From NCBI GenBank assembly GCA_947591215.1, contig CANQCZ010000012.1, positions 1 through 42,076 of the forward strand: a stretch of DNA of 42,076 nucleotides. Direction: 5' to 3'. The DNA is from an uncultured Bacilli bacterium. Lineage in GTDB: Bacteria; Bacillota_I; Bacilli_A; RFN20; CAG-449. The translations under genes and the position numbers were made by a program. How positions within the stretch are numbered: position 1 is the stretch's first letter; each line of letters begins with the position of its first letter. Under the pieces are notes generated by a model that ran no database searches, had not been told where the DNA came from, and was given only the letters and a program-made list of their open reading frames with translations. Positions 1 to 42,076 of this stretch are shown here, one piece after another.

Positions 1-143
1 TACATTTATATCTTATTAAATTAAAAACTTGGATGCTAGTCCAAGTTCTTATCGATTGTTAAATCGATTTTGTTCATTTATAAAAAATCTTTTTTGGGGA
101 AATACTAAATTACGAAGATATCTTCTTCAAGAAAGGAAAACAT

Positions 144-323
144 ATGAAAAATTCAAAAGTTATTTGCAGACCTTGCAAAGAGCAAAACAACTGGGAAATT
201 CAAGGGCCAGACGGTAAGGTATTAGACAAACATTTTGCCACACGCTTCGAGTGCGTTAAAGAAGGCGAAAGACTTGCTATGGAATGCGGTTGTGAACTTT
301 GTGTTCTCGATCACTACGAATAA
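144..323 (+). CDS. Small DUF2188-like protein
   Basis: A 59-residue protein beginning MKNSKVICRPCKEQNNWEI. The ATG lies just after a good ribosome binding site (GAAAGGA, positions 131-137). The pattern is an aromatic residue in a short strand (NWEIQ), a Gly-rich turn (GPDGKV), a helix rich in Ala/Glu/Lys (FATRFECVKEGERLA) and a final strand (CELCVLDHYE). This resembles the DUF2188 family, small alpha/beta proteins of unknown function in which the query residue is followed by a helix and a C-terminal strand. It contains five cysteines, which is many for its size, but they do not form a clear zinc knuckle. A terminator follows directly, before enolase. The overlapping frame at 29-217 has no ribosome binding site and reads as noise. 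The assignment is by pattern only. Confidence 0.7.
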   Translation: MKNSKVICRPCKEQNNWEIQGPDGKVLDKHFATRFECVKEGERLAMECGCELCVLDHYE

Positions 324-331
324 TAATTTGT

Positions 332-357
332 AAACGGCCATTTGAAAGGCCGTTTTA
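332..357 (+). terminator. Intrinsic terminator after the DUF2188-like gene
   Basis: The arms AACGGCC (333-339) and GGCCGTT (348-354) form a perfect stem with an 8-base loop, followed by TTTTA. It ends about 18 bases before the enolase start, so enolase is either read through or initiated from within this gap. Confidence 0.75.
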
Positions 358-363
358 AAATAG

Positions 364-1665
<1,302 letters not shown>

Positions 1666-1700
1666 ACTTTAATCACCAATAGTGAAGGTTAAGCAAAGCA

Positions 1701-1740
1701 AATAAGCGGTTTAGTGAATTGTTAGACCGCTTATTTTTTT
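1701..1740 (+). terminator. Terminator of eno
   Basis: The stem AATAAGCGGT (1701-1710) pairs with ACCGCTTATT (1726-1735) around a 15-base loop and is followed by a run of T. A clear Rho-independent terminator. Confidence 0.88.
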
Positions 1741-1987
1741 ATACTTTAATTTTTCGCTTGAAACAATTGGCAATGTTTTTGCAATTTTAAATACAGTAAA
1801 GCAATTTTTATTAATATTTTAAGTTTTTTTAACTTGTTCTAGTTTATTCTTTTTGCTTTTAATAAATATAATGTAATACTATTTTATATAAATCATAAAT
1901 TTTTTAAAGAATGTTTAAAAAATTTTCAATTTACGATATATTTTATTTAGCTCTATATAAACAAACATTAAGTAGTAGGTATGATGT
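1741..1987. other. AT-rich gap before the HTH regulator
   Basis: No gene is supported here. It is very AT-rich. A possible promoter for the regulator is TTTACG (1930-1935), an 18-base spacer and TATATA (1954-1959). The -35 is poor, so this is tentative. The ATG at 1988 has only a weak ribosome binding site (TAGTAGGT). Confidence 0.4.
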
Positions 1988-2569
1988 ATGGATGAACGCG
2001 AATTGACATTACTTTATCTTTTAGATAATTTTTCAGCAAACTTTGCTTACTATAGAAAACAAAAAGGATTCTCACAAACGGAATTTGCTAAAACGCTCAA
2101 TATTTCTAAACAAGCGGTATCTAAATGGGAAAAAGGGAGTTGTTTTCCGGATCTACCACGACTTTTATATTTATGCAATTATTTTGAAATTTCACTTGAC
2201 GATTTCTTTGAAGAGAAGCCATCTCATTTGAAATATCAAAATCCTTATGCTTTTGAAAAAGAAAAAATTAAAGAGATGCTTATAGTGTTAAGGAAAAACA
2301 CCGGATTAACACAAAATGATTTTTCACATTACGTCAATATGACACCACAGATCGTTTGCGTTTGGGAAAAAGGAGAAGCGATTCCTTCTATTGATGTTAT
2401 TAAAGAATTATGCGATAAACTTGACATATCGTTAGATGATTTTTTTCATTATCGACTTTTAAAAAAAGAAAAACCTTATCATGATTATTTGAAATTAGGT
2501 CTTAAAATTTTTATCGGTATTTGGATATTATTATTTACTTCGTTAATAATCTTGTCATTTTTCATTTAG
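1988..2569 (+). CDS. Membrane-anchored regulator with two XRE helix-turn-helix domains
   Basis: A 193-residue protein. Residues about 17-72 form one XRE-type HTH (GFSQTEFAKTLNISKQAVSK then WEKG, followed by LDDFF). Residues about 93-152 form a second, diverged copy (GLTQNDFSHYVNMTPQIVCV then WEKGE, again ending LDDFF). Residues about 169-191 are a strongly hydrophobic helix that reaches the C terminus. The predicted topology is therefore a DNA-binding protein tethered to the inner membrane by its tail. Single-HTH XRE proteins with hydrophobic tails are common in Firmicutes; a tandem repeat inside one chain is less usual and suggests a pseudo-dimer. The second copy has CVWEKG where the first has SKWEKG, so its recognition helix probably reads different DNA. 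Its target and signal are unknown. Confidence 0.8.
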   Translation: MDERELTLLYLLDNFSANFAYYRKQKGFSQTEFAKTLNISKQAVSKWEKGSCFPDLPRLLYLCNYFEISLDDFFEEKPSHLKYQNPYAFEKEKIKEMLIVLRKNTGLTQNDFSHYVNMTPQIVCVWEKGEAIPSIDVIKELCDKLDISLDDFFHYRLLKKEKPYHDYLKLGLKIFIGIWILLFTSLIILSFFI

Positions 2570-2663
2570 ATTAGAAAATAATTATTGGTTTTATTGCTAG
2601 CTTTATTTAAATAAAACAGAAATTTGATATATTTAATTATTAGAGGGTGGAGGAAACTTTAAT

Positions 2664-3713
2664 ATGACAAAAAAGAAAGATAACAATGTTACAATTCGAA
2701 GCTCTGCTGCCGAATATCTTACTTATGTGGCCTCAATAGGCGAAGAAACTCAAAACATCGAAGTTAGATATGAAGATGAAAATATTTGGCTTACGCAAAA
2801 AATGATGGGATTACTTTTTAATGTTGAAGTACATACGATTAATTATCATATTAAAAAGATTTTTGCTGATAGGGAATTGAATGAAAATTCAGTTATTCGA
2901 AATTTTCGAATAACTGCCGATGATGGTAAAACCTATGATACAAATCATTATAATCTTCAAATGATTATCGCGGTTGGTTTTAAAGTTAATTCTGAAAGAG
3001 CGGTTCAATTTCGTAAATGGGTTAATCAAATAGCATCCGAATATACAATGAAGGGTTGGGTTATGGATGATGAAAGATTAATCAGAGGAACTTATTTAAC
3101 TGATAAGTATTTTGAAGAACAATTGGAAAGAGTTCGCGAAATACGTGCTTCTGAAAGAAAGTTTTACCAAAAAATAACCGATTTATATGCTACATCGATT
3201 GATTACGATAAGGAATCTCTAGCAACAAAAAGATTTTATGCCACAGTCCAAAACAAAATGCATTATGCTATTCATGGTCATACAGCTGCCGAATTAATTG
3301 TTGAAAGAGCTGATTCAAGCAAAGAACATATGGGACTTACCACTTGGAAAGATAGTCCGGATGGTAAAATTCAAAAATCAGATGTTGTGATTGCTAAAAA
3401 CTACTTAAACGAATTTGAACTTAGTCAACTTAATAGAATGGTAAATGCGTATTTGGATTTTGCCGAAAATATGGCCCAAAGAAAAATTCCGCTTACAATG
3501 GAAGATTGGGAAAATCGGCTTAATTCATTTATTGAAATGTTCGAATATGGGCTATTAAAAGATGCAAGAAAAGTTTCGAATGAAATCGCAAGACTTCACG
3601 CTGAAACAGAGTTTGAAAAATACAGAGTAATCCAAGATAAATTGTTTATGTCTGATTTTGATAAGTATTTGCTCGAATTAGAAGAACATATAAAAAATGC
3701 AAAAAAAGATTAA
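2664..3713 (+). CDS. RhuM-family protein
   Basis: A 349-residue protein with the virulence RhuM family pattern: an N-terminal winged-helix-like segment (IWLTQKMMGLLFNVEVHTIN, residues about 45-64), the motif SVIRNFRITADDGKTYDTNH near residues 77-94, then NLQMIIAVGFKVNSERAVQF, and a long helical C-terminal part. RhuM was named in Salmonella pathogenicity island 3, but the family is widespread in bacteria and phage-like islands and its biochemical role is not known; relatives look like DNA-binding proteins related to phage KilA/Bro domains. The start has a strong ribosome binding site (GGGTGGAGGA). It sits 94 bases after the double-HTH regulator. Its presence suggests an acquired island gene. 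No toxin, restriction enzyme or integrase is beside it. Confidence 0.85.
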   Translation: MTKKKDNNVTIRSSAAEYLTYVASIGEETQNIEVRYEDENIWLTQKMMGLLFNVEVHTINYHIKKIFADRELNENSVIRNFRITADDGKTYDTNHYNLQMIIAVGFKVNSERAVQFRKWVNQIASEYTMKGWVMDDERLIRGTYLTDKYFEEQLERVREIRASERKFYQKITDLYATSIDYDKESLATKRFYATVQNKMHYAIHGHTAAELIVERADSSKEHMGLTTWKDSPDGKIQKSDVVIAKNYLNEFELSQLNRMVNAYLDFAENMAQRKIPLTMEDWENRLNSFIEMFEYGLLKDARKVSNEIARLHAETEFEKYRVIQDKLFMSDFDKYLLELEEHIKNAKKD

Positions 3714-4171
3714 TTTGATCAAAACCTCAAAGAATTTCTAGTATTGAAATTCATTCATAACCATTAATATTTTAATTGTTTTGCGCCATAATAGTTAAGT
3801 TAAAAATGTTATTTGGCTTTTTATTAGTCTAAATTTTGCGATAACGATTTATTTATTAATTGAAAGTTGCTACTATACTATGATACGACAATCAATTAAA
3901 AAAGTCTTAGGTTTCCATAATATAAATAACCTATGATTTGTTACTTGAAGGAAACGTTTTTTGATTCTACAAAAAGTCGAATAAATATTGAAAACGAAAT
4001 ACATATAACGCGTATAACGCGGATCATTTTTTGATGATCGACAATATCTTTCAAAGAATATTAAAACATCGATTTGCGTTTGAAGTATAAAGGTCTAGAG
4101 TATAACTTAGAAATTTTTTAAAACCAAAGCATTTTATTATTAATAAATATTGCTTACAAACAGATAATTAG
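3714..4171. other. Long non-coding gap upstream of rpmG
   Basis: About 450 bases with no credible gene and no tRNA-like cloverleaf that I can find. It contains a close direct repeat (TATAACGCG, near 4006-4023) and a short hairpin (GATCA...TGATC, about 4022-4039) followed by no T run. The rest is AT-rich, featureless sequence. Confidence 0.5.
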
Positions 4172-4200
4172 TTGACAGTAAAATAATTTTGTGGTATTTT
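4172..4200 (+). promoter_or_regulatory. Sigma-A-type promoter of rpmG-secE-nusG
   Basis: A perfect -35 TTGACA (4172-4177), a 17-base spacer and a -10 TATTTT (4195-4200). It lies 36 bases before the rpmG start and is correctly placed to drive the three-gene operon. Confidence 0.75.
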
Positions 4201-4235
4201 TCTTTCAGCAAGTTTAAAATAAGAAGGTGATATAG

Positions 4236-4385
4236 ATGAGAGAAAAAGTTATTTTGATATGCACTCAATGTCTTTCTAGAAACTATACAACCACTAAAAA
4301 AAAGACTGATGTCAGTAAACGGATGGAACTTGTTAAATATTGCCCTAAGTGCAATGCCCATACGTTACACAAAGAATCACGATAG
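4236..4385 (+). CDS. rpmG: 50S ribosomal protein L33
   Basis: A 49-residue protein, the usual length for L33. It has the zinc-binding form with two Cys pairs (CTQC at residues 9-12 and CPKC at 36-39) and the family segments [20 protein letters not shown] and [18 protein letters not shown]33 sits near the E-site of the large subunit. The ATG follows AGAAGGTGATATAG. The next gene, secE, begins 12 bases after the stop. The order rpmG-secE-nusG is the conserved Firmicutes arrangement. It is short, and the long reverse frame at 4140-4361 is only its antisense shadow. Confidence 0.96.
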
Positions 4386-4397
4386 GGAGGATTCGTT

Positions 4398-4643
4398 ATG
4401 TATAAGATTAAACGTTATTTCCAAGGTGTCTTGAAACAAGCAAAAATGGTCAGATGGCCTTCTCGTAAAGATTTACTTGTTTCAGTGAGCGTAGTATTAG
4501 TCATCGTCGCTTTTTCAGCTTTAATGTTGGCATTAGATGATTTTATCGTTTCACAATTACTTCAAGAGTTGGATCGCAATTTTGCCTCCAGTGATTCCAC
4601 CACCAGCGAAGCCGTTGCGATGTTATTTAATATCTTGCGGTAG
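4398..4643 (+). CDS. secE: Preprotein translocase subunit SecE
   Basis: SecE is the small clamp subunit of the SecYEG channel in the cytoplasmic membrane. This 81-residue version has the amphipathic N-terminal helix and conserved core (YFQGVLKQAKMVRWPSRKDL, residues 7-26) followed by one transmembrane helix (about 28-55). About 20 residues follow the membrane helix and its short exit segment (NFASSDSTTSEAVAMLFNIL, about 61-80), so it is longer than the 55-65 residue form typical of Gram-positives. The tail is Ser/Thr-rich with a short hydrophobic end. The ribosome binding site is AGGGAGGA. It is flanked by rpmG and nusG as expected. Confidence 0.95.
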   Translation: MYKIKRYFQGVLKQAKMVRWPSRKDLLVSVSVVLVIVAFSALMLALDDFIVSQLLQELDRNFASSDSTTSEAVAMLFNILR

Positions 4644-4655
4644 AAAGGATTAAAT

Positions 4656-5207
4656 ATGGATACTAATATTGAAAAACAATGGTATGTTGTAAATACCTAT
4701 GCTTCTCATGAAAATAAAGTTAAAGAAAATCTTGAACGTCGTGTGGAATCGATGTCATTGCAAGATTATATTTTTAGAATTATTGTTGCGGAGCATGAAG
4801 TTCCGGTAATGAAAGACGGGGTTGCAACCGGAAAGACGAAAATGAAAAATCTTTATCCCGGTTATGTCTTTATCGAAATGATTATGACAGATGAAGCGTG
4901 GTACATGGTTCGTAATACACCAGGGGTCACAGGATTCGTCGGATCATCCGGTGGCGGAGCTAAACCTTTCCCGGTAACTAGAGAACAAATCGAACCGGTT
5001 CTAAAAAGAATGGGTATGGTTGATTTTGAAATGTATTCAAATTATGAAGTCGGAGATTTAGTGAGAGTTATCGCGGGTACGTTTGAAAGCACCGAAGGAA
5101 CCATTGAATCAATTAATACCGAATTGGGTGAAGTGACTATTTCAGCGTTATTCTTCGGAAGACCGACTTCTATTACCGTAAAGTTCTCTGAAGTTGAAAA
5201 AATTTAA
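4656..5207 (+). CDS. nusG: Transcription termination/antitermination factor NusG
   Basis: A 183-residue NusG of normal length. The N-terminal NGN domain (about 6-115) begins with KQWYVVNTYASHENKVKENL and carries NLYPGYVFIEM and WYMVRNTPGVTGFVGSSGGG, the surface that binds the RNA polymerase clamp helices. The C-terminal KOW domain (about 129-183) begins with VGDLVRVIAGTFESTEGTI and ends with the conserved strand region GRPTSITVKFSEVEKI. Start after AGAAAGGATTAAAT. It ends the rpmG-secE-nusG operon: a strong terminator follows at once, and the usual next gene, rplK, lies about 23 kb away. Confidence 0.97.
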   Translation: MDTNIEKQWYVVNTYASHENKVKENLERRVESMSLQDYIFRIIVAEHEVPVMKDGVATGKTKMKNLYPGYVFIEMIMTDEAWYMVRNTPGVTGFVGSSGGGAKPFPVTREQIEPVLKRMGMVDFEMYSNYEVGDLVRVIAGTFESTEGTIESINTELGEVTISALFFGRPTSITVKFSEVEKI

Positions 5208-5210
5208 ATA

Positions 5211-5250
5211 AAAAAATACTTCCAAAATAAAATCGGAAGTATTTTTTTTT
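5211..5250 (+). terminator. Terminator of the secE-nusG operon
   Basis: The stem AATACTTCC (5215-5223) pairs with GGAAGTATT (5235-5243), with flanking A and T runs, an 11-base loop and a long T tract. It separates nusG from the accessory region downstream. Confidence 0.9.
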
Positions 5251-5377
5251 ATACAATAAAATCGAAAATCAATTATTGCTTACATTATTATTTTTATCAA
5301 TACTCCGTTAGAATAAAGGCAAGATATAATGAAAGTGTAAGGATCCGATCAGTAAGTTCTTAACTGATCATTTTAAA

Positions 5378-5509
5378 CTTTTGTAAAGGACTTTTATGGC
5401 TGCGCATAAACTTTTTCAAGGGACTTTTCTAACAATACGTAAATTTTTTCAAGGGACTTTTGTGATAATATGTAAACTTTTTCAAACGAGATTTGCTGTA
5501 AAAGTAGTT
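5378..5509 (+). repeat. Four 33-bp tandem repeats, possible 39-residue repeat peptide
   Basis: Units at 5378-5410, 5411-5443, 5444-5476 and a decayed one at 5477-5509 share the core CTTTTTCAAGGGACTTTT and the ending TAAA. Because 33 is a multiple of three, an open frame at 5396-5515 reads through them: ATG at 5396, 39 residues, stop TAA at 5513-5515. Its repeated 11-residue unit is KLFQGTFLTIR, then KFFQGTFVIIC, then KLFQTRFAVKV. The first DNA unit contains an in-frame stop but supplies AAAGGA nine bases before the ATG. A separate hairpin (GATCAGT/ACTGATC, 5347-5369) sits just upstream. Whether the peptide is made is unknown; it could also be a decayed repeat. The rest of the 5251-5576 gap shows nothing else. 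This is not a CRISPR: there are no unique spacers. Confidence 0.6.
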
Positions 5510-5576
5510 TTTTAATAAGTAAATGTATTAGCAATTTATTAATTTAGTTATATAACTTTCAGTCGATTTTATTATC

Positions 5577-6386
5577 TTAATTATCGACGGATGATTTTAA
5601 TTTTATTATTACGATATGATAACCAAGTAAAACACAATATCCGATGACATAAAAAAGAAACAATAAAATAATCACGTTTGATATAGGACCATATAAAGTG
5701 TCGTAAGAAGCGATATATCTTAAATAGAAGTCATATAGAAGCACACCGCTTGAAAGACCGAAAGAAGCGATTGATGAACCGATAAAAGCGTCTTTCCACT
5801 TTATAGCGAACGTTGACGATAGACGATATAAAAAAGCTAAAGAGAAGGAAAGAATAGCCGTTAAGAAAAGAAAGCGGAAGATTGCAAAAGTAAAAAAGAG
5901 ATTTAAAACCATCGAGTAATAAGTGATGATAATAAAAAACAGAAAAAGACCGGTGGTGACAATTAAAAATAAAATTGTAATGATAATGGATTGGGCTTTG
6001 GCTCTAAAGAATGGTAATTTCGGCAGATGATTTTTAAATCGAGTGTAAGCAAAGAAATTATTAATACCATGTGAAGCGACGTAAAAGGCCACTAGAGCAC
6101 TGAAACCTAAAGAAATAAAAGAACTCATTTTGTTGCGGTAAAGGAAGTCGATAAGATCGTTTATTTGTTGTGGATTAAGATAATATGATAAAAACGTTTC
6201 TACCATTTGTGAAGAAGCAAAGGTTGAAAGTAAAGCAGCACTAATCAATAAGGTGGGCATTAAAGAAAAAAGAAGATAATAGGCTAAAGAAGCGGGAGCA
6301 AAAAACAAATCGCCTTCTAATGTGAATAATTGATGTAATTTTATATATAGCGGATGATTAAAAATTTTATCTTTGATTTTCTTCAT
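5577..6386 (-). CDS. YihY/BrkB-family integral membrane protein
   Basis: A 269-residue polytopic membrane protein. It begins MKKIKDKIFNHPLYIKLHQL and then has the family signature LAYYLLFSLMPTLLISAALL (about 34-53), a Pro-containing first membrane helix preceded by Ala-Tyr-Tyr. About six membrane helices follow, with the conserved AFIGSSIASFGLSSG region (about 196-210) and YGPISNVIILLFLFYVIGYC near the end. The YihY/BrkB (formerly RNase BN) group is an inner-membrane family whose molecular function remains unsettled. No ribosome binding site is evident before the ATG on the reverse strand. The gene converges with nothing; the repeat tract at 5378-5509 lies just past its 3' end. Confidence 0.9.
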   Translation of the reverse strand: MKKIKDKIFNHPLYIKLHQLFTLEGDLFFAPASLAYYLLFSLMPTLLISAALLSTFASSQMVETFLSYYLNPQQINDLIDFLYRNKMSSFISLGFSALVAFYVASHGINNFFAYTRFKNHLPKLPFFRAKAQSIIITILFLIVTTGLFLFFIIITYYSMVLNLFFTFAIFRFLFLTAILSFSLAFLYRLSSTFAIKWKDAFIGSSIASFGLSSGVLLYDFYLRYIASYDTLYGPISNVIILLFLFYVIGYCVLLGYHIVIIKLKSSVDN

Positions 6387-6535
6387 GTATTTATTATTGA
6401 CGTATTAGGAAAGATTAAAAAATTTTTATAGTATAAAATTCGATTATTTTGCCGATATTCTAGGTAAAAAACAAAAAATCTAATTTTCTTGTTTGTATGA
6501 AAAATCATTTTGCTATATCTTTTTAATAATATTAA

Positions 6536-6544
6536 TGTTAAAAT
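6536..6544 (+). promoter_or_regulatory. Candidate extended -10 promoter, cassette 1
   Basis: TGTTAAAAT, an extended -10 element, conserved in position relative to the gene in cassette 2 (TGTTAAGAT at 9533-9541). It predicts a leader of about 90 bases. No convincing -35 is visible, which extended -10 promoters tolerate. Confidence 0.4.
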
Positions 6545-6580
6545 TAGGTTGAAGTAAGATAAAGAACGTTTTTGCTTTGG

Positions 6581-6757
6581 GTTTAAAAATGTTCCGCTTA
6601 GTTCGTAAAAAGGTGATTTAGACCAATTATAAGGAGGTTCAAATGGTATTAAAATCTACTACAAAGACTAAGTTATTACTCTCAACTTTAATGGCACTTA
6701 CCATTGGAGTAGGTGTTGTTAACCAACATGAAAGTGTTGTTAGGGCAGAAGAAAAAA
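6581..6757 (+). repeat. 5' identity block, copy 1 (177 bp)
   Basis: Identical base for base to 9579-9755. It covers the last 62 bases of the leader, including the ribosome binding site AAGGAGG, and the first 38 codons, meaning the whole signal peptide. Homology continues more weakly upstream to about 6522. It stops abruptly where the mature proteins begin to differ. Confidence 0.93.
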
Positions 6758-8943
6758 GCCTGTCGTTAGATTTTAATCTAACGGATGGTAGTGGGGATAG
6801 TAAATTTTTTAACACGCTTGGAGAAAAAAAAGACGGCAGTTATCATAAATTACGTGTATGTTTCGATATATTTGGGAATCCATTTTCTGAAAATGCAACT
6901 GATGAAGACAAACCTCAAGGTAAAGAAAAGTTTGGGGAAGTTTCATTTGTGAATGCTGGTCTAATGACAAATGGTAGTAATGGTAATTCTGATGTTTTAA
7001 ACTATCCGATTATAAGGGGAAATGAGAAGTATGATTATGGAGAGTTTACTTTTACTTTTTTTGACGATGACAAAGATAATTTTTCGGATAATTATTTAAT
7101 AACAAACTTTAATATGACAATTTCAAAATGGGCAAGTGCTAGTAAGGCAGAAGCAATGACAATTGGTGTATATACTTTAAATGATGGCCAAACTAGTTAT
7201 AACACTAATACAACGTCAACTTTTAGCGTAAAAAACGAAAAACCATTTACAGATCAAGTATATTTTAATCTTAATGATCAAGCACCTCTTTCTAATATCA
7301 GAGGCTTAAAATTTAAGACCACTACTACTAATGATGCTCGAGCGGGTATTGTTTCATTAAAAATTTCTTATATCGAAAAAGTAACAAAAAAAACCGTAAC
7401 TTTTAATCCAAACGCGGGTGAAGATGAAGTCTCTTATAGTCAGCCTGAGCTTCCAATAGTATTTGATGTTAACGTAAATGAAACAATTCCTGAAGGATAT
7501 CAACAATTAGAAGTACATCGACAAGGTTATAAATTCCTTGGCTGGTTTAAAGAAGCTTCAGCAGAAAATAAATTTGATTTTTCTCTTCCGATAACAGAAG
7601 ATACTACAATTTATGCCGGTTGGGAAAAAGTAACAACCCAACATAAAGTAACATTTGATGAAAATGGGGGAACTCCTCTTTCAGAAAAAGAAATTCAAGT
7701 ATTAGAAAATAGTTGGATAGAAGAAGAACCAACAACTACTAAAGAAGGATATAAACTTCTTGGCTGGTATGTAACTGAAGATGGTGAAACCAGAAAATGG
7801 GATTTTGAAAATAAAGAAGTTGTTACTAAAGATATTACTCTTAAAGCTAAATGGATTTTAAATGAAGCAGATGAGTTTACTCAATCCGCTGCAGATTCTA
7901 GACTTAGTGTTTCGTATACTAAGGAAGAGTCCTCTGGTGTTGATGAGTTTGTAAAAGTAACAGAAGGTTTAGAAGATTGGACAGGCGAATATTTGATTGC
8001 ATATAATTTGAGTGAAACACAAGCATATGTATATAGTTGTTTAGATGATCAAAGCAATCATGTGTCTGCAATAGTCAACAGTGGTAAAATTTCCTTTAGT
8101 GATACAATTGCTGCATATATGGTAAATATTGAAAAATATTCAACAGGATATTCTATAGCAATCAATTATTCAACAGAAAATCAGGTTAAATATATGGGAT
8201 ATGATACCGATCAAAGCAATGGTATTAATTTTTCTGAAACTCAGCAAATAAATACAATTTCTTGGGATGGGAGTAAGAAAGTTGTTAAAATAACTTCTGA
8301 AAGCGGCAATATTTTTACATATAATAGCAGTACTAGTAATGGTGACAGGTTTAGATATTATAAGTCTAGTACTGTTGATAAACAATCTTCAACATATAAA
8401 TATGTAACCTTATACAAATATAATCCAGGCACCCAAACAAATTATGATGTCACATCCACAACTACAGGATATGGATTAACATTTAATGCTAATGCTTATT
8501 CATCAACAGCAAAATATGGAATGTTCTTAGCTAAAGTGGATGAGGCTAATAAGGATTTAAAATTTGATGTAGAAACTATGGATGTCAATAAAGATAGTGA
8601 TATTACATTAGAAGAAGTTAAAGGAGTTTTAACTGGAAAAGGATTTGATAATCAACAACAATATACTGATTTAAAATTAAATAAAACCGATGAAAAAGGA
8701 GAAATACTTGAATCGGGTAATTACTATACTATGGGTGTTAAGTTTACCTTCAATGATATAGAAAAGTTACCGATTGATGATTGGATTCTCGCGGTCGGAT
8801 ATATGGAAGTTGACGGACAAATTTATTTCTCCTTACCAACTATACATTCTTTGAGAGATTTAGTTAAAATTTATCAAAGCAATGAAGACATTTTACAACA
8901 ACCAGATGCCCAAGGTATCTTAAGTGTACTAGGAGCCTTATAG
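6643..8943 (+). CDS. Secreted InlB-repeat surface protein, cassette 1
   Basis: 766 residues. A Sec signal peptide (1-36, ending HESVVRAEE) is followed by five regions. Residues 38-247 look like a beta-sandwich with the segments NFNMTISKWASASKAEAM and IRGLKFKTTTTNDARAGIVS. Residues 250-328 and 334-404 are two InlB/Listeria-Bacteroides repeats (KVTFDENGG, YKLLGWYVTEDGE, ITLKAKW). Residues about 436-595 form a repeated-strand module (GEYLIAYNLS, YMGYDTDQSNGINF, RFRYYKSS, YVTLYKYN). Residues about 605-766 are the terminal domain shared with the second copy, holding the EF-hand-like loop DVNKDSDITLEE (647-658). There is no LPXTG, membrane tail or SLH domain, so the anchoring mode is unknown. The start has AAGGAGG. 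A small peptide gene and a lipoprotein gene follow. InlB repeats often sit in adhesins; the actual ligand cannot be told. Confidence 0.85.
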   Translation: MVLKSTTKTKLLLSTLMALTIGVGVVNQHESVVRAEEKSLSLDFNLTDGSGDSKFFNTLGEKKDGSYHKLRVCFDIFGNPFSENATDEDKPQGKEKFGEVSFVNAGLMTNGSNGNSDVLNYPIIRGNEKYDYGEFTFTFFDDDKDNFSDNYLITNFNMTISKWASASKAEAMTIGVYTLNDGQTSYNTNTTSTFSVKNEKPFTDQVYFNLNDQAPLSNIRGLKFKTTTTNDARAGIVSLKISYIEKVTKKTVTFNPNAGEDEVSYSQPELPIVFDVNVNETIPEGYQQLEVHRQGYKFLGWFKEASAENKFDFSLPITEDTTIYAGWEKVTTQHKVTFDENGGTPLSEKEIQVLENSWIEEEPTTTKEGYKLLGWYVTEDGETRKWDFENKEVVTKDITLKAKWILNEADEFTQSAADSRLSVSYTKEESSGVDEFVKVTEGLEDWTGEYLIAYNLSETQAYVYSCLDDQSNHVSAIVNSGKISFSDTIAAYMVNIEKYSTGYSIAINYSTENQVKYMGYDTDQSNGINFSETQQINTISWDGSKKVVKITSESGNIFTYNSSTSNGDRFRYYKSSTVDKQSSTYKYVTLYKYNPGTQTNYDVTSTTTGYGLTFNANAYSSTAKYGMFLAKVDEANKDLKFDVETMDVNKDSDITLEEVKGVLTGKGFDNQQQYTDLKLNKTDEKGEILESGNYYTMGVKFTFNDIEKLPIDDWILAVGYMEVDGQIYFSLPTIHSLRDLVKIYQSNEDILQQPDAQGILSVLGAL

Positions 8944-8959
8944 GATAGGAGGAAAAATA

Positions 8960-9097
8960 ATGAAAAGATATATAAAGCCAAATATTTCAGTAGAAAATAT
9001 CAATCTAACGAATATTATTTTGGACTCCGGAACTATCGGAGCTAATTTGGAAGCTTTTGAACAAAAAGATTATCCATTCCAAGTTTTTGAAAATTAA
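8960..9097 (+). CDS. Conserved 45-residue peptide, cassette 1
   Basis: A small gene with an excellent ribosome binding site (AGGAGG, 8948-8953) 16 bases after the upstream stop. The peptide starts MKRYIKPNISVENINLTNII, continues LDSGTIGANLEAFEQK and ends DYPFQVFEN. Its counterpart at 12004-12138 has the same layout with 44 residues: an N-terminal MK-K/R-YIKPN, a middle Asn-x-Ile/Val-Ile-Leu-Asp/Glu-Ser, NLEAFE and an identical tail DYPFQVFEN. It lacks a signal peptide. Short peptides starting MKKYxKP with an Ile/Leu-Ser motif are common in gut Firmicutes and Bacteroidetes as hypothetical proteins; this is from memory, not a search. The conservation of both ends between copies, with synonymous and conservative changes between, argues for a translated gene. 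Function unknown; a partner or precursor peptide is possible. Confidence 0.75.
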   Translation: MKRYIKPNISVENINLTNIILDSGTIGANLEAFEQKDYPFQVFEN

Positions 9098-9339
9098 AAA
9101 ATGAAAAAATTAAGTTTTCTGTTATTGTTGCTACTAGTTAGTTGTACTTCAACGGAGAATACAAGTCTAACTACTAATCAAAACAGTTCTTCAAATAGTA
9201 CAATTAATGTAAGCAGTAGTGATAATAGTGAAAGTGCTGATCTAAGTGATGAACAAACATCATCAGTTACTGTAACAAGCGAAGAGGAAGAAACGAGTAA
9301 AACAGAAAACACGTTGGAATTTCCTCCAATACACTAAAA
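9066..9339 (+). repeat. 3' identity block, copy 1 (274 bp)
   Basis: Identical to 12107-12380. It covers the last ten codons and stop of the small peptide gene and the complete lipoprotein gene, and ends two bases after the lipoprotein stop. The terminators beyond it are unrelated in sequence. Confidence 0.93.
9101..9337 (+). CDS. 78-residue Ser/Thr-rich lipoprotein, cassette 1
   Basis: MKKLSFLLLLLLVSC is a classic lipoprotein signal with lipobox LVSC and lipidated Cys15. The mature part is only 63 residues, dominated by Ser, Thr, Asn and Glu (SSSNSTINVSSSDNSESADL, then EEEETSK), and ends TLEFPPIH with no globular domain. It resembles the Ser-rich stalks that join the lipid to the folded domain in the other lipoproteins of this window, but here nothing follows the stalk. 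The ATG lies three bases after the peptide gene stop and has no ribosome binding site (only A-rich sequence precedes it), so translation is probably coupled to the peptide. An exact copy occurs at 12142-12378. It may be a surface stalk, a spacer or a remnant of a larger lipoprotein. Confidence 0.8.
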   Translation: MKKLSFLLLLLLVSCTSTENTSLTTNQNSSSNSTINVSSSDNSESADLSDEQTSSVTVTSEEEETSKTENTLEFPPIH

Positions 9340-9377
9340 AAAGGGGACTATCGGAATAAAAAGCCTATAGTCCTTTT
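9340..9377 (+). terminator. Terminator of cassette 1
   Basis: GGACTAT (9345-9351) pairs with ATAGTCC (9367-9373), the stem extended by G-U pairs into the flanking AAAAGG and TTTT runs. It ends the first cassette. Confidence 0.75.
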
Positions 9378-9578
9378 AAATTTATTTTAATGATATTTTC
9401 GTTATTTTGAACAAGTTAATTTAATTAATATTTAATTAAATTAAAGTGTTTTTTTATGTTGCTTTTAATAGCTAAAAATAGCTTTATCGGTAGGATGCAT
9501 AAATTTTTTTAATTTATTTTTAATGATATTAATGTTAAGATTTTCTTGAAGTAAGACAAAGAGCATTTTTGCTTTTCA
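9378..9578. other. Gap between the two surface cassettes
   Basis: An AT-rich spacer without a gene. From about 9520 it is homologous to the region upstream of cassette 1 and holds the matching extended -10 TGTTAAGAT (9533-9541). The A/T-rich first part (9380-9500) shows an imperfect TTAATTAA-rich stretch and nothing more. Confidence 0.5.
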
Positions 9579-9755
9579 GTTTAAAAATGTTCCGCTTAGT
9601 TCGTAAAAAGGTGATTTAGACCAATTATAAGGAGGTTCAAATGGTATTAAAATCTACTACAAAGACTAAGTTATTACTCTCAACTTTAATGGCACTTACC
9701 ATTGGAGTAGGTGTTGTTAACCAACATGAAAGTGTTGTTAGGGCAGAAGAAAAAA
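9579..9755 (+). repeat. 5' identity block, copy 2 (177 bp)
   Basis: The second copy of 6581-6757, offset by 2998 bases: leader end, ribosome binding site and signal peptide codons, identical at every base I compared. Confidence 0.93.
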
Positions 9756-11986
9756 ACACAAACATAATAGAAGATATTACTCAAGTGGACGCAGAGAAAG
9801 TAACTTCTTTAGACCAGATAACAGATAGCGGATTATACTATATTACGAAAACAGATACAAAGGATGTCGATAATAGTAAAAATGTATTGAGTAGTTTTAA
9901 TACTAGTAGTAGTAATTATTTTTATGAGATGAAGAATAATGGTACAAACGCACTTGTATTACATTTTAACTTTGTTGAGCAAAAAAGTAATATTAACTAC
10001 TATACAATTAGCCAAGAAGACAATAACAATAAATATTATATAGGTATAACTAAAGATGCTAATTGTATTGATCGTGATAAGTCAGCATCTGGAGATAACT
10101 ATAAATGGAAAATTGAAATTATAAACAAAGATACTGGCGAAATACAAATTACGAATGCTAGTACTACTTATGGTGGTAATAGAATGTTGCAAGCAAATTC
10201 GGATGGTAGCAGATTTGCTTGCTATAAGAATACACAACCAAACGTAAACATCTATAAAATTAATACAAATTTTACAGTAACGTTTGATGCAGCTGGTGGC
10301 GTTTTAAATTCTAAGAAAGAAGTTTTAGTCGAACCCAATAAAAACTTGAGTCGTCCTGTTGATCCTTCGTGGGAGGGACATATTTTTAAAGGTTGGTTCT
10401 ATAATGAAGTTGAATGGAATTTTGATACTGATGTCGTAAAGAGTGATATGACATTAAAAGCTAAATGGGCGAATCTTTACACGATAACTTTTAACACAAA
10501 TGCTAATGGCGATGAGACTTTAGTGTTTGAATCCGATAGTGAAGTTCAAGTTGAAGAAGGAAATATGGTTTCAATGCCGGTTAATTCTCCTAATCGAGCT
10601 GAATATATATTTCAAGGCTGGTATGAATCTTTAGAAGCCGCAAACGCTTTTGACTCAAATGATACATTTGATTTTGATAGAACTCCAATAAGAGAAAATA
10701 AAACATTATATGCAGGATGGAAAAAAGCTCAAAATACTTACACTGTACACTTTGATTCAAATGGAGGCAATCCGGTTGGAGATAAAAAAGTTTTAGAAGG
10801 TGGTTGGCTTATTCCTGAAGAAGTTATTACTAGTAGAGAAAACTATGAATTTGTCGGCTGGTTTACTGAAGATGATGTTAAATGGAATGTTGAAGGTTAT
10901 CAAGGTGTAGAGAGTGACATGACTCTTAAGGCTAAATGGAATCACTTTGATGCTGAATTTTTTTCATACACTGATGCAACAACAAAAATGAGTGTTGGAT
11001 ATGAAAAAAGAAAAGAATCAAAAGAGATTTTGTTAGCTCAATATTCTTTTGATTCAAAAATTACACATAATGATAGTATAGATGCTAGTGGAGTACTTGA
11101 ATTATTCAAAAACAATATCGTAAGCGGAGATAATATTGTAAATGAAAAGAACGGTGTTATAACAGCAAAAAGCATTTATGGTAATACTACAACTCAAGGC
11201 CCAACTGATGCAGGCGGGCTAAGATTAGGTACAAGTAGTGTTAATGGTGAACTTAAGCTAAGCTTAACTAAACCAATTACAAAGGTAGTAGTATATGCAA
11301 GGACATGGAGCACTACATCTACTGAAACCCTTAATGTGAATTATTTAGGCGGTAAAATGGCAGGACAAAATTCTTCTGCAAAATTAGAGTTTAACCTTTC
11401 AGAAGTCAATGAAATAATTTTTACATCTAATAAAAGAGTTGTGATTCAAACTATTGAATTCTATTCAGATGGTGAAAGTGAAGTTTTTGATTTTACTTCT
11501 GCAACCATCGCGTTTGGAACAATTTTAGAAAAAGAAGTTTATCATGAAGATGCAACGTATGGTATGTTCTTAGTAAATGTTGACGAAAATACTAAAGATT
11601 TAGTACTTGATTTAGAAACTTTAGATACTAACCGCAATTATGAGTTAAATTGGGAAGAGGTTAATTCCGTTCTTTCTGAAAAAGGTGCAAAAACTAAGAA
11701 ATATGAAAAATCACGCGTTACTTCAACAGATGAATACGGAAGTCCGGTAGAAGAAGGCGAATATTACACTTATGGTATTAAGTTTGGAGATATGCTTCCT
11801 TATATTGATAATGAACTAATTGCAGTTGGTTACATGGAATTTGAAGGGAAACTTTATTTTAACCAACAAACTCAATACTCATTGAGATCTTTAGCGCAAG
11901 CGTATAAAGATGGTGGCTATCTAAATGACAATGAAGATGCACAAATGATTTTAGATATGCTAATCAATTATGGCTTAGAAGCATAG
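9641..11986 (+). CDS. Secreted InlB-repeat surface protein, cassette 2
   Basis: 781 residues and paralogous to the cassette 1 protein, with the same 38 N-terminal residues. After the signal peptide (1-36) come a repeated-strand module (about 53-207: GLYYITKTDTKDVD, KYYIGITKDANCIDRDKS, RFACYKNTQPNVNIYKI), three InlB repeats (about 211-277, 280-361, 367-434, each with an FxGWF/Y and xLKAKW or LYAGW ending), a beta-sandwich-like module (about 461-612: KPITKVVVYARTWSTTSTET, SEVNEIIFTSNKRVVIQTIE) and the shared terminal domain (about 636-781) with an EF-hand-like loop DTNRNYELNWEE (662-673). Thus the strand module and the sandwich module have exchanged places relative to the other copy, and there is one more InlB repeat. 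No cell-wall sorting signal. Start after AAGGAGG. The ligand is unknown. Confidence 0.85.
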   Translation: MVLKSTTKTKLLLSTLMALTIGVGVVNQHESVVRAEEKNTNIIEDITQVDAEKVTSLDQITDSGLYYITKTDTKDVDNSKNVLSSFNTSSSNYFYEMKNNGTNALVLHFNFVEQKSNINYYTISQEDNNNKYYIGITKDANCIDRDKSASGDNYKWKIEIINKDTGEIQITNASTTYGGNRMLQANSDGSRFACYKNTQPNVNIYKINTNFTVTFDAAGGVLNSKKEVLVEPNKNLSRPVDPSWEGHIFKGWFYNEVEWNFDTDVVKSDMTLKAKWANLYTITFNTNANGDETLVFESDSEVQVEEGNMVSMPVNSPNRAEYIFQGWYESLEAANAFDSNDTFDFDRTPIRENKTLYAGWKKAQNTYTVHFDSNGGNPVGDKKVLEGGWLIPEEVITSRENYEFVGWFTEDDVKWNVEGYQGVESDMTLKAKWNHFDAEFFSYTDATTKMSVGYEKRKESKEILLAQYSFDSKITHNDSIDASGVLELFKNNIVSGDNIVNEKNGVITAKSIYGNTTTQGPTDAGGLRLGTSSVNGELKLSLTKPITKVVVYARTWSTTSTETLNVNYLGGKMAGQNSSAKLEFNLSEVNEIIFTSNKRVVIQTIEFYSDGESEVFDFTSATIAFGTILEKEVYHEDATYGMFLVNVDENTKDLVLDLETLDTNRNYELNWEEVNSVLSEKGAKTKKYEKSRVTSTDEYGSPVEEGEYYTYGIKFGDMLPYIDNELIAVGYMEFEGKLYFNQQTQYSLRSLAQAYKDGGYLNDNEDAQMILDMLINYGLEA

Positions 11987-12003
11987 GAGGAGGTAATGAT
12001 AAT

Positions 12004-12138
12004 ATGAAAAAGTATATTAAACCAAATCTTTCAATTGAAAAAGTTAATTTATCTAATGTTATCTTGGAATCTAGAATCGGAGATAATTTGGAAGCCTTTG
12101 AATCACAAGATTATCCATTCCAAGTTTTTGAAAATTAA
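12004..12138 (+). CDS. Conserved 44-residue peptide, cassette 2
   Basis: Counterpart of the 45-residue peptide at 8960-9097. It starts MKKYIKPNLSIEKVNLSNVI, continues LESRIGDNLEAFESQ and ends DYPFQVFEN. Differences from the other copy are mostly conservative (R/K, I/L, V/I, T/S, D/E) with one residue lost in the middle. The start follows GGAGGAGG. An earlier ATG at 11996 hits a stop after three codons, so 12004 is the real start. No signal peptide or membrane segment. It stands between the large secreted protein and the lipoprotein, exactly as in cassette 1, which suggests the three products work together. Function unknown. Confidence 0.75.
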   Translation: MKKYIKPNLSIEKVNLSNVILESRIGDNLEAFESQDYPFQVFEN

Positions 12139-12380
12139 AAAATGAAAAAATTAAGTTTTCTGTTATTGTTGCTACTAGTTAGTTGTACTTCAACGGAGAA
12201 TACAAGTCTAACTACTAATCAAAACAGTTCTTCAAATAGTACAATTAATGTAAGCAGTAGTGATAATAGTGAAAGTGCTGATCTAAGTGATGAACAAACA
12301 TCATCAGTTACTGTAACAAGCGAAGAGGAAGAAACGAGTAAAACAGAAAACACGTTGGAATTTCCTCCAATACACTAAAA
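12107..12380 (+). repeat. 3' identity block, copy 2 (274 bp)
   Basis: The second copy of 9066-9339, offset by 3041 bases. Offsets of the 5' and 3' blocks differ because the central genes differ in length. Confidence 0.93.
12142..12378 (+). CDS. 78-residue Ser/Thr-rich lipoprotein, cassette 2
   Basis: Identical in DNA and protein to 9101-9337: signal MKKLSFLLLLLLVSC, lipidated Cys15, then a low-complexity Ser/Thr/Asn/Glu stalk ending FPPIH. As in the first copy, it begins three bases after the peptide stop with no ribosome binding site of its own. Complete identity in such a freely variable low-complexity sequence implies a very recent duplication or active gene conversion rather than protein-level constraint. 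Confidence 0.8.
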   Translation: MKKLSFLLLLLLVSCTSTENTSLTTNQNSSSNSTINVSSSDNSESADLSDEQTSSVTVTSEEEETSKTENTLEFPPIH

Positions 12381-12384
12381 TATT

Positions 12385-12416
12385 AGACCATAGAGTTAAA
12401 AACTATGGTCTTTTTT
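12385..12416 (+). terminator. Terminator of cassette 2
   Basis: AGACCATAG (12385-12393) pairs perfectly with CTATGGTCT (12403-12411) around a 9-base loop and is followed by T residues. It is unrelated in sequence to the cassette 1 terminator. Confidence 0.9.
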
Positions 12417-12620
12417 ATGATTAATTATATAAAAAAGGGGATGTGAGGGATTCCTTTCGCTAAAGGCATTGAGGGTTCTGTCTACAATGTAACAAATTTG
12501 TTTTTTGACTTTAAATATGAATTTAATTTTGATTAATTACACAATTGTATAACATAATAAAAATAATCTTTTCTTTTAGATTATTACTTATGGTAATATT
12601 AAATAAAGGAATATTTTTAT

Positions 12621-15170
12621 ATGTCAAAATATACGAAAAAAGCAAAAAATGATGATTCGGTGAATGAAGTAAAAGATCAAGTTGATTTAAATAATCAAGA
12701 TCTTGATCTTAGCGATTTAGAAGATATCAATTCGACTAGAGAAATCAAAAAAATCAATAAGAAATCAGATAAATACTCTGTTCCCATTGAAGTGATCCGA
12801 TACGATGATGTTGAAATCACCAAAGGTTTAAATGTCGAACAGGTGGAAAGTCGTCATAAAGCCGGATTGACTAATCAGATTAAGAAAAAATATTCAAAGA
12901 CATATTTAGAAATTTTCATTACCAATATTTTTACTTTTTTCAATATTTTATTAATTACTATCGGAGTGGCTTTGACGATTGTAGGACAATGGGCCAATTT
13001 GTTTTTCTTGGTAATTCTTTTGGCTAATACGGTGATTGGTATCGGTCAAGAAATCAGAGCCAAACATATTATCGATCGCTTAAGATTAGTGACTTCGCCG
13101 ACTGCATTACTTGTCAGAAATTCTCAAGAAATTGAAGTGTCGGTTGATGAAGTCGTTTTAGATGACATAATCATTTTAAAAAGCGGAAAGCAAATATGTA
13201 CGGATTCGATTGTACAAGAGGGATTAATCGAAGTTAATGAATCGCTTTTAACGGGTGAATCGGCAGCGATTAAGAAAAGAAAAGGCGATACCGTTTTAGC
13301 GGGTTCTTTTGTGGTATCGGGATCTTGTTATGCTCGCGTGAATCATGTCGGGGAAGACAATTATGTCAGTCGTATCCAACAAAAAGCCAAAGAAGTCAAA
13401 GGGCGAAATTCGGAACTTTTAAATTCATTAAATCGGGTGATTAAAGTGATTTCCTTTATCATTATCCCTTTTGCCATTATCACGATTTTCAATGTTTTGG
13501 CAACGACAAATCTTAAAGAACCTTGGGAAATTGCTAAAGAGGTAATAACCACTACCGCGGGATCTTCAGTGGCGATGATTCCTTCGGGATTGTTCTTATT
13601 GACTTCGACGACTTTGACAGTATCTTTTATCGTTTTAGCTAATCGTAAAGCTTCGGTGCAAGAATTGTATAGTATTGAAATGCTCGCAAGAACCGACACT
13701 TTATGTCTCGATAAAACGGGAACCATCACCGATGGAACGATGGAAGTGACAGAAGAAATCATCATCGACAATACAGTTGAGACCGGTGAGTTAAAGAATA
13801 TTATGGGGGCGGTTTTAGGATCTTTTGAAGAAAAAAATCAAACTTCAATCGCTTTGGAGAAGTATTATCCAGTTAATAAAATCTTTAAAAAGCAGAGCGT
13901 GATTCCGTTTTCTTCGGAACGTAAACTTTCGGCGGTTACTTTTAAAAATCAGGGTACTTATCTTTTAGGGGCTCCCGAATTTATTTTAGATGCTAGTTAT
14001 AATGAATTGTTACAATCGTTTTATCAATATACTTCTAAAGGCTATCGTGTTATTTTGCTAGCGCATTCTTTAGAAGTAATCGAAGATGATAAAATACCTC
14101 TTGTTACCAAACCTTTAGCGGCCTTTATTTTAAAGGATCATATTCGTGAAGAAGCGATACCGACGATCAAATGGTTTAATGACAATAATGTGACCATAAA
14201 AATTATCTCCGGGGATAATCCGGTGACGGTTGCCGAAATCGCTAAACAAGTCGGAGTTCAAAATGCCGAAAAATGTGTCTCTTTAGAGGGGTTATCATTG
14301 CAGGAAGTGGCAAGTATTGCTAATGAATATACGGTATTTGGGCGTGTTTCTCCAGAACAAAAAGCCACGCTTATTAAAGCGATGAAAAGCGATAAGCATA
14401 CCGTTGCTATGACCGGAGACGGAGTTAACGATATATTGGCGATGAAACAGGCGGATTGTTCGATTGGAATGGCTTCCGGTTCAGAAGCGGTAAGAAACGT
14501 CGCCCATATCGTTTTAATGGATTCGAACTTTGCTTCGATGCCTAAAGTGGTCGAAGAGGGTAGAAAAGTAATAAACAACATTCAAAATTCGGCATGCTTA
14601 TTTTTGATGAAGACGATTTTCGCGGTGATTATGACAATTGTACCGGTCATCGTTTCATTGTGCGGCACACCTTTAACGTATCCGTTTGAACCCCGCAATT
14701 TGTACATTATGGAAATGGCGGTTATCGGTATTCCTTCTTTCTTCTTAGCTTTACAACCCAATAAGAATTTAATTACAGGTAATTTCTTGAAAAACGTTTT
14801 GCTTAAAGCTATCCCAGGGGGTATCGCTTTATTGACTTCGGTTTTTATGATCATGATTTTGAAAAATTACGGTAACTTTGAAATTGCTCCTGAAAAGATG
14901 GTGACGATGGCGGGTTACGCCTTGTCATTTACCGGAATTGCGATTTTATTTAATGTGTGTACTCCGTTTAATATTTATCGGCTGATACTTTATATGGTGA
15001 TGGTTCTTTTGGCACTTTTTATCGCTTTTGTCATTCCAAGTTCAATCACCGGTTTAGACTTTGCATTATTGAATACCACGAACTGGTTAACGGTGCTTAC
15101 CACCATTTTTGTCTCAGTGGTTTTATACAATATTTTAGAACAAATGCGTTTAGCCCTAGTGAAAAAATAA
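12621..15170 (+). CDS. Cation-transporting P-type ATPase (CtpE-like, HAD family)
   Basis: 849 residues. An unusual charged, flexible N-terminal stretch (1-55) precedes the core. Landmarks are the actuator motif TGES (211-214), the membrane helix 4 motif MIPSGLFLLTS (319-329), the phosphorylation motif DKTGT with Asp364, the hinge GDNP (531-534) and GDGVND (599-604). About four helices precede and six follow the catalytic domain. The helix 4 motif IPSGL in place of PEGL is typical, from memory, of the CtpE-type group in lactic acid bacteria and streptococci; mycobacterial CtpE has been linked to calcium uptake. The ion carried here cannot be read from sequence; calcium is the best guess. No metal-binding N-terminal CXXC and no Kdp partners are present, which argues against copper/zinc or potassium. 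An MFS gene follows 34 bases later. Confidence 0.92.
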   Translation: MSKYTKKAKNDDSVNEVKDQVDLNNQDLDLSDLEDINSTREIKKINKKSDKYSVPIEVIRYDDVEITKGLNVEQVESRHKAGLTNQIKKKYSKTYLEIFITNIFTFFNILLITIGVALTIVGQWANLFFLVILLANTVIGIGQEIRAKHIIDRLRLVTSPTALLVRNSQEIEVSVDEVVLDDIIILKSGKQICTDSIVQEGLIEVNESLLTGESAAIKKRKGDTVLAGSFVVSGSCYARVNHVGEDNYVSRIQQKAKEVKGRNSELLNSLNRVIKVISFIIIPFAIITIFNVLATTNLKEPWEIAKEVITTTAGSSVAMIPSGLFLLTSTTLTVSFIVLANRKASVQELYSIEMLARTDTLCLDKTGTITDGTMEVTEEIIIDNTVETGELKNIMGAVLGSFEEKNQTSIALEKYYPVNKIFKKQSVIPFSSERKLSAVTFKNQGTYLLGAPEFILDASYNELLQSFYQYTSKGYRVILLAHSLEVIEDDKIPLVTKPLAAFILKDHIREEAIPTIKWFNDNNVTIKIISGDNPVTVAEIAKQVGVQNAEKCVSLEGLSLQEVASIANEYTVFGRVSPEQKATLIKAMKSDKHTVAMTGDGVNDILAMKQADCSIGMASGSEAVRNVAHIVLMDSNFASMPKVVEEGRKVINNIQNSACLFLMKTIFAVIMTIVPVIVSLCGTPLTYPFEPRNLYIMEMAVIGIPSFFLALQPNKNLITGNFLKNVLLKAIPGGIALLTSVFMIMILKNYGNFEIAPEKMVTMAGYALSFTGIAILFNVCTPFNIYRLILYMVMVLLALFIAFVIPSSITGLDFALLNTTNWLTVLTTIFVSVVLYNILEQMRLALVKK

Positions 15171-15204
15171 TATCGGCATAAAATACTTAAGAAGAGGAAA
15201 ACAA

Positions 15205-16362
15205 ATGAACAAACAGGTTATCCAACTTAACTTGCTATATTTTTTACGTTTTTTCGGCGATTCGATGTTTTTCCCGTTTTTGGTATTGTTTTTCAATGCC
15301 TCGTCCATTCAAGGTGTGCAACTTGGAATCTTGATGGGAGTTATTCCGTTATTCCAGGTTTTGGGCAATCTTTTTTGGGGCAGGATCTCAGGGGGCTTTA
15401 AAAAGACGTTGGTGATTTTAAGAGTGATGATTTTTTTGGAACTTCTTTCAATGATCGTCTTTGGCTTTGTGACTGATTTTTATTGGCTATTAGCGTTAAC
15501 GATCATCATCGCTTTTATCAATAATCCGTTTTTTAACTTGCAAGACGGAATTGCCATTAAAATATCCGAGGAAGCTAAAAACAAGTATGCGAAAACCCGA
15601 ATGTGCGGTTCTTTTGCTTATTTGATCGGGGTGATAAGCGGTGGGTATCTAGCCGATCGTTTTGGCTTTCGCTTTGTTTTTATTGTCGGAGCGGTCTCTT
15701 ATATTTTATGTCTCATTTTATTGTGCTTTTTGGCGCGTCAGCCTCATGAAAATCACGATGAGAAAAAAGAGTCGATATCGTTTAGCGCTGTTTTTAAAAC
15801 TAAAGGATTTTTTCTGTATGCAGTGTTCTTTTTGTTGATGTTAGGTTCTTATAATGTCGGAGAATCTTATATGTCGGCATATTTAAAATCGTTAGGTCTT
15901 CAGGTTGACCAATGGGGCATGGTCTATGGATTGATGATGATTTTTGAAATTGTGACGATGATTATCGTGGCTAAAAAATTTAAGGAATCATCTTTTCGAG
16001 GATTACTGATTTTAGGTGTTGGACTTTTATCGTTACGACTTGGATTATCGGCTTTGCCATTACCATTATATGTACTTGTATCGATTGCGCCATTAAGGGG
16101 CATCGGATGGGGTTTGTTTTTGGCGACGAATTTAAATATTATCAAAAAAATGCTCGGCACTTCTTTAGCGGTCAAGGCCGTATCGATTTTAGGGACGGCT
16201 CAAGGCTTGATGATTGGAATTATGAATTATCTAGCCCCTTTGATTTATGAAACTTTTTCTTACAATATTTTATATTTGATTTTATTTATCAGTGCATGTA
16301 CGGGTATCGTGGTCTTGTTTTTTATCAAAATGGACTTTTTAAAATCATCTTCAAGTAACTAA
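15205..16362 (+). CDS. MFS transporter, possible nucleoside (pseudouridine) permease
   Basis: A 385-residue protein of about 12 membrane helices. It begins NKQVIQLNLLYFLRFFGDSM and has the MFS loop 2-3 signature weakly preserved (GNLFWGRISGGFKKT) and ISGGYLADRFGFRFVF in the second equivalent position. The overall look is that of the MFS_1-like / nucleoside:H+ symporter-like group. The psuG gene starts only 37 bases after its stop, so the two are very likely cotranscribed. In E. coli the pseudouridine genes include a permease beside psuG. I infer that this MFS protein may import pseudouridine or another nucleoside; the sequence alone does not prove it. Start after AAGAAGAGGAAAAC. Confidence 0.8.
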   Translation: MNKQVIQLNLLYFLRFFGDSMFFPFLVLFFNASSIQGVQLGILMGVIPLFQVLGNLFWGRISGGFKKTLVILRVMIFLELLSMIVFGFVTDFYWLLALTIIIAFINNPFFNLQDGIAIKISEEAKNKYAKTRMCGSFAYLIGVISGGYLADRFGFRFVFIVGAVSYILCLILLCFLARQPHENHDEKKESISFSAVFKTKGFFLYAVFFLLMLGSYNVGESYMSAYLKSLGLQVDQWGMVYGLMMIFEIVTMIIVAKKFKESSFRGLLILGVGLLSLRLGLSALPLPLYVLVSIAPLRGIGWGLFLATNLNIIKKMLGTSLAVKAVSILGTAQGLMIGIMNYLAPLIYETFSYNILYLILFISACTGIVVLFFIKMDFLKSSSSN

Positions 16363-16399
16363 TGAAAATGCGATACAATAGAAAAGGGAGGACAAATTT

Positions 16400-17302
16400 A
16401 TGATAAGAATAAACAAACAAGTTGAAGAAGCTTTAAAAAATAATTTGCCGGTTGTGGCTTTAGAATCGACGATTATCGCCCATGGTATGCCGTATCCTAA
16501 AAACGTCGAGACCGCTTTGGCGGTCGAACGTATCGTAAAGGAACATGGTGCAATTCCGGCGACCATTGGAATCATCGAAGGAGAACCGGTAATCGGAATG
16601 AGTGAACAAGAAATCGAGGAATTTGGAAAACGACAAGATATTATTAAAGTGTCGAGATGTGATTTACCTTATGTGCTCAGTCAAAAAAAATGGGGAGCGA
16701 CGACAGTGGCAACGACGATGTTATTTGCGTCTATGGCTCATATTGATGTCTTTGTAACCGGGGGAGTTGGTGGGGTGCATCGTCACGCTGAAGAAACTTT
16801 TGATATTTCCGCCGATTTAGAAGAATTGGCGATGACGCCCGTCACCGTCGTGTGTGCGGGTATAAAAGCGATATTGGATTTACCTAAAACATTAGAATAT
16901 CTTGAGACAAAAGGAGTTTTGGTTATCGGTTATCAATCAGATCATCTTGCGGATTTCTATACTCCCGATTCAGGCTTAAAATTAAATTGTCGAATGGATA
17001 CCCCGCTTGAGATTGCTAAAGCGATGAAAGCAAAAAGAGAATATGGGTTAAAAGGCGGAATGTTGGTTTCTAATCCGATTCCGGATGATCTATCGATTTC
17101 CAAAGCCAAAATCGATGAAGCAATTGAAAAGGCCTTAAAGGAAGAACGTGTTTTAGGCATTAAAGGAAAAGAGTCAACTCCATTTTTGCTAAAGAAGATT
17201 GTAGAGTTGACTGATGGAAAATCATTGGAGGCCAACATTAAGTTGATTTTGAATAACGCCGCTTTAGGCAGTGAAATCGCTAAAGCGTATCGTCAATTAT
17301 AA
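16400..17302 (+). CDS. psuG: Pseudouridine-5'-phosphate glycosidase
   Basis: PsuG reversibly splits pseudouridine 5'-phosphate into uracil and ribose 5-phosphate, allowing salvage of the modified nucleoside from RNA. This 300-residue protein has the family sequences VALESTIIAHGMPYPKN (Glu22), IIKVSRCDLPYVLS (Lys83), KWGATTVATTM, FVTGGVGGVHRHAEETFDIS and VCAGIKAILDLPKTLEYLET (Lys156); these Glu and two Lys residues correspond to catalytic positions in E. coli PsuG, one Lys forming the sugar Schiff base. The length is normal. No psuK (pseudouridine kinase) lies in the window, so substrate phosphorylation must be encoded elsewhere or done by another kinase. The upstream MFS gene may supply the substrate. 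Start after GGGAGGACAAATTT. Confidence 0.96.
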   Translation: MIRINKQVEEALKNNLPVVALESTIIAHGMPYPKNVETALAVERIVKEHGAIPATIGIIEGEPVIGMSEQEIEEFGKRQDIIKVSRCDLPYVLSQKKWGATTVATTMLFASMAHIDVFVTGGVGGVHRHAEETFDISADLEELAMTPVTVVCAGIKAILDLPKTLEYLETKGVLVIGYQSDHLADFYTPDSGLKLNCRMDTPLEIAKAMKAKREYGLKGGMLVSNPIPDDLSISKAKIDEAIEKALKEERVLGIKGKESTPFLLKKIVELTDGKSLEANIKLILNNAALGSEIAKAYRQL

Positions 17303-17330
17303 AAAGATATACAAGTATCTAAAACTTTTG

Positions 17331-18290
17331 CTAATCGATTGCTTCGATCATGTTGCAATTTAAAATGCGAAAGTTTTTTTCGGTTAGTAAAATCGCGTTT
17401 TTAAGATTAAAGGTAGTACCGACTTTTAAGGTTTGAATGAAGGAAATCATTTCACTTCCATCGATAAGATTACCATTGCAATCGATGCGATATTCGATAT
17501 TGTTGAGTGTCGCGGTAAAATAAGCTTTAGAAAAACTACCATTATCGGAAAGACCTTCTAAAGAAGCGACTTTTAAATTGCGGCAATTGATCGTGGCTAA
17601 ATAGTAAGAAGAAGGAACATTCGGAAGTTCATCGGTGATATCGATAATCGAAGGTTCTTCATAATATATTTCACTACCCTCATAATCTAAAGAAAAAACA
17701 GATTCATCGGAAGAGTAATCGTTACAATCGATGCGGTGTACCCCATTGGAGGCGACATCGTATCTACCTAAAATCATATATGGTTTGCCGACTTCAAAGT
17801 CGATATTTTCAATGTCGATATTGATGGCATAATAGCCGTATGTACCATCCATGAAAAAGGCGTTGGCGATACTTGGATAACGATAATTATATCCTTCAAT
17901 CGACATTAAAGTGCCACAAAACCAAGCACCATAATCACCATCATTAAAATTCATAAAGGTTTCATATCTATCTTTACTGGATTCTTCATATTCTTCATCA
18001 CTCGAAGACACTTCTTGAGTGGATTCATCTTGAGAAGAATTTTCTTCGTGGTTTGAGTTTTCGCTTGCTGTTTCGCTAGAAGCAAGTTCCATACTGCCAG
18101 TTGTGCTTTCAAGGCTGGCAGTATCTGGCAAATTCGAACTTTCGTTTGAAGTTGTTTCATTAGATAAAATCGAGGAATCTCCTTGAGTAATTGAACTCGG
18201 TTTTGAAAGACTTGACGTGTCAGTAGAACCGCAAGAAGATAAAATTAGTACCATTAAAGGCCAAATTGAATGAATTTTTCTTTGTTTCAT
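17331..18290 (-). CDS. Lipoprotein with Ser-rich stalk and possible OB-fold domain
   Basis: About 319 residues. MKQRKIHSIWPLMVLILSSC is a lipoprotein signal with lipobox LSSC and Cys20. Residues about 21-105 are a Ser/Glu/Thr/Asn stalk. The remainder is a folded part with two similar segments, each having the pattern of a strand-rich OB-like unit: one contains GYYAINIDIENIDFEVGKPY and RIDCND, the other AYFTATLNNIEYRIDCNGNL and LKVGTTFNLKNAILLTEKN. The chosen start is the ATG at 18290, preceded by GGTGAT; an in-frame GTG three codons upstream sits inside that element and is less likely. It is transcribed toward psuG and is divergent from the BspA-like gene. The function is unknown; nucleic-acid or ligand binding at the surface is possible. 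Confidence 0.75.
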   Translation of the reverse strand: MKQRKIHSIWPLMVLILSSCGSTDTSSLSKPSSITQGDSSILSNETTSNESSNLPDTASLESTTGSMELASSETASENSNHEENSSQDESTQEVSSSDEEYEESSKDRYETFMNFNDGDYGAWFCGTLMSIEGYNYRYPSIANAFFMDGTYGYYAINIDIENIDFEVGKPYMILGRYDVASNGVHRIDCNDYSSDESVFSLDYEGSEIYYEEPSIIDITDELPNVPSSYYLATINCRNLKVASLEGLSDNGSFSKAYFTATLNNIEYRIDCNGNLIDGSEMISFIQTLKVGTTFNLKNAILLTEKNFRILNCNMIEAID

Positions 18291-18306
18291 TTTAATCACC
18301 CATTAA

Positions 18307-18312
18307 ATTATA
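18307..18312 (-). promoter_or_regulatory. -10 element for the reverse-strand lipoprotein
   Basis: On the reverse strand a perfect TATAAT lies about 16 bases before the ATG, predicting a very short leader of roughly ten bases. The -35 region is weak. Confidence 0.5.
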
Positions 18313-18412
18313 CCTTAATTTTAAAGAAGAAACTATCATATATATAATAAAAACAATCGTTTTGCCTTGGCTTTGCCATTTAACGTAAATTTGATTTTTG
18401 TGAACTAATTAA

Positions 18413-18441
18413 TTGACAAACCGAAAATCGGTGATTATTAT
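18413..18441 (+). promoter_or_regulatory. Sigma-A-type promoter with palindrome in the spacer
   Basis: TTGACA (18413-18418), a 17-base spacer and TATTAT (18436-18441). The spacer contains the inverted repeat ACCGA-AAA-TCGGT (18420-18432), a plausible operator because a protein there would block polymerase. It points to the BspA-like gene nearly 300 bases downstream. Confidence 0.7.
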
Positions 18442-18447
18442 ATTAAA

Positions 18448-18742
18448 AATAAATAGGAGGTGTGTGCAAGCAAGACGTTATCCCTTAAATCTACCTTAAA
18501 TATTCGGATTAGTTGTTAATCGAAGGCTTAAAGTTTACTACTACGTCGGATTTAGTGTTAAGCCAATGGTGTTTAAGCGATAAGTGCAGTAATAAAATAT
18601 GGATTTTAATATAAGGATACTATTTCAGTATCTCGAGCAAGTGATCGATAAGGAACTTGCAAATTAAAAAGATTGATATGTTAATTTTGCTAAAGATGTA
18701 CATTACATTTTAGCGTAAATAGAAAAGAAAGGAGATTAATAT
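18448..18742 (+). promoter_or_regulatory. Long structured 5' leader of the BspA-like gene
   Basis: About 295 bases lie between the predicted start of transcription and the ATG. No gene fits. Successive hairpins can be drawn: 18505-18522 (CGGATTA/TAATCG), GGCTTAA/TTAAGCC (18525-18531 with 18558-18564), GGATACT/AGTATCT (18615-18633), GCAAGT/ACTTGC (18637-18642 with 18655-18660) and GCTAAA/TTTAGC (18689-18694 with 18708-18713). It ends with GAAAGGAG before the ATG. I recognise no known riboswitch, T-box, tmRNA or RNase P consensus. An AGGAGG at 18455-18460 near the start opens only a short 11-codon frame. It may be a regulatory leader or a small RNA. Confidence 0.5.
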
Positions 18743-21700
18743 ATGAAAAAGACTCTTGCGTTGCCTTTACTTGTTACTTCCGTTTTTGCAATCGGAGTAT
18801 TGGCGGGTTGTTCTTCCGATGAAAATTCATCGAGTGAAAATTCAGCTTCTTTGAGTGATTCATCTGCTTCGGTCAGTTCTGAATCTGGTTCTTTGGATTC
18901 TGAAACTTCTGATGTGGAAACTAGCCAAGGAACTAGTTCTGATGATTCATCGGTCGGAAGACATGAAACTTCAGGAGAAGGTGTCCCAAGCGACGATTCG
19001 GGTGAAGACGGCGATTATTACGTTGACACTGTAACTGGAGATGAATACGAAAAACAAAATGGGAGATGGGTTAAAGTAAAAGAAGGTGAAAACCTTTATT
19101 ATACTGTCCACTTTGATTTAAATGGTGGTCATATCCCAGGTACAAACGCTACCACGATTCCTGATCAACTCGTTTCTCCAGGACATTGGGTTAGTGCACC
19201 GGAAGTTAATCCGGTTAAAGATAATTACGAATTTAAAGGATGGCTAAGTGATATAAATAATTCAAATTCAATTTGGACCTTTACCTTCCCAGTTTATGGT
19301 AATTTAGTTTTAACCGCATCTTATCGTGTTTCAAGCGATGTTACCAATAAGTTCTCGATTAACATCGATCCGAAAAACGGCGATGATCCTTACACTGTCG
19401 AAACCTTTGCGGGTGATAATCCGGCATTTGCAATTCCATCTAAAGAAAACTTTGCTTTCGTCGGTTGGTATTGGAAAGAAAACGGACAAAAATATCCGGG
19501 ATATATTGAAGACTATGTCGAAGGCGGATGGACTTTAGAGGCCCATTACGAAGTTCAAAAATTTAACTTCCAATATCAAGTTGAAACCAATGGTGAAGTA
19601 ACTATCACAGGACTTCTTGACATTGAAAGTGTCTCGGTATCCGTTCCTGCAACCATCAACGGACGAAATGTTACCAAGATTGGACAAACTGCATTCCAGT
19701 CACGCATTTATTTGGAAAGTGTCACTCTTCCAAGCAGTATTAAAGAAATTGATTCGCGCGCTTTCAATGGTGCCGGACGATTATTAGAAATCAAAGTCGA
19801 CCCCACCAATGCTTATTATGAAGATGTCGATGGAATTCTCTTTAATAAAGGCAGAACGGAATTATTGCGTTATCCATGTAAAAAGGGTAGCAGTTACACC
19901 GTTCCGAATTCCGTACAAAAAATCGGCGATTACGCTTTCTATGGATATGCCGACAATTGTATTTCTTCAATCTTCTTAAATGAAGGATTACAAGAAATCG
20001 GAGCGTATGCTTTCTATCGAAACGAATTAATGACTAATATCGTCTTCCCAAGTTCGCTTAGAAGAATCGGCGATAGTGCCTTTAGTTTCGTTACGGCTCA
20101 AGGTGTTATTACTCAAGTCAGCTTCAATGATGGCCTTGAATATATTGGTGATAGTGCCTTCGTTGGACAATACTTCAAAGATACCTTTACCTTACCATCA
20201 ACTGTTAAACATATCGGTAGTTACGCTTTTGCAAATTGTACTGCGATAAAGAAGTTTGTCTTCCCGCGCGACCTTGAAGAATTAGGTGAAAATGTCTTTA
20301 GCGCCTCTTGGGGACTTCTTGAAATCGACGTTGAAAGTGGTAATACTCATTTCAAAGTTCAAGACAATATGTTATTCGATTACGATATGTCGAAAGTTCT
20401 CTTATGTCCTTCCGGACAACGTGATCCGGTTGAAATTCCTGATAGTGTTACTGAAATCGGAGACTTCGCTTTCTTCTATTGCGATGATCTTGTCGATTAC
20501 ACTTTACCGACAAATCTTCAAAGAATCGGTAAACGTGCCTTCGCATTCTCGGGAATAAAGGAGATTGATATTCCAAATTCGGTTACAGAACTCGGTGAAG
20601 AAGCTTTCGCTTCCTGCTACGATTTAGAAAGGGTCACTTTCGGTTCTGGTTTAAGTACTATTCCGGTCTATGCTTTTGATCAATGCTATCATTTAACTAC
20701 TGTCGATATTCCGGGTAATATCCAAACTATTGAAAACAGCGCTTTCTGGGGTTGCTCTGGTTTAACTTCAGTTACCTTCAAAGAAGGATTAAAAGAAATT
20801 CAAGACAGTGCCTTTTATTTCTCAAATAGCGCCGGTGGTGGCGATGACGATTATGGATATAGTTATGATTCTGGTAATACTCCAGGACTTAAAACTGTCA
20901 CATTCCCGAACTCGCTTGAAACTCTCGGAAGAAATGTCTTTGCTAATCAATCTGCGTTAACTTCGGTTACCTTTGGTACCGGCTTAAAGAACGTAAGCAC
21001 TGAAGCTTTCTCTTCTACCGGATTAGTGGTGATCAACGTTCCGGATGAAAACGAATATTTCTCATATTCCAACAATATTTTATACAATAAAAATAAAACT
21101 GAAATTTATTTAGGCTTAGATACTTTAACCGGTACCTTGACTATGCCTAATACAGTTACTAAGATCGGTGATTATGCCTTCTATCACTTAAATAACATCA
21201 CCGGTATTGTCTTATCGAATCAACTTGAAGAAATCGGATCAGGAGCCTTCGCTTACACTAAAGCTCAAGAAATTTCCTTCCCGGCTTCATTAAGACTTAT
21301 TAAAGATGGTGCTTTCTACATGGGTTCATTGAAGAGCGTTACTTTCGAAGAGGGCGTTCAAGAAATTCAAGACAGTGCCTTCGTAATGAACGATATGACC
21401 ACTCTTGCTTTACCGAATAGTTTACAAACTATCGGTCCTGATGCTTTCAATTGGTGCTCAAGCTTATTAACCGTTACTTTCGGTACTGGCTTAAAGACAA
21501 TTGAAGAACGCGCTTTCTCTGAATGTAGACAATTGCTCGGTTCTAGTGTCAGCGATGAAGGACAAGCTGAAGCTTTAGTCTTACCAAGTGGATTAGAAAC
21601 CCTTGGCGATGGCGCCTTCGCCGCGACTAAAGTTGCAGACTTTGCCTTTGCAGCAGATAATGCTAACTTCAAAGTTGTAAATGGTATGATCTTAGATCAA

Positions 21701-22078
21701 GAAGAAAAAGTCGTTTACGCTTACGCAAGCGGCAACGCTCAAACTTCTTTGGAACTTCCAAGTACCGTTACTGAAATCAGACCATATGCTTTTGCAGCCG
21801 GTCTTGTTACCAATCTTACTTCGTTAAAGCTTTCTGAAAATCTTGAAAAAATCGGACAACAAGCATTCGCTAACTGCGTTAAGATCGGTTCAATCGTGAT
21901 TCCAATGAGCGTTACTACCGTCGAAAGAAGAATCTTCGCTAACTGGGGCGCCAATCAATTGGTTTACTTCGAATGTAGTGAAGATTACGCTTTAGCAAAC
22001 TTCGATCCCGATTACCTCGGCAGCTTACACAATTCTGCCCGTGAAAAAGTTACCTACGACTATCATGCAGCGGAGTAA
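18743..22078 (+). CDS. BspA-like leucine-rich-repeat surface lipoprotein
   Basis: 1111 residues. The signal MKKTLALPLLVTSVFAIGVL then AGC gives lipidated Cys23. Residues 24-95 are a Ser/Asp/Glu stalk. Two InlB-type repeats follow (about 119-195, VHFDLNGGHI...YEFKGWL; and 203-270, INIDPKNGDD...FAFVGWY). From about 275 to 1105 I count 26 BspA/TpLRR units of the IGDYAFYG / LPSSLKEI type, interrupted by four BspA inserts of the form FN/YxDxDGILFNKGRTELLRYP. Such proteins are adhesins in Tannerella, Treponema and gut bacteria; the ligand is unknown. Codon use is richer in C-ending codons (TTC, GCC, ATC) than the InlB cassette genes, closer to the ribosomal genes, which suggests high expression. 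The next lipoprotein gene starts two bases after the stop, so the two are coupled. Confidence 0.92.
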   Translation: MKKTLALPLLVTSVFAIGVLAGCSSDENSSSENSASLSDSSASVSSESGSLDSETSDVETSQGTSSDDSSVGRHETSGEGVPSDDSGEDGDYYVDTVTGDEYEKQNGRWVKVKEGENLYYTVHFDLNGGHIPGTNATTIPDQLVSPGHWVSAPEVNPVKDNYEFKGWLSDINNSNSIWTFTFPVYGNLVLTASYRVSSDVTNKFSINIDPKNGDDPYTVETFAGDNPAFAIPSKENFAFVGWYWKENGQKYPGYIEDYVEGGWTLEAHYEVQKFNFQYQVETNGEVTITGLLDIESVSVSVPATINGRNVTKIGQTAFQSRIYLESVTLPSSIKEIDSRAFNGAGRLLEIKVDPTNAYYEDVDGILFNKGRTELLRYPCKKGSSYTVPNSVQKIGDYAFYGYADNCISSIFLNEGLQEIGAYAFYRNELMTNIVFPSSLRRIGDSAFSFVTAQGVITQVSFNDGLEYIGDSAFVGQYFKDTFTLPSTVKHIGSYAFANCTAIKKFVFPRDLEELGENVFSASWGLLEIDVESGNTHFKVQDNMLFDYDMSKVLLCPSGQRDPVEIPDSVTEIGDFAFFYCDDLVDYTLPTNLQRIGKRAFAFSGIKEIDIPNSVTELGEEAFASCYDLERVTFGSGLSTIPVYAFDQCYHLTTVDIPGNIQTIENSAFWGCSGLTSVTFKEGLKEIQDSAFYFSNSAGGGDDDYGYSYDSGNTPGLKTVTFPNSLETLGRNVFANQSALTSVTFGTGLKNVSTEAFSSTGLVVINVPDENEYFSYSNNILYNKNKTEIYLGLDTLTGTLTMPNTVTKIGDYAFYHLNNITGIVLSNQLEEIGSGAFAYTKAQEISFPASLRLIKDGAFYMGSLKSVTFEEGVQEIQDSAFVMNDMTTLALPNSLQTIGPDAFNWCSSLLTVTFGTGLKTIEERAFSECRQLLGSSVSDEGQAEALVLPSGLETLGDGAFAATKVADFAFAADNANFKVVNGMILDQEEKVVYAYASGNAQTSLELPSTVTEIRPYAFAAGLVTNLTSLKLSENLEKIGQQAFANCVKIGSIVIPMSVTTVERRIFANWGANQLVYFECSEDYALANFDPDYLGSLHNSAREKVTYDYHAAE

Positions 22079-22080
22079 TT

Positions 22081-23181
22081 ATGAACAAAAAAGTTTTATC
22101 AGTTTTAGTTCTTAGTTTGCTATTGTGTGTCGGATGTCAAGGCGGAAGTGACGATAAAAGCGAAGACGTTTCTTCGTCTAATGAATCTTCTAGTTCTGTA
22201 GCGCAATTAGGCGGAAAAGTAACATTCTATCTTAATTACGATGAAAATGATGACGAAGTTTATCTTACTAAAACACTTTCCGCGACAGATACTTTAAAAA
22301 CTCCAGTACGTCCAATCCGCAAAGATTATGTCTTTGCGGGCTGGAGTACTGCTCGAAGTGGTACAGTTTTATTTGACGGATTTGATTCTACTATAAACGG
22401 TGATTTATCGCTATACGCGATTTGGACTGACTATGCGTCTATGGACGATCTTACCAAAGTCACCAGATTTTTAGAAAAAATCAAATCGATAGAAGGTACA
22501 GTTAGCGAGACATTTCAATCAGAAAGCGGTACGTTAATGTACTATATGCCATTACAATACGGCGGCCAATATCGTGATGAAATCGAGTATCATCGTTACG
22601 ACGACATCATGGTTCAAAACTATTTTTACTACAACCAAGATGCAAGACAACAATATGGTGAACGTCAATTCTTCGTTCAAGATAACAAAGCCTACGATCT
22701 ATATAAAGATTTTGAATATTCGGCCGACAATAAAGCGTCGTATCAAAATTTATCGCAAAACTTTTCGTTAGATAACTGGCTTGATATTGGTTTTTCAAGC
22801 ATACATTTATATTATCTGTATGCCCTTCAAAGACAGTTAGTGCAACAAACTTGCGATGAAATCGACTATGATTTGAACTTTAATTATGATGAAGTAGATG
22901 AATATTCCAATTCTTATTCTTTCTCATATCGATATTATACTCTTAGCACATTAAGTGGAATTATATCGGAAGAAGAGCATAGTTTTACAATTACGATTGC
23001 TTTCTTAAATCGTAAAATTGTACGTTCCATTGCCGAAGGTTCTAGTTGGACCGCTATCGGCGGAGATCTTGCAACTGAAGATGAATTCCTTTGGGAATGT
23101 AGATACACCCAAGCAGACTCGATTGGTGAGTTTGAAGGAGAACGTTTCAATCCCAGTGATTTCAATTTCAGTAGTCTATAA
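22081..23181 (+). CDS. Lipoprotein with one InlB repeat
   Basis: 366 residues. MNKKVLSVLVLSLLLCVGC gives lipobox CVGC with Cys19, followed by a short Ser/Asp stalk (20-42). Residues about 46-117 are one InlB-type repeat (KVTFYLNYDENDDEVYLTKT, YVFAGWSTARSG, LSLYAIWTD). Residues 118-366 form an unrecognised, Tyr-rich, probably beta-rich domain (IEGTVSETFQSESGTLMYYM, YNQDARQQYGERQFFVQDNK, FTITIAFLNRKIVRSI) whose antiparallel look resembles curved-sheet lipid carrier lipoproteins such as LolA/LppX; this is only a resemblance. The ATG is two bases beyond the BspA-like stop, with GCGGAG as ribosome binding site, so the two proteins are made together and probably sit at the surface together. Confidence 0.82.
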   Translation: MNKKVLSVLVLSLLLCVGCQGGSDDKSEDVSSSNESSSSVAQLGGKVTFYLNYDENDDEVYLTKTLSATDTLKTPVRPIRKDYVFAGWSTARSGTVLFDGFDSTINGDLSLYAIWTDYASMDDLTKVTRFLEKIKSIEGTVSETFQSESGTLMYYMPLQYGGQYRDEIEYHRYDDIMVQNYFYYNQDARQQYGERQFFVQDNKAYDLYKDFEYSADNKASYQNLSQNFSLDNWLDIGFSSIHLYYLYALQRQLVQQTCDEIDYDLNFNYDEVDEYSNSYSFSYRYYTLSTLSGIISEEEHSFTITIAFLNRKIVRSIAEGSSWTAIGGDLATEDEFLWECRYTQADSIGEFEGERFNPSDFNFSSL

Positions 23182-23208
23182 ATATTAAAAAAAATCATAA
23201 CGAAGTTA

Positions 23209-23262
23209 AAAAGGATGTTGAAAAACTCTTTGAAAATAGAGTGATATTCAACATCCTTTTAA
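23209..23262 (+). terminator. Terminator after the BspA-like operon
   Basis: AAAAGGATGTTGAA (about 23209-23222) pairs with TTCAACATCCTTTT (23249-23262); an inner stem (ACTCT/AGAGT) strengthens it. It should act in both directions. Confidence 0.9.
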
Positions 23263-23340
23263 AATGAAAAAATTAATTTAATATGTACCGATTTTGTCGT
23301 CTTTTTAAATCGTTTTCGGTTGCAATAGTCTAAAGTCAAG

Positions 23341-23368
23341 TTGACATTTTTTGAACAAATGCTATATT
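23341..23368 (+). promoter_or_regulatory. Promoter of the uncharacterised gene pair
   Basis: A perfect TTGACA (23341-23346), a 16-base spacer and an extended -10 TGCTATATT with TATATT at 23363-23368. It excludes starts upstream of about 23375 for the next gene. Confidence 0.75.
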
Positions 23369-23407
23369 GATATCAGATATTGTAAAATCCTAAAAAAGGA
23401 GAATGCT

Positions 23408-24088
23408 ATGGAAGATGAATTTTCGCGACTTTATGAAATAATAATTTCTAATCCGCGAATTATGAACCAATTATCGCGTAATAAAGCCACTTTGATGGGT
23501 GGAAAACTCGATTATCTTTGGGGAATCGCTGATAGTGATATTTATTATGTTGCATGTATGTTAAAACTTGCTGATAGATATTGTATTAGAACTCTCGTTT
23601 TTGCGGATTATTTAACATACATACCATATGGTGAATTGGGATATACGAAGTTCGATTGCATAGTGAAAGATGCTGGGTTTTATAGCGTCGGTGAATGGCG
23701 ATACAAGCGTTTTTTAAAAATCCTTGGCGATAATATTAATTCAGTATCTAGTGATGTGTTAAAGAAAATCGAAAAATTTTTCGAGGATTACGAATCGGAT
23801 GAGGTTCATTTGGAGGATAGTTCCGATATCGCTCGCGCCGTTTGTAGAATTAGGCATTCTTTTGAAGCTCTATACAAGACAACGAAGTATTCAGAGGAAA
23901 CTATCGGCGATGTTTTGGATTATTTAACTGAAACTTTATCAAAAAGTAGGACTATCAGTATTACAAACATTTTGGCGACTTGCCCGAAAAGCGAAGATTT
24001 GAACGAAAAGCAACTCGATTTTTTGAAAGAAACCGTTACAAAATTAACTTTACCTGAGAAACATAATGAAGGAGATGACACATTATGA
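23408..24088 (+). CDS. Uncharacterised soluble helical protein, first of a coupled pair
   Basis: 226 residues from the ATG at 23408, which has AAAAGGAG before it. A longer frame to a TTG at 23351 lies inside the promoter and is excluded. The protein starts MEDEFSRLYEIIISNPRIMN and is predicted to be helical and cytosolic: there is no signal peptide or membrane segment. Notable segments are LDYLWGIADSDIYYVACMLK, LVFADYLTYIPYGELGY and GFYSVGEWRYKRFLKILGDN; the C-terminal third is acidic and helical. I recognise no family. Its TGA stop overlaps the ATG of the next gene, so the two are translationally coupled and probably form one complex or pathway. Confidence 0.75.
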   Translation: MEDEFSRLYEIIISNPRIMNQLSRNKATLMGGKLDYLWGIADSDIYYVACMLKLADRYCIRTLVFADYLTYIPYGELGYTKFDCIVKDAGFYSVGEWRYKRFLKILGDNINSVSSDVLKKIEKFFEDYESDEVHLEDSSDIARAVCRIRHSFEALYKTTKYSEETIGDVLDYLTETLSKSRTISITNILATCPKSEDLNEKQLDFLKETVTKLTLPEKHNEGDDTL

Positions 24089-25845
24089 AAAGATATAATT
24101 TTTTTGAGAAAATACTTGTGACGTTAGCTTGGATAGCTTTTTTGGCGATGGCGTTCCTCTTTTTTGTCAATGGATTTTACAGTATGGCGATGAATGGATC
24201 AGATTCCGCAATGATAATGTCACTCATCGCGTTAATAGTCTTGCTTATTTTAAATGTGGTTAATCATTTCCTCAAATCTGGGGAGTCTGACTCGCGTAAT
24301 GTTGTTTTTCATCTTGTGGCGCTAGGATATTCTTTAGTTTACCTCGTTGCTTTGTTTTTGTTTGGTTTTGAAGAGAAATATGCCTGGTATCCATTAGGCT
24401 TTTTGATAAGTTATTTTGGTGGTGTGTTAATCGATATTATGTTCGTGCTCCTTTATAATCGAGTTGAAGCGCGCGAAAAAAGAACTTCGCATCGACATCA
24501 TCTAAAACTAAAAAGACCTCACATTAAAGCAAAAAAAACTCATCGAACCAAGAATAACGAGCAAAAAATTCCTGCTTATGGTACTAAATCACAATTTTTG
24601 CAACGAATTAATTTCGTATCAATATTGAATACCGAAGATGGCATAGCGGATTTAAATAATGTCATAAAGAAGGAAATTCCGGAAATTAAAAAGCCGGTAG
24701 AAATTTTAGTTGCTTATCAAAATGAAGAGATCGACGAAAAGATGAAAATGTATTTTGTCGACCGATTCGATGTGAAATTAAATTTAAATGAAAGCGACTG
24801 GGATTGGTTTGTGGAGTATGTAAAAAAGAAAAACAACGGAAAATTATTTGCCAAAACCGAAAAAGTATTCGATGAAAGTGATTTATTGATCGAAGATATA
24901 GAGCAAGGATCTTCTTCAACACGAAAAGAGGCTCAAGCTTATCTTAAAAATGCCGCAGAACTCGAATTTAAAGAATGCTTTACTTCTGCTTTAGAAGACC
25001 TTAAAAATATGATGTACAAAGTTCTGGTTGATAGATTGGATTGTGCCACTGACATTAAGTGGTTAGGATACCTACGTTGTTATTCAAAAGATGACAATAA
25101 TAGGTCGATGATCGGAATTATAGAACTGAAAAAAGAATGTGCGAAGTTTTTTAAGAAAACGGGGCATTATAAAGAAGTTTTTCTTTCTAAATCCGCGAAT
25201 GTTGAAGTGAATACAGAAGACCTTGAAATGGTTATTGCTAATAAGACACTCACTTGTTTCGATCTTTATATTGAAGAGGAAAAAGCCTTATTGGATCATC
25301 GTATTCGCCAAGCAAATAGTAGGAGATACTTTATAGTGGATAGCAAGGATGGACTTAAAAGCTTATCTACCGCGATAAGTTTATATCTTTACGATAGATT
25401 GGAAGCCATAAATCCTGATGATGTTTGCCTTCCAATCAAAACCATGCCTATTGAAGCCAAACCATATGACTTGATTTCCGAATGGAACGGTCAATACTAT
25501 AATTCCATAAGATTTGATATCCGTTTTACAAAAGAAGATACAAAATATTTTGAAAGTTTTTGTCGCGCCGTAAGTCTTGGACCAATAAAGGATTATGGGG
25601 ATAAAGGCAAGAAATTCTTTATGAAACACATCAATAATGCTATAGCTGAGTTTTTAAAACCTGAAAATAATGTTAGAGTTGGTGTAAGACCTAAAGATAA
25701 AAGCAGCGAATATTGGACTTCAATGGAACCTGTTGGTGAAGAACCGATTCCGCTTAACAATCATTATCGAATAAAAGTTGTGGTGCACTGGGAAACCATG
25801 GATTGGGATAATTCGTGTTGGTACTTTAACTTAAGACCATTTTAA
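24085..25845 (+). CDS. Uncharacterised four-helix membrane protein with large soluble domain
   Basis: 586 residues. Four membrane helices (about 8-32, 40-60, 73-94, 101-124) are followed by a very basic linker (about 130-156: REKRTSHRHHLKLKRPHIKA and onward) and a large soluble part (165-586). By the positive-inside rule the soluble part should be cytoplasmic. It contains helical stretches (EAQAYLKNAAELEFKECFTS, about 282-301) and, near the end, strands with several Trp (SEYWTSMEPVG, VVVHWETMDWDNSCWYF). There are no Walker, kinase, nuclease or HAD motifs that I can find. It overlaps the preceding gene by four bases (ATGA). A terminator follows. The function is unknown. Confidence 0.75.
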   Translation: MKRYNFFEKILVTLAWIAFLAMAFLFFVNGFYSMAMNGSDSAMIMSLIALIVLLILNVVNHFLKSGESDSRNVVFHLVALGYSLVYLVALFLFGFEEKYAWYPLGFLISYFGGVLIDIMFVLLYNRVEAREKRTSHRHHLKLKRPHIKAKKTHRTKNNEQKIPAYGTKSQFLQRINFVSILNTEDGIADLNNVIKKEIPEIKKPVEILVAYQNEEIDEKMKMYFVDRFDVKLNLNESDWDWFVEYVKKKNNGKLFAKTEKVFDESDLLIEDIEQGSSSTRKEAQAYLKNAAELEFKECFTSALEDLKNMMYKVLVDRLDCATDIKWLGYLRCYSKDDNNRSMIGIIELKKECAKFFKKTGHYKEVFLSKSANVEVNTEDLEMVIANKTLTCFDLYIEEEKALLDHRIRQANSRRYFIVDSKDGLKSLSTAISLYLYDRLEAINPDDVCLPIKTMPIEAKPYDLISEWNGQYYNSIRFDIRFTKEDTKYFESFCRAVSLGPIKDYGDKGKKFFMKHINNAIAEFLKPENNVRVGVRPKDKSSEYWTSMEPVGEEPIPLNNHYRIKVVVHWETMDWDNSCWYFNLRPF

Positions 25846-25887
25846 AGCGCCGTAGTTTATCAAAGGGATGTTAAAAATTCTCATAAA

Positions 25888-25950
25888 AAGAGAGTTTAAT
25901 GAAGTGACTTATATTTATTCACTTCATAATTAACCTCTCTTTTTTTACTG
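25888..25950. terminator. Bidirectional terminator between convergent genes
   Basis: AAGAGAGtTTAATGAAGTGA (25888-25907) pairs with TCACTTCATaATTAAcCTC (25919-25937) and continues into CTCTT. The forward strand ends in a T run, and the reverse strand also shows a T run after the stem, so it can stop both the gene pair and the reverse-strand 5'-nucleotidase gene. Confidence 0.88.
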
Positions 25951-25966
25951 AATAGATTAAAAAAAT

Positions 25967-27709
25967 TTAAAAATTTACCATTTGTGATACTTTAGAAGTG
26001 TCATATCTTACATTACTATTCAAATATGAAGAACCGTTTATCGTTTCATCAAATGAACGGATATAATCAGCGGTAATATCGCGATAATTGTAAACTTCTC
26101 CGTTTTTGGTAAGCTTACCGACAATTTTGGCACTGGGGAAGTAATTATAATTACGATTGACGTCGCGGTGTAACGCCAGATAATCGATTACCGCGACGCG
26201 ATAAGTTTTAGAACTTTCAATCGCTTGGCTATCAAGGCGATACATATGGGTTGAGCTATAATTGAATTCTTTGATCAGATCTTCCCCTTTGGCATCCAAA
26301 ATATAAATTTCATTGTCAAAAGGCAGTGATTTGTATAGATTGGCATAAGTGATCGTGCCACTTTGAAGGTTGCTGCGCCCGGTATTGGTAATTGCATAGG
26401 AAATATCGTAACCGGCTTTAATGGTTTGTTCGGCGATTGCCGTGGCGACAAAATTCGGTAATGATTGACTATAACTCAAATAACTTCTTAAAGTTCCTAG
26501 TGTTTCTTTCCCAATTTGATCGGAGATAACTTTGTAAGAAGAAACCAAAGCGCTGAGATTTGAATCTTCTGCAACTTGAATGGAACTCGTATCATAGAAA
26601 TTATAATCTAAGCAAGTTACTTCTCCTTGTGGAGAAACTTCAATAGATACATAAGAGTAAGCCTTACCATTACTGCCGCCTTGAACAAAAGGAACGCCGT
26701 TAACCATTCCTATTTCGGTTTGATGGGTGTGAGCACAAAAAACCGCATCGACATAACGCGCTTGGGATTGGGGACTTATTTTGGTGATTCCAGCATAATC
26801 GGTAAGGGTGTCGGTGGAAGTAGAATCTTCTAAGATGCTTTTTTGATCGGTGTGGGCATCGAGAATTACGACGTCGACATTGTGTTGGATTCTAAGTTCG
26901 TCGGATAATTGTTTAATTATCGGAGTCGGTGATTTAAAGATATACGGATCTGCAAATTGTGAACAAATCGAGGTGATTTGTTCGTTGCCAATCACGCCGA
27001 TGATTCCGACTTTTAAACCATTTTCCAAGGTTCTTATCACATATTTATCGCCAAGATCGGCATAATCGCCGGTCGATTTTGTGTCGATATCATAATTGTA
27101 AATATTCGCGGCTAAAAAGGGAGTTTGATATCCTTTGCCACTTGTTCGTTCACGATTTTCCAAAATACGTTCGGCACCCCAATCGAATTCGTGATTGCCG
27201 AGAGTGAAACAATCGAATTCAATTTCATTCATACAATCGGTTAAAAGGTTTCCGTAATTATAATTTGATTCAATAGCACCTTGCCACATATCTCCCGAAT
27301 TCAGCAAAAGGGTGTTTCCGTCTTTCTTTTGTTCTTTAAAATAACTTCCGAGTTTAACGATTCCGACTTCTTCACCATTCGGAATTACCGATCCGTGAAA
27401 ATCGTTGATGGCATAAAGATTTAATGCCCGAGGTTCATTATAGTAAGAACTTTCCGCACTGCTTGAAGAAAGAGTATCCTCACTAGAAGATTCTTCACTT
27501 ATAGTGGAATTTAATTCTTCATCACTACTAGAAAGGTAAGTGGGTTCTTCACTTGAAGTATTCGTTATAGAAGTAGTATCACTCAGCGTTGAAGTTGCTT
27601 CAATTTGTGAGTTAGAAGTTGCAATACTAAAACTACTTGATTCGTTTGCAGCTGTTTGACAACTGCTTAAGAGTAGTAAAATAAATAAAATGTTTATTTT
27701 TTGTTTCAT
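25967..27709 (-). CDS. 5'-nucleotidase / metallophosphatase lipoprotein
   Basis: 580 residues. The signal MKQKINILFILLLLSSC gives lipidated Cys17, and residues 18-90 form a Ser/Thr/Glu stalk. The metallophosphatase domain (about 94-365) shows NDFHG (102-106), SGDMWQG (138-144), GNHEFDWG (171-178), LDAHTD and CAHTHQTEIG, the expected dimetal ligand motifs of the UshA/5'-nucleotidase family. The C-terminal 5'-nucleotidase domain (about 375-580) carries the substrate-loop sequence TNTGRSNLQSGTITYANLYK and SLPFDNEIYIL. Such enzymes hydrolyse extracellular nucleotides or UDP-sugars to nucleosides plus phosphate; the exact substrate is not readable. It could feed nucleosides to the MFS/psuG pair, which is speculation. 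The ATG at 27709 follows GAGGAAAAATC on the reverse strand. Confidence 0.93.
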   Translation of the reverse strand: MKQKINILFILLLLSSCQTAANESSSFSIATSNSQIEATSTLSDTTSITNTSSEEPTYLSSSDEELNSTISEESSSEDTLSSSSAESSYYNEPRALNLYAINDFHGSVIPNGEEVGIVKLGSYFKEQKKDGNTLLLNSGDMWQGAIESNYNYGNLLTDCMNEIEFDCFTLGNHEFDWGAERILENRERTSGKGYQTPFLAANIYNYDIDTKSTGDYADLGDKYVIRTLENGLKVGIIGVIGNEQITSICSQFADPYIFKSPTPIIKQLSDELRIQHNVDVVILDAHTDQKSILEDSTSTDTLTDYAGITKISPQSQARYVDAVFCAHTHQTEIGMVNGVPFVQGGSNGKAYSYVSIEVSPQGEVTCLDYNFYDTSSIQVAEDSNLSALVSSYKVISDQIGKETLGTLRSYLSYSQSLPNFVATAIAEQTIKAGYDISYAITNTGRSNLQSGTITYANLYKSLPFDNEIYILDAKGEDLIKEFNYSSTHMYRLDSQAIESSKTYRVAVIDYLALHRDVNRNYNYFPSAKIVGKLTKNGEVYNYRDITADYIRSFDETINGSSYLNSNVRYDTSKVSQMVNF

Positions 27710-27920
27710 GATTTTTCCTCAAGAAAAATATAACATAACTTGCAATTTATCTCAAGATGCCTATTTTATAGACAAAAATAGATAAAAAAGTAATAAAACT
27801 TAAAGAAAAACACAAGTTATTTTTAAATAAGAGTTTATGTAAAAATTATTTTTTAATTTGAACATTCAATCGGTGTTTATTTTTCCAATTTACGAAATAG
27901 TGAAAAAACAAAAAAAAAGA

Positions 27921-27949
27921 TTGCAAAACCTCTTGAACTTTTGTAAACT
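27921..27949 (+). promoter_or_regulatory. Promoter of rplK-rplA with A-tract
   Basis: TTGCAA (27921-27926), a 17-base spacer and TAAACT (27944-27949), preceded immediately by an A-rich tract (27903-27920) that resembles an UP element. This suits a strongly expressed ribosomal operon. Confidence 0.6.
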
Positions 27950-27951
27950 AT

Positions 27952-28028
27952 CAAAGAATGGCATTTTATGCGCTTTTTGCATCGCTATTCTTTGCGCAGT
28001 GGAAGAATCAACATGATTCGCGAACCAC
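27952..28028 (+). promoter_or_regulatory. Structured leader of rplK-rplA
   Basis: Two hairpins follow the promoter: CAAAGAATGGC (27952-27962) with GCTATTCTTTG (27984-27994), whose interior also pairs ATGC/GCAT, and GTGG/CCAC (27999-28002 with 28025-28028) enclosing GAATC/GATTC. In E. coli, L1 represses the rplK-rplA mRNA by binding a mimic of its 23S site; this leader is a candidate for similar control. The rest of the 27710-27900 gap is AT-rich and holds only the start of the reverse-strand gene and the A-tract. Confidence 0.5.
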
Positions 28029-28063
28029 AGCACGGACAAAAAAACTTATAGGAGGTGTGTCAC

Positions 28064-28477
28064 GTGAGTAAGAAAATCGCAAAAGTTGTAAAATTGGAAA
28101 TCCCAGGAGGTCAAGCCAAACCGGGACCTAAACTCGCTTCTGCAGGTATTTTAATGCCGAAGTTCTGTACGGATTTCAACGCTAAAACCGCTGATCGTAA
28201 CGGAGATATCGTTCCCGTTATTATTACGGCTTATGAAGACAAATCATTTGATTTTGTCATTAAGACGACCCCGGTTGCGGTTCTTTTGTTAAAAGAAGCC
28301 GGAATCAGCAAGGGATCGGCTAATGCTAAAACCACGAAAGTCGGTCACATTAGCAAAGAACAACTTAGAAAAATTGCCGAATACAAATTGCCGGATTTAA
28401 ACTGCAATGATGTTGAAGCAGCGATGAAAGTAGTCGCCGGTTCTGCCCGTAATATGGGTATTACCATCGATGAATAA
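28064..28477 (+). CDS. rplK: 50S ribosomal protein L11
   Basis: 137 residues starting at a GTG (28064) eight bases after GGAGG. An in-frame GTG at 28055 overlaps that ribosome binding site and is not used. The protein reads MSKKIAKVVKLEIPGGQAKP, then GPKLASAGILMPKFCTDFNA, the Pro-rich N-terminal domain of L11 that binds trigger-factor and GTPase factors; the C-terminal rRNA-binding domain ends with AAMKVVAGSARNMGITIDE. The segment GILMPKFCTDFNAKTAD replaces the more usual GVNIMEFCKAFNARTQD, a modest divergence. L11 supports the GTPase-associated center. rplA follows 39 bases later. Confidence 0.95.
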   Translation: MSKKIAKVVKLEIPGGQAKPGPKLASAGILMPKFCTDFNAKTADRNGDIVPVIITAYEDKSFDFVIKTTPVAVLLLKEAGISKGSANAKTTKVGHISKEQLRKIAEYKLPDLNCNDVEAAMKVVAGSARNMGITIDE

Positions 28478-28516
28478 GTGGAAGGTTAAAACCGTTAATA
28501 CCACTAGGAGGAAAAA

Positions 28517-29200
28517 ATGAAAAGAGGTAAGAAATATCAGGAAGCTTTAGCCAAGATTGAACCTAACAAAGTTTATAGTCTTGAAGAAGCTTGCGCACTT
28601 GTAAAAGAAACTTCGACTGTCAAATTTGATGCGACAATCGACGTCTCGTTCCGCCTTAACGTTGATCCAAAACAAGCCGATCAACAATTGAGAGGAACTT
28701 TGACTTTACCATATGGAAATGGTAAGACCAAAAGAATTTTGGCGATTACCCAAAAGGTCGATGAAGCACTCGCTGCCGGTGCCGATTATGCCGGTGGTAA
28801 AGAGATGCTTGAAAAAATTCAAAAAGAAAACTGGTTTGATTTCGATGTTATCGTTGCTACTCCGGACATGATGGGTGAACTCGGTAAATTAGGTCGTCTT
28901 TTAGGACCTAAAGGCTTGATGCCAAACCCCAAGACGGGTACGGTTTCCCCAGATATCGCCAAAGCCGTCAAAGAAATTAAAGCCGGTAAAATCGAGTATC
29001 GTGTCGATAAAGAAGGAAACATTCATCTTTCCATTGCACGCGTTTCATTCGATACCGAGAAGATTGTTGCAAACCTCACTATGGTTTGTGATACGATTTT
29101 AAAAGTTCGTCCTGCCGCGGTTAAAGGACAATACATTAAAAATGTTGTTCTTCATACTACGATGGGTCCGGCCATTAAATTCACGTTTAATGGACGCTAA
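28517..29200 (+). CDS. rplA: 50S ribosomal protein L1
   Basis: 227 residues, the normal length. It begins [20 protein letters not shown] and shows the L1 signature [20 protein letters not shown] and [19 protein letters not shown] (domain II hinge), plus the C-terminal GPAIKFTF. L1 forms the mobile stalk by the E-site and in many bacteria represses its own operon. Start after CACTAGGAGGAAAAA. It pairs with rplK; a 135-base gap holding the L10 leader separates it from rplJ. Confidence 0.96.
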
Positions 29201-29215
29201 TAAATTTTAAAGCTC

Positions 29216-29301
29216 CAATATACCTAAGACAGCAACGGCTTTAAGCTTAATTATGTTGCCGAGGTACCTATTCATGAATATGATTAGTCACCTGTATATT
29301 G
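29216..29301 (+). ncRNA. Ribosomal protein L10 leader RNA
   Basis: The outer stem CAATATAC (29216-29223) pairs with GTATATTG (29294-29301). Inside are CTAAGACAGCAACGGC and GTTGCCGAGGTACC, conserved features of the L10 leader found upstream of rplJ-rplL in Firmicutes. The L10(L12)4 complex is known to bind this type of leader and lower rplJL expression. The position immediately before rplJ agrees. Confidence 0.85.
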
Positions 29302-29304
29302 TTG

Positions 29305-29326
29305 CCTATATAAAAACTTTATAAGG
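29305..29326 (+). promoter_or_regulatory. Hairpin covering the rplJ ribosome binding site
   Basis: CCTATATAAA (29305-29314) pairs with TTTATAAGG (29318-29326) in nine base pairs with one bulge. The second arm takes in part of AAGGAGG. It can sequester the rplJ ribosome binding site, giving an output for the L10 leader upstream. Confidence 0.5.
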
Positions 29327-29335
29327 AGGTGCAAT

Positions 29336-29824
29336 ATGAACCAAAACGTGTTAGAAGCCAAAAAGGCGATCGTCGGTGAACTTACCGACCTATTAAAAAC
29401 TTCTAATTCTGTAGTAGTTGCTGAATACCGTGGTTTAACTGTCGCGGAACTCACCGAACTCAGAAAAGAGCTTTTAAAGAAAAATGCAAAAATGGGCGTC
29501 TACAAAAATTCACTTTTCACTCGTGCGGTTGATGAATTAGGACACGAAGACTTAAATCAATATTTAGTCGGACCTAACGCATATATCACTTGTGAAGATC
29601 CTCTTGAAGGACCGAAAGTGGTTACCAAATTTGCTAAAAAACACGAAAATCTAATTATTAAAGGTGGATTGATTGAAGGCAAGGTCATGTCAGCGGACGA
29701 AATTAAAGACTTTGCAAAGCTTCCAAACAGAGAGGGCGTTCTTTCGATGTTACTATCTGTTTTACAAGCTCCAGTTCGTTCATTCGCATGTGCGGTAAAA
29801 GCTATCGCAGACAAACAACAATAA
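29336..29824 (+). CDS. rplJ: 50S ribosomal protein L10
   Basis: 162 residues, near the usual 165-170. It starts [20 protein letters not shown] and has the conserved [47 protein letters not shown] and [20 protein letters not shown], then the C-terminal helix [20 protein letters not shown] that carries L12 dimers. L10 anchors the L7/L12 stalk. Translation begins after ATAAGGAGGTGCAAT, part of which can be hidden in a hairpin. rplL follows 25 bases later. It belongs to an L10-leader-controlled unit. Confidence 0.96.
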
Positions 29825-29849
29825 TACCATTGATAGGAGGAAATTTAAA

Positions 29850-30227
29850 ATGGCACAATTATCTAAAGAGGAAATCATTTCAGCCTTAAAAGAAATGACC
29901 ATCGTTGAATTAAACGATTTAGTTAAAGGCATCGAAGAAGAATTCGGTGTTACCGCTGCTGCTCCAGTTGCAGCCGCTGCCGCTCCGGTTGAAGAAGAAG
30001 CCGCTGCTAAAGGACCAAGCGAAGTTACCTTAGTTTTAAAGAGCTTTGGTACTAACAAGGTTCCAGTCATCAAAGCGGTTGTGGCCATCACCGGTTTAAG
30101 CCTTGGCGAAGCGAAGAAGTTAGTTGACAATGCTCCTTCCAACATCAAGGAAAAGATTTCACCGGTCGAAGCTGAAGAACACAAGAAGACTCTTGTCGCA
30201 GCTGGTGCTGAAGTCGAAATTAAATAA
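29850..30227 (+). CDS. rplL: 50S ribosomal protein L7/L12
   Basis: 125 residues. The N-terminal dimerisation helix pair (1-35, [20 protein letters not shown] and [14 protein letters not shown]) is joined by an Ala/Pro/Glu hinge ([15 protein letters not shown]) to the C-terminal factor-binding domain (about 57-125: [20 protein letters not shown] and [20 protein letters not shown]). It forms the flexible stalk that recruits translational GTPases. Start after GATAGGAGGAAATTTAAA. A terminator just downstream probably reduces read-through into rpoB, as expected for the excess of L12 over polymerase. Confidence 0.97.
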
Positions 30228-30248
30228 TTCGCGCCTTGAATTAAAAAT

Positions 30249-30277
30249 AAACCTGCCTTACTATAGGTGGGTTTTTG
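30249..30277 (+). terminator. Attenuator/terminator between rplL and the methyltransferase gene
   Basis: AACCTGCC (30250-30257) pairs with GGTGGGTT (30266-30273), including two G-U pairs, followed by TTTT. As no separate promoter is obvious before rpoB, it likely acts as a partial terminator. Confidence 0.65.
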
Positions 30278-30298
30278 TCGCTTAAAGGAGGGTGAAGA

Positions 30299-30904
30299 AT
30301 GCCGCAATATTTCGATAATGTCGAAGGCTTAAAATCTAAGCCGCGCTATCTGAATATCAAGTTAAACGAATATTCATTCTCCTTTAAAACCGACGCAGGA
30401 ATATTTTCGAAAGATGAAATTGATAGGGGAAGTATCGCCCTATTAAATGTTTTGTTTAAACAAGAATTAGCGGGAGAAATTCTCGATTTAGGTTGTGGAT
30501 ATGGCACTTTAGGAATCGTCCTTTCGCGCTATTTTCCAAACACGAGAGTTTATCTGGCTGATGTTAATAAGCGCGCGTGCGCGCTTGCACGCGAGAATGC
30601 TTTATTAAACCACACTGCTATGACCGTGATCGAAAGCGATTGCTTTAACAATATCGATCGACAGTTCGATGCAATCGTAATCAACCCTCCGATTAGAGCG
30701 GGTAAAAAAATTATCTACAAGATGTTTTTAGAAAGCTATGAACATCTTAATCCAAATGGTTCACTTTACTTTGTAATTAGAAAGAGTCATGGGGCGGAAT
30801 CGGCTCAAAAATATACAACGAGTGTCTTTCAAAATTGCACTCTATTAAAACGTGATAAAGGCTACTATATCTATCGAGCAGTAAAGCTGAACAATCAACA
30901 ATGA
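30299..30904 (+). CDS. RsmC-like class I methyltransferase (YbxB type)
   Basis: 201 residues. The SAM-binding motif I is EILDLGCGYGTLGIVLSRYF (about 60-79), followed by the acidic motif II end VYLADVNKRACALARENA. Motif IV is VINPPIRAGK (about 128-137), typical of the RsmC/YbxB group that methylates guanine N2 in rRNA. The Bacillus gene ybxB occupies the same place, between rplL and rpoB, which supports orthology. The exact rRNA target has not been read from sequence. The GC-rich palindrome at 30569-30586 lies in the codons for KRACAL. Start after AAAGGAGGGTGAAGA; the gene is likely cotranscribed with rpoB 18 bases later. Confidence 0.9.
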   Translation: MPQYFDNVEGLKSKPRYLNIKLNEYSFSFKTDAGIFSKDEIDRGSIALLNVLFKQELAGEILDLGCGYGTLGIVLSRYFPNTRVYLADVNKRACALARENALLNHTAMTVIESDCFNNIDRQFDAIVINPPIRAGKKIIYKMFLESYEHLNPNGSLYFVIRKSHGAESAQKYTTSVFQNCTLLKRDKGYYIYRAVKLNNQQ

Positions 30905-30922
30905 AAGAAGGGAGACTTGCGC

Positions 30923-33900
30923 ATGAGCAAACAAATAGAATCAACAAATTATAAGTACCTTCATAATGGTCGGATTGACTATTCTAAGATCAGCGGTTCT
31001 TTGCCGTTACCTTATTTAGTCGAAATACAAACCGAATCTTTTAAATGGTTCCTCGAAAAAGGAATCGATGAAGTGTTCAAAGATGTATATCCGATTTCGA
31101 ATCACAGTGATACTTTGTCAATCGAATATTGTGGGGCTAGATTAGATAAACCTAAATATGATCCATTGGAATGTAAAACCCGTGATTTAACCTATAGTGC
31201 TCCCTTGAAGGTCACTTTGAGATTGATATTTAAAAACACCGGTGAGATTAAAGAAAATGAGGTCTTTATGGGTGATTTCCCGTTGATGACCGAGTCTGGA
31301 ACATTTATCATCAATGGAGCGGAAAGAGCGATTGTTTCGCAACTTGTCCGCTCTCCAGGAGCCTATCTATCCAAAGAGATGGATAAATCCGGAAAATACC
31401 TTTTTGGTGCTGATTTAATTCCGACAAGAGGCACTTGGTTGGAATTTGAATCCGATACCAAAGATATGATTTCAGTGAGAATCGATCGTCAAAGAAAAAT
31501 GCCGGTTACAATTCTTTTAAGAGCATTAGGTCTCAACAGTTACGATTTAATGTATGAATTGTTCGGAGATTCGATTCAATTACAAACCACGATTGAAAAA
31601 GAACGCGAAGGTCGTGAAAATAACGATGAACTTCAAGCCTCTGATGCTTTGCAAGAAATTTACGCTAAGTTAAGACCGGGTGAGCCGTTTACACCAGAAG
31701 GTGCGGCGACTTTCTTCCGTCAGAAATTTTTCGATCACAAACGTTATGATTTAGGTCGGGCCGGTCGTTTTAAATTTTCGAAAAAACTCGGCATTTACAA
31801 TCGTTTGGCGGGACGTTATTTAGCAGAACCTTTAGTATCAGCTGACGGTGAAGTTGTTTACAATGTCGGTGATTACATGTCTAAAGAGATCGTAGAACAA
31901 CTTCAAGAAGAAGGTTTCTTTGAGAAAGGTGCTCACGAAAGACATCTTGCCATCAATGAAAATCTTGATAATCATGGTACAGTCAATATCGTAAAAGTCT
32001 ACACCGATGAAAAGAAAGAAAAAGTCGTTCCTATCGTTGGAACCGATCTTAATCTTGAAGTTGCTTATGTGACGATTTCGGATATGATTGCGACTTTCTC
32101 GTACTTTACTAATGTCATTGACGGAATCGGAGATACCGATGATATTGACCATTTAGGCAATCGTCGTATCAGATGTGTCGGAGAATTGATTCAAAATCAA
32201 TTTAGAATCGGTCTTTCACGTATGGAACGAAGCGTCAAAGAAAAGATGTCCATTTCTACCGAAGGAACGATCACTCCTCAATCGTTAACGAACATTCGTC
32301 CGTTGACGGCGGCAATTAAAGAATTCTTTGCTTCAAGTCAACTTTCACAATTTATGGATCAAACTAACCCGTTAGCGGAGTTAGCCAATAAAAGACGTCT
32401 TTCTGCTTTAGGTCCCGGTGGTCTCACTCGTGATCGTGCTTCGTTTGAAGTTCGTGACGTTCACTATTCACACTACGGTAGAATTTGTCCAATCGAAACT
32501 CCAGAAGGTCAAAATATCGGACTTATCAATAATTTGGCGTGCTACGCCAAAATCAATCAATATGGCTTTATCGAAACTCCATATCGTAAAGTTGATAAGA
32601 AGACTTGTCGAGTTACCGATGAGACGGAATACTTATCGGCTGATCGCGAAAGAGATCACGTCATCGCTCAAGCCAACGTTCATTTAGGCGAAGATGGAAC
32701 GATTTTAGATCAACAAGTTATCGCTCGTCATAATGGCGAAAACATTTTGGCGGATCGTAAAGAAGTCGATTATATCGACGTTTCGCCAAAACAGATCGTC
32801 TCAATCGCTTCTGCGTGTATTCCATTCCTTGAAAACGACGATACGACAAGAGCCTTGATGGGTGCTAACATGCAACGTCAAGCGTTGCCGTTATTGAATC
32901 CACATGCTCCTTTTGTCGGTACCGGTCTTGAACACAACATCGCAAAAGACTCCGGTTCGGCAGTAATTTGTAAAGAAGATGGTGTCGTCACCTATGTCGA
33001 TGCTAAAAAGATCATCGTCGAAGGCGAAAGCGGCCCGCGTGTTTACTTATTGCAAAAATTCGGTCGTTCAAACTCCGGTACTTGTATCAATCAAAAACCG
33101 ATCGTCAAGAAAGATCAAAAAGTGAAAAAAGACGATATTATCGCCGATGGTCCGGCGATGGACAATGGTGATTTGGCTTTAGGTCAAAATGTGACGATCG
33201 CCTTTATGACATGGAATGGTTATAACTATGAAGATGCTGTCATCATGTCTGAAAGACTTGTTAAAGACGACGTTTACACTTCGATTCACATCGAAGAATA
33301 TGTGGTTGAATGTCGTTCGACCAAATTAGGTGATGAAGAAATCACTTGCGATATTCCAAACGTTTCGGCCGAAGCTAAAGCGTTCTTGGATGAAAACGGC
33401 GTGATTGTTCCTGGTGCCGAGGTTAAAGAAGGCGACATTTTAGTCGGTAAAGTAACTCCAAAAGGACAAACAGAACCGACGCCGGAAGAAAAATTGTTAA
33501 TGGCGATTTTCGCCGATAAAACTAAAGATGGTAAAGATACTTCCCTTCGTGTTCCTCACGGTGGTGCCGGTATCGTACTAGATGTCAAGCGTTTCTCCCG
33601 TAAAGATGGCGCAGAATTACCGCCAGGAGTGAACGAAGTCATCAAAGTTTTCATCGTTCAAAAAAGAAAGATTTCCGAAGGCGATAAGATGTCGGGTCGT
33701 CACGGTAATAAAGGTGTTATTTCAAGAATTCTTCCGGAGGAAGATATGCCGTTTTTACCGGATGGAACCCCGGTTGATATCATGCTTAATCCGTTAGGTG
33801 TTCCGTCTCGTATGAATATCGGGCAGATTCTTGAAATTCACTTAGGCATGGCTTGTAAAAAGCTCGGTCTTAAAATTGCTACCCCGGTCTTTGACGGAAT

Positions 33901-34480
33901 GACCAACGAAGAAATTTATGAATTGATGGATCGTGCCGGAATGGACAAAGACGGGAAAACGATTCTTTACGACGGAAGAACCGGAGAAAGATTCGATGAA
34001 AGAATTTCCGTCGGTGTGATGTATATGATTAAACTCGTCCACATGGTCGATGATAAATTGCACGCGAGATCAATTGGACCATACTCACTTGTGACGCAAC
34101 AACCATTAGGTGGTAAAGCTCAAAATGGTGGTCAACGTTTCGGTGAAATGGAAGTTTGGGCTCTTGAAGCTTACGGTGCCGCGCATATCTTACAAGAAAT
34201 CTTGACGATTAAATCGGATGATATGGTTGGAAGAGCCAAGACTTATGAAGCGATCATCAAAGGTCGTGAAATTCCAAAACCGGGTATGCCGGAATCTTTT
34301 AGAGTCTTGCAGAAAGAACTACAGTCGCTCGCTATCGACGTGAAATTGTTCGATAAAGACGGCGATGAAATCGATCTGAAGATGATGTCGAAAGAAAATG
34401 AAGTTGAATCAAGAAAAATTTCGAATTCAGTACGTGAAATCACTTCTGAATATCGAGTTGATGAAGAGGAGGATCGATAG
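30923..34480 (+). CDS. rpoB: RNA polymerase beta subunit
   Basis: 1185 residues from the ATG at 30923 (GGGAG eight bases before; an in-frame TTG at 30917 is too close to the ribosome binding site). Landmarks are [20 protein letters not shown] near the N terminus, [20 protein letters not shown], the rifampicin region with [20 protein letters not shown] then [59 protein letters not shown] and the terminal clamp region [20 protein letters not shown]. The residue equivalent to E. coli His526 is Asn (codon 32387-32389, residue 489). Asn at this site explains natural rifampicin insensitivity in Spiroplasma and other Mollicutes. The residues equivalent to Asp516 and Ser531 are unchanged. rpoC begins three bases after the stop. 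Confidence 0.98.
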
Positions 34481-34483
34481 AAT

Positions 34484-37400
34484 ATGTTTGATGTCAATCG
34501 TTTAGCGGCTATTCAAGTCGGATTAGCCTCTCCTGAAAAAATTAGAGAATGGTCCTATGGTGAAGTAAAAAAGCCAGAGACGATCAACTATCGTTCGCAA
34601 AAGCCTGAAAAAGGTGGCTTATATTGTGAAAAAATCTTTGGACCAGCCAAAGACTATGAGTGTAATTGTGGTAAATATAAAAAGATCAGATTCCAAGGCG
34701 TCATCTGTGAAAAATGTGGCGTCGAGGTGACGACAAAGGCGGTCAGAAGAGAGAGAATGGGTCACATTGAACTCTCTTCGCCATGCGCTCATATTTGGTA
34801 TTTAAAAGGAATACCTTCAAGAATGGGATTAGTGTTGGACATTCTTCCCAAACAACTTGAAGAGGTTATTTATTTCGTCTCTCACATTTGTTTAAATCCG
34901 GGCACTTCTTCATGTTTACATTATCGTGAAGTGCTCGATGAAAGAAGTGCGAGAATCGTTTTCGTAAGCACAATTCGCGAAATTAAAGAACAATTGCTAA
35001 AAGACGGACTTGAAGATAATTATGATTATGCTCGGGCTGATGAATTGATCGCCAAGCTTGAAAATCCTCAAGAACCATTTAGTTTTTCAGTTTGTGCTTC
35101 GTATATTTCTAAATATACCGGGGCGGAATTCGGAATCGGGGCCGAAGCCGTCAAAAGATTGTTGGCAGAAGTTAACCTTGATGAAGAATTCGCTAAAATT
35201 CAAGCGGAATTAAAAGAAACTCAAGGCCAAAAGAATCAAAAAAGATTAAAATTGATTAAACGTCTTGAAGCCATCGAAGCTTTCCGTAACTCCAATAATA
35301 AACCGGAGTGGATGATTCTCGATGTATTGCCGGTTATACCGCCTGATTTACGTCCGATGTTACAATTGGACGGCGGTCGTTTTGCTACCAGTGATTTAAA
35401 TGATTTATATCGTCGTGTAATCACAAGAAATACGCGCCTTAAAAAGTTGATTGATATGAATGCACCGGATGTCATTTTGATGAATGAAAAACGGATGCTT
35501 CAAGAAGCTGTCGACGCGTTGATCGACAACGGCAGAAGATCTAAAGCTGTCGTTGGTGCCGGAGGTAGAGCTTTAAAATCATTATCGAGCACTTTGAAAG
35601 GTAAGCAAGGACGTTTCCGTCAGAACTTACTTGGTAAACGTGTCGATTATTCCGGTCGTTCGGTCATTGCTGTCGGTCCGGATCTTAAGATGTATGAATG
35701 CGGAATTCCTCGCGAAATGGCGATTCAATTATTCCGTCCGTTTATCGCTTCGATCATGATTAAAAATGGTATTGCCAATTCACATAAGCAAGCCAATAAA
35801 ATGATCGATCGCTATGATCCTGTCGTTTGGGATATCGTCGAAAAGGTGATTAAAGAACATCCGGTTCTTTTAAATCGTGCTCCGACCTTACACCGTTTAG
35901 GCATTCAAGCGTTCCGTCCCAAACTCGTCGAAGGAAGAGCCATTCGTCTTCACCCGTTGGTTTGTACGGCGTTTAATGCTGACTTTGATGGTGATCAAAT
36001 GGCAGTTCACGTGCCGCTTAGTTACGAAGCACAAAAAGAAGCTTATGATTTGATGTTGGCTTCTCACAATATTTTGGGTCCTAAAGACGGAAAACCGATC
36101 GTGACTCCTTCTCAAGATATGATTTTGGGAAACTACTACTTAACTTTAGAGTCTTCCAAAGAAGATTTCTTAAAGAAGGCCGATGCTTGTCGTGAACGCG
36201 GTGATCTTGAAGAAGCAGAAAGATACGAACTTTACGCGGCAAGTGAAGGAAAAGTATTCAAATCCGTCGATGAAGTTTTAATGGCGTATGAAACCAAACA
36301 AATTCATCTCCACAACCGCATTGCGATCAAAGGCGAATCGATGAAAAAACTCGGATTCGATTACGAGATGAATAATTCTTATTTGATCACTACGGTCGGT
36401 AAGATAATTTTCAATCAAATTTTCCCTCAAGATTTCCCATATCTCAACGATAATTCTAAAGACAACTTGAGTGCGGATCAAAAATCGTTCTTTGTTCCTA
36501 AAGGAACCAACATCAAAGAATACATTGCGAATTTACCGCTTAAAAAACCATTTGTCAAAAAGAATGTCGGTAATATTATCAATGAAATCTTCAATCGCTA
36601 TCAAGCGGAGACGACTTCGAAAGTCCTCGATAATTTAAAAGATCAAGGCTTTAAATTTGCGACAGTTTCCGGACTTACCGTGTCCTTATTCGATATCGCG
36701 GTCATTGAAGGAAAGCAAGAATTGTTGCAAAACGGCGACAAACAAGTCGAACATATTCAACATCTATTTGATAAAGGTTTATTGACTGATGCTGAAAGAC
36801 ATAAGCAAGTTGTTGATGTTTGGACCAAAGTCAGAGAAGAAGTCGAAACGATTCTTAAAAAACAATTTGAGGATAATCCACGTAATCCGATCTTTATGAT
36901 GTCTGATTCCGGGGCTCGTGGTAGTTTATCAAACTTCGTTCAATTAGCCGGTATGCGTGGCTTAATGGCTAATCCTTCCGGTGAAACAATCGAACTTCCG
37001 ATTAAATCTTGCTTTAGAGAAGGTTTGACGGTTTCCGAATTCTTTATTGCTACGCACGGCGCCCGTAAGGGTGGCGCGGATACTGCGCTTAAAACGGCAG
37101 ATTCCGGTTACTTAACTAGAAGACTTGTCGACGTTTCTCACGATGTTATCGTGCGGGAAGAGGATTGTGGTACTGACCATGGATTTGTGGTCTCGGAAAT
37201 CCGCGATTCAAAGAACGATTCTGCGATTGTCTCCCTTTATGATCGTTTGGTAGGACGTTACACCGTTCACGATGTAATTAATCCAGAAACAGGAGAAGTA
37301 ATCGTTAAAGGCAATACTTTGATGGATGAAGAAATGGCTAAAGCCATCGTCGATGCCGGTATCAAGAAAGTCGAAATTCGTTCGTTATTCGGTTGTGAAA

Positions 37401-38359
37401 CTAAAGATGGTGTTTGCAAACATTGTTACGGTCGTAACTTAGCCACCGGACGCGAAGTCGAAGTTGGAGAAGCAGTAGGTATTATGGCGGCTCAATCAAT
37501 CGGTGAGCCGGGTACTCAATTGACGATGAGAACTTTCCACACCGGTGGTGTTGCCGGTAGCGATATTACTCAAGGTTTACCGCGTGTCCAAGAATTGTTT
37601 GAAGCACGTAATCCCAAAGGCGAAGCGATCATTTCGGAAATCAGCGGTGTCGTTACTTCGATCAAAACCGAAGCGGGTCGTTCGACTGTCGTCGTTAAAA
37701 ATGATCTTGAAGAGAAGACTTACCTCACTAACTATAACGCTCGTTTGAGAGTTAAAGAAGGTGACAAAGTTACAAATGGACAAAAGATCACCGAAGGTGC
37801 CATTAATCCAAAGACCTTACTTGAAGTTTCTGATGTTACTCAAGTTCAAAAATACATTGTTAAAGAAGTTCAAAAAGTCTATCGTCTCCAAGGTATCGAT
37901 ATCTCCGATAAACATATCGAGGTTATCGTTCGTCAGATGTTAAGAAAGATGCTGATTGTCGAAGGTGGCGATACCGATATGCTTCCGGGTACTAGAGTTG
38001 ACCTTGTTGAATTCACGCAAAAGAATGAAAAGGCGATTTTAGCCGGTAAACATCCGGCAGTCGGTCGTCCGATCGTCCTTGGAATCACTAAGGCGGCGTT
38101 AAATACCGATTCCTTCTTATCATCGGCTTCTTTCCAAGAAACGACAAAAGTTTTAACTGATGCGGCTATTAAAGGAAAAATCGACTATCTACACGGACTT
38201 AAAGAGAATGTGATGATTGGTAAATTGATTCCGGCCGGCACCGGTTTAAAAGCCGAAGAAGATGAAGATGAAGACGTAGATAATGAAGCATCTGAAGAAA
38301 CATCTAAAGATGAAAATACTCCGGATGTAATCGATTTTACCGGACAATTAGATGACTAA
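34484..38359 (+). CDS. rpoC: RNA polymerase beta' subunit
   Basis: 1291 residues. The N-terminal zinc site is [20 protein letters not shown] (about 60-79). The catalytic motif NADFDGDQM has Asp500, Asp502 and Asp504, which bind the two magnesium ions. The bridge-helix/trigger-loop region includes [20 protein letters not shown], then [20 protein letters not shown]. The second zinc site consists of DCGTDHG plus [14 protein letters not shown]. The C-terminal tail is strongly acidic ([20 protein letters not shown]). It begins with the ribosome binding site GAGGAGGA inside the end of rpoB. It is not followed by the rpsL-rpsG-fusA-tuf cluster found downstream in many Firmicutes. Confidence 0.98.
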
Positions 38360-38362
38360 TTT

Positions 38363-38397
38363 AAAAAGCTTAACCCATTAAACGGTTAAGCTTTTTT
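38363..38397. terminator. Bidirectional terminator between rpoC and the acyltransferase gene
   Basis: AAAAAGCTTAACC (38363-38375) pairs perfectly with GGTTAAGCTTTTT (38384-38396) around an 8-base loop. The T run on the forward strand ends rpoBC; the A run at the other side gives the reverse-strand gene its own T run. Confidence 0.92.
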
Positions 38398-38427
38398 ATA
38401 AAAAATTTTGAAGATAAATCGCATTTT

Positions 38428-39570
38428 TTATTTGGTCATTTTTAATTTTGTTTTCAATTTATAAAACCCATCGCGATAAAATTGAGGCATTTTGCGATTG
38501 AGAATAAATGAAAAGGGTGAATAAATTATTAAATAATAAAATATCAAAAGCGTAACTGTCGAAAATAACGAAGAAATCAAACAATAAAACAGATATTGAA
38601 AATCGTCCTTGGATAAGATTCTTACGGCACTATACCATCCAGTAGCAAGGTAATTATTGAATAAAGGAATAGTCACTATTTGATGAAAGGCCAAAAGCAC
38701 TAATGTGCTTTTACCGCATTCGCTAAAAATTTTATTGCGGAAAGCGTTGCAAATTAGGATAAAAGCACATGAATTGATGATGGCGCATGGTAAGGTCAAA
38801 TAGTATTTTTGATATTGGCGTCCCCACATTTCCAGATAAGTTCCGTAAGTGTGAAAATTATATTCGCTAATAAGATATCCAATCCCAAATAAAACCAAAC
38901 CTATTGATAAACTGATCCATCTTTTAGAAAGAAGGAAGGTCCTTATTTTTACTAAACTTTGATGATTAAAAGCATAACCGATAAAGACAAAAAAGACTCC
39001 AAATAAACTGGCATCGATATTCCACACGTAGTTATAGTTAAAAAATTTATTGAAAAAAATGGCTAATCCTAAAAAGCCTAGTGCAATTAATGAGCAATAA
39101 GGCAATTTGTTTTTGCCGAATTTGACGACGGCATAAAAGAAGACGTCTGAAAAAAACAACGCTCCGACAAACCATAAAGGATACACGCGCTTTTGCTCAA
39201 GCAACTTGATGATCATTTGTCCGATATAACTGATGTCTTTGGGATTTCCGTTTAAAGAAGCCAAAATCATTTCTGAAAATATTAAAAGAAGACCCAAACA
39301 AAAAATCGGAATTAAATATGATTTCATCTTTCGTTGTAAGTACGTTCCGAAATTTTCATTATCCCTGACTTTTAAAGTAATACCGTTCAAAATAAAGAAA
39401 ACCGGTAGATGAAAACTGTAACAAAAGTGGATAATTTCTCCTTGACCTCCGATTGTGTGACACAAAATTACAATAAATATCGCAATAAATTTTGCCGTAT
39501 CGACATAATCTAAACGCTTGGATGGAGTAGAACTGATTGTCGACGTTGCTTCCTTCGATTCATTTTGCAT
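38428..39570 (-). CDS. Acyltransferase-3 family membrane protein
   Basis: 380 residues with about ten membrane helices. It has the family landmarks DYVDTAKFIAIFIVILCHTI (His38 in the first helix, the proposed catalytic His), FHLPVFFILNGITLKV (53-68) and RKMKSYLIPIF. These enzymes transfer acyl groups to sugars of glycans or antibiotics and sit in the cytoplasmic membrane; the fucose 4-O-acetylase-like branch is closest in appearance. A soluble, Ser/Thr-rich N-terminal stretch of about 20 residues precedes the first helix. The start follows GAGGAAAAGAT on the reverse strand. No glycan-synthesis genes are adjacent, so its substrate is unknown. Confidence 0.88.
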   Translation of the reverse strand: MQNESKEATSTISSTPSKRLDYVDTAKFIAIFIVILCHTIGGQGEIIHFCYSFHLPVFFILNGITLKVRDNENFGTYLQRKMKSYLIPIFCLGLLLIFSEMILASLNGNPKDISYIGQMIIKLLEQKRVYPLWFVGALFFSDVFFYAVVKFGKNKLPYCSLIALGFLGLAIFFNKFFNYNYVWNIDASLFGVFFVFIGYAFNHQSLVKIRTFLLSKRWISLSIGLVLFGIGYLISEYNFHTYGTYLEMWGRQYQKYYLTLPCAIINSCAFILICNAFRNKIFSECGKSTLVLLAFHQIVTIPLFNNYLATGWYSAVRILSKDDFQYLFYCLISSLFSTVTLLIFYYLIIYSPFSFILNRKMPQFYRDGFYKLKTKLKMTK

Positions 39571-39740
39571 ATCTTTTCCTCATGGTTAAAATATAAGATT
39601 TTAACAAACATTAAAAATCATTTCTTTACAATTATTTTAAAGTATCTTAAAAAAGATTTGCAATATAAATCAATTAGTATAATGTTGCTTACACAAATAA
39701 AATAAGCGACGCAAAAATTGTAAAAAAATCGACAAGAAGA

Positions 39741-39769
39741 TTTAATATCATTAGGTAATCACTTATAAT
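39741..39769 (+). promoter_or_regulatory. Candidate promoter of the CmpB-like/tdk operon
   Basis: TTTAAT (39741-39746), a 17-base spacer and a perfect TATAAT (39764-39769), about 40 bases before the ATG at 39810. The -35 is weak. Confidence 0.45.
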
Positions 39770-39809
39770 TTTCATTGTATATGAATATCTTAAATAGATT
39801 GGAATTATT

Positions 39810-40532
39810 ATGATAGAGACCGTTGAAAAAGAGAAGACAGAAACTAAAACATTTGCTCAAGAATTAAAGCTAGATCAACTAGTTTGGATTTTTCTTATCG
39901 GAAGTGTTTTAGGCACGGTTTACGAAGAAATTCTTTGCTTATTTCAATTCGGCGAATGGCAATCACGGCGCGGTTTGATTTACGGCCCGGTTAATCCTGT
40001 TTATGGAGCCGGTTTCGTTCTTTTGGTTGTCTTGTTGCATCGATTTAAAAAAGTGCATAATTTAATTCTTGTCGGGGGATTTGTCGGTGGCCTTTTTGAA
40101 TATACGATTTGGGCTTTGCAACGCGCTTTTTTTAAAACCGAATCTTGGAATTATAAATCTTTTATTTATATCAATGGTAAGCAAGTTTTACAAGGTTTGT
40201 TTTGGGGTGGAACTTCTTTGTTTCACGCGATTGGATGGGGAATCGTTTCCGCGCTCGCTTTAAAAATATTGTATCCGTTTATTTTGCATCAATTAGCTAA
40301 AATACCCCCTCACATCGGACATAAATTGACTATTGGATTTATTATTTTCTTTTTACTTGACAGTTTGATTTCTTTAGTGGCGTTAAAACGACAAGAGGCG
40401 CGACATATATGCGCGGAAACCATGCAATGTCAAGAACCGAATTTTTTTGAAAAACTGATAGATACCATTTACAATGATGATTTTTTAAAACTGATTTATC
40501 CAAACATGACATTGGAGTTAGAAAGTGAATAG
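39810..40532 (+). CDS. CmpB-like putative ABC transporter permease
   Basis: 240 residues with about five membrane helices: about 28-47, 69-85, 92-108, 134-158 and 171-190. It has family features (IGSVLGTVYEEILCLFQFGE, RRGLIYGPVNPVYGAGFVLL, GGFVGGLFEYTIWALQRAFF then W). This corresponds to the PF06541 group named putative ABC-transporter type IV (CmpB), but no ABC ATPase lies beside it, and the family function is not settled. The C-terminal ~45 residues are cytoplasmic-like with two Cys and acidic residues (ICAETMQCQEPN). No strong ribosome binding site precedes the ATG. It lies 12 bases upstream of thymidine kinase, so the two are probably cotranscribed. Confidence 0.82.
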   Translation: MIETVEKEKTETKTFAQELKLDQLVWIFLIGSVLGTVYEEILCLFQFGEWQSRRGLIYGPVNPVYGAGFVLLVVLLHRFKKVHNLILVGGFVGGLFEYTIWALQRAFFKTESWNYKSFIYINGKQVLQGLFWGGTSLFHAIGWGIVSALALKILYPFILHQLAKIPPHIGHKLTIGFIIFFLLDSLISLVALKRQEARHICAETMQCQEPNFFEKLIDTIYNDDFLKLIYPNMTLELESE

Positions 40533-40544
40533 AAAGAGGTAAAT

Positions 40545-41144
40545 ATGGAATACAATATGCGATTAGGTTGGATTGAGGTTATCTGTGGACCGATGTTTGC
40601 CGGCAAAAGCGAAGAGTTAATCAGACGTGTCAAAAGAATGGAATACGCTAAAAAGAAAGTTTTGGTATTTAAACCGCGTATTGACAACCGGTATTCCGAA
40701 TGTGAAATTGTCTCACACGCAAAAAATCGGACAAAATCGGTTGATATCGATAAGGCTCACGATATATATAACTATCTTGAAGAAGATACTTATTCGGTCG
40801 TCATCGATGAAGTGCAATTTTTAGATCCGGAAGTAGTGGAAATTTGTGAAACTTTGGCTTCAAGAGGGATTAGAGTTATCGTTGCCGGACTTGATTTAGA
40901 TTTTAGAGGAGAACCTTTTTCTATTATGCCTGAATTATTAGCTCGAGCTGAATCGGTTACTAAGCTTTCGGCAATCTGTGAAAATTGTGGGGCTTTGGCA
41001 ACTAGGACCCAAAGAATTGTAAACGGTGTGCCGGCATATTATGAAGACGAAATTGTGATTGTCGGTGCAGAAGAAACTTACGAAGCTAGGTGCCGCCATT
41101 GTCATCAAGTACCACATCGAACAAAAGAAAAAATTCACCAGTAA
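40545..41144 (+). CDS. tdk: Thymidine kinase
   Basis: 199 residues of type II thymidine kinase, which phosphorylates thymidine to dTMP in the cytosol for salvage. It has the Walker A loop GPMFAGKS (15-22), the Walker B segment VVIDEVQFLD with catalytic Glu89, GLDLDFRGEPF (lasso start) and the structural zinc pairs CENC and CRHC. The lid region is HAKNRTKS. It begins MEYNMRLGWIEVICG after AGAAAGAGGTAAAT. A terminator hairpin overlaps the last codons and stop. It belongs to an operon with the upstream membrane protein; no other nucleotide gene is adjacent. Confidence 0.97.
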   Translation: MEYNMRLGWIEVICGPMFAGKSEELIRRVKRMEYAKKKVLVFKPRIDNRYSECEIVSHAKNRTKSVDIDKAHDIYNYLEEDTYSVVIDEVQFLDPEVVEICETLASRGIRVIVAGLDLDFRGEPFSIMPELLARAESVTKLSAICENCGALATRTQRIVNGVPAYYEDEIVIVGAEETYEARCRHCHQVPHRTKEKIHQ

Positions 41145-41162
41145 AACTGATGAATTTTTTTA
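41128..41162. terminator. Terminator after tdk, bidirectional
   Basis: AAAAATTCAcCAG (41129-41141) pairs with CTGaTGAATTTTT (41147-41159), with an internal mismatch. The tdk stop codon (TAA, 41142-41144) lies in the loop. T runs are present on both strands, so it can also end the reverse-strand gene. Confidence 0.82.
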
Positions 41163-41184
41163 ATTTATTCTTCTGGTTAAGATT

Positions 41185-42076
41185 TTATAAATTGTTGATA
41201 TCAAACCACGGACAGATGATTAGTTCCGATAATTGATCGATTTCTAAAGCAACATAATTTCCAAAATCATCGTCGTAAATCGCTTCATAAGAATAATATA
41301 ATTCGTTATCTTTTCTTAAAACTTTACGAGCATAACCGACGATTGATAGATATGCAGGGCAAGTTTCTGCCCCCTCTTCATCGTCTAAGTAATTATAGCT
41401 TTCGGTATAGGCAACGACCGGTAAACAACTATCTATGGCGTTTTTAATCAAGCCAAAGAAACTTCCCTCGGTTTTCTTGATGGCGCTAACCGTAGTAGTA
41501 ATGCCACTTACATCTCTTAAAACGCTGACAAAGGCATTTTCATAAGGATTCATTCTTCCAAATATCGGATTTCCGGCGGCAAAATATGCAAACATTGCCA
41601 CAGCGTCATGAAGTCTTTCTTCAAGATTATTACCATCATCTTCAGATTTTATAAATGTTTTATAGCTATCACCAATAAGGTTTTTGTAAACGTATAGGAA
41701 CGGATCATAATCGTAATAACCGGATTCCCACCAATGAGAATTATGTTCACAAATTGCTGCATAATCGGCTTTTGTTGGATAAGTATTTAAATTAAATATT
41801 ACGTGCGGATCAAATGTCGCTGCATATACCAGATGATTTAAATAAATAGAATTTAAATCATAATCCTCACATCGAGGAATAATTCTTAGCGGAAAATAAT
41901 CAATATCCGGCAATACATAGCCGTAAGATCGATACAAAACATTGTTTCCCTGCATAGGTGGATAAACTGAAGCAAGGGTAGTTAAAAGATTGCTTCCCTT
42001 AGCTAAGAATCTTCGATGATTTTTATAATATTTGTAATAATCATCGTATGCAAAGGGGTTTGGAGCAATGACATCG
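41185..42076 (-). CDS. Partial protein, possible C39-like peptidase fold (5' end off window)
   Basis: The reverse-strand frame stays open to the window edge, giving at least 297 residues; the Met at 41955 is internal and the N terminus is missing. The first visible residues read DVIAPNPFAYDDYYKYYKNH. The chain is rich in Tyr and Asp (WWESGYYDYDPFLYVYKNLI, YSYEAIYDDDFGNYVALEID). The C-terminal part, IDSCLPVVAYTES followed after a Glu/Asp insert by CPAYLSIVGYARKVLR and a final strand-rich stretch, resembles the ending of papain-like C39 folds (PVIVxx...HxVxVVGY), but the usual His is Tyr and no catalytic Cys is visible in this part. It may be an inactive relative or a coincidence. Two-strand terminator at 41128-41162. 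Confidence 0.6.
   Translation of the reverse strand, partial: DVIAPNPFAYDDYYKYYKNHRRFLAKGSNLLTTLASVYPPMQGNNVLYRSYGYVLPDIDYFPLRIIPRCEDYDLNSIYLNHLVYAATFDPHVIFNLNTYPTKADYAAICEHNSHWWESGYYDYDPFLYVYKNLIGDSYKTFIKSEDDGNNLEERLHDAVAMFAYFAAGNPIFGRMNPYENAFVSVLRDVSGITTTVSAIKKTEGSFFGLIKNAIDSCLPVVAYTESYNYLDDEEGAETCPAYLSIVGYARKVLRKDNELYYSYEAIYDDDFGNYVALEIDQLSELIICPWFDINNL

Follow-up and report, generated by a model that had tools for sequence, protein, structure and literature searches.

The two small peptides encoded in tandem on this stretch of DNA are very probably precursors of a RiPP system resembling the Linear Polyphosphorylated Peptides (LPP). In the wider reading that we consider likely, these LPP-type precursors would be served in trans by one enzyme set, and the peptide core and a large secreted partner protein would act together outside the cell. 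The first-pass annotation had named no known system for this group of genes, a statement that is now superseded by the LPP-type precursor hallmarks of the peptide and by a matching enzyme operon in the genome.

The window, i.e., the whole stretch of 42,076 nucleotides that was analyzed, corresponds to the whole of contig C12 in the draft genome G000 (1.54 Mb). It carries two tandem cassettes, each encoding a large secreted protein, a short peptide and an identical lipoprotein, in this order (Table 1). The common layout, the six reading frames, the gene order and a terminator after each cassette, seen here as hairpins with T-runs, all agree with the first-pass annotation. AGGAGG-type ribosome sites precede the start codons of both peptides, and the lipoprotein ATG lies 3 nt downstream of the peptide stop codon. 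An extended -10 element had also been proposed and can be read as TGTTAAAAT / TGTTAAGAT, but a promoter scan yielded sites at the level of shuffled sequences (33 vs. 33), and with no excess the element is unproven. An Rfam scan of the window gave no match within the cassettes, the single match being an L10 leader outside them.

Table 1. Features of the two tandem cassettes in the window.
Feature	Position	Strand	Remarks
Cassette 1 large secreted protein, 766 aa	6643..8943	+	Sec-type signal, two Listeria-Bacteroides repeats, C-terminal beta domain; Pfam PF09479 E=7e-23
Cassette 1 peptide, 45 aa, predicted LPP-like RiPP precursor	8960..9097	+	K2, Y4xxP7, S23; dN/dS 0.4 vs. G002 ortholog
Cassette 1 Ser/Glu-rich lipoprotein, 78 aa	9101..9337	+	Lipobox LLVSC; tail LEFPPIH; similar gene with the same tail at G002 locus L022
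Terminator-like hairpin 3' of cassette 1	9341..9377	+	RNA fold -14.0 kcal/mol, then T-run
Cassette 2 shared 5' block (UTR and signal peptide)	9517..9755	+	95% identity to 6520-6757
Cassette 2 large secreted protein, 781 aa	9641..11986	+	Signal peptide identical to cassette 1; Listeria-Bacteroides repeat present three times; 41% identity to cassette 1 in the C-terminal domain
Cassette 2 peptide, 44 aa, predicted LPP-like RiPP precursor	12004..12138	+	Open reading frame and motif
Cassette 2 lipoprotein, 78 aa	12142..12378	+	DNA identical to 9101-9337
Terminator-like hairpin 3' of cassette 2	12385..12411	+	RNA fold -11.3 kcal/mol, then six T

The DNA likeness of the two cassettes is confined to their ends, where blastn aligned the 5' blocks (Table 1) and positions 8956-9339 with 12001-12380 (93% identity), while the middle parts gave no blastn match to each other and the two lipoprotein genes agree at 237 of 237 nucleotides. 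This pattern points to recent duplication or conversion and not to selection, and the likeness of the two copies alone can therefore not prove a functional trio. Conservation had initially been argued from these two copies; the support comes from relatives instead.

The peptide was searched in 58 related genomes, the loci were read and a profile was built from the family. The peptide was found in the window's genus and in several other genera, and the profile reached four genera of the family and several more families of the order and class, with up to eleven copies per genome. Its members follow the pattern MKxYIKPxLxIExIxLxDVILxS, succeeded by a variable acidic tail rich in Phe and Trp, and K2, Y4, P7 and S23 are invariant among the first 18 peptides. 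In a set of 53 peptides, which was gathered with a profile and hence favors conserved positions, Lys is present at Y-2 in 52, the Tyr itself in 52 (as YxxP, the remaining peptide having FxxP), and Ser lies exactly at Y+19 in 50 and is shifted by a few residues in the remaining three; substitution of the invariant Ser by Thr, Ala or Gly was not seen in the peptide set. YxxPx[hydrophobic] is the motif of RiPP leaders that bind PqqD-like RRE proteins. The dN/dS values of about 0.24-0.40 obtained for four ortholog pairs indicate that the peptide is translated and its sequence constrained. Pfam and NCBIfam models returned nothing above cut-off for the peptides, a PDB search with the peptide profile gave no match, and a literature search on the peptide string found no paper. 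With the RaS-RiPP family model (HGH, NF050042) the score was 14.9 bits, below the family cut-off of 45.

The search for an RRE protein in the window's family was prompted by the YxxPx[hydrophobic] motif and by the gene set of genome G351, in which a peptide unit directly precedes HprK-like, PqqD-like and signal-peptidase-like proteins. On contig C24 of G000 lies an operon, K-B-S-D-N, that is followed by the capsule genes Wzz and CpsB and a sugar transferase gene. K (272 aa) contains the Walker A motif APSGTGKSTH, and its AF2 model (pLDDT 90) matched HprK/P in Foldseek with an E-value of about 1e-6, as well as the related PEPCK fold; by sequence, kinase family models including HprK_rel_A match K weakly, and the K profile gave no match in the PDB. 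B is a PqqD protein (E=3e-12), i.e., a discrete RRE, with N35 and D72 spaced 37 residues apart, and this Asn/Asp pair is kept in all seven aligned B proteins. Relatives of K and B are also carried by L222 (Kandleria vitulina) and L219 (Streptococcus merionis). S, which adjoins the RRE, is a signal peptidase of the S24/S26 type (PF00717/PF10502) and the counterpart of the archaeal-type peptidase LppS of LPP, its homolog at locus L144 matching TIGR02228 with E=1e-10. D is an ABC exporter (ABC_membrane and ABC_tran), and N belongs to PF14907 (NTP_transf_5; E=4e-30 in G000). In the contig stretch read of genome G006, neither D nor N adjoins K-B-S, and in G013 D is likewise not adjacent. G000 has four precursors on contigs C12, C1 and C30 and a single enzyme operon on C24; in the window's family the precursors are markedly dispersed relative to the enzymes, while elsewhere in the class the peptide gene sits within or close to a K-B-S-N operon. 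The single enzyme set probably serves the scattered precursors in trans. Such trans-acting machinery did not figure in the first-pass annotation.

The occurrence of peptide and enzymes was then compared across genomes. Within the window's family, RRE and peptide (threshold E<1e-3) are both present in nine genomes and both missing from eight, with one discordant genome that is 65% complete. In a sample of 395 genomes of the class, 18 had a strong peptide match, and PqqD was present in 18/18 of these vs. 77/395 overall (hypergeometric p=2.8e-14, a value that overstates independence as the genomes are related, though several families are involved). K likewise occurs in all 18 peptide genomes vs. 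70 of the 395 overall, and the 16 best K scores all come from peptide genomes, eight of which had fed the K profile and eight of which had not. With a wider peptide profile, 29 of 372 genomes were positive, every one of them with PqqD and K. RRE alone is no predictor of the peptide, since 59 genomes of the class carry an RRE without a strong peptide match.

LPP were described with a role stated to be unknown and with the precursor consensus YxxPxVLxHQxIxFETxxS (Popov et al., May 2026; PMC13381572); in that system LppK did not phosphorylate S3T, and LppB uses the pair N33/D70 in selecting Tyr (PMC13381572). Set against the main text of that paper, the peptides analyzed here share the KxYxxPx[hydrophobic] leader and a conserved Ser in the precursor, the RRE has the same Asn/Asp spacing as LppB, and the set of HprK-like kinase, SipW-like peptidase, MsbA-like exporter and NTP transferase with nearby capsule genes recurs. 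In contrast to the published precursors, however, our peptides have neither the HQ nor the FET part, so that the full consensus is not matched, their Ser is located at Y+19 instead of Y+18, and the core following Y+15 comprises about 14-35 aa as compared with 45 in LPP. Several precursors in the window's family are moreover distant from the enzyme operon, and the precursors are each paired with a large secreted protein, to which a small lipoprotein is added at some loci, a pairing that the main text of PMC13381572 does not mention. As the exact leader consensus is absent, we regard the system as a variant of LPP and not as a strict member.

A large protein of secreted type, as judged by a crude signal predictor, directly adjoins the peptide in 55 of 60 loci, compared with a rate of 26% among the remaining genes of ≥180 aa at these loci; of the five loci that failed, at least four appear to have split or cut-off genes, and among the 55 positives at least one, L125, is by eye an apparent false positive of the predictor. 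In other families, 12 of 14 loci have a secreted-type neighbor, with the peptide directly before or after it and frequent overlaps of 3-24 nt. Since these loci also pair the peptide with a large secreted protein, the link is a general feature of the peptide group and not of the window's family alone. Gene spacing suggests that peptide and partner are co-transcribed, although joint regulation alone could explain their proximity. The first-pass annotation had placed the peptide in a fixed position between secreted protein and lipoprotein, which the relatives do not bear out: in most loci the peptide is 3' of the secreted protein, but it is 5' of its partner in L021, L037, L110, L112, L114 and L122, and also in the other-family loci L305, L312 and L319.

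Besides the signal peptide, the partner proteins have little in common. They comprise proteins with Listeria-Bacteroides repeats, bacterial Ig-like domains, Endonuclease I and sub-threshold carbohydrate-binding modules, and many have no Pfam match. Both window proteins and the partners at L145 and L161 resemble Listeria-Bacteroides repeat (InlB B-repeat) proteins (PF09479/TIGR02543), but the repeat is restricted to some partners, whereas the signal peptide and the adjoining peptide gene are the constant elements. The C-terminal domain of the cassette 1 protein was modeled with a pLDDT of 80 (AF2), and the best PDB match of this model was not significant (E=0.06). A search with the C-terminal domain shared by the two window proteins and encoded at 8470-8940 and 11510-11983, which had been proposed beforehand, returned 17 strong matches in the family (E≤2.7e-20), all of which adjoin a family peptide; three of these (one on G003:C35 and two on G007:C74) were outside the set used for profile building. 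Of the six lesser matches, with those on G002:C6 and G011:C60 left out, a peptide was present at G017:C39 and none was found at G002:C4, G017:C8 and G014:C28; genome G014 also lacks the enzyme machinery.

Of the proposed three-gene unit, the pair of peptide and secreted protein is conserved in about 60 loci, while the small Ser-rich lipoprotein proved to be optional, being encoded at roughly one third of them (about 20 of 60). Where it is present, its tail can resemble that of the peptide core: ELPVIPI is identical in both at L231, YDEFP corresponds to YIEFP at L035, and WGEV to WGEI at L021. Copying between lipoprotein tail and core tail of the same locus is statistically weak (p=0.013 with and 0.13 without L231). 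PW or WG accounts for 20 of 40 Trp residues in cores (7.3 after shuffling) and for 12 of 15 in lipoprotein tails (2.4 after shuffling), an enrichment that is partly circular, the loci being related and the tails chosen by eye.

These data were also weighed against other explanations. The trio could be an accident of one duplicated operon with functionless small open reading frames, as the identical lipoprotein DNA of the two copies might suggest, but this is refuted by the relatives, in which the peptide is found at about 60 loci over several families with the low dN/dS given above, and we attach practically no probability to it. The peptide could also be the precursor of a lasso peptide, given that YxxPx[hydrophobic] is a lasso leader motif too and that the RRE, the HprK-like kinase and the NTP transferase are shared with the clusters of paeninodin-type phosphorylated lasso peptides. 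Those, however, have Trp where the leader here has Tyr; furthermore, the B2 leader protease (PF13471) was found in 0/18 family genomes and no macrolactam cyclase within the operons read, a SipW-like peptidase being present instead. The lasso reading, which we rejected on account of the B2 result, is highly improbable. A cytosolic role in chaperoning the adjoining protein or escorting it to secretion, outside any RiPP pathway, would agree with the lack of a signal peptide, the tight gene coupling and the acidic amphipathic tail. Yet the most constant peptide residues are the ones that RRE and kinase would use, although the partners share little beyond their signal peptides, and the presence of the peptide follows that of K and B (18/18 and 29/29 genomes), making an escort very unlikely.

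RiPPs are often signals or weapons, and in some bacteriocin systems the immunity proteins are small lipoproteins. The LPP-like product could accordingly be a diffusible signal or antimicrobial, with the secreted protein and the lipoprotein merely co-regulated effectors or immunity proteins. Endonuclease I proteins among the partners are in line with this, as is a LytTR response regulator (Pfam) that follows the unit at L114 and L118, accompanied by a gene recognized by eye as histidine-kinase-like. Regulators are nevertheless absent from most loci, about two thirds of the loci have no lipoprotein, and neither immunity nor signaling explains why the large protein is the constant neighbor; we therefore consider a signal or weapon rather unlikely.

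For the LPP-like system with a secreted partner that we prefer, the following course can be proposed. The N-terminal half of the peptide (KxYxxPx[LI]...) would act as a leader and be captured by the RRE protein B via its Tyr and Pro, upon which the HprK-like kinase K would phosphorylate the invariant Ser 23, by analogy with LppA. Without regarding the matter as settled, we favor this Ser as the phosphorylation site over a residue preceding the cleavage site, because it is strict and fixed in its distance from Tyr. The SipW-like peptidase S would cut off the leader, the protein N (NTP_transf_5) may decorate the phosphate, and the ABC transporter D would export the core, which is acidic, rich in Phe and Trp and about 22-26 residues long. 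Encoded once beside the capsule genes, K, B, S, D and N would act in trans on a number of scattered precursors. Each precursor would share a transcript with a large secreted protein, and often with a small Ser-rich lipoprotein, because core and protein would cooperate extracellularly. Contact between core and secreted protein may be part of this.

What the modified core does at the surface can be proposed more tentatively. It may be an adaptor that keeps its partner on the capsule or cell surface or displays it there, with the lipoprotein as a membrane-bound holder, a role that we regard as conceivable but somewhat doubtful. The nearby capsule genes, the carbohydrate-binding partners and the resemblance between lipoprotein and core tails hint in this direction. 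A general adaptor, which would receive a phospho-linked sugar or glycan via K and N, be exported by D and bind the C-terminal region of the partner, is an unlikely extension. If it were true, one RiPP enzyme set would provide a route, alongside those by sortase or lipobox, for attaching many different secreted proteins to the capsule, and the lipoprotein would be a membrane-bound version of the same hook.

LPP-like precursors thus appear to be spread across many families of one class, nearly always in an operon-like arrangement with a large secreted protein. This pairing suggests that the peptides function at the cell surface and not in warfare, and it gives each of them a named partner. LPP-type peptides, whose purpose was unknown, would thereby gain their first concrete partner, and the small KxYxxP...S genes that are missed by Pfam and NCBIfam a probable biochemical role.

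Sister genomes have different cassettes at the site between the YihY-like membrane protein gene and the P-type ATPase gene (window 6400-12600 compared with the loci L022, L023 and L027); this site is a hot spot of cassette exchange. At the related locus L231 (9189-9765), the tail of the lipoprotein (SIELPVIPIG) is near-identical to the core tail of the adjoining peptide (PIELPVIPID). Further features of the window are tabulated below; one of the two lipoproteins listed, of 1111 aa, has BspA-type leucine-rich repeats.

Further features of the window
Feature	Position	Context
Two further lipoproteins with Listeria-Bacteroides repeats	18743-23181	No adjoining peptide
Ribosomal protein L10 leader RNA (RF00557)	29205-29309	5' of the rplJ-like gene at 29336

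At four related loci belonging to several families (L322, L323, L325 and L327), the gene that lies 3' of the one for the large partner carries the motif NRNPFIDxPE at its end. This motif is known from Endonuclease I, with Pfam backing for locus L148 only, and suggests that these units contain secreted nucleases. At L114 (4142-8001) and L118 (4154-8001), a LytTR response regulator (Pfam) is encoded 3' of the peptide and secreted protein unit, which is also followed by a gene reading like an AgrC-type histidine kinase; the two genes may together serve some relatives as a regulatory arm.

Three genomes of the genus have, directly upstream of the kinase gene of the LPP-like (Linear Polyphosphorylated Peptides) system, a gene for a lipoprotein with a CotH kinase domain (PF08757). 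This lipoprotein (in the present genome L173, contig C24, 8041-10446; 801 aa) could be a further partner of the system.
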